From NCBI RefSeq assembly GCF_000378505.1, contig NZ_KB899996.1:62001-126000 (forward strand): a DNA stretch of 64,000 nucleotides, in the 5' to 3' direction. Position 1 is the stretch's first letter. The number at the start of each line of letters is the position of its first letter. This document shows, piece after piece, positions 1 to 64,000 of the stretch. The DNA comes from Modicisalibacter luteus DSM 23508. Its GTDB lineage: Bacteria; Pseudomonadota; Gammaproteobacteria; Pseudomonadales; Halomonadaceae. Under the pieces are notes generated by a model, which had not been told where the DNA came from, did not search any database, and saw nothing but the letters and a program-made list of their open reading frames with translations. The position numbers and the translations under genes are program-made.

Positions 1-126
1 TACCACACTAAGCAGCACAGCGATGCCCCCCGCAACCACCCTGGTACGACCGCCCGGTGATTCCCCTGCTCCCGACTCGATGGAGGTCTGCGCGGCGCTG
101 GTGCCCAGTGGGGGTGGCTTACTCAG
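1..126 (-). other. Possible N-terminal fragment of an ORF running off the left edge
   Basis: On the minus strand 42 codons are open from a CTG codon (124-126) to the window edge. The conceptual peptide has a polar, Pro/Gly/Ser-rich start followed by a hydrophobic stretch (VVAGGIAVLL) that could begin a membrane segment. It lies just downstream of the hemY terminator. There is no ATG, GTG or TTG in a convincing position at the start and no clear ribosome binding site, so it may equally be non-coding. I cannot name a product. Confidence 0.2.
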
Positions 127-131
127 GGCAT

Positions 132-155
132 AAAAAAGGGCGCCATGCGGCGCCC
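132..155 (-). terminator. Rho-independent terminator of the hem operon
   Basis: Read on the minus strand, a perfect 7-bp stem (GGGCGCC / GGCGCCC) with a 4-nt loop is followed directly by six T residues. It begins 22 nt after the hemY stop codon, so it should end the hemCDXY transcript. Confidence 0.9.
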
Positions 156-177
156 AGGAGAGCAAAGCGAAGTCGGC

Positions 178-1401
178 CTACCGGTTGCTGTCGCTGGGTT
201 GCGGCAGTGCAGGCAGTGACTTGTCGAGCAGTTCGACACTCTGGCGGTAGTAAAGCTGGCTCTTGTTATGCTCGCCCAAATTGGCAAACAGACGAGCCAG
301 CTCGGCACAGACCACGCCACTCGGACGCTGACGCTGGCTGGCCTCGAAGTATTCCTGCGCTTTGCCCCAATAGGCATTGCGCAGCGATAACCGCCCTAAG
401 GTCAACAGGAGGTCAGGATCGTTGGGGCGCTCCTGTAACCATTTCTCGGCGTAGGCCAGCTGACGTCCGGGATCGACATTGAGCAGCCCGTAACGCAGCA
501 CAAGGCGGCTGTCCCAGCGCTCCTTGAGAGAATGCCGCAATAGCCGTTCGGCAATGCCCTCCTCCTTGCCTCTTACCAACGCCTCGGTATACAGCCCGAC
601 CAGCTCAACATCACTGCGCAGATGATCGGGCATGTCCGCCCACAGGTTGCGGACCCGCTCGACATTGCCGGGGTGACGCGCCGCCTGCAGGATCAACTCG
701 CGATAGGCACGCTGCTCCAGCTCGTGGCGCTCTTCCTGTGTGACCAGTTGCTGACGAGCCATGCGCGGCATTAGCCGGCGGATACCTTCCCAGTCGTTGA
801 CGCTCAGGTAGGCCTGCTTGAGCAGCTTGAGTACCTGCGGATGCTCGGGCAGTTGTTTCTCGAGGCGCGTCAACGTCGCCAAGGCCTCCTCGAATTGCTG
901 ACGATCGAGCATCAGCTGGGCCTGGACCATGCCTACGGCTGTATCGGCGCCTTCGGTGCTGTTGTGCGCGCGGCGCAGCAGCGTGTCGGCCTGCTCGTAG
1001 CGCCCCTGATAATGGGCAGCCAGCGCGGCAGACAGGTAGTTGACCAATGGCGTACTAGAGTCGTCTGCCGCCTTGGTCAGTGCCTTTTCGGCGCGCTTCC
1101 AGCGACCTTCGGCCAGCGCCACCAGGCCACGCACGGTACGGCGCATGGCATTGCGGTTGCGGTTGCGGCTGTTCCAGACCTTGAGACGGCTGACCGGGCG
1201 GCGCATGCGCATCAATAGGCGCAACACGAAATGCAGCACGAAGAATACGCCCAGTAGCACCACGAGCCCGAACCAGAACGAGGTCTGGAAAGAGGTGTCG
1301 CCCACGCGCACCAGCCAGTAGCCGGGCAATGACTGCATCAACTGGCCTAGCAAGGCACCCAGTGCCAGGCCGATAACGACGATGAGGATCAGCTTTCTCA
1401 T
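178..1401 (-). CDS. hemY: HemY, TPR-containing inner-membrane protein of the heme operon
   Basis: A 407-residue protein of the proteobacterial HemY family. This family is not the oxygen-dependent protoporphyrinogen oxidase also called HemY. Two hydrophobic N-terminal segments (about residues 3-22 and 40-65) anchor it in the inner membrane. The rest is helical with TPR-like repeats, consistent with a scaffold role around late tetrapyrrole enzymes. The start ATG overlaps the hemX stop by 4 nt (ATGA), so the two are translationally coupled. It is the last gene of hemCDXY and is followed by a strong terminator. The family assignment rests on operon position, length and topology; the biochemical role is inferred from the family. 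Confidence 0.92.
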   Translation of the reverse strand: MRKLILIVVIGLALGALLGQLMQSLPGYWLVRVGDTSFQTSFWFGLVVLLGVFFVLHFVLRLLMRMRRPVSRLKVWNSRNRNRNAMRRTVRGLVALAEGRWKRAEKALTKAADDSSTPLVNYLSAALAAHYQGRYEQADTLLRRAHNSTEGADTAVGMVQAQLMLDRQQFEEALATLTRLEKQLPEHPQVLKLLKQAYLSVNDWEGIRRLMPRMARQQLVTQEERHELEQRAYRELILQAARHPGNVERVRNLWADMPDHLRSDVELVGLYTEALVRGKEEGIAERLLRHSLKERWDSRLVLRYGLLNVDPGRQLAYAEKWLQERPNDPDLLLTLGRLSLRNAYWGKAQEYFEASQRQRPSGVVCAELARLFANLGEHNKSQLYYRQSVELLDKSLPALPQPSDSNR

Positions 1402-2882
1402 GCGTCACCACTCCCGCCGCCTTGGCGACGTGTCATGAAATCTCGCAGGGCCTGCAGCGACTGGCTGATGTCCGGCAGCTCAGGGCGAATCGTCTTGTCC
1501 ATCAGTGAGCGAAGCGTGTCCAGGACCTGCTGAACGCCATCACTCTCGGTGTCATAGTAACCCTCGATCAGGGTGACTGCCTTCTCCAGGCTGGCCTGAT
1601 AGAGCTCGGGGTTCGCCTGAAGCAATGCCAACTGGGCCTGCTCCAGCTGCAGACGTACATTCTGGCGCAGGTAGGATTCCTGCTCAGGCGTCATCAAGGC
1701 TTCCAGGGCCTGGTCATGACGGCGCACGACGACCAGCTCCTTGATCTCCTGCCACAGACGAGACAGTTGCTGCTGCCAGGCACCCTCGACCGTGGAGGTG
1801 TCGCCTCCCTCGGCGGCGATCTGCTCAATGTCCTGCTGCAAGGGCAGCTTGGCAAGCTGCTCCTGCTGCGCCATGAGTTGCAGGTAAAGCCCCGTACGGT
1901 CAATGTTGGGTACCGATTGCAGTTCACCCAACTCGGATTGGATGGCACGCCGCACCGGCGTCAGGGCAGGGTTGTCGGTCTGAGCCAAACGCTCATCGGC
2001 CGTACGCAGCAGAGAGATCGCTCCATTCACATCACGCTCAAGCTGCAGACGCTGGTTGGCCAGGCGCAATAGGTACTCAACCTCGGAGAACAACCACTCG
2101 TTAGGATCGGTCTCCTGTTCCTCGGCGAGTTTCGCCAGCACCTGATCGAGGGTCTGGTTCATCTCCTGGCGATATTGCTGCATCTCGTTGCGCAGATCCT
2201 GCACGGCCTGCTGGCTCTGCTGGTCGCGCCCGCTCAGCTGGGAACGCAGCTCATCGATGGCATTGGCGTTGGCACTGGCGCTGCTCTCGACCTGCGACAG
2301 CTGGGAGAGCTGCGCTTGCTGAGCCTGCAGCTTCTGCCAGGCCCACCAGCCAGCGATAGCGGCAACGAGCACCAGTAGAATGACTAGGATCAGCGCCGCG
2401 ATGCCGGCCTTGCCGCCTTTGCCATCGCTGCCACTCCCAGCGGGCCGGGGTGTTGCCGTGCCCGCTCCGCCGGCTCCCGCCGTGGTGGTGGCGCTTCCCG
2501 CGGCAGGTTTGCCAGAGGCATCCTTGGGCTTGGAGGGGCCATTGCCACCTGCGCCCGCCTTTGCCGGTTCCGGCTTGGTGTCTTGAGGCTTGCCAGGCTT
2601 GGAATCCTGGCCTTTGGCCGGCGCAGAAGCCGCATGTTCCTGTTGTGGCGCATTACTGCCCGTCACTGGGCGGTTAGCGTCCGGCTTGTCCGTCTTTTTG
2701 ACAGCATCCGCCCCCTGGCCCTTGTCGTTCTTTTCCGGTGTCGATGCAGTCGTGCCATTACCGGACTGGGCTATCGCCCCCTTGTCCGTGGCCGGTTTTT
2801 TCGACGCATCGCCAGGGGATTCGCCCTTTCCCGCGCCGGAAGGCGCACGTTTTTCGTCCTGATCGTGCTCTTGCTTGCTCAT
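1398..2882 (-). CDS. hemX: HemX, membrane-anchored protein with uroporphyrinogen-III C-methyltransferase-like annotation
   Basis: A 494-residue protein. About the first 160 residues are a low-complexity tract rich in Lys, Pro, Gly, Ala, Asp, Ser and Thr, predicted to be disordered. A single transmembrane helix follows (about 160-182, GIAALILVILLVLVAAIAG), then a long coiled-coil, Gln/Glu-rich periplasmic region. HemX proteins were once annotated as uroporphyrinogen-III methyltransferases, but this sequence shows no SAM-binding motifs, so a structural role in the HemX/HemY pair is more likely. It starts 6 nt after hemD and overlaps hemY by 4 nt. The cytoplasmic low-complexity tail looks longer than is usual for the family. 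Confidence 0.9.
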   Translation of the reverse strand: MSKQEHDQDEKRAPSGAGKGESPGDASKKPATDKGAIAQSGNGTTASTPEKNDKGQGADAVKKTDKPDANRPVTGSNAPQQEHAASAPAKGQDSKPGKPQDTKPEPAKAGAGGNGPSKPKDASGKPAAGSATTTAGAGGAGTATPRPAGSGSDGKGGKAGIAALILVILLVLVAAIAGWWAWQKLQAQQAQLSQLSQVESSASANANAIDELRSQLSGRDQQSQQAVQDLRNEMQQYRQEMNQTLDQVLAKLAEEQETDPNEWLFSEVEYLLRLANQRLQLERDVNGAISLLRTADERLAQTDNPALTPVRRAIQSELGELQSVPNIDRTGLYLQLMAQQEQLAKLPLQQDIEQIAAEGGDTSTVEGAWQQQLSRLWQEIKELVVVRRHDQALEALMTPEQESYLRQNVRLQLEQAQLALLQANPELYQASLEKAVTLIEGYYDTESDGVQQVLDTLRSLMDKTIRPELPDISQSLQALRDFMTRRQGGGSGDA

Positions 2883-2888
2883 CTGTCG

Positions 2889-3680
2889 CTAGCCCTTTTC
2901 AAGATCATCATGATCGGCGCCATCCAGGTTACACGCGTTGGCCACGGCGGCCGCCAGGGCGACCGGTGTGGCGCCTTGCGCCACATGAGGACGCAGGTAG
3001 CCCAGCGTGTGGGCCAGTGTAGCCAAACGCTGGCTGGAAACGATTAGCGGTTGGTTCAACGCCTTGGCAGAACACCATCCTGCCAGATGTTCGAGCAACT
3101 CGCCGCTCGTCACCACCAGTGCAGAAAAATCACCTTGTGTAAGATACTGCGCGCCCGGCCCGCCAGGCTCAACCGGTATGCGTCGATACAACGCTAGCCG
3201 GGTCAGCTTCGCTCCTCGCTGAGCCAGGCTATCTGCCAGCATAGTGCGGCCTCCCTCCCCTGCAGCCAGCAGCACACGCTGCTCGTCCAGGCGCTGCAGG
3301 GACGGCAGGCGCAACAGGGATTCGCTACTGTTGTCTACGGCATTCGCCGGCGGCATGTGAACACGCACGCCGAGCGTTTCATGCAGTACCTTGGCCGTGC
3401 CCGCGCCCACCGCGTAGAAGCTGGGCCCCAGAGGTAGTTGAGGCCAGTATCGGTCGAGCCCATCGGCGAGGCACTCCGCCGCGAAGGGGCTGATCACCAC
3501 GACCCGCTGAAAGAGGTCGAAGTCGAGCCACGCTTGGCGCGTCTCAGGCGATTCAGCCAAGGCCTCCAGCCGTAGCGCCTCAAGCGACACCGCCTCGACC
3601 CCCACGGCCTCGAGCGCCTGACGCAACGGCTGCGCCCGCTTGCCCGGTCGAGTAATCAGGACCCTGGGGGGCGAAGCCAT
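2889..3680 (-). CDS. hemD: Uroporphyrinogen-III synthase
   Basis: 263 residues. It cyclises hydroxymethylbilane with inversion of ring D to give uroporphyrinogen III, the branch point to heme, siroheme and cobalamin. The N-terminus (VLITRPGKRAQPLRQAL) is the typical start of the family, and the C-terminal half carries the characteristic VVTSGELLEHL segment. The family has few invariant residues, so the call also relies on position: the ATG overlaps the hemC stop by one nucleotide (TGATG) and hemX follows 6 nt later. Length is close to the usual ~250 residues. The product is cytosolic. Confidence 0.95.
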   Translation of the reverse strand: MASPPRVLITRPGKRAQPLRQALEAVGVEAVSLEALRLEALAESPETRQAWLDFDLFQRVVVISPFAAECLADGLDRYWPQLPLGPSFYAVGAGTAKVLHETLGVRVHMPPANAVDNSSESLLRLPSLQRLDEQRVLLAAGEGGRTMLADSLAQRGAKLTRLALYRRIPVEPGGPGAQYLTQGDFSALVVTSGELLEHLAGWCSAKALNQPLIVSSQRLATLAHTLGYLRPHVAQGATPVALAAAVANACNLDGADHDDLEKG

Positions 3681-4615
3681 CAGTACTCGCCGTAGACCTG
3701 CGCCAGGATATCACCAGCGCCCTGATCGAGAAGATCCTCGGCGACCCGTATCCCCAATGTCTCGGGCTCACTGGCCGATCCTCGCCCCTCGGCACGCAGC
3801 ACTTTCGAGCCGTCCGGCATGCCGACCAGCGCACGCAACCAGAGCGTATCACCCTCGAGTATGGCATGGCCGGCGATAGGCACCTGGCAACCACCTTCGA
3901 GACGCGTATTCATGGCCCGCTCGGCGCGCACCCGGGTGGCCGTCTCAGGGTGGTCGAGGGGCGTCAGCAATGCCAGAAGCTCCGGCGCATTGGTCCGGCA
4001 CTCGATGCCCAGCGCGCCCTGGCCACAGGCCGGCAAGCAGATTTCCGGCGGCAGCTCCATGGTAATGCGATCACTGAGCTCCAGCCGGCGTAACCCGGAC
4101 GTCGCCAGAATGATCGCATCGAACTCACCGGCATCGAGCTTGCCCAGGCGGGTCTGCACGTTGCCGCGCAGATTGAGTACTTGCAGGTCGGGGCGCGCCT
4201 CGCTGACCTGCAGGCCGCGACGCAGGCTGGACGTGCCCACGCGGGCGCCATGGGGCAGGTCATCGAAGCTGGCATAGCGGTTGGAGACGAAGGCATCGGT
4301 GGGTTCGGCACCCTCCAGGATCACCGAAAGCCCGAGGCCTTCGGGAAAATGCATCGGGACGTCCTTCATGGAATGCACGGCAATGTCGGCACGACCATCG
4401 ATCATCGCCTCCTCGAGCTCCTTGACGAACAGACCTTTGCCGCCGACCTTGGCCAGCGGCGTATCGAGAATCTTGTCGCCCCGGGTGGACATAGCAACCA
4501 GTTCCACCTCAAGGCCTGGATGCAGCGCCATGAGACGGTCACGCACATACTCAGCCTGCCACAGGGCGAGCAGACTCTTGCGAGTGGCGATACGAAGCTT
4601 GGTGATGGCGGACAC
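3680..4615 (-). CDS. hemC: Porphobilinogen deaminase (hydroxymethylbilane synthase)
   Basis: Polymerises four porphobilinogen molecules into hydroxymethylbilane. I chose the GTG at 4615, giving 311 residues beginning (M)[13 protein letters not shown], because a GGGAGA Shine-Dalgarno lies 6 nt upstream and the family starts there. An upstream in-frame ATG at 4660 would add 15 atypical residues. Visible motifs are [15 protein letters not shown], the HSMKDVP segment, [13 protein letters not shown] and the cysteine that carries the dipyrromethane cofactor in [13 protein letters not shown]. First gene of the operon hemC-hemD-hemX-hemY and divergent from argH. Confidence 0.96.
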
Positions 4616-4694
4616 GTCAGTCTCCCTACAATGGAATGGACGGCGTTCGCGCCGACACAAATAGTGCGGCCATGGTCATGGCCCGTTGCCCTTC

Positions 4695-4700
4695 ATCATA
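4695..4700 (-). promoter_or_regulatory. Candidate -10 element for the hem operon
   Basis: On the minus strand TATGAT (5 of 6 to TATAAT) lies 80 nt upstream of the hemC GTG, in the hemC/argH divergent intergenic region. The hexamer 17 nt upstream (TTTTCC) is a poor -35, so the promoter is weak evidence only. Confidence 0.3.
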
Positions 4701-4774
4701 AAGCAGTCGCGAAGCAAGGAAAAATCGCTACCTGCAATGCCCCCGGCCGGCCTCGCCAGTGGCGTCGACTCTGG

Positions 4775-4780
4775 TACACT
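4775..4780 (+). promoter_or_regulatory. Candidate extended -10 element for argH
   Basis: TACACT preceded by TG at the extended -10 position (TGGTACACT), 37 nt upstream of the argH ATG in the divergent hemC/argH gap. No good -35 is visible, which is tolerated with an extended -10. Confidence 0.3.
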
Positions 4781-4817
4781 CATTTCTTTCAGTGACAATG
4801 CAGGACGCTTACGCCCG

Positions 4818-6221
4818 ATGAGCCAGCAGACCAACCAGTCATGGGGTGGCCGCTTCAGCGAACCCACCGACGCCTTCGTCGAGAAATTCACCGCCTCGGT
4901 GGACTTCGATCGCCGCCTCTATCACCACGATATCCGCGGCTCGGTGGCCCATGCCACGATGCTAGAGCGGGTCGGCGTGCTCACCGCCGATGAGCGCGAC
5001 GCCATCATTGGCGGCCTTGCCGAGGTCGAACGCGAGATAGAGGCCGGCGAGTTCCCGTGGTCGGTCAAGCTCGAAGACGTTCACATGAACATCGAGGCGC
5101 GCCTGACCGAGAAGATCGGTATTACCGGCAAGAAGCTGCATACCGGTCGTTCGCGCAACGATCAGGTGGCCACCGACATTCGCCTCTATCTGCGCGACGA
5201 GATCGATGCCATCGATGCCGAACTGGCCCGCCTGCGCCATGGCATGATCGAGCTGGCCGCCAGCGAAGCCGACACCATCATGCCCGGCTTCACTCACCTG
5301 CAGACCGCTCAGCCTGTGACCTTCGGCCATCACCTGCTGGCCTGGCAGGAAATGCTCGCCCGTGACCACGAGCGCCTGCGTGACTGCCGCAAGCGGGTCA
5401 ACGTGATGCCCCTGGGCGCTGCAGCCCTGGCCGGTACCACCTACCCCATCGATCGTCATGTCACGGCTGAACTGCTGGGCTTCGAGCGCCCCGCCGAGAA
5501 TTCGCTGGACGCGGTCAGCGATCGCGACTTCGCCATCGAATTCACCGCCTTCGCCAGCCTCCTGCTGATGCACCTGTCGCGCATGAGCGAGGAGCTGGTG
5601 CTGTGGACCAGCGCCCAATTCGACTTCATCGACCTTCCTGATCGCTTCTGCACCGGCTCCTCGATCATGCCGCAGAAGAAGAACCCCGACGTACCCGAAC
5701 TGGTGCGCGGCAAGACCGGACGCGTCTATGGCCATCTGATGGGTCTGCTGACTCTGATGAAGTCGCAGCCGCTGGCCTACAACAAGGATAATCAGGAAGA
5801 CAAGGAGCCGTTGTTCGACACCCTCGATACCGTCAAGGGCTGCCTCAAGGCCTTCGCTGACATGGTGCCGGCCATCGAGGCCAAGGCGGACAATATGCGC
5901 GAAGCGGCCCGTCGTGGCTTCTCCACCGCCACCGACCTGGCCGACTACCTGGTTCGCAAGGGCGTGGCCTTCCGCGACGCTCACGAGATCGTTGGCCATT
6001 CCGTGGCCTACGGTATCGCCCAGAAGAAGGATCTCTCCGAGATGAGCCTCGACGAGCTTCGCCAGTTTTCGGACATCATCGGCGAGGATGTCTTCGAGGT
6101 CCTGACCTTGGAAGGTTCGGTAGCGGCACGCAATCACATCGGCGGCACGGCGCCGAATCAGGTTCGCGCCGCTGCCCAGCGTGCACGCGACGTCCTCCAG
6201 GCCATGAGAGGGGAAGGCTGA
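4818..6221 (+). CDS. argH: Argininosuccinate lyase
   Basis: 467 residues. It splits argininosuccinate to arginine and fumarate, the last step of arginine synthesis. I chose the ATG at 4818 ([20 protein letters not shown]) because the family starts with the WGGRF segment; an upstream in-frame ATG at 4686 would add 44 unrelated residues. The fumarase/aspartase superfamily signature [20 protein letters not shown] is present, as are the [13 protein letters not shown] and [10 protein letters not shown] substrate-binding segments. It is followed after one nucleotide by the lptM-like gene. The order argH-lptM-lysA-dapF is a common gammaproteobacterial arrangement. Confidence 0.97.
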
Positions 6222-6222
6222 A

Positions 6223-6444
6223 ATGCGCTTACGTTTGGCCCTGCCTGCTCTCCTGCTGGCTGTATTGCTGCTCGCCGGCTGCGGGCAGAAGGGGCCACTC
6301 TACCTGCCAGGGGACGAAGAAGCCGCGGAAGCCTATGACCCGGCAGGCACCCACGAAAGCCAGCCTGAAGAGAGCCAGCCCGAGGCTGGCCAAGACCATG
6401 ACACAGACGCCGGAAACGCCATATCGTCCGGCGCCAGGGAATAA
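6223..6444 (+). CDS. lptM: Small lipoprotein of the LptM (YifL) type
   Basis: 73 residues. A lipoprotein signal peptide ends in the lipobox LLAGC (Cys at about residue 20), followed by the family hallmark GQKGPLYLP. The C-terminal half is acidic and low complexity, rich in Glu, Gln, Pro and Asp. In E. coli the homologue assists maturation of the LPS-export translocon component LptD; that function is inferred from family and position. It starts one nucleotide after argH and ends 2 nt before lysA, a widespread syntenic position for this gene. Confidence 0.88.
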   Translation: MRLRLALPALLLAVLLLAGCGQKGPLYLPGDEEAAEAYDPAGTHESQPEESQPEAGQDHDTDAGNAISSGARE

Positions 6445-6446
6445 CG

Positions 6447-7715
6447 ATGGATCATTTCGAATATCGCGACGGCGTACTCTACGGTGAAGACGTTCCGCTC
6501 GCCCAGGTGGCCGAACGCTTCGGCACGCCCTGTTACGTCTACTCGCGGGCCACGCTGGAGCGCCACTACCGGGCCTATACCGAGGCCCTGGGCAGCCACC
6601 CGCACCTGATCTGCTACGCGGTCAAGGCCAATTCCAATCTGGCAGTGCTCAATCTGCTTGCCCGCCTGGGTGCCGGCTTCGACATCGTCTCGCAGGGTGA
6701 ACTCGAGCGGGTACTGGCCGCCGGCGGCGACCCCGCCAAGGTGGTGTTCTCGGGCGTCGCCAAGCAGGCCGACGAAATGACCCGTGCGTTGGAGGTTGGC
6801 ATCAAATGCTTCAACGTCGAATCGCTGCCGGAGCTGGAGCGCCTTAATGCCGTCGCTGCCAGCCTGGACAAGGTCGCCCCGGTGTCGCTACGCGTCAATC
6901 CCGATGTTGACGCCCGCACTCACCCGTACATTTCTACCGGACTCAAGGCCAACAAGTTCGGCATTGCCATTGACCAGGCAGTGGAGGTCTACGAACGCGC
7001 CGCGGCCCTGCCCAACGTCGATCCGGTGGGTATCGACTGCCACATCGGTTCGCAGCTCACCGAGTTGTCACCGTTTCTGGATGCCCTGGATCGCTTGCTG
7101 GTGCTGCTCGATCGGCTCAAGGAGCGCGGGATCCACATCGAGCATCTCGACCTGGGCGGCGGTCTCGGCGTGCCCTATCAGGGCGAGACCCCACCGGCGC
7201 CGTTCGACTACGCCCGCGCCCTGCTCGAGCGGCTCTCGGCATGGGATGGCAAACGCAACCTGACACTGCTGTTCGAACCGGGGCGCTCGATTGCCGCCAA
7301 TGCAGGCGTACTGCTGACCCGCGTCGAATACCTGAAGCCCGGTGAAACCAAGAACTTCGCCATCGTCGATGCCGGCATGAACGACCTGATCCGGCCGTCG
7401 CTCTACCAGGCCTGGCAGGCGATCATCCCGGCCGATACTCGCATGCCGCGCGACACCGCTACCTACGACGTGGTCGGCCCGGTCTGCGAAACCGGCGACT
7501 TCCTGGGCAAGGACCGTGATCTGGCGGTGGATGCCGGCGACCTGCTGGCGGTGCGTTCATCGGGCGCCTATGGCTTCGTCATGGCCTCGAACTACAACAG
7601 CCGACCGCGGCCGGCGGAAGTCATGGTCGATGGTGACCGCACGCATCTGGTGCGCCGCCGCGAACGTCTCGAGGACTTGTGGGCCGGAGAATCATTGCTG
7701 CCGGAGAGTCGCTGA
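6447..7715 (+). CDS. lysA: Diaminopimelate decarboxylase
   Basis: 422 residues. A PLP-dependent enzyme that decarboxylates meso-diaminopimelate to L-lysine. The alanine-racemase-like barrel carries the PLP lysine in [13 protein letters not shown] (about residue 57). HIGSQ, the glycine loop [11 protein letters not shown] and the [11 protein letters not shown] motif contributing the catalytic cysteine at the dimer interface are all visible. The stop codon overlaps the dapF start (TGATG), so synthesis from diaminopimelate is coupled to the epimerase that makes its substrate. Length is normal. Confidence 0.97.
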
Positions 7716-8548
7716 TGCTGCTGCATTTCACCAAGATGCACGGGCTGGGCAATGACTTCATGGTCGTTGATCTGGTCACCCAGCGGGCGCGCTTCGACGA
7801 GGCGTGCATCCGTCAGCTCGCCGATCGCCACTTCGGCATCGGCTTCGATCAATTGCTGGTCGTCGAGCCGCCACGCGACCCGGACATGGACTTTCGCTAC
7901 CGGATCTACAACGCTGACGGTAGCGAGGTGGAAAATTGCGGTAACGGGGCGCGCTGCTTCGCGCGCTTCGTCTGCGATCAGCGCCTGACCCATAAGCGCG
8001 AGATCCGCGTCGAGACCCAGGGCGGCCAGCTGACCCTGGTGATCGAAGACGATGGCCGGGTACGCGTTAACATGGGCGCACCGCGCTTCGCCCCGGCGGA
8101 TGTCCCTTTCGATGCCACGGAAGATCGTCCCCTGCACGATATCGTGGTTGATGGCGAAACGCTGCAGGTCGGCGTGGTTTCGATGGGCAATCCACACGCT
8201 GTTCTGCAGGTCGACGATGTCGATAACGCTCCGGTGGAAACGCTGGGGCCGAAGATCGAATCGCATCCGTGCTTTCCTCGCCGGGTTAACGCCGGTTTCA
8301 TGCAGGTCGTCTCAAGGCATGCCGTTCGCCTGCGCGTCTTTGAGCGCGGTGCCGGCGAGACGCTGGCCTGCGGCACCGGCGCCTGCGCAGCCGTTGCCAG
8401 CGGTATTCGCCGGGGCCTGCTGGAGAGCCCTGTGGATGTCGAGCTCCCTGGCGGAACGCTGACCCTGGAATGGGCCGGCGACGGTGAGCCCCTGTTCATG
8501 ACCGGCCCCGCCGTGCGGGTGTTCGACGGTCGAGTGCCGCTCGGCTGA
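7715..8548 (+). CDS. dapF: Diaminopimelate epimerase
   Basis: 277 residues from the ATG at 7715, which overlaps the lysA stop and has a GGAGAG ribosome binding site just upstream. An in-frame ATG at 7679 inside lysA would add 12 atypical residues. It interconverts LL- and meso-diaminopimelate for lysine and peptidoglycan. The family start [15 protein letters not shown] is present, with both catalytic cysteines: in [13 protein letters not shown] and in ACGTGACAA. Expected to be cytosolic and homodimeric. Confidence 0.97.
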
Positions 8549-8575
8549 GTGCCGTGCGATCACGAGGTAACCAAC

Positions 8576-9292
8576 ATGACCCAAGCCCAAGCCCCCGACC
8601 CCCGCCAGACATTGTCTCCTGAAGCGGTGGCTCGCTGGCTGGCCCGACATCCCGATTTCTTCGTCGGGCGCGAAGGGTTGCTACAGCAACTCAAGGTGCC
8701 ACACCCGGAAACCCAGGGCGCAATCTCCCTGTTGGAGCGCCTGGTTCACGATCTGCGTGAACGGGCCGAGGGCGCCGAGTGGCGGCTCGAACAGTTGCTG
8801 GAGTCGGCCCGTCACAACGAATCGCAATATCGGCGCACCCGCGAGCTGATTCTGGCGCTGCTCGAAGCCGAGAGTAGCGATGCACTGGGACAGGCCTTGG
8901 CGACCCAGCTTTCCGAACGCTTCCGGACTCAATCGGTGGCGCTGTGGTGCGCTCCCAGCCTGACCGATTGCGAACCGCAGCCACCCCAGCCGCCACGCTT
9001 CATACTCGATGACGCCGCCGGTATCCGACTCGCCGCCCTGCTAGATGGTCGCGCCAGCCGCTGCCGGCGCCTGTCGCGCAAGGACTGGCAGCTCTTGCTG
9101 CCGCACATCGAGCCGCCAGCTCAGGCAGGCTCCTGCGCGCTGACCCGCCTGACACTCGGCGAGCCGTTCGGCTATCTGATCCTGGCCAGCCATGACACCG
9201 AGCATTTCCGTGCCAGCCTGGACACGTTGTTCACCGAGTATCTCGGTGATGTCGTGGTACGCCTGTTAGTGCGGCTGACCCAGGGCCAGTGA
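8576..9292 (+). CDS. DUF484 family protein
   Basis: 238 residues from the ATG at 8576, which has a GAGGTAA ribosome binding site 7 nt upstream; the upstream ATG at 8549 abuts the dapF stop and lacks one. The N-terminus (SPEAVARWLARHPDFFVGREGLLQQLKVPH) is characteristic of DUF484. A short helical, coiled-coil segment (about residues 50-85) is followed by a GAF-like fold, as described for this family. It sits between dapF and xerC, the conserved position in gammaproteobacteria. The function is unknown; a link to XerC is suggested only by gene order. Confidence 0.88.
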   Translation: MTQAQAPDPRQTLSPEAVARWLARHPDFFVGREGLLQQLKVPHPETQGAISLLERLVHDLRERAEGAEWRLEQLLESARHNESQYRRTRELILALLEAESSDALGQALATQLSERFRTQSVALWCAPSLTDCEPQPPQPPRFILDDAAGIRLAALLDGRASRCRRLSRKDWQLLLPHIEPPAQAGSCALTRLTLGEPFGYLILASHDTEHFRASLDTLFTEYLGDVVVRLLVRLTQGQ

Positions 9293-9304
9293 GGCAGGTG
9301 AGTT

Positions 9305-10213
9305 ATGAATGAGGCAGTGGAGTGTTTTCTGGCCGATTTGGCGCAGCAGGCCAGCCCTGCGACCGTGGACGCCTACCGCCGCGACCTGGCGTCACTGCAG
9401 ACCTACCTTGTCGAGCAGGGGGTCACCGAATGGCAGGCGCTCGATGCCGCCCTGGTACGGCGCTTTCTGGGCCGGGAACGCAGCCGCGGCCTGGCCCCAC
9501 GTAGCCTGGCCCGGCGTCGCGCCGCCCTGTCGCGCTTCGCTGAGACACTGATGCGCCAAGGGGTGTTGCCGCTAAACCCTGTCAAGTTGGTAAGAACACC
9601 CCGACAGCCTCAGCATTTGCCCAGGCCGGTGGATATCGACCAACTGACCCGCTTTCTTGATGCGCCACACGATGAGTCACCACTGGCAATCCGTGATCAG
9701 GCCATGCTCGAGCTGTTCTACTCGTGCGGCCTGCGCCTGGCCGAGCTCGCCGCACTGAACCTTGACAGTCTCGACATGCGCCGCGTGCGGGTGGTGGGCA
9801 AAGGCAACAAGCCGCGTCAGGTCCCGGTCGGCAAACGTGCCCGCCAGGCTCTGGACGCTTGGCTCAAGGTCCGCGGAACATTTGCCGGGGATGAAGAATC
9901 GGCTCTGTTCGTCGGGCAGCGCGGTCGCCGTCTCGGCCATCGCGCCATTCAACAGCGCCTGGCTGAAAGCGCCGTCGCACGCGGCCTCCCGGAGCATCTG
10001 CACCCACACCGTCTGCGCCACTCGTTCGCCAGCCACCTGCTGGAATCCAGCCAAGACCTGCGTGCCGTCCAGGAACTACTGGGCCACGCCAACCTGGCCA
10101 CCACCCAGGTCTATACCCGGCTCGATTGGCAGCACCTGGCCAGTGCCTACGATGCTGCTCATCCCCGGGCCCGCCGTCAGCGCCAAACGCCCGGCGACGA
10201 CCCGACCACCTGA
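9305..10213 (+). CDS. xerC: Site-specific tyrosine recombinase XerC
   Basis: 302 residues. Resolves chromosome dimers at dif together with XerD. The N-terminal SAM-like core-binding domain occupies about residues 1-90. The catalytic domain shows the first Arg in SCGLRLAELAALNL, the Lys in VVGKGNKPRQVPVG, the HRLRHSFASHLL box, the second His in LLGHANLATTQ and the nucleophilic Tyr in VYTRLD. Arg, Lys, His, Arg, His and Tyr are all present, so it should be active. It lies between the DUF484 gene and a HAD hydrolase, the usual xerC neighbourhood. Confidence 0.95.
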   Translation: MNEAVECFLADLAQQASPATVDAYRRDLASLQTYLVEQGVTEWQALDAALVRRFLGRERSRGLAPRSLARRRAALSRFAETLMRQGVLPLNPVKLVRTPRQPQHLPRPVDIDQLTRFLDAPHDESPLAIRDQAMLELFYSCGLRLAELAALNLDSLDMRRVRVVGKGNKPRQVPVGKRARQALDAWLKVRGTFAGDEESALFVGQRGRRLGHRAIQQRLAESAVARGLPEHLHPHRLRHSFASHLLESSQDLRAVQELLGHANLATTQVYTRLDWQHLASAYDAAHPRARRQRQTPGDDPTT

Positions 10214-10223
10214 GGCCAACGCC

Positions 10224-10976
10224 ATGTCTCCCATCGATACCTTGACTTTCGACCTTGATGACACGCTCTGGGATAACCGCCCGATCATGGAGCGTGCCGA
10301 GCAGGAACATCATGCCTGGCTCGACGATGCCTTGGCCGTGTGGCTTGACGAGACCGTGGTCGACGAGGCCCTGCGCCAGCTGGGCCGCTACGGTGAAGGC
10401 TATACGCTGGAACATTACCTTCAGCGCCGCCTGGACGTGGCCCGGCGGCATCCGCTGCGTCGCGGCGACTTCACCTGGCTGCGCGAACGGGCCCTGGTCG
10501 AGCTGCTCGAGGAGTTCGGCCTGCCACGCAGCGCGGCCCACCTGTGGGCTGCGGCGGCCATCGAACGCTTCCTGACCCTGCGTCACGAGCTTACGCCCTA
10601 CCCTGAAGTCGTACCGATGCTCGACGCCTTGCGTACACGCTATGGACTGGCGGCCATTACCAATGGCAACGCCGACCTGAGGCGCCTGGAATTGGCCCAC
10701 CATTTCTCGGTAATCATTGCGGCTGGAGAAATGCTCACACCCAAGCCCGATGCACGGCCGTTTCTGGCGGCACTGGCGCGCCTGGGCAGCACCCCATCGC
10801 GGGCGCTACATGTCGGCGATTCATGGAACGAGGATGTGTTACCGGCTTGGCGGCTGGGGATGCGTGTTGCCTGGATCGACAAGCGCGGCGAAGACCCAGG
10901 GGCACTGCCCGAAGGCGTCTACCGGCTCGTCCATGTGCGCGAGTTGCCCGCGCTACTCGACCAGCTCGGGCGCTAG
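10224..10976 (+). CDS. HAD-family hydrolase (YigB-like)
   Basis: 250 residues from the ATG at 10224, 10 nt after xerC. Motif I is DLDDTLWDN (nucleophile and acid/base Asp), motif II is AITNGNADL, the conserved Lys is in [11 protein letters not shown] and motif III is [14 protein letters not shown]. The helical cap after motif I fits subfamily IA. In E. coli the gene at this place (yigB) encodes a 5-amino-6-(5-phospho-D-ribitylamino)uracil/FMN phosphatase; that activity is plausible but not readable from sequence. The 3' end overlaps the convergent engB by 24 nt. Confidence 0.88.
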
Positions 10977-11570
10977 CCAGGTATCCAGACGCATTCGGGC
11001 CTCATCCACCCCCTGCTTCTTGAGCGCCGAGAACAGCTGCACGCTGACCAGGTCCTCCCACTCGCGCAGTCGCTGGCGTACCTGTAGCAAGCTGCTCTTG
11101 GCCGCGCCCGGCTTGAGCTTGTCGGCTTTCGTCAGCAGGATATGCACGGGCATGTCCTGTTCGTCGGCCCACCCCAGCATCATCTCATCGAATTCGCTCA
11201 ATGGATGGCGAACGTCCATGAGCAGCACCAACCCCTGTAATGACGCGCGGCGCTGCAGGTAATCCGCCAGGTGACGCTGCCACTCAAGCTTGACCTTTTC
11301 AGGCACCTTGGCGAAGCCATAACCAGGCAGGTCGACCAGGCGGCTCCCCGTGTCTTCGCCCACGCTAAAGAAGTTGATCAGTTGGGTGCGGCCCGGTGTC
11401 TTGGATGTGCGGGCCAGTGCCTTCTGCTGGGTCAAGGCGTTGATCGCGCTGGACTTGCCGGCATTGGAACGTCCGGCGAAGGCGACCTCTCGGCCGTCGT
11501 CGGGCGGGCACGCCGCCAAGGTCGGGGCACTGGTCATGAAACGGGTAGCGTGGTAATTGAGGCGGGTCAC
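10953..11570 (-). CDS. engB: Ribosome-biogenesis GTPase EngB (YihA/YsxC)
   Basis: 205 residues from a GTG at 11570, chosen because AGGAAGAG lies about 8 nt upstream and the length then matches the family (E. coli 210). An upstream ATG at 11678 would add 36 residues. GTPase motifs are clear: G1 [10 protein letters not shown]2 region with [14 protein letters not shown]3 [11 protein letters not shown]4 LTKADK and the G5-like [10 protein letters not shown]. The family assists assembly of the large ribosomal subunit. It is divergent from cytochrome c4. Confidence 0.94.
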
Positions 11571-11784
11571 GGCGGGTCTCTTCCTGGCTAAGCGGCGAGC
11601 ATCGGTGGGGCTGTCATGGGCTACGTGCAGCAATATGGCCACATTCACCCCACCGAGGGGATTCGATATACTGCCCAACAGTTGATGTCGCCCTGGGCCG
11701 GGCTAGTGTACCACTCGGTACACGGCGGTCGCGAACGCTAGGCCATCGAGGGCTTTGGCACGCGGGCCTCCCAGCCAGACAAAA

Positions 11785-11790
11785 TATAAT
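11785..11790 (+). promoter_or_regulatory. Consensus -10 hexamer upstream of cytochrome c4
   Basis: An exact TATAAT lies 24 nt before the cytochrome c4 ATG in the engB/cc4 divergent region. There is no -35 at the optimal distance; TTGGCA lies 24 nt further upstream, which is too far. Transcription start would be near 11797, leaving a short leader. Confidence 0.4.
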
Positions 11791-11813
11791 GAAACGGCAT
11801 AGTGGGATTAGCG

Positions 11814-12422
11814 ATGAGAAAGTTACTGGCAAGCCTGGCTATCACTCTGGGTCTGGTGGGCACGGTTCACGCTCAGGTCGACGGCAATCCCTCAGCGGGC
11901 CGCGAAAAGGCCCAGGTCTGCGCGGCCTGTCACGGCCAGCAAGGCATCAGTGCGGCCCCGACGTTTCCCAACCTGGCAGGCCAGCAACCCAACTATCTCT
12001 TCAAGCAGGTCGTCGACATTCGTGACGGTGTGCGTCCAGTGCCACAGATGGCCGGCATCGTCGCCAACCTCAGCGATCAGGACATCGCCGACCTGGCAGT
12101 CTATTTCGCCAACCAGCCCGCCAATCTGGGCCAGGCCGACCCCGATCTAGCCCAGCGCGGTCTCGAACTCTACAAGGCCGGCAGCCTAGCCAAGGGCATC
12201 CCCGCATGCATGGCCTGCCACACTCCGACTGGGGAAGGTATCAACACCGCCCGCTATCCGGCGCTTTCAGGCCAGCATCCGGAATATACCGTGACCACGC
12301 TTAAAGCTTTCGCCAACGGTGAGCGCGACAATGACCCCAACGCCATCATGCGCGACATCGCCTCCAAGATGAGCGACAGCGACATGGAGGCCGTGGCCAA
12401 CTATGTCTATGGCTTGAACTAA
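11814..12422 (+). CDS. Cytochrome c4 (diheme, periplasmic)
   Basis: 202 residues from the ATG at 11814. A Sec signal peptide (MRKLLASLAITLGLVGTVHA) is followed by two homologous class I cytochrome c domains, each with a heme-binding motif: CAACH near residue 37 and CMACH near residue 133. Likely axial Met residues are in VPQMAG and in IASKMSDSD. The protein should shuttle electrons in the periplasm, typically to terminal oxidases. The order engB (divergent), cytochrome c4, dsbA, endonuclease-like gene also occurs in Pseudomonas. Confidence 0.94.
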   Translation: MRKLLASLAITLGLVGTVHAQVDGNPSAGREKAQVCAACHGQQGISAAPTFPNLAGQQPNYLFKQVVDIRDGVRPVPQMAGIVANLSDQDIADLAVYFANQPANLGQADPDLAQRGLELYKAGSLAKGIPACMACHTPTGEGINTARYPALSGQHPEYTVTTLKAFANGERDNDPNAIMRDIASKMSDSDMEAVANYVYGLN

Positions 12423-12450
12423 GCGCGTTTGGCGCTTGCATGCACATTAC

Positions 12451-12480
12451 CAAGGCGGCCTCGGCCGCCTTGTGTCGTTC
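12451..12480 (+). terminator. Likely terminator after cytochrome c4
   Basis: A GC-rich inverted repeat (CAAGGCGGC / GCCGCCTTG) begins about 28 nt after the cytochrome c4 stop and is followed by TGTCGTTC. The T tract is imperfect, so termination may be partial and allow read-through into dsbA. Confidence 0.6.
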
Positions 12481-12608
12481 CGACCCGGGGAACCGCCTTG
12501 CCGGTTCGCGTTCAAAGACGACATCAGTCTCGGGCGCAGCCCCGTGGCCGAGATTCTGATACCTTTATTAGGCAGAGAATCGTTAAGTACATCAAGGAGA
12601 CGTGGCAC

Positions 12609-13247
12609 ATGCTGAAACACTGGATTGCAATGGTTGCCGGACTTGGCCTTTCGACCATGGCCTTGGCCGCCCCGGTCGCAGGCGAGGATTATCAGGTGCT
12701 CGACGAGCCGGTGGAAACCAATGTCGACGAGGGACAGATCGAGGTGACAGAAGCCTTCTGGTATGGCTGCCCGCACTGTTACAACCTGGAAGCGCCGCTC
12801 AACGCCTGGGTGGCCGAGCTGCCGGAAGATGTCACTTTCCAGCGCCTGCCAGCGACCATGGGCGATGTCTGGACGACCCATGCCACAGCCTTCTATGCTG
12901 CCCAGCAACTGGGCATTCTCGAGAAGCTCCATGATGACTTCTTCGACGCGATCCATCAGGACGGGCGCAAGCTCGCCGATGCCGACGAGATTGCCGAGTT
13001 TTTCAGCAACTATGGCGTCAGCGAAAAGGAAGCCAAGGATGCGCTGACCTCGTTCGGCGTCAAGAGCCAGATCAATCGGGCCCATGCCAAGATGCGCGCC
13101 TATAAGCTGATGGGGGTGCCGGCGCTGGTCGTCGATGGCCGCTACGTGATCACCCCAAGCAGTGCGGGTAGCCTTGAGAACATGCCGCAGATTGCCGGTG
13201 CCCTCATCGAGCAGGTCCGTAGCGAACGCAGCAATCAGGGAGAGTGA
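12609..13247 (+). CDS. dsbA: Thiol:disulfide interchange protein DsbA
   Basis: 212 residues from the ATG at 12609, with AAGGAG about 10 nt upstream; the upstream start at 12429 would run through the cytochrome c4 terminator. A Sec signal peptide (about residues 1-20, ending in LAAP) leads to a thioredoxin fold with an inserted helical domain. The active site is CPHC in FWYGCPHCYNLE, as in E. coli DsbA, and the cis-proline is in MGVPALVV. It oxidises cysteines in exported proteins, with DsbB as the usual partner (not in this window). The next gene follows after 3 nt. Confidence 0.95.
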   Translation: MLKHWIAMVAGLGLSTMALAAPVAGEDYQVLDEPVETNVDEGQIEVTEAFWYGCPHCYNLEAPLNAWVAELPEDVTFQRLPATMGDVWTTHATAFYAAQQLGILEKLHDDFFDAIHQDGRKLADADEIAEFFSNYGVSEKEAKDALTSFGVKSQINRAHAKMRAYKLMGVPALVVDGRYVITPSSAGSLENMPQIAGALIEQVRSERSNQGE

Positions 13248-13250
13248 GCG

Positions 13251-14057
13251 ATGCACGCGCGTGCCATCCACAAAGGCCGTGCAGACACGCTGCGCCTGCT
13301 GACGTACAACCTGCAGGTCGGCATTCACACTTCGGCCTACCACCACTACATCACCCGCAGCTGGCAGCATCTGCTGCCACACGCCAAGCGGCAGGGACGC
13401 CTCGACCTGCTCGGTGAGGTACTTGGCCGCTTCGATATCGTCGGCCTACAGGAAGTCGATGGTGGCAGCTTTCGCTCGGGGAATGTCAATCAGGTTGAAT
13501 ACCTCGCCCATCGGGCGGGGTTTCCCTTCCATTACCAGCAGTTGAACCGCAATCTGGGCCGTGTGGCCCAGCACAGCAACGGCCTGCTGTCACGAATGTC
13601 GCCTAACCAGGTCGAAGAGCACCGGTTGCCTGGCACCCTGCCCGGCCGCGGAGCCATCCATGCCCGTTATGGCGAAGGCCCCGATGCTCTGCACGTCTTC
13701 GTTGCTCATCTGGCATTGAGCCACCGCGGGCGTGTGCGCCAGCTCGACTACCTCAGCGAGATCATCACCCCGCTGAAGCATGTGGTGGTCATGGGCGATC
13801 TCAACTGTACCCCCGATCAATTAAACGCCCATTCCCGATTCTGTACCTCGCTGCCGCTGCATCCGGTACGCCCGTTGCTGAGCTATCCATCCTGGCAACC
13901 GAGCCGGGCCCTGGACCATATTCTGCTGTCTTCCTCGCTTGAGGCAGGCGAGATCATGGCACTGGATCCGCTGACCTCCGATCACTTGCCGCTGGCAGTG
14001 GATATTCATCTTCCCGACGCCTGCCGTCAGACCATCCCTGCCTTGTCAGACCAATGA
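13251..14057 (+). CDS. Endonuclease/exonuclease/phosphatase-family protein
   Basis: 268 residues. The fold's motifs are readable in order: TYNLQVGIH, LQEVDGGSF (metal-binding Glu), FVAHLALSHRGR, VVMGDLNCTPDQ (Asp and Asn) and DHLPLAVDIHL (catalytic Asp-His pair). Metal-dependent phosphodiesterase activity is therefore likely, but the substrate (DNA, lipid or other) cannot be told. No signal peptide is evident. It starts 3 nt after dsbA with a good GGGAGAG ribosome binding site and is probably cotranscribed. Confidence 0.87.
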   Translation: MHARAIHKGRADTLRLLTYNLQVGIHTSAYHHYITRSWQHLLPHAKRQGRLDLLGEVLGRFDIVGLQEVDGGSFRSGNVNQVEYLAHRAGFPFHYQQLNRNLGRVAQHSNGLLSRMSPNQVEEHRLPGTLPGRGAIHARYGEGPDALHVFVAHLALSHRGRVRQLDYLSEIITPLKHVVVMGDLNCTPDQLNAHSRFCTSLPLHPVRPLLSYPSWQPSRALDHILLSSSLEAGEIMALDPLTSDHLPLAVDIHLPDACRQTIPALSDQ

Positions 14058-14252
14058 ACCATTGCCCTGGCGGCGGCCAGCGTTCACGCTAGCGTAGATT
14101 TTGCGTGAAGCGCGGCCATCGCCACCATCACGGCCACAAGCCGGACTGTGCGAAGATAGGCCCCCTGGCATGTCGAGTCTGCTGTCGCTCTGGGCAGCAG
14201 CGTGACGTTCCAGCAAAATAACGGCGCAAAACGCCTAGACTGAGAGGGTTCC

Positions 14253-14813
14253 ATGAATCGTGCTTCGTCCGTGCCAGCCCCCCTGGCCTGGATCGACGTT
14301 GTCACCGAGCGGTTGGGTAAGGCACTTGCCTGGCTGATCCTCGCGATGATGCTGATCCAGTTCCTGATCGTGGTGCTGCGCTACATGTTCAACTTCAATA
14401 GCATACCCATGCAGGAATCGGTCATGTACATGCATGCCCTGGTTTTCCTGCTCGCCGCCTCCTACACGCTGAAACACGATGGCCACGTACGTGTCGATAT
14501 CTTTTATCGGGGATTTTCGGCGCGTCGCAAGGCATGGGTCGACCTGTTCGGAACCTTGTTCCTGCTGATGCCGGTCATGCTCTTCGTGCTCGTCTCTAGC
14601 CTGGGCTACGTCAGCAAGTCATGGGCGATCCTCGAAGGGTCCCCGGATACCGGCGGCATTCCTGCCATTTTCCTGCTCAAGACGCTGATTCCCGTGTTCG
14701 CCGTACTGATGATTGTACAGGGCATCGCCGAATTGATCCGTAACGCCCTGATCATTGCCGGACGCATCGCGCCCCCGGCGCATGACGACGATCACCTTGA
14801 GGAGCGTGTGTAA
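14253..14813 (+). CDS. TRAP transporter 1, small membrane subunit (DctQ type)
   Basis: 186 residues with four predicted transmembrane helices (about 25-45, 60-80, 105-130 and 140-165). The family segment WVDLFGTLFLLMP follows helix 2. It pairs with the large subunit encoded 1 nt downstream to form a sodium-driven tripartite uptake system, with the binding protein encoded third. The gene order Q-M-P and near-zero spacing indicate one operon. A 195-nt gap upstream should hold the promoter; I could not identify a convincing one. Confidence 0.9.
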   Translation: MNRASSVPAPLAWIDVVTERLGKALAWLILAMMLIQFLIVVLRYMFNFNSIPMQESVMYMHALVFLLAASYTLKHDGHVRVDIFYRGFSARRKAWVDLFGTLFLLMPVMLFVLVSSLGYVSKSWAILEGSPDTGGIPAIFLLKTLIPVFAVLMIVQGIAELIRNALIIAGRIAPPAHDDDHLEERV

Positions 14814-16217
14814 ATGTTCGAATACATGGCGCTCGTGCTTTTCGCCGTCATCTGTATCGTGCTGATGTTCGGGTACCCGGTGGCGCTGTCGCTGGCCGGC
14901 ACTGCGCTGGCCTTCGCCGGGTTGGGAATGGGCCTGGAATCGCTGGGCATCGACGCCAATTTCGACTCGGCCTTTCTGTCGGCGCTTCCCAACCGCCTCT
15001 ACGGCATCATGTCCAATTCGACGCTGCTGGCCGTGCCGCTGTTCGTACTGATGGGCGTCCTGCTGGAAAAATCCAAGGTCGCCGAGACCTTACTCGACGC
15101 CATGGCTCTGCTGTTCGGTTCGCTGCGCGGTGGGTTGGGTATCTCGGTGACCATTGTCGGCATGATGCTTGCCGCCTCCACCGGTATTGTCGGCGCCACC
15201 GTGGTCACCATGGGCCTGCTGTCGCTGCCGACCATGCTCAAGCGCGGCTACAGCCAGTCGCTGGCCACCGGCACGATCTGTGCTACCGGCACCCTTGGCC
15301 AGATCATTCCGCCTTCCATCGCACTGGTGCTGCTCGGCGACGTACTCTCCTCCGCCTATCAGCAGGCGCAGCTGGCCATGGGGATCTTCAGCCCCAAGAC
15401 CGTCTCTGTCGGCGACCTGTTCATGGGTGCCATCGTCCCGGGCCTGATTCTCGTCGCGCTGTACATTATCTATGTCGCTGTCATCGCCTGGTTGCGGCCT
15501 AGCGCCGCTCCGCCTGCGGATCGCCAGGAGCTGATGGAGGAACTCGGCCACCAAGGCGGCTTGGGCCTCCTGCTGCTCAAGGGGCTGGTACCGCCGATCG
15601 TGCTGATCGTTGCCGTGCTGGGCTCGATCCTTGGCGGTTTCGCTACGCCGACGGAAGCTTCGGCGGTGGGCGCCTTCGGCGCGCTGATCCTGGCCCTGGC
15701 CTACCGCAAGCTGGACTTCGCCACGCTCAAGGAAGTCGTGCGCTCGACGACCCACGTGACCACCATGGTCTTCCTGATCCTGATCGGTGCCGCGCTGTTC
15801 TCGCTGGTATTCCGCGCCTACGGTGGCGAGGAACTGGTCGTGCACTTGTTCGACAATATGCCCGGCGGTGTGGTCGGCGCGACGATCATCGTCATGCTGG
15901 TGATTTTCCTGCTCGGCTTCATTCTCGATTTCATCGAGATCACCTTCGTCGTCGTGCCGATCGTCGGTCCGGTGCTGCTGGCCATGGGCCTCGACCCGAT
16001 CTGGCTGGGCATCATGATCGCTATCAACTTGCAAACGTCGTTCCTGACACCGCCGTTCGGCTTCGCGCTCTTCTACCTGCGCGGCGTGGCACCGGACACG
16101 GTGCCCACCACGGCGATCTATCGTGGCGTCGTTCCCTTCATCGTGCTGCAGCTGGGCATGCTGGTCGCCCTGGCCTTCGTGCCGGAGCTCGCCACCTGGC
16201 TACCAGCGCAGTTCTGA
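14814..16217 (+). CDS. TRAP transporter 1, large permease subunit (DctM type)
   Basis: 467 residues and about 12 membrane segments, longer than the usual ~425. The extra length is a loop of about 50 residues (near 195-250) between central helices, often seen in the 2-oxoacid/lactate-type TRAP subgroup. Family features include the start MFEYMALVLFAVICIVLMFGYPVALSLAG and the repeated GATVVTMGLLSLPTMLKRGY and FLTPPFGFALFYLRGVAP segments. Carries substrate across the inner membrane using a sodium gradient. Starts immediately after the DctQ stop. Confidence 0.93.
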   Translation: MFEYMALVLFAVICIVLMFGYPVALSLAGTALAFAGLGMGLESLGIDANFDSAFLSALPNRLYGIMSNSTLLAVPLFVLMGVLLEKSKVAETLLDAMALLFGSLRGGLGISVTIVGMMLAASTGIVGATVVTMGLLSLPTMLKRGYSQSLATGTICATGTLGQIIPPSIALVLLGDVLSSAYQQAQLAMGIFSPKTVSVGDLFMGAIVPGLILVALYIIYVAVIAWLRPSAAPPADRQELMEELGHQGGLGLLLLKGLVPPIVLIVAVLGSILGGFATPTEASAVGAFGALILALAYRKLDFATLKEVVRSTTHVTTMVFLILIGAALFSLVFRAYGGEELVVHLFDNMPGGVVGATIIVMLVIFLLGFILDFIEITFVVVPIVGPVLLAMGLDPIWLGIMIAINLQTSFLTPPFGFALFYLRGVAPDTVPTTAIYRGVVPFIVLQLGMLVALAFVPELATWLPAQF

Positions 16218-16334
16218 TCGGGGGAATGGTCCAGACTGATTAGTATGTGTTGGCGGTGGGTACCCGCCCACCGCCGCACGATGACAACCCTAGGCGCACA
16301 ACGCGCTCAACGACACAATAAGGGGAAATGCGCT

Positions 16335-17456
16335 ATGCAACTCAAGTCTCTTGCCGCCGTCATCGCCATGGCCAGCACCGCCACCGGCCTGGGCCTGGCA
16401 ACTGCCCTCGATAACCCCGCCCATGCGCAGGATGACACCTACAAGTGGAAAATGGTCACGTCGTGGCCGAAGAACTTCCCCGGTGTCGGTCAAGGGCCGG
16501 AGCGCCTGGCCGAGCTGGTCGACAAGATGTCCGACGGTCGTCTCACCATCGACGTCTACGGAGCCGGCCAGCTGGTCCCCGGCTTCGAGGTCTTCGATGC
16601 AGTCTCCGAGGGCACTGCCGAGCTGGGCCATTCCGCCTCCTACTACTGGAAGGGCAAGGCGCCGGCCGCACAGTTCTTTGCCGCGGTGCCGTTCGGCATG
16701 AACGCCCAGGAAATGAACGCCTGGCTGCAGTATGGCGGAGGTATCGAGCTGTGGAATGAGCTGTATGACCAGTTCGGCGTCGATGTCATGACCGCCGGCG
16801 CGTCCGGTGTGCAGATGGGCGGCTGGTTCAACAAGGAGATCAACTCGGTCGAGGATCTCAACGGGCTCAAGATGCGCATGCCGGGGCTGGGTGGCGAGGT
16901 CATGAACCGCATGGGTGCGGCGATCGTCAATATGCCCGGTGGCGAGATCTTCACTTCGCTGCAGTCCGGTGCCATCGACGCCACCGACTGGATCGGACCG
17001 TACAACGACCTGGCCTTCGGCCTGCACCAGGCAGCGGACTACTACTACTACCCGGGCTGGCACGAGCCGACCGTGATGTTCGAGGCCATCGTCAACGAGG
17101 AGGCCTACAACTCGCTGCCAGCCGACTTGCAGGAAATCCTCAAGACCGCCGTGCATGACGTGAACCTGTCGGTGCTCAACGAGTACACCGCGCGTAACAA
17201 CGATGCCCTGCAGACGCTTGTCGAGGAGCATGGCGTCCAGCTTAAGCGTTACCCCGACGACGTGCTGGCCGAAGCCAAGAAGCACTCACAGGCGGTGGTG
17301 CAGGAGCTGGCCGAGACCAACGACATGGCCAAGAAGATCTACGACTCCTACAGCGCGTTCCAGGACAAGGTCGAGAACTACCACGCCATCTCCGAGCAGG
17401 CGTACTACAACGCCCGTAACCCGGACGGCGATACCCCCACCACCCAGCAGCAATAA
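16335..17456 (+). CDS. TRAP transporter 1, periplasmic solute-binding protein (DctP family, TakP-like)
   Basis: 373 residues from the ATG at 16335 (GGGGAAATGCGCT upstream). The signal peptide ends near NPAHA-QDD, and the mature part begins YKWKMVTSWPKNFPGVGQGP. This start, the QSGAIDATDWIGPYNDL segment and the YYYPGWHEPT motif resemble the TakP / mannitol-chloroaromatic group of TRAP binding proteins, whose known ligands are 2-oxoacids such as pyruvate or lactate. Substrate is inference. A strong terminator lies 21 nt after the stop. Confidence 0.9.
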   Translation: MQLKSLAAVIAMASTATGLGLATALDNPAHAQDDTYKWKMVTSWPKNFPGVGQGPERLAELVDKMSDGRLTIDVYGAGQLVPGFEVFDAVSEGTAELGHSASYYWKGKAPAAQFFAAVPFGMNAQEMNAWLQYGGGIELWNELYDQFGVDVMTAGASGVQMGGWFNKEINSVEDLNGLKMRMPGLGGEVMNRMGAAIVNMPGGEIFTSLQSGAIDATDWIGPYNDLAFGLHQAADYYYYPGWHEPTVMFEAIVNEEAYNSLPADLQEILKTAVHDVNLSVLNEYTARNNDALQTLVEEHGVQLKRYPDDVLAEAKKHSQAVVQELAETNDMAKKIYDSYSAFQDKVENYHAISEQAYYNARNPDGDTPTTQQQ

Positions 17457-17476
17457 TCGCTGTAGCGCATCGGTCA

Positions 17477-17505
17477 CCGGGCTCGCGTTGCGAGCCCGGT
17501 TTTTT
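17477..17505 (+). terminator. Rho-independent terminator of TRAP operon 1
   Basis: A perfect 10-bp stem (CCGGGCTCGC / GCGAGCCCGG) with loop GTT is followed by TTTTTT. It lies between the convergent TRAP and nuo operons, 14 nt before the nuoN stop. There is no T tract in the opposite orientation, so it should act only on the plus strand. Confidence 0.93.
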
Positions 17506-17518
17506 ATATTCAGCGCTG

Positions 17519-18964
17519 CTAGCTCGTTAAGGTGCCCATGGCACGCACCCAGTCGATCATTGGCGCCGGATAGATGCCCAGCAGGACCACCAGCAGCGCC
17601 AGCCCCAGCACCACTACCCCGCCAGCACGTATGCCCCAGTCATGCGGCGCATCACGACTCTGCATGCCCGGCTCGACCAGATATAGCGTGACCATGACCC
17701 GCAGGTAGTAATACAGACCGATGGCGCTGCCCACGACGATGCCGCCAACCAACCACCATCGGCCTGCCTCGACCCCCAGCGCAATGATGTAAAACTTACC
17801 GATGAACCCCGCCGTAAAGGGAATGCCGGCCAGCGACAGCATGGTCACGGTGAGTACTGCCGTCAGGTAGGGCCGCCGCCAGAACAAGCCGCGATAATGA
17901 TGCAGCCCCGCGGCATCGCTGCCACCGTAGGGGCTCGACAGCAATGTCACCACGCCGAAAGCGCCCAGTGTCGTGATCAGATAGGTGATCAGATAGACGG
18001 CACCGGTTTCCGCCGCCAACCCGTCGCTGACCACCAGCGCTACCAACAGGTAGCCGAAGTGAGCGATCGATGAATAGCCCAGCAGGCGCTTGAGGTTGGA
18101 TTGGGTCAACGCCAGTAGATTGCCGACCAGCATGGTGAGCAGCGCAAGAGCCGCCAGCACATCATGCAGCCAGGCATCCTGGAAGGCCGGTGCCGACAGC
18201 ACCAGGCGCAACAGCACAACGAACACTGCCACCTTGCTGGCCGAGGCAAGGAACATCGCTGCCGGTCCTGGCCCGCCCTCGTAGACATCGGGGGTCCATA
18301 GATGAAACGGCACAACCGACAGCTTGAAGCCCAGGCCCACCAGCATCAGCCCGGCACCGGCCACTCCCCATGCGCCCGCACCCTGAACGAGACCCGCCGA
18401 TAGGCCGGCCAAGTCTAGGCGTCCGGTCTGGGCATAAAGCAGCGCCATGCCGAACAGCAGAAAGGCGGTACCCCCCGCCGATAGCACAAGATACTTGATG
18501 CCGGCCTCCAGCGAGCGACGCTCGTGGAAGGTATAGGCAAGCATCCCGTAGAGCGGCATCGACAGCAGCTCAAGACCGAAGAACAGCGTGGCCAAGTGCT
18601 GACTGGCCGACAGTACCAGCCCGCCAGCGGCGGCGCACAGCAGCAGTAGATAGAACTCCTCGCGAGGTCCTTGGTAATGCTCCAGATAGGCGTGGGCCAG
18701 CGTGGCGCAGGCCAGCGAAGAGACGAGAATCAGCACGGCGGCAAACATCGCCAAGCCATCCACGGCCAGCAGCGGCGTCTCGAGCGGCGCCACCTGCCAT
18801 ACGATGAGCAGCGAGAACAGGGCCAGATTGAGTCCGACCACCGTGGCAAAGGCAGTCCCTGAGTGATGACGCCGCCAGGCGATCCCCAACATCACCACAA
18901 TGGCCGTGACACAGACCAAGATCAACGGAAGTAGCGCAACGAGATGCGTCAAGGTCAGTGTCAT
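17519..18964 (-). CDS. nuoN: NADH-quinone oxidoreductase subunit N
   Basis: 481 residues, about 14 transmembrane helices. One of three antiporter-like proton-pumping subunits of respiratory complex I (with NuoL and NuoM). Conserved segments include the helix-7-region Lys in FKLSVVPFHLWTPDVYEGGP and the SIAHFGYLLVAL motif. The ATG overlaps the nuoM stop by 4 nt. It is the last gene of the operon; no minus-strand terminator is evident directly after its stop codon. Confidence 0.96.
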   Translation of the reverse strand: MTLTLTHLVALLPLILVCVTAIVVMLGIAWRRHHSGTAFATVVGLNLALFSLLIVWQVAPLETPLLAVDGLAMFAAVLILVSSLACATLAHAYLEHYQGPREEFYLLLLCAAAGGLVLSASQHLATLFFGLELLSMPLYGMLAYTFHERRSLEAGIKYLVLSAGGTAFLLFGMALLYAQTGRLDLAGLSAGLVQGAGAWGVAGAGLMLVGLGFKLSVVPFHLWTPDVYEGGPGPAAMFLASASKVAVFVVLLRLVLSAPAFQDAWLHDVLAALALLTMLVGNLLALTQSNLKRLLGYSSIAHFGYLLVALVVSDGLAAETGAVYLITYLITTLGAFGVVTLLSSPYGGSDAAGLHHYRGLFWRRPYLTAVLTVTMLSLAGIPFTAGFIGKFYIIALGVEAGRWWLVGGIVVGSAIGLYYYLRVMVTLYLVEPGMQSRDAPHDWGIRAGGVVVLGLALLVVLLGIYPAPMIDWVRAMGTLTS

Positions 18965-20508
18965 GCGACCCCCGTCGGCAGTGTGGTGATGAGTGTGTCA
19001 GCCGCACTGAACAGGCGCTGCACCTCCAGCATGGCGGCATCGGTAGTGTTGAGCAGCAACTGCGGATACAAGCCAAACAACAGCACCAGGGCAAGCAGGC
19101 CCAACATCATGAAAAATTCGCGCCGGTCGAGCCCGGCAAGCGGGGTATCGTTCTGGGTGGGCCCGAAGTGTACGCGCTGCATCAGCAGTAGCGAGTAGAT
19201 GGCCGCCAGTACCAGCCCGGCGCTGGCGGTCGCCACTACCCATGGCGCCACCGCAAAGCTGCCGAACAGCACCATGAACTCGCCAACGAAATTGGCCGTG
19301 CCCGGCATGCCCAGCGAGGCGGCAACGAAACACAGCGAAAACCCGGGTAAGCTACCCAAGCGTCCCCACAGCCCCCCCATCTCGCGCATGTCACGGGTAT
19401 GCAGTCGCTCGTAGAGCTGGCCGCTTAGGATGAAAAGTCCGGCCGCCGAGAAGGCATGCGCCACCATCAGCATGACCACGCCCTGCAGGGCCAACTCGGT
19501 CCCTGCATAGATGCCAATCAGCACGAAGCCCATGTGCGAGATGCTGGTGTAGGCGATCAGCCGCTTGACGTCGTGCTGACCGCACGCCAGCACCGCTCCG
19601 TAAAAGATGCCTATCAGGCCCAGCGCCATGGCTACCGGAGCGAAGGCCTGCGAGGCCTCGGGAAACAGCGGCAGCGCAAAGCGCAGCATGCCGTAGGCAG
19701 CCGTCTTGAGCAGGATACCCGCCAGATCGACGCTACCCGCGGTCGGTGCCTGGGCATGTGCATCTGGCAGCCAGCCGTGCAGCGGCACCACCGGCAGCTT
19801 GACCGCGAAGGCAATGAAAAAGCCCAACATCAACCACATCGCCAGGCCGTCGGACAGTGGCGTGTTGCGCAAGTCGTCGTAGCTGAAAGAATACTCGCCG
19901 GTATTGGCATGGTGGACGAAAACCAGGCCCAGTATCGCCACCAGCATCAGAAGCCCGCTGGCCTGGGTATAGATGAAGAACTTGGTGGCGGCGGTGATGC
20001 GTGTCTTGCCCTCCGAACCGCTGTGTCCCCACAGCGCAATCAGAAAGTACATCGGCACCAGCATCATTTCCCAGAAGAAGAAGAACAGGAACAGGTCGAT
20101 GGCCAGGAACACACCGACCACCCCGCCGAGGATCCACAGCAGATTGAGATGGAAGAAGCCGACACGGCGCACGATCTCGTTCCAGGAACACAGTACTGCC
20201 AGCACACCGAGAAAGCCGGTCAGGGCGATCAGCACCAGCGACAGGCCATCCAGCGCCAGATGCACCTCGATGCCGAAGCGGGGAATCCACGCCGCCCGCC
20301 ATTCCATCGACCAGCGCGCCGCCTCGCTGGAGGCGGTCGGATCGGGCAGGTGGTACTCGCCCTGAAACCACAGCCCGAGCGTAATCAGCAGCACCAGCCC
20401 CATGGTCCCCAGCGCAATCCAGCGGGGTGCCATCTCGCCCAAGCGCTCCGCCTTCCAGCACAGCAGCCCGCCAATGAAGGGAATCAGAATCAGCCAGACC
20501 AGCGTCAT
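18961..20508 (-). CDS. nuoM: NADH-quinone oxidoreductase subunit M
   Basis: 515 residues, about 14 transmembrane helices; antiporter-like subunit of complex I. The functional Glu in the helix-5 region (FFFWEMMLVPMYFLIALWG) and the Lys in AFAVKLPVVPLHGWLPDAHAQAP are present, as is the YTSISHMGFVLIGIYAGTE motif. Starts 66 nt after nuoL and overlaps nuoN by 4 nt. Length matches E. coli NuoM (509). Confidence 0.96.
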   Translation of the reverse strand: MTLVWLILIPFIGGLLCWKAERLGEMAPRWIALGTMGLVLLITLGLWFQGEYHLPDPTASSEAARWSMEWRAAWIPRFGIEVHLALDGLSLVLIALTGFLGVLAVLCSWNEIVRRVGFFHLNLLWILGGVVGVFLAIDLFLFFFFWEMMLVPMYFLIALWGHSGSEGKTRITAATKFFIYTQASGLLMLVAILGLVFVHHANTGEYSFSYDDLRNTPLSDGLAMWLMLGFFIAFAVKLPVVPLHGWLPDAHAQAPTAGSVDLAGILLKTAAYGMLRFALPLFPEASQAFAPVAMALGLIGIFYGAVLACGQHDVKRLIAYTSISHMGFVLIGIYAGTELALQGVVMLMVAHAFSAAGLFILSGQLYERLHTRDMREMGGLWGRLGSLPGFSLCFVAASLGMPGTANFVGEFMVLFGSFAVAPWVVATASAGLVLAAIYSLLLMQRVHFGPTQNDTPLAGLDRREFFMMLGLLALVLLFGLYPQLLLNTTDAAMLEVQRLFSAADTLITTLPTGVA

Positions 20509-20574
20509 AAATGTCGCATTCCTTGTCGTCTTGTCATCACGGCTCCCCCAGCGGCGTCGGTATGCAGGCCGACG

Positions 20575-22431
20575 CTACGCCCCCAGCGTCAATATCAGCA
20601 GTACCACGGTCGCACCGATCACCATCGAGGTGGCATACCAGCGCAGCCGCCCGGTCTGTGTTCTCGATAGCCCCCGGTGCATTACCCCAGCCAGCCAGGC
20701 GACTCGGCTGCCGGTTCGGTCGATGGGGTCACTGCGCAGCCAACCCACCAGGCCCTGGTACGGACGCACCAAGGTGCGGTCGAAGAAGGCATCGAGCCCC
20801 CAGGCGGTGTACCACAGCGTGCGCAGCCGTGCGCCCCAGCCTTGGGCGACCTGCTCACGCAGCCACGCCCGCCGATACAGGAACAGCCACGCCCCGAGTG
20901 CGATACCCGCCAGGGCAACCCCGGCCGCAACGATCTCGAGCGTGGTGTGCAATGCGCCATGCCCGGTCTCTTCCGCCGCCAGCAACACGCCCTCAAGCGG
21001 CGGAGTAATCCAGGCACCCAGAAATGTCGAGAGGATCGCCAGAACCACCAGCGGCACGCCATGCACCAGGCCGCGGCCAGGCTCGGCATGCCGGGCATTG
21101 TCGCTCTTCATCTCGCCATGGAAGGTGTTGATGATCAGGCGCAGCGTATAGATCGAGGTCAGGAAGGCCCCGATCAGCCCTGCCAGCAGTAACCCGCCTT
21201 GGCCGGCCAGCAGTGTCTGGAAGAGAATCTCGTCCTTGCTGTAGAAGCCGGCAGTAACCAGCGGTAGTGCCGCCAGCGCTGCCCCGCCGACCACGAACCC
21301 GGCGTAGGCCAGCGGCAGTCGCCGCCACAGTCCGCCCAGGCGGCGCATGTCCTGCTCGTGATGGCAGCTGACGATCACTGCCCCGGCGGAGAGGAACAGC
21401 AGCGCCTTGAAGAAGGCATGCGTCATCAGGTGGAAGATGGCGGCATCGAAAGCGCCTGCGCCCAGCGCCAGAAACATGTAGCCGATCTGGCTCATGGTCG
21501 AGTAGGCCAGTACACGCTTGATGTCGGTCTGTGCCAGAGCGGCAAAGCCGGCCAGAAGCAGGGTCAGCGCACCGATCACTCCGGTCAGGTAAAGCACATC
21601 CGGCGCCAGCAGGAACACACCATGCAGCCGGGCGATCAGGTAAACCCCCGCCGTGACCATGGTTGCCGCATGGATCAGTGCGGAGACCGGCGTGGGGCCA
21701 GCCATGGCATCGGCCAGCCAGGTATGCAGCGGCAACTGGGCCGACTTGCCCAGGGCCCCACCCAGCAGCAGCAGGGCCGCCAACTCCACCGTGGCATCGC
21801 CTTCGGCCCACACCTGCGGAGCACGCTGGAGCAGCTCGGAGATATCCAGCGTACCCAGCTCACGAAATAGCAGGAACAGGCCGATAGCCAGGAACACGTC
21901 GCCGATACGCGTGACGATGAACGCCTTGAAGGCGGCCCAGCCGTTGGCCGCGGTCTGGTAGTAGTAGCCGATCAACAGATAACTGCACAGGCCGACCCCC
22001 TCCCAGCCGAGGAACAGCAACAGCAGATTGTCGCCCAGCACCAGCAGGACCATGCTGAACACGAACAGGTTCATGTAGGCATAGAAGCGCGTGATGCCAC
22101 TCTCGCCGTGCATGTACCAGGCCGCGAACAGGTGAATCAGGAAACCTACGCCGGTGATGATGCCAAGCATGGTCAGCGACAGGCCATCCAGCGCCAGGCC
22201 GATAGTGGGCTGGAAATCGCCGACCGAGATCCAAGTCCATAGCGTGACTTCATAGGTGCCCGGCGAGGCCAGGAAGGTCCAGGTCAGCAGTGCCGTGACC
22301 ACGGCGGCCAACCCGACGCTCGATACGCCGACCCAGGCGCTGTCGGCTCGCCCCAGCCGGCCGCGGGACAACGACAGGATCAATGTGCCTGCCAGGGGCA
22401 ACAGAAAGGTCAAGGGCAGAAACAGCGACAT
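20575..22431 (-). CDS. nuoL: NADH-quinone oxidoreductase subunit L
   Basis: 618 residues from the ATG at 22431. That start gives [17 protein letters not shown], the family N-terminus, and has GGAG 6 nt upstream. Alternative ATGs at 22443 and 22446 overlap the nuoK stop but are poorly spaced from a Shine-Dalgarno. It is the largest antiporter-like subunit, with the long lateral helix and C-terminal anchor. Key segments include [47 protein letters not shown] and [15 protein letters not shown]. Proton translocation via conserved Lys/Glu residues is known for the family. Confidence 0.95.
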
Positions 22432-22442
22432 CGGCGACTCCA

Positions 22443-22751
22443 TCATCCTTGCATCCGGCTGGCGGCATCGGTATCCAGGGTCTTGAAGCGGTGATAAAGC
22501 TGGATCAGGAGTGCCAGGCCCACACTGGCTTCGGCTGCCGCCAGGGTGATCACCAGCAGGAACATCGCCTGCCCCTCGGGCTGACCCCAGGCCGTGCCGG
22601 CGACGATGAAGGCCAGCCCCGCCGCATTGAGCATGATTTCCAGGCTCATCAGCACGAACACCATGTTGCGGCGGACCATCAGCCCCACCAGCCCCAGCGC
22701 AAAGAGGATCGACGCCAGGATCAAGCCATGTTCCATTGGAATGCCGCTCAT
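22443..22751 (-). CDS. nuoK: NADH-quinone oxidoreductase subunit K
   Basis: 102 residues from the ATG at 22751, which overlaps the nuoJ stop by 4 nt (ATGA); the start [13 protein letters not shown] aligns with E. coli NuoK. Three transmembrane helices carry the two membrane glutamates needed for proton transfer, in [15 protein letters not shown] and [15 protein letters not shown]. Length is normal for the family (~100). Confidence 0.95.
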
Positions 22752-23287
22752 GCCCCCTCCTTTCCGCTCGAATCCCGCCCTGACGCTTGACGTGGCGCCG
22801 CCAGCCGCCCCACATGGGACGCTGTGACCAGCGCCGCCAGCAGCAGCATCGCCCCCAGTTCCACAATCAGCAGCCACGGGCCAAACAACGTTACCCCAAC
22901 TGCCTTGGCGGTCAGCGTCTCACCGGCGATCACCATGCCGATGTCGCCCTGCCACAACGTGACGACCAGCGTCACCAGCAGCACCGCGGCCAGCACCGCC
23001 GGCCCCCGCCAGGTCCCGGGGCTCAGCCAGGCCTTTTCCTGTTCGACCGCAGCTTCGCCGAGGTTGAGCATCATCACCACGAACACGAACAGCACCATGA
23101 TCGCCCCGGCATAGACGATGATCTCCAACGCCCCGGCAAATGGCGCGCCCAGAGAGAAGAACACCATCGCCACGGCGATCAACGAGACAATGAGATACAG
23201 CAGCGCATGCACCGGATTGGGGCTGATGATTACCCCCAGGGTTGCCAGCACTGCTACCAGGCCACTCAAGTAAAAAGCGAATTCCAT
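22748..23287 (-). CDS. nuoJ: NADH-quinone oxidoreductase subunit J
   Basis: 179 residues with five predicted transmembrane helices. The conserved helix-3 segment [18 protein letters not shown], which forms the pi-bulge near the quinone-linked proton path in complex I, is intact. It begins 82 nt after nuoI, one of the larger gaps inside this operon, and overlaps nuoK by 4 nt. Confidence 0.95.
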
Positions 23288-23369
23288 TCCCTATCCCCTT
23301 GCCAACCTGCTAACGATCACCTGCCGCGCAACAGCGGTTGCCGGGACGCCGAGCCCGCGCAGGCTTCAT

Positions 23370-23909
23370 TCATGGGAGCAGGGTCTTGACGTCGATCGGC
23401 GCTTCTTCATTCTGCGCCCGCCCCTTGTCCTTACCGGCGATCGCCAGCCCGGCCACCTTGTAGAAGTGGTAGTCGTGATCCTTGCCGGGCCCGTTGATCA
23501 GCAGGTCCTCCTTTTCGTAGACCAGCTCCTGACGACGGTACTCGCTCATCTCGAAGTCAGGCGTCAACTGGATCGCCGAGGTCGGGCAGGCCTCCTCGCA
23601 CATGCCACAGAAGATGCAGCGCGAGAAGTTGATGCGGAAGAACTCGGGATACCAGCGGCCATCGTCCTTCTCGCCCTTCTGCAGCGAGATGCAGGCCACC
23701 GGACAGGCAACGGCGCAGAGGTTGCAGGCCACGCAGCGCTCTTCGCCGTCGGGGTCGCGGGTCAGTACGATGCGCCCGCGATAGCGTGGCGGTAGCGGCA
23801 CCGGCTCGTCGGGGTAGTTATGTGTCTCGCGCTTGCGGAAGCTGTGCATGAAGACCATGCCCAGTGTACGTAGCTGCGACCAGGTGCCCTTGATCAGCCA
23901 CATGAACAT
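23370..23909 (-). CDS. nuoI: NADH-quinone oxidoreductase subunit I (two 4Fe-4S clusters)
   Basis: 179 residues from the ATG at 23909, with AAGGAG 6 nt upstream; an in-frame ATG at 23933 would add 8 residues without a ribosome binding site. Two ferredoxin-type motifs, [12 protein letters not shown] and [12 protein letters not shown], bind clusters N6a and N6b, which pass electrons to N2 in NuoB. The segment [19 protein letters not shown] is typical of the family. A short helix at the N-terminus packs on the membrane arm. Confidence 0.96.
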
Positions 23910-23934
23910 ACGTGACTCCTTACGTTCGAACATG

Positions 23935-24915
23935 TCATTGCGGGGAGACGAGCAGAATCACCGCTCCCGTCACCAACAAGTTGACCAGCGTCAGCGGCAG
24001 ACAGACCTTCCAGCCGAAGCTCATCACCCGGTCATAGCGCGGCCTGGGCAGCGCGGCACGCAGCAGGACGAACAACACCAGAAAGAATCCTGTCTTGAGC
24101 GCAAACCACACGATGGGCGGCAGCAGCGGCCCATGCCAACCACCGAAGAACAGCGTGACGATCAGCGCCGAGACCAGCACCATGCCGACGTATTCACCAA
24201 TGAAGAACATGCCGAACTTCATGCTCGAGTACTCGACGTGATAACCATCGGCCAGTTCCTGTTCGGCCTCGGGCTGGTCGAAAGGCGCTCGGTGAGTCAC
24301 GGCCACGCCTGCAAGCAGGAAGGTGCAAAAACCGAAAAATTGCGGGATGACGAACCAGATCCCTTCCTGGGCATCGACGATTTCGCGCATGTTGAAGCTG
24401 CCGGCCATGGCCACCACCCCCATCAATGCCAGGCCCATGAAGACTTCGTAGGACAATGTCTGTGCGGAGGCGCGCATGGCGCCGATCAGGGCGTACTTAT
24501 TGCCGCTAGACCAGCCGCCGAACAGCACCGCATAAACGTTGATGCCGGCCATGGCCAGGAAGAACAGTAGCCCGATGTGCAGATCCGCCACCCCCCAGCC
24601 GGGGGTGATGGGAATGATCATGAACGATAGCAACAGCGAGGCCATGGCAATGGCCGGCGCCAGCACGAACAGCGTGCGATCGGCGAACGGCGGTATCCAG
24701 TCCTCCTTGAAGAAGATCTTGAGCATGTCGGCGACCAGCTGCAGCGAACCGAACGGGCCAACGCGGTTGGGACCATAGCGGTCCTGCCACAGCCCCAGCA
24801 ACCGGCGCTCGACCACAGTCATAACCGCGCCCAGCAGCACTGCCCCGAGGAGGATGACCAGTGCCTGCAACATGGCGATGAATGCGGCCTCGACTGTCGG
24901 CGTCCACCAGCTCAT
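23935..24915 (-). CDS. nuoH: NADH-quinone oxidoreductase subunit H
   Basis: 326 residues and eight predicted transmembrane helices. It forms much of the quinone-binding chamber with NuoB and NuoD. The conserved cytoplasmic loop [16 protein letters not shown] and the acidic segment [19 protein letters not shown], implicated in quinone-coupled proton uptake, are intact. The ATG overlaps the nuoG stop by 4 nt. Confidence 0.96.
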
Positions 24916-27701
24916 GGGCGATCCTCCTCGTGATCGGCGCGGGATGACGGGCTGACATCGGCCCCATCGCCGGCATCATCTGCGCCTGCAGCACACAACC
25001 GGCCCCACGCGCCCGTGACCATGTCCGCCGAGACACCTGCCGGCAGGCCAACCAGGCCGGCCGGAAAGCCCTCGGAGGAGTGGAGTGGCAGTATCACTCG
25101 CCCCGTCTCGGTCTCGAGGGAAACACGCTCACCCTCGGCAAGCCCCAGTCGCTGTGCGTCCTCTGCGGCCAGCATGATGGCCGGTGCCGCTGCACGTGCT
25201 TCGATCGGCGCGGCACGCAGCGACGTCTCCTCACCTCCGAACAGCCGCGGCAGGACGATCACCTGCCAGGCATTCTCACGTCGCGTAAAGCCGGGAGGAA
25301 TCTCGTCCGCGTAGGAGTAGTCACCGGGCTGAGGCTCCAGCAGGCGCACCCCGGGGTCACCGGCGCGCAAGTGACCACCGACCTCATCGGTGAACTTGTT
25401 CCAGGCCTGCGGTGAGTTCCAGCCCGGCGCCCAGGCGAAGGCCACTTCCTGGCGTGGACGGTGGAAGCCGCTATAGCCCTCCATCGAGAAGTTGAACGGC
25501 GAGTCGGGATCCTGCGATGCCCGCGGCTCGTTGACGTCCAGGTTGGCGCGCATCGCCGTGCGACCACTGTAGCGGTGGGGCTCGCGGGCCAGCTTGAGCC
25601 CCTCGACCCGGTAGTCGGCATGTGGAGAGGCCTTGACGATGCCGGCCAGTGCCGGGTGGCGATCGGCACACGAACGGGTCACCTCGTCGAGGGTGACCTC
25701 TGCGCCGCTGCGTCCCTCAAGCCCCGACTTTAGAACATGCAGCCAGCGCCAGCTCTCGTGAATGCGCGTCTCGGGACGGATGTAACGAGGGTCGAAGACC
25801 TGGAAGAAGCGTTGCGCGCGCCCCTCGAGACTGACCAGCGTGCCGTCGCCTTCGGCGAACGTCGCCGCCGGTAGCCCGAGGTGGGCATGTTCCCAGGTCG
25901 CCGTGCGCTGATGGTCGAGCACGATGACGGTATCGGCTGCGTCCAGGGCGGACTCGATGCTGCCTCGTGGCAAGCGCTGATAAAGGTCGTTTTCGAGGAT
26001 GATGACCGCATCGGCATGCTCCTCCTCGAGTTCGTGCAGTGCCCATTCCAGCGATTCGCCGCCGAGCAACGAAACGCCGGTACTGTTGGCCTCGCGGCGC
26101 ACCAGTGTCAGACCAGCCTGCCTGGTGCGCCGGGCAAGAGCCCGGGCCACGCTGCCGGCGGCCTCGATGATGGCCTTCGAGCCCAGCGAGCCACCACTGA
26201 CAATCAATGGCCGTTTGGCAGCAAGTAACGCGGTTGCGATGCGCCCGGCCTCGTCACGCATGGCCGGGTCGAGGCCTTCGACAACCGGCGCCGTATCGTC
26301 GATGGCATGAGCGACGGCAAAACCGAGCCGGGCGATGTCATCCGGCGCCAGCGTCCAGGTTGCCTCGCCGATGGCATCAAGCCCGGTCGTCGTGGGATAG
26401 GCGCTGAACAGCGGATAGAACGAATCCTGGCCCAGCGTCTTGACTGCCTCGGCATTCCAGTCAGGAATGCCGCGCTGCTCGGCGAGCGCATCGCGGCGCC
26501 CCAGCACCGCCTGGCGCACCGCCAGTCCCAGGCGTGCGGCGCTCTGGATCAGGTCCTCGCCCAACACCAGCACCGCGTCGTGCGACTCCACCTCGCGCAG
26601 CGTCGGGGTGGCTACACCACTCTCACGATTGAGGCGATTCATGGCGTCCAGGCAGGCCAGCTCGTTAGCCGCAATGCCAGTCGAAAAATTGCCTTCACCG
26701 ACCAGCTCGCGCAGTTGGTGGTTGCTTTCCAGGCTGGCGCGTGGCGAACCGATGCCGATCACGCGCTGAGCGGTACGTAACTGATCGGCGGCACGCTCGA
26801 GTGCCGCATCGACCTCGAGCGGGACCGGCTCATGCCCGTTCTCGTCACGCCATTCAGGGCGCCGAGGCCGATCGCTGCGGTTGACGTAACCGTAGCCGAA
26901 ACGGCCACGATCACACAGGAAGAAGCGATTGACCTCGCCATGGTAGCGATTCTCGATGCGCCGGATGTCGCCGTAACGCTCGCCGGGACTGATGTTGCAG
27001 CCCACCGAACACTGGTGGCAGATACTGGGAGCGAACTGCAAGTCCCACTTTCGCGTATAGCGCTCGGAGTGGGTCTGATCAGTGAACACACCGGTAGGAC
27101 ACACCTCGGTCAGGTTGCCGGCAAACTCGCTTTCCAGCACGCCTTCCTGGTGGCGTCCGAAATAGATGTTGTCGTGAGCGCCAAAGGCACCGAGATCGCC
27201 GCCGCCGGCATAGTCTCGATAGAAACGCACGCAGCGATAGCAGGTGATACAGCGGTTCATCTCGTGGGCGATGAACGGGCCGAGATACTGGTTGCGGTGG
27301 GTACGCTTGCGAAAGCGGTAGCGACGCCGGTCATGGCCCGTCATCACGGTCATGTCCTGCAGGTGGCAATGGCCGCCCTCCTCGCATACCGGGCAATCGT
27401 GGGGATGATTGATCATCAGCCACTCGATGACGCTCTCTCGGAAGTCACGAGCTTCGTCGTCATCGATAGAGATATAAGTGCCGTCCTTGGCCGGCGCCAT
27501 GCACGACATTACCAGCATGCCCTTGGTGTCGTCGGCGTCCTTGTATTGCTTGACCGCGCACTGGCGGCAGGCGCCCACGCTGCCCATGGCCGGATGCCAG
27601 CAGAAGTAAGGAATATCGAGCCCCAGCGACAGGCAGGCCTGGAGCAGGTTGTCCGAGCCATCGACCTCATAGGCCTTGCCATCCACATGAATCGTCGCCA
27701 T
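24912..27701 (-). CDS. nuoG: NADH-quinone oxidoreductase subunit G
   Basis: 929 residues from the ATG at 27701 (GGAGA upstream; [18 protein letters not shown] is the family start). An N-terminal 2Fe-2S ferredoxin domain ([18 protein letters not shown]) is followed by the His-ligated N5 motif ([19 protein letters not shown]) and the N4 cysteines ([10 protein letters not shown] and TEVCPTG). The extra N7 cluster motif CHQCSVGC with a fourth Cys in [15 protein letters not shown] is present, as in E. coli. The rest is a molybdopterin-oxidoreductase-like domain without cofactor. Slightly longer than E. coli NuoG (908). Confidence 0.95.
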
Positions 27702-27729
27702 TACTGCGTCTCCCCTGCGCCTGCCAGCG

Positions 27730-29100
27730 TCATACTTCCCCCACCGGTATTGGATCCTCGTGGGCGGCCCGTGGCCGATGCGAGATGCCGCGCTCGAACT
27801 CGTCCCGGAAATGCTTGAGCCCCGATTGCAACGGCATCGCCGCGCCGGGCGCATGGGCACAGAATGTCTTGCCTGGCCCCAGCTTGACGGCAAGATCCTC
27901 GAGTAGCTCGATATCGCCCTGCTCACCCTCGCCGCGCTCGATCGACTGAAGGATCTTGACCACCCACGGCAGGCCGTCGCGGCACGGCGTGCACCAGCCA
28001 CACGACTCGCGGGAGAAGAATTGCTCCAGATTGCGCAGCAGCGATACCACGCTCTGCTCCTCGGTAACCACGGTCAGCAGTCCGGTACCCATGCGGCTGC
28101 CGTACTGGCCGACGGTATCGAAATCGAGCGCCAGCTCGAGGTGCTCAGGCAGCAGGAACCCCGTGCTGCCGCCGCCCGGCAGCCAAGTCTTTAGTGCCTT
28201 GCCATCACGTATGCCTCCGGCCAGATCGATCAGCTCCTGGCCAGTGGTGCCAATCGGCAACTCCCAGAGGCCGGGAGTGTTGACCCGTCCCGACACGCCA
28301 TAGAGCTTGGTGCCGCCGTCGTCGCTGCGCCCACCGGACAAGCCTTGGTACCATTCGACGCCATGGCGCAGGATGGCCGGCACGTTGCATAGCGTCTCGA
28401 CGTTGTTGACCACGGTGGGCTTGCCCCAGGCCCCGGACTGACCGGGAAACGGCGGTTTGGCGCGCGGATTGGCGCGACTGCCTTCCAGCGAACTGATCAG
28501 CGCCGTCTCTTCGCCGCAGATATAACGCCCGGCGCCGGTGTGCAGGGCGATATCGAAATCGAAGCCGCTGCCGGCGATATCGTTACCCAGCCAGCCGGCG
28601 GCGCGGGCTTCCTCCAGCGCCCGGCTCAAGGCGCGTGCAGCTTCGACATACTCCCCACGCAGGAAAATGTAGCCGTAGCGCGAGTTATTGGCGTAACCGC
28701 CGAGAATCATGCCTTCGATAAGCAGGTGCGGCTGCTGTTCGAGCAACAGGCGGTCCTTGAAGGTGCCCGGCTCCATCTCATCGGCGTTGCACACCAGATA
28801 GCCGCGCGGGATGCCTTCGCCCTTCATGGTCAGGCTCCACTTCATGCCGGCCGAGAAACCGGCGCCGCCGCGGCCACGTACGTTGGCCTCCTTGACCTGT
28901 TCGATCACCTCATCGGGCGACTGCTTGCCGAGCACCTCGCGCACGGCAACGTAACCATCTTTGTCGAGATACTCGTCGAGCCCGATCAGGCGGTTGTCGT
29001 CGTGCAGCCGCCAGGTCAGCGGGTGCGTCTCGGCACGCCGCTCGGTGGCCGGCTGGCGTAACTGACAGCGATAACGAAGCGAAGAGCGACTTGCCGTCAT
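27730..29100 (-). CDS. nuoF: NADH-quinone oxidoreductase subunit F (FMN and NADH site)
   Basis: 456 residues from the ATG at 29100, which overlaps the nuoE stop by 4 nt. The FMN/NADH glycine-rich loop is [14 protein letters not shown]. The N3 4Fe-4S ligands are [12 protein letters not shown] plus a later Cys in [11 protein letters not shown]. This is the site of hydride transfer from NADH to FMN and the entry point of electrons into complex I. Length is normal (E. coli 445). Confidence 0.95.
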
Positions 29101-29615
29101 GCATAGGCCTCCAGCAGCTCGGCCACGTCGTCCGGATTGACGGGGCCATAGGTATCGTCGTCGATCATCAGCGCCGGACCGCGATCGCAGGCGCCCAGGC
29201 AGCACACCGGCAGCAGTGTGAAGCGACCGTCCGGTGTGGTCTGGCCGAAGCAAATGCCGAGCGTCTCAGAGAGGGAGGCATACAGCGACTCGTAGTCGGT
29301 GAGAAAGCACGAACTGCTATCGCAGACCAGGATCACATGGCGCCCCACCGGCTGACGGAAGATCAGGCTATAGAAGGTGGCCACTCCCTCGACATCGGCC
29401 GCGCCGACGCCCAGCACCTCGGCAATTGCCGGGATCGCCCCGTCGGGGACCCAACCGTGGCGACGCTGGACGATCTTTAGTGCCTCGATGCAGGCCGCCT
29501 GCGGCTGCTCGTAATGGCCGAGTTCATGCACGATGGCACGGCGGTCCTCGTCGTGCAGGATGAAGGCATCGGTGGCGATGCGAGCGTCGGTACGGGAAGC
29601 GGCGGTCGAATTCAT
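29097..29615 (-). CDS. nuoE: NADH-quinone oxidoreductase subunit E (2Fe-2S, thioredoxin-like)
   Basis: 172 residues. A helical N-terminal domain leads to a thioredoxin-like domain with the N1a 2Fe-2S ligands: first pair in VCDSSSCFL and second pair in [13 protein letters not shown]. Family segment [17 protein letters not shown] is present. It lies 2 nt after nuoCD and overlaps nuoF by 4 nt. Confidence 0.95.
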
Positions 29616-29617
29616 GT

Positions 29618-31399
29618 TCAGCGGTCCACGTCGGCCATGACGAAATCGATACTACCCAGATGTGCGATCAGATCCGGCACGAAGCCACCGCGCATCACCG
29701 CCGGAATCTGCTGCAGATGCGGAAAACTCGGCGTACGGATACGCGTGCGATAGCTCATGGTGTTGCCGTCACTGGTCAAGTAATAGCTATTGATGCCCTT
29801 GGTGGCTTCAATCATCTGCTGAGACTCGTTGGGCTTGAGCACCGGCCCCCACGATACCTGCAGGAAATGGGTGATCAGCGTCTCGATGTGCTGCAACATC
29901 TTGTCGCGCGGTGGCGGCGTGGTCAGTGGATGATCGGCCTTGTAGTCACCGGCCGGCATGTGGTCGATGCACTGCTGGATGATGCGCAGACTCTGGCGCA
30001 TCTCCTCGATACGCACCTGGCCACGATCGAAGGCATCGCCGTTGCCCCCCAGCGGCACCTCGAAGTCGAAATTCTCGTAGCCCGAGTAGGGGCGCTTCTT
30101 GCGCAGGTCGTAATTGCACCCGGTGGCGCGCAGGTTCGGGCCAGTGACGCCCCATTCCAGCGCCTCCTGCGTGGAGTAGGCAGCCACATTACGGGTACGC
30201 TCACGGACGATGGAGTTCTCCATCATTGCCCGTTCGTATTCATGCAACCGCTTGGGCATCCAGTCGACGAAGCCCTGCATCAGGCGATCCCACCCCTTGG
30301 GCAGGTCCTGAGCCACACCGCCGATACGAAACCACGCCGGGTGCATGCGAAAGCCGGTGATCGCCTCGATCACTTCATAGGATTTCTGACGGTCGGAGAA
30401 GCTGTAGAACACCGGCGACATGGCACCCAGATCCTGCAGGTAGGTGCCGAGGAACAGCAGGTGACTGCTGATGCGGAACAGCTCGGCCATCATTACGCGG
30501 ATGGTGCGGGCGCGGTCGGTGACGGTGATCCCGGCAAGCTTCTCTACCGCCAGGATGTAAGGCAGGTTGTTCATCACCCCGCCGGTGTAGTCGACGCGGT
30601 CGGTGTAAGGAATGTAGCTGTGCCAGGACTGACGTTCGCCCATCTTCTCGGCACCGCGATGGTGATAACCGATGTCGGGTACGCAGTCGACGATCTCCTC
30701 GCCCTCGAGTTGCAGCACGATGCGGAACGCCCCATGGGCAGAGGGATGATTGGGCCCGAGATTGAGGAACATGAATTCACTGTTCTCGTTCCCGCGGCGC
30801 ATGCCCCAGGCCTCGGGGTCGAACTTGAGCGCCGCCTGCTCCTTGTCCTGCCCCTCCACAGTCAGCGTATAAGGGTCGAACTCGGTGGCTCGCGCAGAGT
30901 GGTCCTTGCGCAGCGGATGGCCGATCCAGGTCGGCGGCATCAGAATCCGGGTGAGGTGCGGGTGGCCATGGAAGACCACTCCGAACATGTCCCATACCTC
31001 ACGTTCGTACCAATTGGCATTGGGATAAAGCGAGACGATGCTGGGCATTTCCAGGTCGGACTCGGCAAGGGCCACCTTGAGCATGATGTCGCGATTCCGC
31101 GAAACCGACAGCAACTGGTAGAACACCGTAAAATCCGAATCCGGCAGCCCCTGCCGGTTCCCGCGCAGACGTTCGTCGTTGGCGGAGAGGTCGAACAGCA
31201 TCTCGAACGGCTCGGGCATGCCGCGCAGGAAGGAGAGCATCTCGACCAGCGCCTCGCGAGCGACCCACAACACCGGCATGCCGATCAGGGTGGCCTGCTC
31301 GACGAAGGCGTGCTCGCCGAAGCGCTGCATCAGGGCAACGACGACCGGATCGGCCTGCGCTTCGTTCGCGGTCGTGTCATGAGGGGTGGCGACGTTCAT
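29618..31399 (-). CDS. nuoC: NADH-quinone oxidoreductase fused subunit C/D
   Basis: 593 residues, a natural fusion of NuoC (about residues 1-180) and NuoD (about 210-593), as in E. coli and many gammaproteobacteria. The NuoC part has the family motif [28 protein letters not shown]. The NuoD part has [14 protein letters not shown], with the His that contacts quinone, and [14 protein letters not shown]. The C-terminus [11 protein letters not shown] is typical. It links the hydrophilic arm to the quinone site. The protein is commonly written NuoCD. Confidence 0.95.
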
Positions 31400-31436
31400 G
31401 TCTCGGGCAGCTCTCCCTGCTCAATCGTACAATGCG

Positions 31437-32117
31437 TTAGATGCTGTCTGGTGTACGCAACTCGGTGGTCTGGATGCGCTGGGCCCGCGACTTCTCGCGC
31501 TGGGAAGGCATCTCGGCACGATAGACGCCTTGATCGCCAACCACCCACGACAGCGGACGCCGTTCCTCCTGGATGGAGTCCTGCAACAGCTGTAACCCCT
31601 GCAGGAACGCCTCGGGGCGCGGTGGGCAGCCCGGCACATAGACATCCACCGGCAGGAACTTGTCGACCCCCTGAACTACGGAATAGATGTCGTACATGCC
31701 GCCTGAGTTGGCGCACGAGCCCATCGAGATCACCCACTTGGGCTCGAGCATCTGGTCATAAAGCTGCTGTATGACCGGCGCCATCTTGATGAAGCAGGTC
31801 CCGGCGATAACCATGAAATCCGCCTGGCGAGGTGAAGCGCGAATGACTTCGGAGCCGAAACGGGCAATGTCATGGGGTGCGGTAAACGCCGTGGTCATCT
31901 CCACGTAGCAGCACGACAGGCCGAAGTTGTAAGGCCACAAGGAGTTCTTGCGCCCCCAGTTGACCGCCGAGTGGAGCACCTCCTCCAGCTTGCCGGTGAA
32001 CACACTGCGATGGACCTGCTGGTCGAGCGGGTCTTCTACACGCTGGCGTTCGCCCAGTGGATAGCGGGCGTTGTCCGCCGCTATCACGTCATCGGCACGC
32101 GTCAGGGTATACGCCAT
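31437..32117 (-). CDS. nuoB: NADH-quinone oxidoreductase subunit B (cluster N2)
   Basis: 226 residues. It binds cluster N2, the immediate electron donor to quinone. The cluster cysteines are seen in [13 protein letters not shown] (tandem Cys), [14 protein letters not shown] and [16 protein letters not shown]- and C-termini are typical of the gammaproteobacterial form. It lies 37 nt upstream of nuoCD and 68 nt after nuoA. Confidence 0.96.
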
Positions 32118-32185
32118 GCGACTCCTCCCATGACAAAGCGATAAAACGATCGGAAAAAACAGGTTCTGGCGTGTGGGTCACGATG

Positions 32186-32599
32186 TCAGGCCTCGCCATC
32201 CTGACGCTTGCGGCGCGCCGTCGGCGCCCAGTCCAGCGCCCCGACCCGGCTGTCATAGACCAGCCCGGCCAGCAGGATAGCGATGAATACCGCCGCCCCC
32301 CAGAACCCGGCCCAGCCGACCTCACGTACGGAGACGGCCCAGGCGAACAGGAATACGGCCTCGATATCGAAGATCACGAAGAGCATCGCGACCAGGTAGA
32401 ACTTGATGGAAAAGCGCTGACGCGCGCTACCGGTACCAATAATGCCGGATTCGAACGGCAAGGACTTGCTGCGGCCACGGCTGCGTCCGCCCAACAAGCT
32501 GGCGGCACCGATCATGAAGGCACACAGACCGAACACGGCTACCACGAAGAGCCCCACGGCCCAGTACTGGGCGATCAGCGCTGCAGCATTCTGCTCCAT
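32186..32599 (-). CDS. nuoA: NADH-quinone oxidoreductase subunit A
   Basis: 137 residues from the ATG at 32599 ([16 protein letters not shown]), with GGGAGA just upstream; an in-frame ATG at 32614 would add five residues. Three transmembrane helices are visible, and the conserved loop [37 protein letters not shown] is intact, which contacts NuoD and NuoH near the quinone entrance. First gene of the nuoA-N operon, divergent from thiD. Confidence 0.95.
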
Positions 32600-32696
32600 A
32601 CTTCTCCCCATCAAGCCACGCCCGATCGGCCATGGCTGGCCGTCTCACGGCATAGGCAGTTTCTCTGAACCGCCCTGTTTTCGTTCATCTGGCTTA

Positions 32697-32725
32697 AGCG
32701 TAGGAGATCATTAGAGATTTGTCAG
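32697..32725 (-). promoter_or_regulatory. Candidate sigma70 promoter of the nuo operon
   Basis: On the minus strand CTGACA (32725-32720, 5 of 6 to the -35 consensus) and TACGCT (32702-32697, 3 of 6) are separated by 17 nt. Transcription would start near 32690, giving a leader of about 90 nt before nuoA. Read by eye only. Confidence 0.4.
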
Positions 32726-32801
32726 AGGCTGGTAACGTAGTCGTGACATGCCAAAATCATCTAGGCTATACGATTTCCGCAAGCCCATAAGACCGCTCAA
32801 G

Positions 32802-33614
32802 ATGACCACACCTTCCCGCATTCCCAACGTACTGACCATTGCCGGGTCCGATCCTTCTGGCGGCGCCGGCATTCAGGCCGACCTCAAGACGTTCTCGGCG
32901 CTCGGTACCTATGGCACCAGTGTGATTACGGCCCTGACCGCCCAGAACACGCAAGGTGTGACAGGAGTGCACCCGGTCCCTGCCGACTTTATTGCCGCTC
33001 AGCTCGAGACGCTGCTCGCCGATGTACGCATCGATGCGGTCAAGATCGGCATGGTGGCCAGCCTGGAGGTGGCGGAAGTGATCCGCGAGGCGCTAAGCCA
33101 ACAGCGGCCGCGATGGGTCGTGCTCGATCCGGTAATGGTTGCCAAGAGCGGCGACGTGCTGGTCGATGAGGCCGGTATCCGTGCGGTGCGCGACGTCCTG
33201 GTGCCTCTGGCTGACCTGATCACCCCCAACCTGCCGGAAGCCGCCGTTCTGCTGGATGCGCCCCGTGTTCTGGATGCCGATGCCATGGAGACCATGGTGC
33301 CGGGCCTACTGGCTCTGGGTGCTCCCCACGTGCTGCTCAAGGGTGGTCATCTGCAGGGCGAGCGCTGCCCCGACCTGCTGGCGTCCGCCGGCGTCAGCAG
33401 TTGGCTGGAAGCCGAGCGCATTGCCACCGATAACCTGCATGGCACAGGCTGTTCGCTTTCATCGGCAATTACCGCCTGCCTGGCCCACGAGGAGTCGCTG
33501 GTCAGCGCCGTGCAACGTGCCAAGGTGTGGCTAAGCCAAGCACTGCATGAAAGCGGACGCCTTGATGTCGGCCGCGGCCGGGGACCGGTGCATCACTTCC
33601 ATGCGTGGTGGTAA
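32802..33614 (+). CDS. thiD: Hydroxymethylpyrimidine/phosphomethylpyrimidine kinase
   Basis: 270 residues from the ATG at 32802; an upstream ATG at 32748 adds 18 residues not found in the family. It phosphorylates HMP and HMP-P for thiamine synthesis. PfkB/ribokinase-like motifs are present: TIAGSDPSGGAGIQADLKTF at the N-terminus, LITPNLPEAA, LLKGGH and the anion hole with catalytic Cys in GTGCSLSSA. The C-terminus GPVHHFHAWW matches E. coli ThiD. No TPP riboswitch is visible upstream. Confidence 0.95.
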   Translation: MTTPSRIPNVLTIAGSDPSGGAGIQADLKTFSALGTYGTSVITALTAQNTQGVTGVHPVPADFIAAQLETLLADVRIDAVKIGMVASLEVAEVIREALSQQRPRWVVLDPVMVAKSGDVLVDEAGIRAVRDVLVPLADLITPNLPEAAVLLDAPRVLDADAMETMVPGLLALGAPHVLLKGGHLQGERCPDLLASAGVSSWLEAERIATDNLHGTGCSLSSAITACLAHEESLVSAVQRAKVWLSQALHESGRLDVGRGRGPVHHFHAWW

Positions 33615-33742
33615 CTTGCCGAATCGCATCACTTGCAGGACCGCCAGAGGCTGACCATGCTGAGGCTACGGTATCCGGCAGCCAAGGTGGCCGGTGAATA
33701 CCCCGGACATGACCGACCTTCAACGACCCGGAGGGAGCCGCC

Positions 33743-34588
33743 ATGCCACAGACATTGCTGTTTGCCTGCGACCTGTCCGCCGAAAACCGCGCGGCATTCG
33801 CCCGTGCCATAAGCTTGGCCGTGGAAAATGGTGCTCAGTTGGATGTCTTGCATGTCCTCGACCCACACCTGCCCCGTCAGGCCCTGCGTGATCTCGAGAC
33901 TGCCGTCGTCGAGGAAATGGAACGCCTGATGACCGAACTGCGCGAGGATTACGCCTTGCCAGCACCGCCCACGTTGATCCAGACCGTGGCCGGATCGCCT
34001 TATGTGGAAATCGTTCGCGAGGCGCATGAACGTCAGGCCAGCGCCATCGTGCTAGGCGCGCATCGCAAGCGTGGCCAGCCGGAGCTGGTGGGCGGCACGA
34101 CCCTGGCGCGGGTCATGCGTGGTGCGCCCTGCCCTGTCTACCTCATCAGCCACGCCGCCAGCCAGGAGTGGCAGGATATACTGGTGCCAGTGGATTTCTC
34201 CCTGGGCTGTCGACACACCCTGCGACAGACCTTGCTGCGCTTCCCCGATGCCCGCCTGACCCTGTTGCATACCTGGAATGTCCCGGGCGAGGCGGAGTTC
34301 GGCTCAAATAGCGGCTACGCGCAGTGGCGCGATCATGAGGTGGAGCGGCTACGTCAGCAGCTTCAGGGCGAAATCGACAGGATGATGAACGAACTCGGTG
34401 ACGTGCCCGAGCTCGAGCTGGAACTGGAGCAGGGCGACCCCGGCGAGGTACTGCTCAACCGCTTGCGCCGCCAGCCACCCGACCTGCTGGCGCTCAGCAG
34501 CCAGATGCGTCTGGGACGCGACGGCCATCTGACCGAGCGCCTGCTCGCCGAACCGCACTGCGACATGATGGTATGTCGCGCCTGGTAG
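33743..34588 (+). CDS. Tandem-domain universal stress protein
   Basis: 281 residues with two UspA-like domains (about 1-140 and 145-281). The first starts LLFACDLSAENRAAFARAI and contains IVLGAHRKRG...ARVMRGAPCPVYLI, with an ATP-loop-like region. The second starts QDILVPVDFSLGCRHTLRQTL and ends with the family pattern near LTERLLAEPHCDMMVCRAW. Function is unknown. It is convergent with the TeaA-like TRAP binding protein; in Halomonas elongata a (single-domain) Usp, TeaD, regulates the ectoine TRAP system TeaABC, so the neighbourhood is suggestive. Confidence 0.88.
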   Translation: MPQTLLFACDLSAENRAAFARAISLAVENGAQLDVLHVLDPHLPRQALRDLETAVVEEMERLMTELREDYALPAPPTLIQTVAGSPYVEIVREAHERQASAIVLGAHRKRGQPELVGGTTLARVMRGAPCPVYLISHAASQEWQDILVPVDFSLGCRHTLRQTLLRFPDARLTLLHTWNVPGEAEFGSNSGYAQWRDHEVERLRQQLQGEIDRMMNELGDVPELELELEQGDPGEVLLNRLRRQPPDLLALSSQMRLGRDGHLTERLLAEPHCDMMVCRAW

Positions 34589-34634
34589 CGACGAGGCGTC
34601 AAGGCCTGTTCTGATCCTGCCTTAGTACCTATTG

Positions 34635-34662
34635 AAAAGACCCGGCAAAGGCCGGGTCTTTT
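34635..34662. terminator. Bidirectional terminator between the Usp gene and the TRAP binding protein
   Basis: A perfect 12-bp inverted repeat (arms 34635-34646 and 34651-34662, loop AAAG) with A-rich and T-rich ends (AAAAGACCCGGC / GCCGGGTCTTTT). It lies between the convergent stops at 34588 and 34686 and can terminate both transcripts. Confidence 0.9.
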
Positions 34663-34685
34663 GCATCAAGGGCAAGACGGCCAGC

Positions 34686-35711
34686 TTAGCTGCCGCTCTT
34701 CTGCTTTTCAGCTGCCTCGATGTCCTGCTGCAGTGTTTCGAGGATCTGCTTACCACGATCACCCGCCTGCTCGATGAACGTATCGCGTACCGACATGCTC
34801 TTTTCACGGAATGCATTGCGCTGTTCATCGGTCAGTGTGGAAACCTGAATATCACTATTTTCTTTAATGGTATTCAGGCGCTCCTCGTTGAACTGAGCCT
34901 GCTTTTCGAAGATATAGCTGCGCATGTTGTCGGTAACTTCATCGACCATCTGCCGCTGCTCTTCAGGCAAGTTGCTGTAAAAATCCTGGGCCGCTACCAG
35001 CGTAGTAATGAACTGCGCCTGCTTGGCCTGGATCATGTAATCCTGAACTTCGTAGAAGCTCATTTCCTCGATGGCGAAGATCGGATTCACTTGACCGTCG
35101 ATCTGCTCGAGCTGCAGCCCCGAATAGACCTCGGAGTATGGCATCGGCGTCGGGTTGGCGCCGTAGGCACGGTAAGACTCGACCAGAATCGGTGAGGTCA
35201 TGGTGCGGATCTTGAAGCCTTCCATGTCCTCCGGCGTCTGGATCTGGCGATCGGCCGTCCACACCATCCAGCCTTCGGGAATTACGCCCAGCAGCTCAAG
35301 GTTCTGTTCATGGTAGGCCTCCTGAAGCATATCAATGGCCTTGGAGCTACCCAGAACCTGCTCGTTGACCTCGTTGTCATCCGAGAACAGGAAATGCAGG
35401 GTGAATACGCCAGTCTCGGGAATCACCGAGGCCAAGTGACCAGGTGAGGCGAAGGCGAGCTGAATGGCGTCCTGCTGGACCAGCTCGGTCAGCTGCGAAG
35501 ATGTACCCAACGTTCCGTAGGGATAAATCTCGACCGTTATGTCGCCGTTGGATTTTTCCTCGATACGCTTCTTGAATTCTTCTGCGTACGCGTCCTGTAC
35601 GCTGCCATCCACTTCTTCAAGAGCAAAACGCCAGGTTTCCGCTTGAGCTACGCTAGTAGACATGGCTCCAGCAGTGGCAATCGCGGCAATCAGGCCTGCT
35701 TTCTTAAACAT
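34686..35711 (-). CDS. TRAP transporter 2, periplasmic solute-binding protein (DctP family, TeaA-like)
   Basis: 341 residues from the ATG at 35711. Signal peptide ends near SVAQA-ETW. The mature N-terminus WRFALEEVDGSVQDAYAEEF and the segments KIRTMTSPILVESYRAYGANPTP and LEQIDGQVNPIF resemble TeaA, the ectoine-binding protein of Halomonas, as I remember its sequence. The conserved Arg (in KIRTM) that grips the ligand carboxylate in TRAP binding proteins is present. Some aromatic positions appear different from TeaA (PMPYSEVY, NPIFAIEE), so the ligand may not be ectoine. Transcribed away from its membrane subunits. Confidence 0.88.
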   Translation of the reverse strand: MFKKAGLIAAIATAGAMSTSVAQAETWRFALEEVDGSVQDAYAEEFKKRIEEKSNGDITVEIYPYGTLGTSSQLTELVQQDAIQLAFASPGHLASVIPETGVFTLHFLFSDDNEVNEQVLGSSKAIDMLQEAYHEQNLELLGVIPEGWMVWTADRQIQTPEDMEGFKIRTMTSPILVESYRAYGANPTPMPYSEVYSGLQLEQIDGQVNPIFAIEEMSFYEVQDYMIQAKQAQFITTLVAAQDFYSNLPEEQRQMVDEVTDNMRSYIFEKQAQFNEERLNTIKENSDIQVSTLTDEQRNAFREKSMSVRDTFIEQAGDRGKQILETLQQDIEAAEKQKSGS

Positions 35712-35785
35712 GTTGTTATCCCTTTTTCGAGGTGGTGTGATACATACATAACAGATTGGTCGAGGCTTTGCCAAAGCTCCATTAT

Positions 35786-35800
35786 TTATCATTATGATAA
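35786..35800. promoter_or_regulatory. Perfect 15-bp palindrome in the divergent TRAP 2 promoter region
   Basis: TTATCATTATGATAA is a perfect 7-1-7 inverted repeat in an AT-rich 140-nt gap between the divergent binding-protein and dctQ-like genes. It is well placed to be an operator controlling both directions. The overlapping 19-mer beginning at 35790 also matches the Fur consensus at 12 of 19 positions by my count, so the cognate regulator is unclear. Confidence 0.45.
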
Positions 35801-35851
35801 TAGTCAATTAATGCAGAGTGCACTTTCATTCTTTCGAACAAAGGACCGCTC

Positions 35852-36466
35852 ATGGCCACACCAGAAGAAGAACGAGAGCAATCGCTAAGCCATTTACCGC
35901 GGGGACTGTTAAGTGTGGCTCACGGACTCGACAAGGCAGACAGTGTCATGGCCGTGGTGGAGCGCTGGCTAATCGCTGGCTGTGTCATCGGCATGGCCGT
36001 TGCCAGCTTTTCCAATGTAATTGGTCGCAACCTCTTCAACTACAGCCTGCCCTTTACCGAAGAGATCATGCAGATCCTTCAGATCTGGCTGACCTTTCTG
36101 GGCATCAGCTACGGTGCCCGGGCCGGCCGCCATATCCGGGTGACCGCCCTGCTCGACATGGTTGGCGAAACCTTCCGCAAGTGGCTACTGGTCGCAGGAC
36201 AGATCATCACCTGTGCGTTGCTGGCCTGGCTGGCCTGGCTGGCCTACAAGTACGTGGTTAGCCTATCCGCCTCCGGACGTGTCACCCCGTCGCTACGCTG
36301 GCCGCTGGACTTGCTCTATTCCATCGTACCCATCGGCCTGGGCCTCGGCGCCGTGCAATTCCTCATGGCAATCATGCGCAACCTGCTGAGCCGTGGCGCC
36401 TGGATGTCATGGAAGATGCCCGAAATCGATGCCGAGAGCGGCGATCTCAGCGAAACCAACCTGTAA
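35852..36466 (+). CDS. TRAP transporter 2, small membrane subunit (DctQ type)
   Basis: 204 residues with four predicted transmembrane helices (about 35-55, 65-90, 105-125 and 145-170) and a longer hydrophilic N-terminus than usual. Conserved elements include NVIGRNLFNYSLPFTEEIMQILQIWLTFLGISYGAR and the GRHIRVTALLDM segment. Length matches the TeaB-type subunits. The AAGGA site lies about 9 nt before the ATG. Cotranscribed with the large subunit 37 nt downstream; the binding protein is divergent. Confidence 0.88.
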   Translation: MATPEEEREQSLSHLPRGLLSVAHGLDKADSVMAVVERWLIAGCVIGMAVASFSNVIGRNLFNYSLPFTEEIMQILQIWLTFLGISYGARAGRHIRVTALLDMVGETFRKWLLVAGQIITCALLAWLAWLAYKYVVSLSASGRVTPSLRWPLDLLYSIVPIGLGLGAVQFLMAIMRNLLSRGAWMSWKMPEIDAESGDLSETNL

Positions 36467-36503
36467 CACCAGGGAACCAAGAAGAACACGAGGATTCTAG
36501 CCC

Positions 36504-37778
36504 ATGTGGATTGTGCTAATGATGGTTGGCCTGCTGCTGCTGGGGCTACCCATGCTGGTTCCGCTGCTTGCCGGCGCCTTCGCCATTCTGTTGAGCGGTT
36601 TCAGCTTTCTCAAGCCCGAACTCGCCATCCAGCAAATGATCGGCGGGTTGCAGCCGGTAGTGCTGACTGCCGTACCGATGTTCATCCTGGCGGCAGATAT
36701 CATGCTCAAGGGCAGTACCGCACAGCGGATGCTCGACGTCATCGAGAGCTTCGTCGGCCATTGGAAGGGCGGGTTGCCGGTGACCACCGCGATGGGCTGC
36801 ACCATGTTCGGCGCCGTATCCGGCTCGACCCAGGCCACCGTGGTTGCCATGGGCCGTCCACTCCGCCCGCGTCTGCTGGATGCCGGCTATAGCGACAAGT
36901 TCACCATCGCCCTGATCATCAATGCCTCGGACATTGCGCTACTGATTCCACCCTCGATTGGCATGATCATCTACGGCGTGGCTACCGGCACCTCGGTGGG
37001 CGACCTGTTCATCGCCGGCATCCTGCCGGGGCTGCTGATCCTGGCGCTGTTCTCGGTGTACTGCATCTGGAAATCCAACAAGCTGGGCATCGAACCGTTA
37101 CCCCGCAAGAGCTGGGCCGAGCGCTGGCATGCCGTCAAGCGCGCCAGCCTGCCGGCGGGATTTCCGGTGATCATCATCGGCGGGATCTATTCAGGCATGT
37201 TCTCGCCCACCGAGGCGGCTACCGTATCGGTGCTCTATGCCCTGCTATTGGAGATGGTCATCTACCGTGGCGTCTCGTTCAGCGATCTTCCCAAGGTGGC
37301 CTTCAGCACCGGCCTGATCACTGCCGTGGTATTCATACTGGTCGCCGCGGGCGCTGCCTTCTCGTGGATCATTTCTTTCGCCAAGATTCCCGACGCCGTC
37401 CTTGGCGGTTATATCCCGTTCCTCTCTGAGCATCCCTATGCACTACTGGTGGTAATTGCCGCCGCCTTCTTCGTCGGTTGCATGTTCGTGGACCCGATCG
37501 TGGTGATCCTGATCCTGTCACCGGTGTTCGCCCCGGCAATAGAAACTGCCGGCCTCGACCCGGTACATGTCGGGGTGCTCGTCACATTACAGGCAGCGAT
37601 CGGCTCGGCCACGCCACCCTTCGGCTGCGACATCTTCACGGCCGTGGCGGTGTTCCGAAAGCCCTATCTGGATATCATCAAGGGAACCCCACCGTTCATC
37701 GCCCTGTTGCTGCTGGCGACCGCCCTGATCATTGCGTTTCCGCAGATCTCCCTGTTCCTGCCCAACCTGGCCAACTGA
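36504..37778 (+). CDS. TRAP transporter 2, large permease subunit (DctM type)
   Basis: 424 residues, about 12 membrane segments, standard DctM length. Conserved elements: LLLLGLPMLVPLLAGAFA at the N-terminus, GCTMFGAVSGSTQATVVAMG, LIINASDIALLIPPSIGMIIYG and the repeat half GVLVTLQAAIGSATPPFGCDIF. Sodium-coupled symport of a small organic solute is expected, fed by the divergent binding protein. Terminator 24 nt after the stop. Confidence 0.93.
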   Translation: MWIVLMMVGLLLLGLPMLVPLLAGAFAILLSGFSFLKPELAIQQMIGGLQPVVLTAVPMFILAADIMLKGSTAQRMLDVIESFVGHWKGGLPVTTAMGCTMFGAVSGSTQATVVAMGRPLRPRLLDAGYSDKFTIALIINASDIALLIPPSIGMIIYGVATGTSVGDLFIAGILPGLLILALFSVYCIWKSNKLGIEPLPRKSWAERWHAVKRASLPAGFPVIIIGGIYSGMFSPTEAATVSVLYALLLEMVIYRGVSFSDLPKVAFSTGLITAVVFILVAAGAAFSWIISFAKIPDAVLGGYIPFLSEHPYALLVVIAAAFFVGCMFVDPIVVILILSPVFAPAIETAGLDPVHVGVLVTLQAAIGSATPPFGCDIFTAVAVFRKPYLDIIKGTPPFIALLLLATALIIAFPQISLFLPNLAN

Positions 37779-37802
37779 GCCGATGCGTTTATCCGCGTGC
37801 TA

Positions 37803-37827
37803 CCCTCGTCTACGGGCGAGGGTTTTT
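37803..37827 (+). terminator. Terminator of the TRAP 2 dctQM-like operon
   Basis: A 6-bp stem (CCCTCG / CGAGGG) with an 8-nt loop, followed by TTTTTC, ends 11 nt before the dtd start codon. Short stem, so efficiency may be moderate and dtd could receive read-through. Confidence 0.7.
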
Positions 37828-37838
37828 CTGGAGCAATA

Positions 37839-38276
37839 ATGAGAGCATTGATACAGCGCGTCAGCCATGCCCGTGTGGATGTCGACGGCCGTACAGTGGG
37901 GGCCATCGATCAGGGGCTGCTGGCCCTGATCGGCGTGGAGAAAGGTGATGATGAGGCGCGCGCCGACAAGCTGCTGCACAAGCTGCTGCACTATCGGGTG
38001 TTCGGCGACGATGCTGGGAAGATGAACCTCGACCTGCAGCAGATAGGCGGTGGCCTGTTGCTGGTTTCGCAGTTCACCCTGGCGGCAGATACCCGCAAGG
38101 GGCTGAGACCGAGTTTTTCCAGCGCCGCGCCGCCGGCCGAAGGCGAGCACCTGTTCAACTACCTGCTGACACGCGCACGTGACGCATGGCCAAACGTCGC
38201 CAGTGGTGAGTTCGGTGCCGACATGCAGGTGAGCCTGCTCAACGACGGCCCCGTTACGTTCTTGCTGGAAACCTGA
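37839..38276 (+). CDS. dtd: D-aminoacyl-tRNA deacylase
   Basis: 145 residues from the ATG at 37839 ([17 protein letters not shown], the family start). It removes D-amino acids mischarged on tRNA. Catalytic motifs are [17 protein letters not shown] and the Gly-cisPro motif in [10 protein letters not shown]. Length is normal. It follows the TRAP 2 terminator closely, and an SDR gene begins 23 nt downstream. Confidence 0.96.
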
Positions 38277-38299
38277 ACAACCAACCCGGAGGATACCCC

Positions 38300-39079
38300 A
38301 TGGCCAGTTCGAGACTCGCAGTGATTACCGGAGGTGCCCAGGGCATCGGCCGCGGCATCGTCGAATACCTGCTGGCTCGCGGCTGGCGTGTCGCCGCCCT
38401 GGACCGTGATGGAGAGGCGTTGGCTGAACTGGACGCCGCCCATCCCTCCTCCCCTCTACTGCCGTTAGTAGCCGACAACCGCCACGAGGCCGAGGTGGAC
38501 GCAGCCATCACCCGCTTGCACGACTGGCAGGGCGCGGCCAACCAGCCCCCGGGGATTGATCTGCTGGTCAACAATGCCGGTATTGCCGATCCCGAGACCG
38601 GGCCGTTGGAGCAGCTGTCGCTGGCCGACTGGCGGCGCTGGCAGGATAGTCATCTGACCGGCGCCTTCCTGTGCACGCGGGCGGCGATCCCCGGCCTGCG
38701 AACTCGCCGAGGCAGTATCGTCAACATGGCCTCGACGCGGGCCCTGCAGTCGGAACCACACTGCGAAGCCTACGCTGCCGCCAAGGGCGGCTTGTTGGCA
38801 ATGACCCACGCCCTGGCGATCAGCCTGGGACCCGAGGTGCGCGTCAACGCCATCTGTCCGGGCTGGATCGAGACCGGCCCTTGGCAGAAAAGCAGTCAGC
38901 GCAGCACACCGGAACATCGGCCCATCGATCGTGAACAGCACCCCGCCGGCCGGGTCGGGGAGCCCGATGACGTCGCCGCTGCCGTGGCCTTTCTGGCGGG
39001 CGACGAGGCCGGCTTTATCACTGGCCAGGAGTTCGTCATCGATGGCGGCATGACACGCAAGATGATCTACGCCGACTAA
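38300..39079 (+). CDS. Short-chain dehydrogenase/reductase
   Basis: 259 residues, classical SDR. The cofactor loop is TGGAQGIGRGI, the NNAG motif is present, the catalytic Ser is in NMASTRAL and the YxxxK pair is in YAAAKGGLL. The PG motif (ICPGWIETGPW) and C-terminal FITGQEFVIDGGM are standard. Asp in ALDRDGE after beta 2 suggests NAD rather than NADP preference. Substrate unknown. A GGAGG site precedes the ATG. Confidence 0.93.
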   Translation: MASSRLAVITGGAQGIGRGIVEYLLARGWRVAALDRDGEALAELDAAHPSSPLLPLVADNRHEAEVDAAITRLHDWQGAANQPPGIDLLVNNAGIADPETGPLEQLSLADWRRWQDSHLTGAFLCTRAAIPGLRTRRGSIVNMASTRALQSEPHCEAYAAAKGGLLAMTHALAISLGPEVRVNAICPGWIETGPWQKSSQRSTPEHRPIDREQHPAGRVGEPDDVAAAVAFLAGDEAGFITGQEFVIDGGMTRKMIYAD

Positions 39080-39379
39080 CCCCGCCAGGCTGAGTAGTCC
39101 CACCATGCAAAAGCTGCCGGATCGGCAGCTTTGTATCCTGTTGGCAATCGAGTCGACACCTATCGTGAGTAACAATGGCGGTCATAGTCATTTCTCATCA
39201 AGAGGCAGTGGGAATCCTTCTGTTGTACGCCCATAATTCAACCATGGTTAATCTTGTTTACTAAAAGAATAGATAGTGGAACAAGTTCACTTGCTTAGCA
39301 CGTTGAACGGCATCGGAGGTACTGGCCACCGGATGCTGCGCTGCGGCGCCATACCACCGATCAAGGGAGGGCATTAGCG
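39080..39379. other. 300-bp intergenic region with terminator and AT-rich upstream sequence
   Basis: The left part holds the SDR terminator. From about 39180 the sequence turns clearly more AT-rich than its surroundings (around 39220-39290) and likely contains the promoter for the downstream hypothetical gene; I could not pick out a convincing -35/-10 pair. No credible gene is visible. Confidence 0.6.
39110..39132 (+). terminator. Terminator after the SDR gene
   Basis: A perfect 10-bp stem (AAAGCTGCCG / CGGCAGCTTT) with loop GAT, 30 nt after the SDR stop. The T tract is short (TTTGTATCC), so moderate strength. Confidence 0.75.
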
Positions 39380-39808
39380 ATGAAAGGCAATGTTCTATTT
39401 CTCAAGGCTCAATGCTCGAAATCCGAGCAGGAACTTTTACGCGCCCTCAGGGCCATCAAGCAAGCGGATTCCCAATTGGCCGATGTGGAGCCTGTCCTGG
39501 AACGCCTCGGCATTCATCCGGACGACAGCTCACCCTTCGTCCAGCTGATCAAGAATGCTCTGGACAGTCGAGGCGAGTTCGAACTGCTCGGCCCCAAATC
39601 ACCTTGTGTATCACGTGATGAACTCGACCTGCTGGCCACCTTGAATTACTTCATGAAGCATGGCGATAACTCGTTTCCGACCGGGGATGCTTTCCTTCGC
39701 ATGTCGACCTACATGCTCCGTCTGTTCAAGGATTGCGGCAACGTGTTGCGGGAAACCGGGATTGCCTTGCGGGCACGCCCAGTGCCCTTCATGCGTCACC
39801 GGCATTGA
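39380..39808 (+). CDS. Hypothetical protein, helical
   Basis: 142 residues, start ATG with a strong GGGAGGG site about 12 nt upstream. I do not recognise the family. It is predicted soluble and mostly helical, with an N-terminal amphipathic region (KSEQELLRALRAIKQADSQLADVEPVLERLG) and a conserved-looking centre (DELDLLATLNYFMKHGDNSFPTGDAFLRMSTYMLRLFKDCG). No signal peptide. Codon use looks like the neighbours, and it has its own AT-rich upstream region and a very strong downstream hairpin, so it is probably a real single-gene unit. Confidence 0.7.
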   Translation: MKGNVLFLKAQCSKSEQELLRALRAIKQADSQLADVEPVLERLGIHPDDSSPFVQLIKNALDSRGEFELLGPKSPCVSRDELDLLATLNYFMKHGDNSFPTGDAFLRMSTYMLRLFKDCGNVLRETGIALRARPVPFMRHRH

Positions 39809-39830
39809 TCCGGCCAGTCATACGGCATTA

Positions 39831-39864
39831 AGCAGACAGGCTGCCCATCGGCAGCCTGTCTGCT
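39831..39864 (+). terminator. Strong hairpin after the hypothetical gene
   Basis: A perfect 15-bp inverted repeat (arms 39831-39845 and 39850-39864, loop CATC) starts 23 nt after the stop at 39808. It is followed only by TAGGG, so the T tract is poor. It sits between convergent genes and may serve both or protect 3' ends. Confidence 0.6.
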
Positions 39865-39882
39865 TAGGGCTCATGGCCCGCA

Positions 39883-40116
39883 TCATTCCTGCTTGGGATG
39901 CCAGTTGCCGTCCTGGCCCTTGTCGTACTTGCTCTTCACTGCCGCCCAGGCGACACGGTGGGCAGTCTCTTCCCGCGAGGCGTTGCCACGTCGTTCCTCA
40001 GGGTCCTTGTATTCGTCCCAGGCGCTGTTGAAGGCTTCCTGGTAGATATCCTGGGCATGAGGTGGCAACACATTACGCACATTGTCAGGCAGGTCGCTGC
40101 GTTTATCGTAAGGCAT
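39883..40116 (-). CDS. ChaB family protein
   Basis: 77 residues. The sequence MPYDKRSDLPDNVRNVLPPHAQDIY followed by an AFNSAWDEYKDPEERRGNASREETAHRVAWAAVK stretch is diagnostic of the ChaB fold. ChaB is named for its neighbour ChaA (cation antiporter) in E. coli, but no chaA is here and its biochemical function is not established. A single-gene unit convergent with the hypothetical protein upstream. Confidence 0.92.
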   Translation of the reverse strand: MPYDKRSDLPDNVRNVLPPHAQDIYQEAFNSAWDEYKDPEERRGNASREETAHRVAWAAVKSKYDKGQDGNWHPKQE

Positions 40117-40181
40117 GAGGCCTCTCCAGTTCTCACCTTGGCTCTGACGCAGTCTAGGTGCTGGATGCGTACCCCGCCCGC

Positions 40182-40448
40182 CTACTTCAGCCCTTGATAC
40201 TGATAAGCCATGGCCTTGCCACCGACGAACTGCGCCTGTATGAAGCGAGACTCATCACCCCACAGGCAATTGTCGATCATTACCGCACCCGAGCATTCAC
40301 TGGGCTCGCCGAGAATATCCTCGACCTGCGCCCGGGTCATGCCTGCCTGGAGCTGCTCGTAACTGTCCAGCGTCAGGCGAGCATCCTCACAGCCAACCAG
40401 CCCGAGCACAGCGACCATGATCGTCGCCACCCACACCTTTTGCGTCAT
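40182..40448 (-). CDS. Small lipoprotein with BamE/SmpA-like fold
   Basis: 88 residues. The signal peptide ends in a lipobox (GLVGC, Cys about residue 20). The mature part SYEQLQAGMTRAQVEDILGEPSECSGA has the pattern of the BamE/OmlA/DUF3862 group (ItxGMtxxqVxxilGxP). Two further Cys residues (in ECSG and NCLWGD) could form a disulfide. Probably a periplasmic lipoprotein of unknown role; not BamE itself, being short. It lies 12 nt after the ABC-F gene's stop and may be cotranscribed. Confidence 0.82.
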   Translation of the reverse strand: MTQKVWVATIMVAVLGLVGCEDARLTLDSYEQLQAGMTRAQVEDILGEPSECSGAVMIDNCLWGDESRFIQAQFVGGKAMAYQYQGLK

Positions 40449-40460
40449 TGCTTGTCCTCG

Positions 40461-42377
<1,917 letters not shown>

Positions 42378-42429
42378 GCCGACTCCGAAATAAAACGGTG
42401 AGGGAACGGCGGCGAAGGCCGCGCAAAAA

Positions 42430-42930
42430 ATGAGTGACGATTCTACCCAATTATGGACCTATGCGCTGTCCCTGTATGGCCGTCACGGCGTGGCAGAAGC
42501 CTGCCTGACGCTGCAGGACGAAGCCGGCGCTGACGTCTGCGAACTGCTATGGACTTGCTGGTTATTTCAGCGCGGCCTGCGCCCAGCCGAGGATGTCGAA
42601 GTGCACCTGGTCGAAGTACGTGGCTGGCAAGCTCGCTATACCCGCCCGCTACGGGCACAGCGTCGCGAGCTCAAGTCCCTTGCAGTGCATGATGAGAACG
42701 TGGCGCAGCTACGTGAGACGATCAAGCAGGCCGAACTGCTGGCGGAACGCGAAGCGCTGGCTCGCCTGGCTCGCCTCGCCGAGTCAGGGCACGGTACGTG
42801 CCCCATGCGGCCCAATGACACGCTGGAAGCTCAATTGCGTTGTCTGATTCCCGCCTTGTCCCCCGCCACCGAACCGGCCCTGGTCCGACTGATTCGTGCC
42901 GCGGGTGCGGAACCCATGGCGTCCTGTTAG
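42430..42930 (+). CDS. TIGR02444 (DUF2390) family protein
   Basis: 166 residues. The N-terminus LWTYALSLYGRHGVAEACLTLQDEAGADVCELLWTCWLFQRG is typical of this uncharacterised family, followed by WQARYTRPLRAQRRELK. Soluble and helical. It is divergent from yheS, a neighbourhood shared with Pseudomonas. Function unknown. Confidence 0.85.
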   Translation: MSDDSTQLWTYALSLYGRHGVAEACLTLQDEAGADVCELLWTCWLFQRGLRPAEDVEVHLVEVRGWQARYTRPLRAQRRELKSLAVHDENVAQLRETIKQAELLAEREALARLARLAESGHGTCPMRPNDTLEAQLRCLIPALSPATEPALVRLIRAAGAEPMASC

Positions 42931-43007
42931 AGTCCCAAGGTTTCGGGCTGGTACGACACGGCCCCATAACAGTTCAACCGCAGGCATATCGATTCCAGAG
43001 GAGCCCT

Positions 43008-43736
43008 ATGAAAACCCTACTGACCGCCGCTGCATTCACGGCAGCATTGAGCACCGCGCCGTTCGTGCTGGCTGCTCCCGAGAGTGACCAGGAAAAGCTC
43101 AGCTACAGCATCGGTGTCACGCTTGGTCAGAGCCTCTCCCAGGATGTCGAAAACCTCGATATCGACGCCTTTACCCAGGCGCTGGAAGACATCTACGCCG
43201 GCGACGAACTGCAGATGAGCCAGGAAGAGATGGCCCAGGCTCTGACTCAGTTCCAACAGCAAAAGATGGCCGAGCAACAGGCCAAGGCCAAGCAGGCCGC
43301 CGAGACCAATAAAGCCGAAGGCGAGAAGTTCCTGACCGAGAATGCCAAGAAGGAAGGCATCAAGGTCACCGACTCCGGCCTGCAATACAAGGAGCTGAAA
43401 TCCGGTGACGGCGCCACGCCCGGGCCCAAGGACAACGTCAAGGTCCATTACGAGGGCAAGCTGCTCGATGGAACCGTTTTCGATAGCTCCTACGAGCGTG
43501 GTGAACCGGTCGAGTTCCGGGTCGACCAGGTAATCGAAGGCTGGCAGGAAGCCCTGCAGATGATGAGCGTCGGCGATACGTGGATGATCTATCTGCCGTC
43601 CGATCTGGCATATGGCCAGGCTGGTACCGGTGGCCCGATCGGCCCCAACGAAACGCTGTCCTTCAAGGTCGAGCTGCTGGGTGTCGAGGAAGCCGGGAGC
43701 GGTAGCGATAACGCGGAAAGCAGCGACCAGGGTTAA
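43008..43736 (+). CDS. FKBP-type peptidyl-prolyl isomerase, periplasmic
   Basis: 242 residues from the ATG at 43008, with AGAGGAG about 7 nt upstream. The signal peptide ends near FVLA-APES. The N-terminal dimerisation region (about 25-125) contains a long Gln/Lys/Ala-rich helix. The C-terminal FKBP domain shows VKVHYEGKLLDGTVFDSSYERGEP, VIEGWQEALQMMSVGDTWMIYLPSDLAYG and IGPNETLSFKVELL. Organisation matches FkpA/FklB/Mip proteins, which act as folding helpers in the periplasm or outer membrane. It is followed 6 nt later by the esterase gene. Confidence 0.93.
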   Translation: MKTLLTAAAFTAALSTAPFVLAAPESDQEKLSYSIGVTLGQSLSQDVENLDIDAFTQALEDIYAGDELQMSQEEMAQALTQFQQQKMAEQQAKAKQAAETNKAEGEKFLTENAKKEGIKVTDSGLQYKELKSGDGATPGPKDNVKVHYEGKLLDGTVFDSSYERGEPVEFRVDQVIEGWQEALQMMSVGDTWMIYLPSDLAYGQAGTGGPIGPNETLSFKVELLGVEEAGSGSDNAESSDQG

Positions 43737-43742
43737 CCCAGC

Positions 43743-44783
43743 GTGAACGCGCTGGCCGTAGTTGCGGCCTCGTTTCTGGTGGCCCTTCCGGCCACCGTAC
43801 TGGCCGAACCCTCGACGAGCCCGGCCCCACTGCCGGTGCTGAACATTGAGCCCGACACCATCAGTGTGATGGGCGTATCGTCGGGGGGCTACATGGCCAC
43901 ACAGCTGGCCGTCGCCTGGCCAGCGTGGTTCTCGGGGCTGGCGGTGTTCGCCGCCGGGCCTTGGGGTTGCGCTCAAGGTACACTCTCGCAGGCCCTGATG
44001 CGCTGCATGCAGACACGCTTCGGGCCCCCCGATCTCGAATCCCTCCATCAGCGCCATGCCGACTATCAACATGCCGGTCGTGTCGGCACTCCCGACGAGC
44101 TTGCCAAGCAACGCGTCTATCTCTGGCATGGCGGCCAGGACGACGTGGTCGATCCACAACTCGGCACCCTTCTCGCCAATCAATACCGTGGCTGGCTGAG
44201 CGACCCAGAGACGCAGCTCAAGACGGCACACTCCCCTCTGGCCGCCCATGGCTGGCCGGTAGCATCCTCAACAGCGGCCGACTGCAGCCAAGGCGGCAGC
44301 CCTTACCTGCTGGACTGCGGCGTGGATGGCGCCGGCCAAGCCCTGCAATGGTTATACGGCAGCGATCTGCAATCGCCCACCGGTGAGGAGCGGGGCATGC
44401 TGATGCCCTTCGACCAGTTCCCTTTCTACGATGGGCACCGGCTGGCCGAGCAGGGCTATGTGTATGTACCTAAAGTGTGCGAAGAAGGCGCGAGCTGTGC
44501 GCTGACCGTAGCGCTACATGGATGCGACATGAGTGCCGAACAGATCGGTGAGACCTTTGTCCGGGAGTCGGGGCTGAATGCCTGGGCGGCGGCAAACCGC
44601 ATCGTCGTGCTATATCCCCAGGTGGAACCCAGCTTGCCCAATCCCAAGGCGTGCTGGGACTGGTGGGGCTACGATGAAAGCAGCTGGCAACGCGATCCGC
44701 TTTACGACAGCCGTCAGGGCCGTCAGGTCCAAGCGATCAAGGCCATGGTCGACCACCTTTCCGGGCTGGCACCCGCCGGCTAG
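43743..44783 (+). CDS. Secreted PHB-depolymerase-like esterase
   Basis: 346 residues from a GTG 6 nt after the FKBP gene. Signal peptide (about 1-21, ending VLAE). The nucleophile motif is GVSSGGYMATQLA, the lipase box variant seen in extracellular poly(3-hydroxybutyrate) depolymerases. A candidate Asp lies in WHGGQDDVVDP, and the C-terminal half carries VALHGCDMS, with many Cys residues, and ACWDWWGYDE. These features support a polyhydroxyalkanoate or related ester hydrolase, but a plain carboxylesterase is possible. No separate substrate-binding domain is visible. Confidence 0.8.
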   Translation: MNALAVVAASFLVALPATVLAEPSTSPAPLPVLNIEPDTISVMGVSSGGYMATQLAVAWPAWFSGLAVFAAGPWGCAQGTLSQALMRCMQTRFGPPDLESLHQRHADYQHAGRVGTPDELAKQRVYLWHGGQDDVVDPQLGTLLANQYRGWLSDPETQLKTAHSPLAAHGWPVASSTAADCSQGGSPYLLDCGVDGAGQALQWLYGSDLQSPTGEERGMLMPFDQFPFYDGHRLAEQGYVYVPKVCEEGASCALTVALHGCDMSAEQIGETFVRESGLNAWAAANRIVVLYPQVEPSLPNPKACWDWWGYDESSWQRDPLYDSRQGRQVQAIKAMVDHLSGLAPAG

Positions 44784-44803
44784 CGACTCGTGTCGCTGTA
44801 ACA

Positions 44804-45418
44804 TCATTGCGTCGCGGCCAGTACCTGATCGAGTGTCTCGGTCAATAGTCCCGGCGTCGGCGAATACATCACCCGTTCGAGAATGTCGCCGTCGTTGTCG
44901 ACGATGAGCAGCGAAGCACTATGATCGACGGTGTAACCCATGGCTGAGTCGCCAGCCTCCACCTTGCGCCAGAATACGCCGTAGCGCTCGGCAATATCGG
45001 CCAATTGCGTCTGGCTGCCCGTGGCGCCGATGAACTGTGGCCCGAAAAAGCCCACGTATTCCCGCAAACGCTCCAGATCATCACGTGCCGGGTCTACCGA
45101 GATCAGCAGCGGCACGACGCGCTGTCGCTCGCCAGCATCCAGCCGGGCCAGGGCCTGGCGCATCACCGACAAGCTCATCGGGCACACATCGGGACAATGC
45201 GTATACCCGAAGAAGACCACGGCCAACTGGCCATCGTCGAGCTGATCGAGAGAGAACGCACCGACGGTAGAGGACAGCTCAATCGGGCCACCTTGAGGCA
45301 ACCCCCCATCATCGTCGCGGTACAGTTGCTGCAATGTCCAGGCAAGGACCAGCGCAGCGGCCAACGCCACACCACCCAGCGCGAGCCATGGCCATTGCTG
45401 TCTGAGCCTACGTCTCAT
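44804..45418 (-). CDS. Sco1/SenC family copper chaperone
   Basis: 204 residues. An N-terminal membrane anchor (about 12-30) precedes a thioredoxin-like domain. The copper-binding CxxxC is in HCPDVCPMSL, and the distal His is in YTVDHSASLLIVDND. Sco proteins deliver copper or reduce cysteines for the CuA site of cytochrome c oxidase. The start overlaps the stop of the upstream membrane-anchored gene by 4 nt, so these two are coupled. Oxidase genes themselves are not in this window. Confidence 0.93.
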   Translation of the reverse strand: MRRRLRQQWPWLALGGVALAAALVLAWTLQQLYRDDDGGLPQGGPIELSSTVGAFSLDQLDDGQLAVVFFGYTHCPDVCPMSLSVMRQALARLDAGERQRVVPLLISVDPARDDLERLREYVGFFGPQFIGATGSQTQLADIAERYGVFWRKVEAGDSAMGYTVDHSASLLIVDNDGDILERVMYSPTPGLLTETLDQVLAATQ

Positions 45419-45921
45419 GATGCTCTCCGTCGGATGTCGACATCGAACCAGCTTCCCTTGCGCCCGTCGGCGGTCTCGATCATCACCTGGGCGCGCCAGT
45501 GCATGATGGTCTCGTTGCAGTCACTGAACTGCCCCAGCCCCTGAAAATGGCCGTTGCCAACATCATCGAGGACATAGCGATTCAGCCCCATATACATGTT
45601 GCGCCCTATGAACTCTACCACGACCTGTTCGGCTTCGATGCCGTGAAGATGCACGTCGATCTCCACCGGCTGCAGGGGCTGCAGCTCCCGGCCTAGCGAC
45701 AGACGCAGGTCGGCATGCACGCCCAGGTCAGCTTGGCAGGCGTTGCGGTGCAGGTCGCAAGGCACCTGGGGCGGATACCAGGTAATGTCTTCGGTGCTGC
45801 TGCGAACGTAATAATCGACCAGATACCAGAGTGCCACCACGATGGTGGCCAACGTCACGATGATTAACAGCTTGAGCAGCGGCGAACGCGCGCTATCGTC
45901 GTCTTGGCGGGACATGGCCAT
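45415..45921 (-). CDS. Membrane-anchored protein coupled to Sco
   Basis: 168 residues (or 166 if the ATG at 45915 is used). One N-terminal transmembrane helix (about 18-40) follows a short cytoplasmic tail; the rest is periplasmic, predicted beta-rich, with three Cys (PCDLHRNAC and FSDCNETI) and a HxH pair in DVHLHGIE. I do not recognise the family. Four-nucleotide overlap with the Sco gene and the periplasmic topology suggest a role in copper delivery or oxidase assembly, which is inference only. Confidence 0.78.
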   Translation of the reverse strand: MAMSRQDDDSARSPLLKLLIIVTLATIVVALWYLVDYYVRSSTEDITWYPPQVPCDLHRNACQADLGVHADLRLSLGRELQPLQPVEIDVHLHGIEAEQVVVEFIGRNMYMGLNRYVLDDVGNGHFQGLGQFSDCNETIMHWRAQVMIETADGRKGSWFDVDIRRRAS

Positions 45922-46025
45922 ACTCGAGAAGCCATTGGAAGGCGGAAACGGGTAAGCTTACCAGCGTTTGTCGACACTTCCCCTGCGAAACGATGTCGCA
46001 CGGGACCACCTCGCAAGGAGACGAA

Positions 46026-46940
46026 ATGACCGGCGTCGAGAGCGCCCTTGGGCCACTTTTTCTGCTGATTTTGCTGGGCGCCGTTCTGGGCGGTTGCCGC
46101 TTTCCCGGTGACGGATTCTGGCCGCCACTCGAGCGCCTGATCTACTTCGTGCTGTTTCCCGCCATGCTGGTCTCTACCTTGGCCACGGCCAACGTCGCCG
46201 AGGTGCCGGTCGGCCGCGTCGCCCTGGCTTTGCTGGGCAGCATGGTGTTGTTCGCCGTACTGCTCTGGCGATGGCGCGTCCGACTCGGCCTCGAGGCGGC
46301 GGCCTTTACCTCGGTCTTCCAAGGGGCGCTGCGATTCAACACGTATGTCGGTGTGGCCGGGGCCGCGGCGCTGCATGGCAAGGCAGGCGCCACGGTCGCC
46401 GCCGTGGCGGTGGCGTTGATGGTCCCGGTGGTCAATGTACTCTGCGTGGCGAGCTTCGTGGCTGCCGGCACGCTGGGCTCATCGAGTCTCGGCAAAAGCC
46501 TGGCCGCCCTGGTACGCAACCCGCTGATCCTGGCCTGTGTGGTGGGGATTACGCTCAATCTCACCGATGTCGGCCTGCCCGGCTGGAGTGGTGAGGCCAT
46601 CGCCCTGCTGGGTCGCGCGGCGCTACCCATGGGGCTAGTCGCGGTGGGCGTTGCCCTGCGCCCCCGCGCCCTGCTACGTCTCGACCGCGGAGTCTGGGCC
46701 GCCAACCTGATCAAGCTGGCGCTGATGCCGGCGCTGGTACTGGGGCTGTCCGTGCTTCTGGGGCTCGATAGCGTGAGCCGGGATGTGGTCCTGCTCTTTG
46801 CTGCCCTGCCAACCGCAACGTCGGCCTACATCCTGGCGCGTCAGTTGGGTGGCGACGCCGAACTCATGGCCGCCCTGATCACTGGGCAGACGCTGCTGGC
46901 CATGCTGACCTTGCCAGCCTGGCTGGCAATGGCAGGGTAA
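46026..46940 (+). CDS. AEC (auxin efflux carrier) family transporter
   Basis: 304 residues from the ATG at 46026 (AAGGAG 7 nt upstream), with about ten transmembrane helices in two inverted five-helix halves. Conserved segments: FFLILLGAVLGG-like start, LIYFVLFPAMLVSTLA, FQGALRFNTYVGVAGAAALHGKAG, LVRNPLILACVVGITLN and PTATSAYILARQLGGDAELMAALITGQTLLA. Members move organic acids or amino acids; the substrate here is unknown. Confidence 0.92.
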   Translation: MTGVESALGPLFLLILLGAVLGGCRFPGDGFWPPLERLIYFVLFPAMLVSTLATANVAEVPVGRVALALLGSMVLFAVLLWRWRVRLGLEAAAFTSVFQGALRFNTYVGVAGAAALHGKAGATVAAVAVALMVPVVNVLCVASFVAAGTLGSSSLGKSLAALVRNPLILACVVGITLNLTDVGLPGWSGEAIALLGRAALPMGLVAVGVALRPRALLRLDRGVWAANLIKLALMPALVLGLSVLLGLDSVSRDVVLLFAALPTATSAYILARQLGGDAELMAALITGQTLLAMLTLPAWLAMAG

Positions 46941-46944
46941 GAAA

Positions 46945-46963
46945 GCGAATAAAAAATATTCGC
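46945..46963 (+). terminator. Weak hairpin after the AEC carrier gene
   Basis: A 7-bp AT-rich inverted repeat (GCGAATA / TATTCGC, loop AAAAA) lies 4 nt after the AEC stop, followed by GTTT. It may act as a weak terminator that insulates the downstream small-RNA promoter. Confidence 0.4.
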
Positions 46964-46970
46964 GTTTACC

Positions 46971-46998
46971 TTGACGAAATAAATGAGAATGATTTACT
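46971..46998 (+). promoter_or_regulatory. Sigma70-like promoter containing a Fur-box-like sequence
   Basis: TTGACG (46971-46976, 5 of 6 to the -35 consensus) and TTTACT (46993-46998, 4 of 6 to the -10) are 16 nt apart. Between and over them, the 19-mer at 46979-46997 matches the classical Fur consensus at 12 of 19 positions by my count, including the core TGAGAATGATT. A repressor bound here would block RNA polymerase. Predicted start near 47005. Confidence 0.6.
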
Positions 46999-47004
46999 TT
47001 GAAG

Positions 47005-47130
47005 TTGTGGCGCTCGCCAGGCGCTACTTTCCATCGCAGAGGATGCTGAAAGCGCGGCGTTCCCTGCCATGGTTATCTCCTCATCAAGCTAGTCACGGTC
47101 TTGCCGCTCCTTTTGGAGCGGCTTTCTTTT
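47005..47130 (+). ncRNA. Candidate Fur-repressed RyhB-like small RNA
   Basis: About 126 nt from the predicted start to the end of the terminator T tract. Architecture: a 5' hairpin (47007-47013 with 47021-47027, one G-U pair); an unstructured centre with CTGAAAGCGCGGCGTT (47046-47061), close to the E. coli RyhB core CTGAAAGCACGACATT (13 of 16, all differences A to G); a C/U-rich stretch CCATGGTTATCTCCTC (47067-47082) that is antisense to a Shine-Dalgarno plus ATG; and a terminator hairpin (47103-47122) followed by TTTCTTTT, as expected for an Hfq-binding RNA. RyhB represses iron-using proteins under iron limitation; that role is inferred. No convincing ORF on this strand. Confidence 0.6.
47103..47130 (+). 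terminator. Rho-independent terminator of the candidate small RNA
   Basis: A perfect 8-bp stem GCCGCTCC / GGAGCGGC with loop TTTT, followed by TTTCTTTT. It stands 163 nt after the AEC stop, with a promoter between, so it ends an independent transcript. Confidence 0.85.
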
Positions 47131-47166
47131 GTTCAGTTTGTCAGACCTACGACGTCACGTTTGCAT

Positions 47167-47195
47167 AAAAAAGAGCCGCTCCAAGGGAGCGGCTC
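47167..47195 (-). terminator. Rho-independent terminator of trmB
   Basis: On the minus strand a perfect 10-bp stem (GAGCCGCTCC / GGAGCGGCTC, 3-nt loop) is followed by TTTTTT. It lies 25 nt after the trmB stop. Its stem shares the GCCGCTCC/GGAGCGGC core with the small-RNA terminator on the opposite strand. Confidence 0.92.
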
Positions 47196-47219
47196 CTGAG
47201 TGGTCTGCTAGCGTGGCGA

Positions 47220-47960
47220 TCACTCGCAACGTCGATAAATCAGATCCCATACGCCATGTCCCAACCGGGCCCCTCGATGCTCGAACTTGGTCAGCGGTCG
47301 AAAGTCAGGCCGCGGCACATAGGGTCCATCGGTCGAGGTATTACTGAAACCGGGCGCCTCGGCCATAATTTCGGCCATGACCTCGGCATAGGCTTCCCAG
47401 TCGGTGGCCATGTGCAGCGTACCACCAGGCTTGAGGCGGCTGCGTACCAGTTCCACGAAGGCCGGCTGCACGATCCGCCGCTTGTGGTGCTTCTTCTTCG
47501 GCCAGGGATCGGGAAAGAACAACTGCAGCCCGTCGAGGCTTGCCTCGGGCAGGCAACGCGTCAGCACCTCCAGGGCATCATCACGGTAGACGCGAAGGTT
47601 GGTCAGCCCGCACTTGTCGGCCTCATCGAGTAACTTGCCCACGCCGGGCGCATGCACTTCGATACCGATGAAGTCGGTGTCCGGATGGGCCGCTGCCTGC
47701 TCAATCAGCGAGGCGCCCATGCCGAAACCTATCTCCACCACTCGCGGAGCCTGGCGGCCGAACAGCGCGTCGAGATCCTGCAACCCATCCTCGACATGCA
47801 GGCCCAGGCGTGGCCAGACTTCCTCCAGGCCACGCTGCTGGGCGGCGGTCATGCGTCCGGCGCGCAGCACATAGCTCTTGATGCCACGCCGGGGACGCTC
47901 GGACACAGTGGGCTGGGCATCCTGCTCTGGGTCGTCGGCGTTCAAACGGTCATTGTTCAT
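47220..47960 (-). CDS. trmB: tRNA (guanine-N7-)-methyltransferase
   Basis: 246 residues. It makes m7G46 in tRNA from SAM. Motifs: [17 protein letters not shown] (SAM loop), [15 protein letters not shown], the [21 protein letters not shown] catalytic segment and [16 protein letters not shown]. The N-terminal ~50 residues are acidic and variable with [14 protein letters not shown] before the domain, as usual. It follows thiG by 27 nt and may share its transcript; it has a dedicated terminator. Confidence 0.96.
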
Positions 47961-47987
47961 GCAGCGGTCTTGAATCTCTCGAAGGGT

Positions 47988-48794
47988 TCAGCGGTTGATG
48001 CGTCCGGCCATCGGCGACGACGCCTCGGCGCGTTGGCGGCGCGGCATGCGCTCAGCAAGAAACGCCTCTCGTCCGGCCTCGATGGCCTTGCGCATGGCGC
48101 GAGCCATCAGCACCGGCTGGCGAGCATGGGCTATCGCCGAGTTCATGAGTACGCCAGCACAGCCCATTTCCATAGCCAGGGCAGCGTCGGACGCCGTCCC
48201 GATTCCGGCATCGACGAGCACCGGCACGTTGGCATTCTCAAGGATGATCGCCAGGCTGGCCGGATTGAGCAGGCCATGGCCGGAGCCGATCAGCGAGCCC
48301 AATGGCATGACCGCGCTGCAGCCGATCTTCTCGAGTTCCTTGGCGACGATCGGGTCATCGCTGGTGTAGACCATCACGTCGAAGCCGTCGCGGACCAGCT
48401 CCTCGGCGGCCTTGAGTGTCTCGACCACGTTGGGGTAGAGCGTGTTGTCGTCGCCCAGTACCTCGAGCTTGACCAGGTTATGGCCGTCCAGCAGCTCGCG
48501 GGCCAGCTTGCAGGTGCGCACCGCATCCTTGGCGGTGTAGCAGCCGGCAGTGTTGGGCAGCAGCGTATAGCGCTCGGGCGAGACGGCGTCGAGCAGGTTG
48601 GGCTCGTCGGCGTTCTGGCCGAGATTGGTACGCCGCACCGCGAAGGTCACGATCTCGGCACCGCTGGCCTCGATGGCGGCGGCGGTCTCGTCCAGGTCTT
48701 TGTACTTGCCGGTACCGACCAGCAGGCGTGAGGCAAACTCGCGTCCGGCAACGTGCCAGGGCTGGTCACCTGGGATGTCCATACGTTCAGACAT
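47988..48794 (-). CDS. thiG: Thiazole synthase
   Basis: 268 residues from the ATG at 48794 (GGAGA about 7 nt upstream); an in-frame start at 48875 adds 27 unrelated residues. It forms the thiazole phosphate of thiamine from deoxyxylulose phosphate, dehydroglycine and ThiS thiocarboxylate. Conserved: [40 protein letters not shown] with the Schiff-base Lys, [13 protein letters not shown] and [18 protein letters not shown]. It is downstream of thiS with a 116-nt gap. Confidence 0.96.
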
Positions 48795-48910
48795 GGGGGC
48801 GTCTCCAGAAAGGCGCTGACGGGTCCGCGTCGGACCTGCCCATCCCGCAGGCGGGTGGCCGGAACGGCGCGACACAGCATAGTTGGGTTACAGCGGCCAG
48901 CACATCGCGC

Positions 48911-49111
48911 CTAGCCACCACCGATGGCATGCACGATCTCAACACGGTCGCCATCGGCCAGGCGGGTCTCGTCGTGCTGACTGCGCGGTACGATCTCTTC
49001 GTTGACCTCGACGGCGATGCGCCGGCCGGTCAGGCCCAGGGAAGCGATGAGCTCGCTGATCGTCGGCTCGGCTTCGAAAGCGCGAGGATCACCATTTAGC
49101 TGAATCTGCAT
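48911..49111 (-). CDS. thiS: Sulfur-carrier protein ThiS
   Basis: 66 residues from the ATG at 49111; upstream codons to 49159 lack family similarity. Beta-grasp ubiquitin-like fold starting MQIQLNGDPRAFEAEPTISELI, with RIAVEVNEEIVPRSQHDETRLADGDRVEIVHAIGGG. The C-terminal diglycine, which becomes the thiocarboxylate donor of sulfur to ThiG, is present. It lies 66 nt after the symporter gene; no TPP riboswitch is seen in that space. Confidence 0.93.
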   Translation of the reverse strand: MQIQLNGDPRAFEAEPTISELIASLGLTGRRIAVEVNEEIVPRSQHDETRLADGDRVEIVHAIGGG

Positions 49112-49177
49112 AGCAGCCTCATCGTTCAGGAAGGCAGACCCGCCACACGACGGGCCCATAGTTTAACGCCAAATACT

Positions 49178-50686
49178 TCAACGGGCATCCTTCGACGGCG
49201 AGACGTCGGCATTCTTCGGTGGCCAGACATCGGCATCGACCAGTTCCGGACGCTTGAGCACCTTGGGGTCGAACACCGGCTCTCTGACTCCGTTGCGGCG
49301 CTGGCTCTCATAGTCCTTGAGAACGCGCAGGGCAACCGGCGCCAGCATCAGGATGGCAAACAGGTTAGTGGTTGCCATCAGCCCCATGGACAGGTCCGCA
49401 AAACGCCATACGAACTCGAGATTGGCCAACGCACCGATCATGACCATAGCCAGCACGGCAAAGCGCAAGGCATGCACGGCCTTGCGTGCATGGCGCCGGA
49501 ACAGGTACTCGATATTGACCGCCGCAAACGAGAAGTTGGCAATTATCGAGGTGAAGGCGAACAGCAGGATAGCGATGGCGATGAATATCTCGCCGAAGCT
49601 GCCGAGATGATCGACCATGGCGTCTTGGGTCAGCTTGATCCCCTCGATCGATTCACCGGCCGACGTGTTCAACAGTCGTTCGTAGACGCCGGACAACAGG
49701 ATCACCACAGCAGTACAGGTACAGATGACCAGCGTGTCGATAAATACCCCGAAAGATTGCACTAGCCCCTGAGCGGCGGGGTGCTTGACCGTTGCCTGAG
49801 CAGCCGCATTCGGCGCCGAGCCCATGCCGGCCTCGTTGGAAAAGAGCCCGCGCTTGATGCCATTTTCCATCGCCACCTTGATCGAATAGCCTACGGCGCC
49901 ACCCACGGCAGGGCCGAAACCGAAGGCACTCTTGACGATCAGCGCCAGCATGTCGGGCACCTCGGCAATGTTCATGAACAGTACCCACAGCGCTACCAGA
50001 AGATACGCGATGGCCATCACCGGAACGATCTTCTCCGCCGTGCGCGCCACGGACTTCAGGCCGCCGTAGATGACCAGAGCAACCACACCGACAAGCGCCA
50101 CACCACTTAGCCAGTTGGGAATACCGAAGGCACCGTTCATCCCCTGGGCGATGGTGTTGGACTGGGCGGCATTGAAGGCCAGGCCATAGGCGATGAGCAG
50201 AAAGATGGCGAACAGGGCCCCCAGCCAGCGCCAACCCAGGCTACGCTCGATGTAATAGGCCGGGCCGCCGCGAAACACACCATCTTCGTGGCGGTGCTTG
50301 TAGACCTGCGCGAGGGTCGACTCCACGAAGGCCGTGGCAAAGCCCACCAGCGCCGTCATCCACATCCAGAAAATGGCTCCCGGGCCGCCGACCCATAGGG
50401 CAATGGCCACCCCCGCCAGGTTACCGGTGCCCACGCGTGCCGCCAGCGACGTGGCAAACGCCTGGAAACCGCTGACGCCTTCACCGGCCCCGCGGGCCGT
50501 AAATGTCACCCGCGCCATATGACCGAACAGACGAAACTGCATGCCACGGGTCAGGATCGTGAACAGCAGGCCGGCCCCCAGCAGCAGGTAGACGAGAATA
50601 TAACTCCAGATAAAATCGCTGACGGGCGTCATCACCGCGTACATGCCATCACGCAGCGGGGCGAACAGCGAGGCAAGGGATTCCAT
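49178..50686 (-). CDS. Sodium:alanine symporter family protein (AgcS)
   Basis: 502 residues from the ATG at 50686, with AGGAG 9 nt upstream; upstream in-frame ATG codons (to 50803) read across an NtrC-like palindrome and are not typical. About eleven membrane segments. Family signatures: GTGNLAGVAIALWVGGPGAIFWMWMTALVG, KHRHEDGVFRGGPAYYIE and NGIKRGLFSNEAGMGSAPNAAAQA. Imports alanine or glycine with sodium, which suits a halophile. C-terminal ~60 residues are a hydrophilic tail. Confidence 0.93.
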   Translation of the reverse strand: MESLASLFAPLRDGMYAVMTPVSDFIWSYILVYLLLGAGLLFTILTRGMQFRLFGHMARVTFTARGAGEGVSGFQAFATSLAARVGTGNLAGVAIALWVGGPGAIFWMWMTALVGFATAFVESTLAQVYKHRHEDGVFRGGPAYYIERSLGWRWLGALFAIFLLIAYGLAFNAAQSNTIAQGMNGAFGIPNWLSGVALVGVVALVIYGGLKSVARTAEKIVPVMAIAYLLVALWVLFMNIAEVPDMLALIVKSAFGFGPAVGGAVGYSIKVAMENGIKRGLFSNEAGMGSAPNAAAQATVKHPAAQGLVQSFGVFIDTLVICTCTAVVILLSGVYERLLNTSAGESIEGIKLTQDAMVDHLGSFGEIFIAIAILLFAFTSIIANFSFAAVNIEYLFRRHARKAVHALRFAVLAMVMIGALANLEFVWRFADLSMGLMATTNLFAILMLAPVALRVLKDYESQRRNGVREPVFDPKVLKRPELVDADVWPPKNADVSPSKDAR

Positions 50687-50722
50687 GACTTGAGGCTCCT
50701 GTATGTCGTCGTTTGGCCGAGA

Positions 50723-50743
50723 ATTGCACCCATATGGTGCAAT
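50723..50743. promoter_or_regulatory. Perfect NtrC-like palindrome upstream of the sodium:alanine symporter
   Basis: ATTGCACC-CATAT-GGTGCAAT: 8-bp perfect arms with a 5-nt centre, and the inner TGCACC-N5-GGTGCA equals the NtrC enhancer consensus. It lies 36 nt upstream of the symporter ATG, closer than a normal enhancer, so it could repress that gene or activate the divergent DUF423 gene. Another dimeric regulator using the same palindrome is possible. Confidence 0.5.
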
Positions 50744-50859
50744 CATCGCCGCTGGGGCAGGCATGATAGCGGCGCCTTGCGCATGACGGAACGCCATGCG
50801 CATGAATCGTTCTTTTCATTTCTGGCCATCGGTCAGCGTAGCAGCCGGGAGACAACTTC

Positions 50860-51255
50860 ATGCGATATCGTCGTACCTGGGTCGCCACAGCCCTGAGTGG
50901 CCTGATCGTAGTGATGGCCGGTGCCTTTGGCGCGCACGGCCTGGAAGGACGAATTTCGGCGTCACTGCTCGAAGCATTCGAGACAGGCGTGCGCTATCAG
51001 GCGTGGCATACCCTGGCGATCCTCGGCGTACTCATCTGGCGTCAGCAAACGCCGCTCAAGGGGCAATCGCTCGTGTTGTGGCTGTGGGGGGCGGGGATTT
51101 TGCTGTTCTCGGGCTCGCTCTACCTGCTGGCGCTAACCGGCACGCGCGGCATCGGCATGATCACGCCGCTGGGGGGATTGATGCTGATGGCCGGTTGGTT
51201 GGCCCTGGCCATTTCCGCCTGGCGGGCCAAGGCGCCAACCGACCGAGGTGCCTGA
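50860..51255 (+). CDS. DUF423 family membrane protein
   Basis: 131 residues with four predicted transmembrane helices. Diagnostic segments: GAFGAHGLEGRIS near the N-terminus, FETGVRYQAWHTLAILG and SLYLLALTGTRGIGMITPLGGLMLMAGW. The function of DUF423 is unknown. Start ATG follows the divergent symporter by 173 nt and the gap contains an NtrC-like palindrome. Confidence 0.93.
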   Translation: MRYRRTWVATALSGLIVVMAGAFGAHGLEGRISASLLEAFETGVRYQAWHTLAILGVLIWRQQTPLKGQSLVLWLWGAGILLFSGSLYLLALTGTRGIGMITPLGGLMLMAGWLALAISAWRAKAPTDRGA

Positions 51256-51264
51256 AGGGCGTGG

Positions 51265-51681
51265 TCAGTCGTCCCGGTCCGGGAGGGCGTATGTTGCGGT
51301 GACGATGGCTACCGGCTCGTCGTCGCCGGCCGAGAACAGCTCAACCTCGCCGACGACCAAACGGCGCCCCAGCTTGACGATGCGGGCATTGGCGATCAGG
51401 TCGCGGTCGCCGCGGGCGCGGCGCAGGAAATGGCAATTGAAATCGGTGGTCACCGCCATCGCCTCGGGGCCCACCTCAGCCAGAATCGCCACATACAGGC
51501 AGACATCGGCCAGGCCCATCATGCTTGGCCCAGACACACAGGCGCCTGGACGCAGGTGCTCGTCCTCGATGGCCAGGCTCATGGTAGCCCGCATCGCATC
51601 GATTCCCTCGATGGTTCCCTGACGATGGGGAAAGACCTCATCGAGGAAGTCCTCGATAGCGGCGGCGGTCATGACAGTCAT
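51265..51681 (-). CDS. PaaI-type hotdog thioesterase
   Basis: 138 residues from the ATG at 51681 (GGGAGAAGC upstream; an ATG at 51672 is an alternative). Hotdog-fold segments: RPGACVSGPSMMGLADVCLYVAILAEVG, TTDFNCHFLRRARGDRDLIANARIVKLGRRLVVGEVELFS. The position normally bearing the catalytic Asp in PaaI helices (DVCLY) has an Asp. Probably hydrolyses an acyl-CoA; substrate not readable. Convergent with DUF423. Confidence 0.87.
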   Translation of the reverse strand: MTVMTAAAIEDFLDEVFPHRQGTIEGIDAMRATMSLAIEDEHLRPGACVSGPSMMGLADVCLYVAILAEVGPEAMAVTTDFNCHFLRRARGDRDLIANARIVKLGRRLVVGEVELFSAGDDEPVAIVTATYALPDRDD

Positions 51682-51781
51682 GCGATGCTTCTCCCTGCGC
51701 GACGAACGGGTGGGTAGGGGGTCGTCGGTAACGATAGCGTAAGCGGCATCCCCAGCACAGTCGTTGACCGGTTTCGACATA

Positions 51782-51809
51782 CAAAAATGCCCCGCCGAAG
51801 CGGGGCATT
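51782..51809 (-). terminator. Terminator of malate synthase G
   Basis: On the minus strand a perfect 10-bp stem (AATGCCCCGC / GCGGGGCATT) with loop TTCG is followed by TTTGT. It starts 32 nt after the glcB stop and separates it from the thioesterase gene. Confidence 0.88.
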
Positions 51810-51840
51810 CCACTGACACGGCTTGCTCAGCGTGCCGCGA

Positions 51841-54030
51841 TCAGGCGGTCTTCGCCTTGTGTACCGCGCGCCAGTGGTGCAGCAGCGGCTCGGTGTAGCC
51901 GGAAGGCTGCTCGCGGCCCTTGAAGATCAGGTCCGACGCCGCCTGGAAGGCCGTGGACTCGTTCAGGTGCGAAGTCATCGGCACGTAGTTGGGGTCGCCC
52001 TCGTTCTGCTTGTCGACCACACCCGCCATGCGCTCCAGTGTCTCGCGCACCTGCGCCTCGCTCACCACACCGTGGTACAGCCAGTTGGCGATGTGCTGGC
52101 TGGAGATACGCAGCGTGGCACGGTCCTCCATCAGGCCTACATCATGGATGTCGGGCACCTTGGATGCGCCCACGCCCTGCTCGACCCAGCGCACCACATA
52201 GCCGAGGATGCCCTGACAGTTGTTGTCGAGCTCCTGCTGGATTTCGTCGGCCGACCAGTCGGCACGTTCCACCACCGGCACGGTAAGCAGATCGTCGAGC
52301 AGATCGGTTTCGCCCTGCCGCTCCATGTCCTGCTGCAGCGCTGCGACATCGACCTGGTGATAGTGCAGCGCGTGAAGTACTGCGGCAGTGGGTGACGGTA
52401 CCCAGGCGGTGTTGGCGCCGGCTTTGGGGTGGCCGATCTTCTGCTCGAGCATGGCGGCCATCAGGTCGGGCATCGCCCACATCCCCTTGCCGATCTGGGC
52501 ACGGCCACGCAGACCACAGGCCAGGCCGGTCTGAACGTTGTTCTTCTCATAGGCGGCGATCCACTTGGCACCCTTCATGTCGCCCTTGCGCAGCATGGGG
52601 CCGGCTTCCATGGCCGTGTGCATCTCGTCGCCGGTACGATCGAGGAAGCCGGTATTGATGAACACGACGCGCGAGCTGGCCTCGTTGATGCAGGCCTTGA
52701 GATTGACGGTGGTGCGCCGCTCCTCGTCCATGATGCCCATTTTCAGCGTGTCGCGCTCCAGCCCCAGTACGTCCTCGATGCGTCCGAACAGGGTGTTGGC
52801 GAAGGCAACTTCCCTGGGCCCGTGCATCTTGGGCTTGACGATGTAGATCGACCCGCTGCGGCTGTTGGTCTTCTGGGTGCCGGTTGCCCCGCCCTTCTTG
52901 AGGTCATGCATGGCGATCAGGCTGGTGATGATACCGTCGAGCATGCCCTCGGGAATTTCGTCACCATTGCCGTCGAGGATCGCCGGGGTGGTCATCAGGT
53001 GGCCGACGTTACGCACGAACATCAATGAACGGCCCGGCAGGGTGCGCGTGCCGCCATCGGGGGTGGTATAGGTGCGATCGTCATGGAGACGGCGCATGAA
53101 GGTCTTTCCGCCCTTGCTCACCTCCTCCTCGAGGTCGCCCTGCATCAGGCCGAGCCAGTTACGATAGATATGGACCTTGTCCTCGGCATCCACGGCAGCC
53201 ACCGAGTCCTCACAGTCCATGATGGTGGTGATCGCCGCCTCCACCAGTACGTCCTTGATACCCGCCGGGTCGGTCTTGCCGATCGGATGGGTAGCGTCGA
53301 ACTGCACCTCAAGGTGCAGGCCATGGTTGGCCAGCAGCACCGCCTGCGGCTGGTCGGCGTCACCCTGGAAGCCGACCAGTTGTGCCGGATCCTTCAGGCC
53401 GGTTTCCTGGCCACCTTCGAGCCCGACCATCAGCTTGCCGTCACGCAGGGTGTAGCTGACGGCATCCTTGTGCGTACCGTCGGCCAGCGGCGCGGCCTGA
53501 TCGAGCGCACCGCGCGCATAGGCAATGACCTTGGCGCCACGCTTGGGGTTGTAATCGCCGCTCACCTCGGCGCCGTCGTCTTCACTGATCGCATCGGTGC
53601 CATACAGCGCGTCGTACAGACTGCCCCAGCGCGCGTTGGCGGCGTTCAGTGCATAGCGGGCATTACTGACCGGCACCACCAGCTGAGGCCCTGCCTGCAC
53701 GGCGACCTCGGGATCGACGTTGCGGGTGGTCGTTTCGACCTTCGCCGGCGCCTCGACCAGATAACCGATCTGCTTGAGAAACTCACGATAGCCAGCCAGG
53801 TCGCGCACCGGTCCCGGATGGGCCTTGTGCCAGGCATCAAGTTCGCCCTGGAGGCGGTCGCGCTCGGCGAGAAGATCACGGTTGGTGGGCGCGAGGTCAT
53901 GGATCAGGGCGTCGAGGCCGGCCCAGAAGGCATCGACATCCACCCCTGTCCCGGGCAGGGCTTCCTCGGTGAGGAAGCGGTCGAGTTCGGCAGCCACCTG
54001 AAGACGGTGGCGAGAGATGCGTTGAGTCAT
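51841..54030 (-). CDS. glcB: Malate synthase G
   Basis: 729 residues, single-chain G isoform (E. coli 723). It condenses glyoxylate with acetyl-CoA to malate in the glyoxylate shunt and glycolate use. Conserved: [18 protein letters not shown], the catalytic Arg region in [40 protein letters not shown] (metal-binding Glu), [19 protein letters not shown] and the [28 protein letters not shown]-terminal segment with the putative catalytic Asp region downstream. Monocistronic, with an IclR-like operator upstream. Confidence 0.97.
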
Positions 54031-54108
54031 GGAAATCCTCTCCTGCTGCGCTGCTGTCTAACGATGCGATCCTTCCAACGATAGACGATTCGTTATGGTT
54101 GCCACGTT

Positions 54109-54127
54109 TATGGAAATGTCTTCCATA
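54109..54127. promoter_or_regulatory. IclR-like operator upstream of malate synthase G
   Basis: TATGGAA-ATGTC-TTCCATA is a perfect 7-bp inverted repeat with a 5-nt centre. Its inner 15-mer (54111-54125) matches the IclR consensus TGGAAATNATTTCCA at 12 of 14 defined positions. It lies 79-97 nt upstream of the glcB start, over an AT-rich promoter-like region (TATAAT at 54126-54131 on the plus strand). In E. coli IclR represses the malate synthase A operon aceBAK. Confidence 0.55.
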
Positions 54128-54249
54128 TAATAACCAAACTGAAAGGAAATTGTGTACCGCTCGACCAATGGCTAAGAAACCCGTTGATGCCTGAGCTGTC
54201 GTGTTCATAAGGAAAGCGGGCTAGCATGAAGAGGTACAGGGAGAACGCG

Positions 54250-55242
54250 ATGACCGATTTCGCACCGTTGCAAGCACTTGGGCCATTGGCCCCGGTGGGC
54301 GAATCCCAGGCCTCCGCCCTGGTGGATTACCTCGATCACTACCGCCTGGCCCCGCTGCTCAATGACCATGTGGGCCTGCATGCCGGCTTCATCGATGCCG
54401 AGAAGTTCCGTCTCTGGGCCCAAGTATGGTCACCAGACAACCCTCGCGGCACCGCGTTCGTGGTGCATGGCTATTTCGATCACCTGGGGCTCTATCGTCA
54501 CCTCCTGGAGCGCCTGCTGAGTCAAGGCTGGCGGGTCGTGCTGTGGGACCTTCCCGGGCATGGCCTATCCAGTGGCGAACGCGCCACCATCGATGACTTC
54601 GAGGAGTACGGCGCCTGCCTGCAGGCCTTGCAGCGCCACCTGGCGGAACGCGATATGGCGCCGGAACCCTGGATCGGGGTTGGCCAGAGTACGGGCGCGG
54701 CGATCCTCGCTACCGATGCGCTCGGGCGTGGATCGGCCTCGCCCTGGCAGGCACTGGTCCTGTTGGCCCCGCTGGTCAGGCCATGGGGCTGGCCGCAATC
54801 GAACTGGCTGCACCGCCTGGCCAGTCCGTTCATCCGCTCGATTCCTCGCAAGTACCGCGCAAATTCCACTGACGACAATTTCGCCACCTTCCTGCGCGAG
54901 CACGACCCGCTGCAGCCCGACCGCCTGACGCTGGCCTGGGTCGCGGCCATGCGCCGCTGGATGGTACATATGCTGGCGCTGCCGCCGAGCGATCTGCCGG
55001 TACTGATCCTGCAGGGCGAACAGGACCTGACCGTGGACTGGCAGTGGAATCTGGAAGTGCTTGCCAGCAAGTTTCCTCAGGCGCGCATCCATCGCCATCC
55101 CGAGGCGCGACATCATCTGGTCAACGAGGCGGAGCCGATCCGCGATCTGCTGTTCGAGGAACTCGACGCGTTTCTGGAGGATATGGCACGCTCCAGCGAA
55201 TCCGCGCCCTCTCCTGTGTCATCACCGTCGGCCGCCCTATGA
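54250..55242 (+). CDS. Alpha/beta hydrolase (lysophospholipase-like)
   Basis: 330 residues from the ATG at 54250 with GGGAG 6 nt upstream. Alpha/beta-hydrolase elements: VVHGYFDHLGLYRHLLERLL (oxyanion region), WDLPGHGLSSGERATIDDFEEY, nucleophile box GVGQSTGA, LILQGEQDLTVDW (acid Asp) and RHHLVNEAEPIRD (His). No signal peptide. Resembles the monoglyceride lipase/PldB group; substrate not known. Its stop overlaps the next gene's start by 4 nt. Confidence 0.88.
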   Translation: MTDFAPLQALGPLAPVGESQASALVDYLDHYRLAPLLNDHVGLHAGFIDAEKFRLWAQVWSPDNPRGTAFVVHGYFDHLGLYRHLLERLLSQGWRVVLWDLPGHGLSSGERATIDDFEEYGACLQALQRHLAERDMAPEPWIGVGQSTGAAILATDALGRGSASPWQALVLLAPLVRPWGWPQSNWLHRLASPFIRSIPRKYRANSTDDNFATFLREHDPLQPDRLTLAWVAAMRRWMVHMLALPPSDLPVLILQGEQDLTVDWQWNLEVLASKFPQARIHRHPEARHHLVNEAEPIRDLLFEELDAFLEDMARSSESAPSPVSSPSAAL

Positions 55243-55724
55243 GACATTATCTGATCTCCCTGCTGATTGCCCTGATCCTGGCGGGTTGCGCCGGCCAGCC
55301 CGAGCGTCCCCAGACCCAGCGCCAGGCACTCTACGGCCTGGGCGAGCGCGCCGCGGCCGCGGCCGTCTCTCAGCCCAGCTGGTCGGCCCCAGCCGATGAG
55401 ATCGTACTGCTGCTGGCACTCCCCGAGATCGATGGCAGCCTGGGGGTCGACACCGAACGTTTTCGCGAAACCCTGACCCGCGCACTGCTCGCCCGTGAGG
55501 ATGGCCCCCAAGTGCTCGACTGGACCCCGGCGATGGCCGACACCACGCTGCCGGACAACCAATGGTTGCTGGAAAGCCGCCTGCTGGCCGAAGGCCCGGC
55601 CCTGACCCTGTCCGACCGTGAACTGCTGCCCTACCGTCTGGAACTGGCCCTGCGCCGGCCGGGCGATACGACACCGCGCTGGTTCCAGACCATCAGCGGC
55701 GCTCTGGATGCCAGCGCCTTGTAG
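55239..55724 (+). CDS. Uncharacterised lipoprotein
   Basis: 161 residues from the ATG at 55239, overlapping the hydrolase stop (ATGA). Signal peptide with lipobox LILAGC (Cys about residue 17). The mature region DEIVLLLALPEIDGSLGVDTERFRETLTRALL and QWLLESRLLAEGPALTLSDRELLPYRLELALRRPGD suggests a penicillin-binding-protein-activator (LpoB/YcfM-like) or similar small fold, but I would not assign it. Coupled to the hydrolase gene. Confidence 0.8.
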   Translation: MRHYLISLLIALILAGCAGQPERPQTQRQALYGLGERAAAAAVSQPSWSAPADEIVLLLALPEIDGSLGVDTERFRETLTRALLAREDGPQVLDWTPAMADTTLPDNQWLLESRLLAEGPALTLSDRELLPYRLELALRRPGDTTPRWFQTISGALDASAL

Positions 55725-55801
55725 CAAGCGTCTGTGGGGCTTTGCATGTCAGTGCCGGACCGCCACAATGGATGCTCACCCGCCAGCCTGCGAGGACCGC
55801 C

Positions 55802-56905
55802 ATGCCCCGCTATGCCCGCCATCTCGACCGCGAAGGCCCGCATAACCCCTTTCCCGGCATCAAAGCCCTTGAGCGCCGCCTGGGATGCTCCATTCCGCAC
55901 CAGATGGGCTCCAACGAAGGGCTGGACATGCCGCACCATGCCCTGTCAGCACGTTTCGGCCGTGCCGTGAGCGAGCTGGCCCGGGGCTATGGCGATGCCG
56001 AGGCGCTGGGCGTGCGTCAGCGGTTGTCTGCCGCCCTTGGCACGCCGCTGGAGGCGTTGCTGGTCGATGCCGGGGCCGACAGCCTGATCGCCCTGTCGCT
56101 GCGTGCCACGTGCGAGCCCGGCACGGTCGTAGTGTCGAGTGCCGGCACCTACCCGACGTTTGGCTACTTCGCCGCGGGCCAGGGCTGCGTGATGCACGAA
56201 GTCGCCTACCGCGACGATACGGGACTGCTGGCACCTGACCTGGCGGCGCTAGCCGAGGCGGCGAATGCCCAGTCGGCCCGGCTGGTTTATTTGGCCAACC
56301 CCGACAATCCCGGGGGGCACCTGCATGATGATGCCGCCATTGCTCAACTGCGCGAGGCGCTACCCGAGGCATGCACGCTGCTGCTCGACGAGGCCTACCA
56401 CGACTTTCGCCCCGATGCCGATACAGCCTCCGCTGGCGCGGTCTGGCCCGGCGTGATTCGCCTGCGCACGCTCTCCAAGGCCCACGGCCTGGCCGGCCTG
56501 CGTGTCGGTTATGCGATTGCCGAGCCCGAGGCTATCGAGACCATGCATAAGGTGAGGATTCACTACGCGGTATCGTCGCTGGCATTGGCTGCCGCCGAGA
56601 CAGTGCTGGATCATCCCATCGAGACATGCGAACACGTTTCAGCCGTGATCGCTCGTCGTCAGCGATTGACCGATTGGCTGCGCGGACTTGGCGCCGACGT
56701 GCCTGCCAGTGACACCAACTTCGTGGCCGTCCGCCTGTCCGATGCCGATATGGCGGCACGCGTGCATCGCGAACTGCTCGATGCCGGCAGCCTCATCCAC
56801 CGCCCTCCACATCCGGCCCTGGGCCACATCCTGCGCATCAGTGCGGTGGAAGACGCCCTTCGCCCCGGCCGGCTGACCGCCCTGGAGCGCGCTCTGGCCG
56901 GATAA
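55802..56905 (+). CDS. HisC-like PLP-dependent aminotransferase
   Basis: 367 residues from the ATG at 55802; an earlier in-frame ATG at 55742 adds 20 residues. Fold-type I aminotransferase: SNEGLDMPH near the N-terminus, YGDAEALGVRQRLSAALG, LANPDNPGGH, LLDEAYHDFRP (Asp that binds the PLP nitrogen and Tyr), RTLSKAHGLAGLRVGYAIA (Schiff-base Lys). Similar to histidinol-phosphate aminotransferases, but no histidine genes are nearby and the divergent N-terminus makes the substrate uncertain. Confidence 0.85.
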   Translation: MPRYARHLDREGPHNPFPGIKALERRLGCSIPHQMGSNEGLDMPHHALSARFGRAVSELARGYGDAEALGVRQRLSAALGTPLEALLVDAGADSLIALSLRATCEPGTVVVSSAGTYPTFGYFAAGQGCVMHEVAYRDDTGLLAPDLAALAEAANAQSARLVYLANPDNPGGHLHDDAAIAQLREALPEACTLLLDEAYHDFRPDADTASAGAVWPGVIRLRTLSKAHGLAGLRVGYAIAEPEAIETMHKVRIHYAVSSLALAAAETVLDHPIETCEHVSAVIARRQRLTDWLRGLGADVPASDTNFVAVRLSDADMAARVHRELLDAGSLIHRPPHPALGHILRISAVEDALRPGRLTALERALAG

Positions 56906-56914
56906 CCGCGTCAC

Positions 56915-57961
56915 TCACCCGGCCGGGCCGCCGAATATCACCATGGCCACCCCGGCCAGATAAAGCGCCATGATGGCCACGCTCTCGAAGCCGATATGAC
57001 CGGGGCCACGCTTCTCGCGACGGATCAGGCCCATGATCAGCACGCCAGTCATAACCATCGAAATCGCCACCCAGAGCAGGGTCTCGTTGGAAATGGCGTG
57101 ATAGACCGACCCTTCGCGATAAGCGACGTCCGACATGGCGGTGAACAGGGTGTCATAGGCGTTACCGCCAATGATGCCTCCCACTGCGAGCGTCAGGGCG
57201 CCACGCCGCACGGCGGCAACCGACGTGACCAGCTCCGGCAGCGAGGTGGTCACCGATGTCAGCAATACCCCGACGGCCACCTGCCCCAGCCCAGTCTCCT
57301 GGGAAATCACTGTGGCCGAGCGCTGCAGCAACCACCCTGTTACCCCCAGTATCAGCGCCATGACCGCGAAGGCGAGCCACAACGAGACCAGCGAGCGCTG
57401 CTTGGCCTCCTCGTCCGGGACATCCTCGCGAGTCTCACGGGTGCGTGCCGGCTGCCACATGGGGGTGGCCTGCGCCACGTCGACGACATGCAGGCCATAG
57501 AGGTAAACCACCAGCAGGATCGGCGTGATGGGGTGAATGCTCCAGAACGTCCAATCGGGCGAAAAGGCCCCCACCAGGATCAGCCCCAGCATGCAGACGA
57601 GCAGCGAGCCCTGCATCATGTTGCCGATGGAGGCCGCGGCGTGCTCGAGGTTGACCCGCCGCAGGAACATGTCGGCGACAGTCAGGAACAGGGTCTGCAC
57701 GGCGATGCCGCCCACCGCATTGCTGACTGCAAGCTCGGCTTGCCCTTCCAGGCTCGCCGTAATCGACAGTACGCTGCCCGACAGCGACGTCGTTGCCCCC
57801 AACAGCAAAGCACCGGCGATGGCTTCGCCCAACCCGGTGCGGTCAGCGAGGTCGTCGACGACATGGGTAAGGCGGGTGCCGATCACGCCGATAACCAGCG
57901 CGCAGAGACTGAACAGGCCGATACTCCAGGGTAGCGGCAGGCTTTCGAGGGATACAGGCAT
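56915..57961 (-). CDS. CaCA-family sodium/calcium exchanger-like protein
   Basis: 348 residues with about ten membrane helices in two inverted repeats. The alpha-repeats are readable: GEAIAGALLLGATTSLSGSVLSITASLEGQAELAVSNAVGGIAVQTLF and GQVAVGVLLTSVTTSLPELVTSVAAVRRGALTLAVGGIIGGNAYDTLF. The second repeat has the typical SLPE acidic residue; the first repeat has SLSG where the family often has an acidic residue, so ion specificity is uncertain. Downstream of the amidase by 9 nt and probably cotranscribed. Confidence 0.85.
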   Translation of the reverse strand: MPVSLESLPLPWSIGLFSLCALVIGVIGTRLTHVVDDLADRTGLGEAIAGALLLGATTSLSGSVLSITASLEGQAELAVSNAVGGIAVQTLFLTVADMFLRRVNLEHAAASIGNMMQGSLLVCMLGLILVGAFSPDWTFWSIHPITPILLVVYLYGLHVVDVAQATPMWQPARTRETREDVPDEEAKQRSLVSLWLAFAVMALILGVTGWLLQRSATVISQETGLGQVAVGVLLTSVTTSLPELVTSVAAVRRGALTLAVGGIIGGNAYDTLFTAMSDVAYREGSVYHAISNETLLWVAISMVMTGVLIMGLIRREKRGPGHIGFESVAIMALYLAGVAMVIFGGPAG

Positions 57962-57970
57962 GTCGTGGGT

Positions 57971-59389
57971 TCACCGTGGGTCGTTGGGTGCGTCCGGGAA
58001 GCGCGTCGGATGTGCCGCCAAGTAGGCGCGACTGGCGCGGAGTACGGCACGGTCGTTAAATCGCGCCCCGACCAGTTGACAGCCTATGGGCAAGCCTTCC
58101 TCACTGAACCCGCACGGCACCGAGGCTGCCGGCTGGCGAGTCAGGTTGAAAGGGTAGGTGAACGGCGTCCAGTCCATCCAGTCGCACATGCCACGCCCCT
58201 CCGGGACCTCCTGCCCGGCCGCAAACGGCAACACGGCAACGCTGGGCATCAGGAACAGGTCAAAGCGATTGCGGAAGCTCGCCTCGAAGCGTGATGTCAG
58301 CATGGCGCGTGCTTCCTGGGCGGCATGCACGTCATTGGCACAAAAGGACTCGCCGCGCCAGGCATTCCTCATCAAGCCTTCGCTGATCTGCCGGCGCTCG
58401 CCCTCGGTCATCTGGCTGCACAAACGCCAGCTGGTGGAATACCACAGGATCTTGAAGGCTTCGCCTGCCTCGTGCAGGTCCAGGTCATCGGGGACGACCT
58501 CAGCACCCAGGGCCTGGAATTGTGTCGCGGCGCGCTCGATGGCGGCAGTAACCTGAGGATCGACGCTGACCCGCTCCGCCTGGGTGATCAACCCGATGCG
58601 CATGCCTGTCAGGGGTGCCTGGGTTCCCTCGCCCCAGTCCTCCGGTGCGGCCGCGATGGCATAGCTGTCCCGGGAGTCGTAGCGACCAATCACGTTGAGC
58701 ATGCGAATCGCGTCATCGACGCTGCGGGTGATCGGCCCCAGATGCGACATCGACGGCAGGGAACAGGGCGGCCACTGCGGTACCAGTCCAAAGGTTGGCT
58801 TGAAGCCGAAGGTGCCGGTAAACGAGGCCGGGATACGGATGGAGCCGCCCGAATCCCCGCCCTGGTGCATCACGCCCAGGTTGAGCGCACAAGCCGCAGC
58901 GGCGCCTCCCGACGAGCCCCCTGGAGTCAACCGAGTGTCCCAGGGATTGTAGGTCACGCCGGTCAATGGGCTGTCGGTCACGCCCTTCCAGCCATACTCG
59001 GGCGTTGTGGTCTTACCCAGAATGATGGCCCCTGCCTCACGCATCCTGCGTGCCGGCGGGCCATCCTCCGTACAGGGGGAAGGATCGGAAATCAATGTGC
59101 CCTCGCGCGCCGGCATGCCGCGCACGCGGGTGAGGTCCTTCATGGTCACCGGCAGGCCATCGACCGGCCCCAGCGGTTTTCCGGCGCGCCAGCGTGTCTC
59201 GGCTTCGCGTGCTGCTGCCAGTGCCCCTTCATGATCGACATGGCAGAACGCGTTGATTGCCGGGTTATCGCGGTCGATCCTTGCCAGCGTGTCCTCGATG
59301 ACCTCCACGGGCGAGAGCCGCCCGGCCGCATAGGCCTCAATCAGGGCAGCGGCATCCATCGTGGCAAGGTGGGTGTCCCTGTTTTCCAT
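57971..59389 (-). CDS. Amidase (amidase-signature family)
   Basis: 472 residues. The Ser-cisSer-Lys triad is readable: Lys in VTMKDLTRVRGM, cis-Ser and surrounding GGSSGGAAAACALNLG, nucleophile Ser in GGDSGGSIRIPASFTGTFGFKPTFG. Length and architecture match broad amide hydrolases; not GatA because the gatCAB neighbours are absent. Substrate unknown. It is followed at once by the exchanger gene. Confidence 0.9.
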   Translation of the reverse strand: MENRDTHLATMDAAALIEAYAAGRLSPVEVIEDTLARIDRDNPAINAFCHVDHEGALAAAREAETRWRAGKPLGPVDGLPVTMKDLTRVRGMPAREGTLISDPSPCTEDGPPARRMREAGAIILGKTTTPEYGWKGVTDSPLTGVTYNPWDTRLTPGGSSGGAAAACALNLGVMHQGGDSGGSIRIPASFTGTFGFKPTFGLVPQWPPCSLPSMSHLGPITRSVDDAIRMLNVIGRYDSRDSYAIAAAPEDWGEGTQAPLTGMRIGLITQAERVSVDPQVTAAIERAATQFQALGAEVVPDDLDLHEAGEAFKILWYSTSWRLCSQMTEGERRQISEGLMRNAWRGESFCANDVHAAQEARAMLTSRFEASFRNRFDLFLMPSVAVLPFAAGQEVPEGRGMCDWMDWTPFTYPFNLTRQPAASVPCGFSEEGLPIGCQLVGARFNDRAVLRASRAYLAAHPTRFPDAPNDPR

Positions 59390-59431
59390 CGTGCCTCCTT
59401 GGCTACAGCAACCTGGGCTGCTGGCGTGAAT

Positions 59432-59453
59432 GGCAGGCCACGACTGGCCTGCC
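59432..59453. other. Inverted repeat between comM and the amidase gene
   Basis: GGCAGGCCA / TGGCCTGCC, 9-bp perfect arms with a 4-nt loop, in the 86-nt gap after comM. No T tract on either strand, so it may be a weak terminator, an RNA processing structure or an operator. Nothing else is visible in the gap. Confidence 0.4.
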
Positions 59454-59475
59454 CTACGCTCCTTTCGCTGTCCTC

Positions 59476-61011
59476 TTACATACCGGCAACGGCCTGCGGG
59501 GTTTCGTTCCCGCCACGCAACCGATCGAGCTGGCGATAACCGATGGCTTCCATCAGCTGTGGGCGTGCCGGACGCGACTCACCGGCCAGGTCGGCCAGCG
59601 TCAGTGCCACTCGCAGCACCCGATGATAGGCGCGCGCCGACAGTTTGAGCCGGGACAGGACATCAGCCAGCCAGGCACGCTCGTCGGTGGTCAGGGCACA
59701 GGCAGTCTCGAGTTCTCGCCCGGGCAAGCGGGCGTTGAGCGCGCCGCGTTCCTGCTGACGCCGCCGGGCAGCCAGCACCCGCTCACGCACTGTCGCCGAG
59801 CTTTCGCCGAGGGCCGGCGAGGTCAACTGTTCGGGTGGTAGCGCAGGCACTTCGACCTGCAGGTCGATGCGATCCAGCAAGGGGCCGGACAACTTCGCCT
59901 GATAGCGCTGTACTTGGGCGGGCGTGCAAACACAGGACTGGCGAGGATCGCCGAGATGGCCGCATGGGCAAGGATTCATGGCAGCGACGAGCTGGAAGCG
60001 GGCAGGAAAACAGCGCTGATGGCTGGCACGGGCGATATGAATCTGCCCGGACTCCAGCGGCTCACGCATCACTTCGAGAACGCTGCGGTCGAACTGCGGC
60101 AGTTCGTCGAGAAACAGCACCCCGTGGTGCGCCAGCGAGATTTCGCCGGGCCTCGGCTTCGAGCCACCCCCAACCAGGGCCACGCCGCTGGCAGTATGGT
60201 GCGGCGACCGAAAGGGCCGTTCGCCCCAGCGCTCGAGCAGGCCCATACCACATACCGAGCGGATCGCCGCGACTTCCAGCGCCTCGTCATGGGATAGCGG
60301 CGGCAGGATGCCCGGCAGGCGACTGGCCAACATGGTCTTGCCGGTCCCCGGCGGCCCAGCGAACAAAAGGTTATGTCCCCCCGCCGCTGCGACCTCCAAA
60401 GCACGACGTGCCTGATGCTGGCCACGCACATCGGCCAGGTCGTGCCCTGTACGCTCCGGCAGGGCCGGATGGTTCAGGCGATGCTCGACGAGACGATCCT
60501 GGCCCAGCAAATGGGCGACAACCTGGGAGAGATGCTCGGCCGGGAACACTCGCAGCTCGCCGGCCAGGGCGGCTTCGTCGGCGTTGGGCGCCGGCAGCAG
60601 CAGGCACCGACCGGCGACCTTGGCGGCCAACGCCACCGGCAACGCGCCGTTGATTGGCCGCAGCCGTCCATCCAGGGCCAGCTCGCCCAGGCACTCGACT
60701 CCCTCCAGGGCGGAAGCGGGAATCTGCTCGGAGGCCACCAGAATGCCCAGAGCGATGGGCAGATCGAAACGTCCTCCCTCCTTGGGCAAGTCCGCAGGCG
60801 CGAGATTGATCGTGATGCGCCGAGTATTGGGGAACTCGAAGCCGGCATTGAGCAGGGCACTGCGCACCCGTTCGCGACTTTCGCGCACCGCAGTCTCGGG
60901 CAGGCCAACCAGGGTCAATCCCGGCAGACCGTTGGATAGATGGACCTCGACCAAGACTTCAGGGGCTTCCAGTCCCAGCCCCGCCCGGGTGGCAATGATG
61001 GCTAACGCCAT
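59476..61011 (-). CDS. comM: ComM (YifB) family AAA+ ATPase/helicase
   Basis: 511 residues. An N-terminal Lon-protease-like domain (about 1-165; LEAPEVLVEVHLSNGLPGLTLVGLPETAVRESRERVRSA) precedes a Mg-chelatase-like AAA+ ATPase domain with Walker A in GPPGTGKTMLASRLPG, Walker B in LFLDELPQFDRS and a Cys-rich zinc-binding insert (NPCPCGHLGDPRQSCVC). The C-terminal Mg-chelatase domain follows (LSARAYHRVLRVALTLADL). ComM drives branch migration in natural transformation. Single gene, downstream of ubiK. Confidence 0.95.
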   Translation of the reverse strand: MALAIIATRAGLGLEAPEVLVEVHLSNGLPGLTLVGLPETAVRESRERVRSALLNAGFEFPNTRRITINLAPADLPKEGGRFDLPIALGILVASEQIPASALEGVECLGELALDGRLRPINGALPVALAAKVAGRCLLLPAPNADEAALAGELRVFPAEHLSQVVAHLLGQDRLVEHRLNHPALPERTGHDLADVRGQHQARRALEVAAAGGHNLLFAGPPGTGKTMLASRLPGILPPLSHDEALEVAAIRSVCGMGLLERWGERPFRSPHHTASGVALVGGGSKPRPGEISLAHHGVLFLDELPQFDRSVLEVMREPLESGQIHIARASHQRCFPARFQLVAAMNPCPCGHLGDPRQSCVCTPAQVQRYQAKLSGPLLDRIDLQVEVPALPPEQLTSPALGESSATVRERVLAARRRQQERGALNARLPGRELETACALTTDERAWLADVLSRLKLSARAYHRVLRVALTLADLAGESRPARPQLMEAIGYRQLDRLRGGNETPQAVAGM

Positions 61012-61126
61012 GGCACTCCCTCGCCAGAAGGCCCCATGTTCGTTCCCCCGACGAGCGGAGCAGCAAGGAGCCCTGAATGAATGGATTCGGTGGCTGCACC
61101 GAGTTTGGGCGCACCCGGACGCTGGG

Positions 61127-61519
61127 TTACGGCGCCTTGTCGCTGCCGGTGCCCAGGTCGGTCCGCTTGTCGGCGAGGTCGCTGGCCTGGCTCGTCTCGC
61201 CGGCTCCGGCGTCCTCGGCAGGTGCCGCCACGCTATCGGCCGCGACTACGGCGGGTGATGCCGGCGCTGACGACTTCGCGTCGACAGTGGCTTCCAGGGC
61301 TGCGACCTGGCGTTCAAGGGCTTCTACGCGTGTTCGGGTGCGCTGCAATACGTCCATGAGAATATCGAAATCTTCGCGAGATACCAGTTCCATGCGATCA
61401 AAGGCGCCGCGCATGACGCTCTGTACGCTGCGCTGGATCTCTTCGGGAGCGTGGGACGCTTCCTGAAGGCGTTCGCCGATCTGCTGGGCCAGGCGACTGA
61501 ACCGATCGTTGCTTGCCAT
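61127..61519 (-). CDS. ubiK: UbiK (BMFP/YqiC-like) ubiquinone biosynthesis accessory factor
   Basis: 130 residues from the ATG at 61519 (AAAGGAG about 8 nt upstream). The N-terminal ~85 residues (FSRLAQQIGERLQEASHAPEEIQRSVQSVMRGAFDRMELVSREDFDILMDVLQRTRTRVEALERQVAALE) form the coiled-coil, membrane-fusogenic domain; the C-terminal ~40 residues are an Ala/Asp/Ser-rich variable tail. UbiK helps the Ubi metabolon make ubiquinone, the substrate of the complex I encoded elsewhere in this window. Divergent from glnK. Confidence 0.9.
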   Translation of the reverse strand: MASNDRFSRLAQQIGERLQEASHAPEEIQRSVQSVMRGAFDRMELVSREDFDILMDVLQRTRTRVEALERQVAALEATVDAKSSAPASPAVVAADSVAAPAEDAGAGETSQASDLADKRTDLGTGSDKAP

Positions 61520-61578
61520 CGAGTAGGCTCCTTTCGAGTGAACTGCCTCAAGCATACGCAAGGACGCCGAATGGCGCA

Positions 61579-61595
61579 TGCGCAATCCTGGCGCA
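61579..61595. promoter_or_regulatory. NtrC-like enhancer site 2 for glnK-amtB
   Basis: TGCGCA-ATCCT-GGCGCA fits TGCACC-N5-GGTGCA at 9 of 12 positions. Its centre is 61587, exactly 32 bp upstream of the centre of the stronger site, which places both on one face of the helix. Confidence 0.45.
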
Positions 61596-61610
61596 AAGCC
61601 CAAAAGCGCC

Positions 61611-61627
61611 AGCACCAGCGTGGTGCA
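61611..61627. promoter_or_regulatory. NtrC-like enhancer site 1 for glnK-amtB
   Basis: AGCACC-AGCGT-GGTGCA matches TGCACC-N5-GGTGCA at 11 of 12 positions. Its centre at 61619 is about 121 bp upstream of the start predicted from the sigma54 element, a normal enhancer distance. Confidence 0.65.
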
Positions 61628-61713
61628 ACCCCGCAATACCACTTGCCCCGAGTTTGGTCACGCCTCTCACCACATCAGCCTAAATAGCTGATTAATAAAC
61701 GCATTTTAAGTCG

Positions 61714-61729
61714 TGGCATGACATTCGCC
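61714..61729 (+). promoter_or_regulatory. Sigma54 (-24/-12) promoter of glnK-amtB
   Basis: TGGCATGACATTCGCC: GG at 61715-61716 and GC at 61727-61728 with the required 10-nt separation, close to TGGCACG-N4-TTGCA. Predicted start near 61740, 27 nt before glnK. Confidence 0.75.
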
Positions 61730-61739
61730 AGTCCACTAG

Positions 61740-62105
<366 letters not shown>

Positions 62106-62130
62106 GGCGCTGGACTTAGGAGAAATAACG

Positions 62131-63375
62131 ATGACAGAGCTCAATTATGCGCTCGATACTTTCTACTTCCTCATCTGCGGCGTGCTGGTCATGTGGATGG
62201 CCGCTGGCTTCGCGATGCTGGAAGCAGGCTTGGTACGCTCGAAGAACACCGCAGAAATACTGACCAAAAATATCGTGCTGTTCGCCATCGCCTGCACGAT
62301 GTACCTATTGGTCGGCTACTTCATCATGTATTCCAGCGATGCCGGCGGCATCCTGCCCAACCTCGGTTTTCTCGTAGGTAGCGAAAACACGGTCGACGCC
62401 GTGCTCAACGGCGGTGATGATGCACCCTATTACTCCGCTCGTGCCGACTTCTTCTTCCAGGTCGTGTTCGTGGCCACCGCGATGTCTATCGTCTCGGGCG
62501 CCGTGGCCGAGCGCATGAAGCTGTGGGCTTTCCTGGCCTTCGCCGTGATCATGACCGGCTTCATCTATCCGGTTTCCGGCTACTGGACCTGGGGCGGCGG
62601 CTGGCTGTCCGAAATCGGCTTTTCCGATTATGCCGGCTCCGGCATCGTGCATATGGCTGGAGCGGCCGCCGCGTTGGCCGGCGTGCTGGTCCTCGGACCG
62701 CGCAAGGGAAAATATGGCAAGAACGGCGCCATCTACGCGATTCCCGGCGCCAACATGCCACTGGCTACCCTGGGGACATTCATCCTGTGGATGGGTTGGT
62801 TCGGCTTCAACGGCGGCTCCGAGCTCAAGGTGTCCGACGTCGCCTCCGCCAACAATATGGCCCAGGTACTGCTCAACACCAACGCTGCTGCCGCCGGTGG
62901 CGTCATCGCCGCGCTGGTCCTGGCCAAGATCTGGTTTCGCAAGGCCGACCTGACCATGGCGCTGAACGGCGCGATTGCCGGCCTGGTGTCAATCACCGCC
63001 GATCCGCTGTCTCCGACTGGCCTCGGCGCGACGATTATCGGTGCCATCGGTGGTCTGCTCGTGGTGGTATCCATCGTCGCCCTGGACAAGCTGAAGATCG
63101 ACGACCCGGTCGGCGCCCTCTCGGCTCACGGTGTGGTCGGTATCTGGGGCGTTATGGCGGTGCCACTCAACAACGGTGATGCCAGCTTCGGCGTCCAGTT
63201 GATCGGCATCATCGGTATCTTCGCCTGGGTCTTCATTGCCAGTCTGATCGTGTGGCTGGTCATCAAGGCGATCATGGGTGTCCGAGTCAGCGAAGAGGAA
63301 GAATACGAGGGGGTCGACCTGGCCGAGTGCGGTCTGGAGGCCTACCCCGAGTTTACCGTCGGCAGCAACAAATAA
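62131..63375 (+). CDS. amtB: Ammonium transporter AmtB
   Basis: 414 residues from the ATG at 62131 (TAGGAGAAATAACG upstream), eleven transmembrane helices. The twin histidines of the conduction pore are in GIVHMAGAAAALAG and LSAHGVVGIWGV. Signature: DYAGSGIVHMAGA. The N-terminus MTELNYALDTFYFLICGVLVMWMAAGFAMLEAGLVRSKN lacks a cleavable signal peptide, unlike E. coli AmtB. It is regulated by the PII proteins encoded on both sides. A strong terminator follows. Confidence 0.95.
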   Translation: MTELNYALDTFYFLICGVLVMWMAAGFAMLEAGLVRSKNTAEILTKNIVLFAIACTMYLLVGYFIMYSSDAGGILPNLGFLVGSENTVDAVLNGGDDAPYYSARADFFFQVVFVATAMSIVSGAVAERMKLWAFLAFAVIMTGFIYPVSGYWTWGGGWLSEIGFSDYAGSGIVHMAGAAAALAGVLVLGPRKGKYGKNGAIYAIPGANMPLATLGTFILWMGWFGFNGGSELKVSDVASANNMAQVLLNTNAAAAGGVIAALVLAKIWFRKADLTMALNGAIAGLVSITADPLSPTGLGATIIGAIGGLLVVVSIVALDKLKIDDPVGALSAHGVVGIWGVMAVPLNNGDASFGVQLIGIIGIFAWVFIASLIVWLVIKAIMGVRVSEEEEYEGVDLAECGLEAYPEFTVGSNK

Positions 63376-63409
63376 CGTCGACGCAACGAGTGAGCTGGCG
63401 TGCTCCCCT

Positions 63410-63433
63410 GGCCCCCTTCGGGGGGCCTTTTTT
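63410..63433 (+). terminator. Terminator after amtB
   Basis: GGCCCCC / GGGGGCC with loop TTCG, followed by TTTTTT. It starts 35 nt after the amtB stop and should separate it from the second PII gene. Confidence 0.93.
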
Positions 63434-63480
63434 ATTCCTTGGACCAGCAGGTGTATGCTTGCAGGCAGAACCCCGTTTAA

Positions 63481-63870
<390 letters not shown>

Positions 63871-63894
63871 ATCAGCCTCCGGTGGCCATGCATG

Positions 63895-63926
63895 AAAAAA
63901 CCCACGGTTTTCACCGTGGGTTTTTT
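63895..63926. terminator. Bidirectional terminator after the second PII gene
   Basis: AAAAAACCCACGGT / ACCGTGGGTTTTTT, loop TTTC; A run on the left and T run on the right allow use by both the PII gene and the convergent gene at the right edge. Confidence 0.93.
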
Positions 63927-63958
63927 ACACTTCTTTCAAACGTAGACGAGCACCTTAG

Positions 63959-64000
63959 TTACTTCTCGACGAAGGCACGCTCGATCACGTAATCCCCCGG
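63959..64000 (-). CDS. C-terminal fragment of an unidentified protein, cut by the right edge
   Basis: On the minus strand the last 13 codons, conceptually PGDYVIERAFVEK, are followed by TAA (63959-63961), and the bidirectional terminator lies 33 nt beyond. The tail alone does not allow a family call. The convergent position and terminator support a real gene. Confidence 0.6.
   Translation of the reverse strand, partial: PGDYVIERAFVEK

Follow-up and report, generated by a model that had tools for sequence, protein, structure and literature searches.

A conserved PrrF homologue downstream of an AEC carrier gene in Modicisalibacter luteus, unseen at present Rfam cut-offs

What is encoded in the gap between the AEC carrier gene and trmB of Modicisalibacter luteus? 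In the 64-kb stretch of DNA analysed here (the window), this intergenic gap is 279 nt long (46941–47219), as had been described, with the AEC gene ending at 46940 and trmB occupying 47220–47960 on the minus strand. The original prediction had placed in it a RyhB homologue behind a Fur-box promoter, and had set PrrF aside as an unrelated gammaproteobacterial RNA. Our analysis supports an sRNA of about 125 nt with a Fur-type promoter, three hairpins and its own terminator but not its identity as RyhB, and PrrF is the family that matches; what lies in the gap looks like a genuine gene for a small regulatory RNA, a distant relative of PrrF and not of RyhB. PrrF homology, conservation, covariation, a predicted open core and complementarity to nuoA were all obtained by computation.

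The RyhB assignment turned on a 16-mer, CTGAAAGCGCGGCGTT (47046–47061), which is indeed present and has three mismatches to the RyhB 16-mer used for comparison, but the likeness is of a kind that arises by chance: such matches occurred at a mean of 0.27 per window, and at least one was found in 22 of 100 shuffled windows. The points that speak for an origin from the RyhB of enterobacteria, with 47046–47061 as the core, are the 13 of 16 matching letters and a similar layout. However, the covariance check that had been proposed, a search with the RyhB model RF00057, gave no match at E≤10 at the locus, and 0 of 14 genomes of the genus scored over the cut-off. Weak RF00057 matches at E≤10 were seen in 10 of these 14 genomes (best E 0.08), none of them at this locus, and in the control set one genome, presumably E. 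coli (listed first), passed the cut-off. The 16-mer had been thought to lie in an unpaired centre; it is predicted to be mostly paired in the second hairpin. It also falls in the most variable, indel-rich part of the RNA and is not conserved: the 17 copies found in the genus agree with it at 13 of 16 positions in two cases, at 11 of 16 in one and at 8–9 of 16 in the remaining 14. With neither a family-model match nor a conserved, accessible core, the RyhB reading is refuted by the non-conservation of the 16-mer, and we reject it, leaving it almost no probability.

When Rfam was searched over 46900–47260 at E≤10, six matches were obtained and PrrF (RF00444) was the best. It aligned with 46971–47130 over model positions 1–150 of 150 (55.9 bits, E 5.6e-9), indicating end-to-end similarity to PrrF in sequence and structure. 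The score does not reach the curated cut-off of 90 bits and is not a formal Rfam hit; a scan of the whole 64-kb window at gathering scores returned no match because the PrrF gathering score is 90. The predicted sRNA is thus a PrrF homologue, though by Rfam's rule not a member of RF00444. Without the promoter the model still gave 37.5 bits (E 2.1e-5), and the core–terminator part alone (47065–47135) gave 41.8 bits (E 1.3e-6). The M. luteus genome contained one significant match to the sRNA stretch, the next having E 0.67, consistent with a single copy. Rfam matches of microRNA type around 47109–47188 were dismissed, as they reflect two facing terminators.

The relationship was also examined in the reverse direction with a model, R1, built only from Halomonadaceae copies. 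Its alignment (A3) contained 42 sequences, namely the M. luteus copy and 41 of 73 distinct named copies, which were picked by hand with near-duplicates left out; the identical core in all of them results from their selection. From this alignment RNAalifold retained hairpin 1 alone (8 pairs), and R1 is therefore mainly a sequence profile. At 47005–47130 it gave 99.2 bits (E 3.5e-30), a value to be read with the M. luteus sequence itself in the model; over 444 kb, comprising the 64-kb window and 19 stretches from relatives, its next match had E 0.033 and lay at the facing trmB terminator. Outside Halomonadaceae, RF00444 matched 48 genomes, and the best-scoring 28 were taken as loci (L051–L078). 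None of these was in the R1 training set and 17 were over the Rfam cut-off, and R1 found a PrrF-type RNA in all 28, with a best E per locus of 7e-16 to 3e-10.

The predicted prrF-type sRNA runs from 47005 to 47130 on the plus strand (about 125 nt; the start is predicted), as judged from the full-length RF00444 match, the R1 match and the fold of 47003–47130, which is more stable than those of shuffled sequences (z −3.36). Its predicted fold consists of two 5′ hairpins and an intrinsic terminator. Hairpin 1 (47007–47027, plus strand) was borne out at the position originally given. Over 42 sequences, 98.3% of 294 cells were paired (shuffled, 86.5), six of seven pairs had changes on both sides and the covariation score was 0.568 against 0.308, with 0 of 500 shuffles as high; these compensatory changes had been named beforehand as a check. 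In our reading of the folds, hairpin 1 belonged to the best whole-RNA structure in 38 of the 42. Hairpin 2 (47031–47072, plus strand) has a lineage-specific enlarged top, which holds the RyhB-like 16-mer; taken alone, the segment folded as a hairpin in 42/42 sequences, its length varying between copies. The terminator (47103–47130, plus strand) also agrees with the original prediction, with a stem at 47103–47122 followed by TTTCTTTT, and the terminal stem was present in 42/42 whole-RNA folds. Beyond it, at 47171–47197, a strong terminator on the minus strand closes trmB; it is a mirror image of that of the sRNA, with GAGCGGC stems in both.

Between hairpin 2 and the terminator, and 3′ of the RyhB-like 16-mer, is a conserved open stretch (47073–47102) that had been overlooked. 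It contains the PrrF core and predicted seed, TCTCCTCATCAAGCTAGTCACGGT (47076–47099, plus strand), which is assigned as single-stranded on the basis of conservation, the RF00444 match and unpaired probability. The core stands out as the conserved block among 42 family copies that RF00444 had detected without selection by core, comprising the 17 genus copies and 25 further best-scoring family loci. Variation within it was limited to one base absent in L018 and L019 and an A for G in L036, L037 and L044. The mean unpaired probability of the core was 0.83 in the M. luteus RNA and fell below 0.5 in 7 of 42 aligned sequences, so that a conserved core is predicted to be open in M. luteus itself. The exact 24-mer was found in 70 stretches of named genomes; we take the names to be those of Halomonadaceae, except for one record that carries no closer label than Gammaproteobacteria bacterium MFB021.

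Upstream of the RNA, the predicted sigma-70 promoter occupies 46971–46998 on the plus strand, with TTGACG at −35 (46971–46976), TTTACT at −10 (46993–46998) and a 16-nt spacer, exactly where the original prediction had drawn it. Most relatives retain TTGAC or TTGC at −35. A simple promoter scan detected none in the region, and the promoter is thus weak by itself. The predicted Fur box ATAAATGAGAATGATTTAC (46979–46997, plus strand) overlaps this promoter and matches a Fur consensus at 12 of 19 positions. That count had been reported correctly but is not above chance, as 242 of 2000 shuffles that preserved the dinucleotides of these 63 bases reached it too; the match is unremarkable alone because the promoter is so AT-rich. 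The relatives provided a clearer signal. Between −35 and −10, AATGnnAA was found in 67 of 76 named copies as compared with 1.6% when that DNA was shuffled (one of the 77 named copies was dropped, its locus ending there), and the motif was found in 73 of the 76 when boxes upstream of −35 were also counted. By eye, eight of the nine other copies (from Halotalea, Carnimonas, Kushneria sinocarnis and Cobetia) have a Fur-like box upstream of −35, and in the ninth, L133, the box keeps its usual position in altered form. The best match to the 19-base consensus averaged 11.68 over the 76 copies and 9.68 after shuffling, and was at least 13 in 17 copies. We give weight to the M. luteus box because relatives keep it; a predicted Fur box is present at the sRNA's own promoter, as judged through conservation only. 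Immediately upstream of −35 there is a hairpin, GCGAATA-AAAAA-TATTCGC (46945–46969), and at this position many relatives read ATTCTCGTTT or ATTCTCATTT, each a near or exact inverted copy of the Fur box half AAATGAGAAT. Fur may thus bind a site longer than the 19-base box.

The position of the promoter also bears on whether the region encodes a short protein, for which a 61-codon ORF at 46983–47168 would be the candidate. This ORF is open here, and the frame stays open across the tested span in 5 of 17 genus copies, M. luteus included. Its ATG, however, lies inside the Fur box and ahead of where the transcript probably starts, in the other 12 copies the tested frame runs into a stop after 6 to 45 codons, and hairpin 1 covaries as an RNA. 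We reject the small-protein reading because of these stops and give it scarcely any credence.

The neighbouring genes raise a further alternative, in which the locus is nothing more than the AEC gene's 3′ UTR or terminator and makes no separate RNA. The AEC gene was indeed found upstream on the same strand in 17/17 genus loci (14 genomes), with trmB downstream and facing in 10/17 (within flanks of only 1.5 kb). Among 77 named copies, AEC was within 2 kb upstream in 52 and trmB within 2 kb downstream in 32. This leaves 25 of the 77 with no AEC found within 2 kb upstream, although some loci end early there, and the sRNA has its own conserved promoter with a Fur box; where copies occur in tandem, each has its own box by eye. 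An AEC 3′ UTR is accordingly very improbable, and we retain a separate PrrF-type RNA gene. In the 1.5-kb flanks of the 28 other-family PrrF loci, neither AEC nor trmB was found.

How widely is this RNA distributed? In the genus, RF00444 matched 14/14 genomes with 17 copies, three genomes having two in tandem; at E≤0.01 in the same search, 1 of 14 controls, Lactococcus lactis, had an RF00444 match below the cut-off. The tandem pairs (G001:C19:25423-25790, G007:C19:110481-110848 and G012:C16:167931-168312) are spaced 215–221 bp apart, each sRNA with its own Fur-like box by eye. In the family, RF00444 matched 139 of 201 genomes and 23 of 24 genera, with 0/201 over the cut-off and no control matched. 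R1 matched 200 of 201 in a search with strict filters and no control genomes, a figure to be read with same-family copies in A3 and with the weakest matches extending to E 5e-5. The sole R1 miss was G031, the lone genome of its genus (g19), a case of loss or of a diverged copy. A distant blastn search for plasmid-borne relatives gave none at E≤0.01.

Beyond the family, the order sample gave RF00444 matches in 59 of 390 genomes and 31 of 142 genera at E≤0.001, where about 0.4 genomes would be expected by chance. The 17 genomes over the cut-off all belonged to one family, f21, which we infer to be Pseudomonadaceae. Besides f1 and f21, nine families had matches, making 11 families in total at E≤0.001, the weakest of which depend on one match each, close to that limit. 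Of the 369 genomes sampled across the class, 3 matched, all of them within the order Pseudomonadales. That search used strict filters and overlooked a member of the family, G023, which R1 detects, and it therefore shows absence outside the order only weakly. One locus in another family of the order (L076, G449:C3:1547549-1548839) carries five PrrF-like copies in a 1.3-kb array.

RF00444 often failed in two genera, g11 and g20. We read 12 of their copies, chosen from the listed stronger R1 matches, and by eye all 12 had a Fur-like box, hairpins and a terminator, and in all 12 the seed half was altered to TTCTCCCTCTCATTGCTAGTCACGGTC or a close variant. In copies L253–L264 from these genera, the hairpin 1 loop contains GATGAG, a possible pairing partner for the CTCATT in the core; the loop perhaps masks the core. 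The distribution raises the idea that PrrF did not arise in Pseudomonas but was ancestral, as an iron-sparing RNA, to much of the Pseudomonadales (GTDB), that Halomonadaceae kept it almost without exception, that it multiplied in tandem several times over (up to five copies), and that its seed half was rewritten in two large Halomonadaceae genera. We are evenly divided on whether this history is correct; if it is, target evolution of one sRNA could be traced across a whole order.

The core suggested where the RNA may act. Its best pairing partner in the window was the Shine-Dalgarno region of nuoA (32602–32628, minus strand; start codon 32599–32597), the first gene of the complex I operon (ORF 32186–32599, minus strand). 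It is followed by a nuoB-like ORF (31437–32117) and a nuoCD-like ORF (29618–31399), all three names being assigned from the sequence. The core–nuoA duplex has 24 pairs and −37.0 kcal/mol, with a net gain of −15.6 kcal/mol after folding of both RNAs. After the sRNA's own antisense, this site was the best of 12,804 60-base stretches from both strands of the window (mean −14.2, sd 3.5), and the nuoA start region gave z −5.55 against shuffles. In the M. luteus genome, the wobble complement of the core without mismatch occurred only at the prrF antisense and at 32603–32618 on the minus strand. Over 14 genomes the wobble pattern occurred at 28 places outside prrF versus 19 for a reversed control, so that most pattern matches are due to chance; nuoA was among them in 2 of the 14. 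One pattern match, TGGCTTGATGAGGAAA, common to G006, G009 and G010, was considered as a target and rejected on inspection of G006 (L220), where it falls within the last part of a channel-like coding frame rather than at a start. Another, 16 kb from prrF in G010, was rejected as nuoA, whose start there reads otherwise.

Start regions were then compared with 300 shuffles each at p<0.05, nuoA being found in 17 of the 19 stretches from relatives as well as in the window. The nuoA start region passed in 5 of 18 (the window, G007, G008, G001 and G022), where the start in G001 is off by one codon and that in G022 is uncertain, being extrapolated over eight residues; two other nuoA starts were extrapolated by one or two residues. 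The pairing site is thus conserved only in part. The sdhD start region passed in 6 of 14 cases, with p 0.017 in M. luteus, and that of sdhC in 1 of 14, with starts chosen mechanically and some of them doubtful. A classic target, Fe-type sodB, passed in 1 of 14 and not in M. luteus (p 0.435); these were 14 of 22 superoxide dismutase loci, the iron type being judged by a motif at the protein start. These tests replaced a duplex scan of the sod and sdhC loci that was too noisy. An apparent pairing at the sdhC–sdhD junction, obtained in 14/14 genomes with a slightly longer query, was dropped as it leaned on coding sequence. We think with modest confidence that nuoA, the best-supported candidate, is a target in M. 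luteus; sdhD is perhaps also a target. The nuoA pairing is a strong prediction for M. luteus and does not imply an extension to the whole family.

The patchy targets allow a variant of our explanation, compatible with it, in which the RNA is PrrF by descent and its job has shifted, classic targets such as sodB being lost and complex I and others gained lineage by lineage. The core is kept while target sites are patchy, nuoA passed only in the five start regions above (more weakly in G008 than in the others), and the seed half is changed in 12/12 inspected copies of two large genera. Against this, duplex energies taken without annotation, expression or CopraRNA-type statistics cannot prove loss, and real pairing may involve shorter seeds. 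We regard such a shift as possible but doubtful.

We are highly confident that the locus is a single-copy prrF-type gene for an iron-response sRNA. The M. luteus genome has one Hfq gene and two Fur-family genes, and we infer transcription, Fur binding, Hfq dependence and target repression for this RNA. In the mechanism we propose, Fe-Fur would sit on the promoter-overlapping box in iron-replete cells and keep prrF off; when iron is short, Fur would leave and the ~125-nt RNA would be made. The RNA would present hairpin 1, hairpin 2, the open 24-nt core and a terminator whose U-rich tail could bind Hfq, and the core would block mRNAs of iron-rich proteins by pairing where their translation starts, sparing iron.

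In kind the RNA is ordinary: a conserved PrrF homologue, unseen at present cut-offs, with a range wider than its name suggests. The literature matches listed, which cover subscription journals little, included no published description of a native PrrF in Halomonadaceae. P. aeruginosa PrrF1 scaffolds have already been used in the engineering of Halomonas bluephagenesis, according to two reports (PMC12164125, PMC13101641), and RF00444 is named as a benchmark family in another (PMC5913331). A native PrrF relative could interfere with such scaffolds or replace them, and halophiles used as industrial chassis gain a likely native iron-response RNA that annotation at the Rfam cut-off would overlook. 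With the range of PrrF extended from one family to 11 families at E≤0.001, its age and target turnover become testable.

Several known RNAs resemble this one. ArrF of Azotobacter vinelandii, which we take to be the Azotobacter PrrF, reportedly regulates sodB and feSII; we liken it by description only. BrrF, HrrF and NrrF are functional analogues, likewise by description, and BrrF, in its authors' account, is not similar in sequence to the Fur-regulated sRNAs already known. With RyhB of E. coli there is no sequence or model match; the M. luteus RNA would probably work in an analogous way, by Fur-repressed iron sparing, and one study reports that RyhB represses nuo in E. coli (PMC7377471). In a review (PMC4211561), PrrF is described as lacking sequence homology to RyhB and is treated as an RNA of Pseudomonas species, and read-through of the P. 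aeruginosa tandem pair is said to yield a third RNA, PrrH. P. aeruginosa PrrF is Fur-repressed, with a regulon that includes SdhABCD, AcnB and NuoABCEFGHI in a further report (PMC8557868). PrrF1 and PrrF2 of P. aeruginosa have the same Fur-box promoter, two 5′ hairpins, an open core (UCUCCUCAUCA-GCUA-UCACGGU) and a terminator. PrrF forms tandem pairs in some species, whereas the M. luteus copy is single; its core reads AAGCUAG where the Rfam PrrF consensus reads AGGCUAA, and the hairpin sequences differ. Unlike the 28 other-family loci in their 1.5-kb flanks, the RNA described here adjoins AEC and often trmB.
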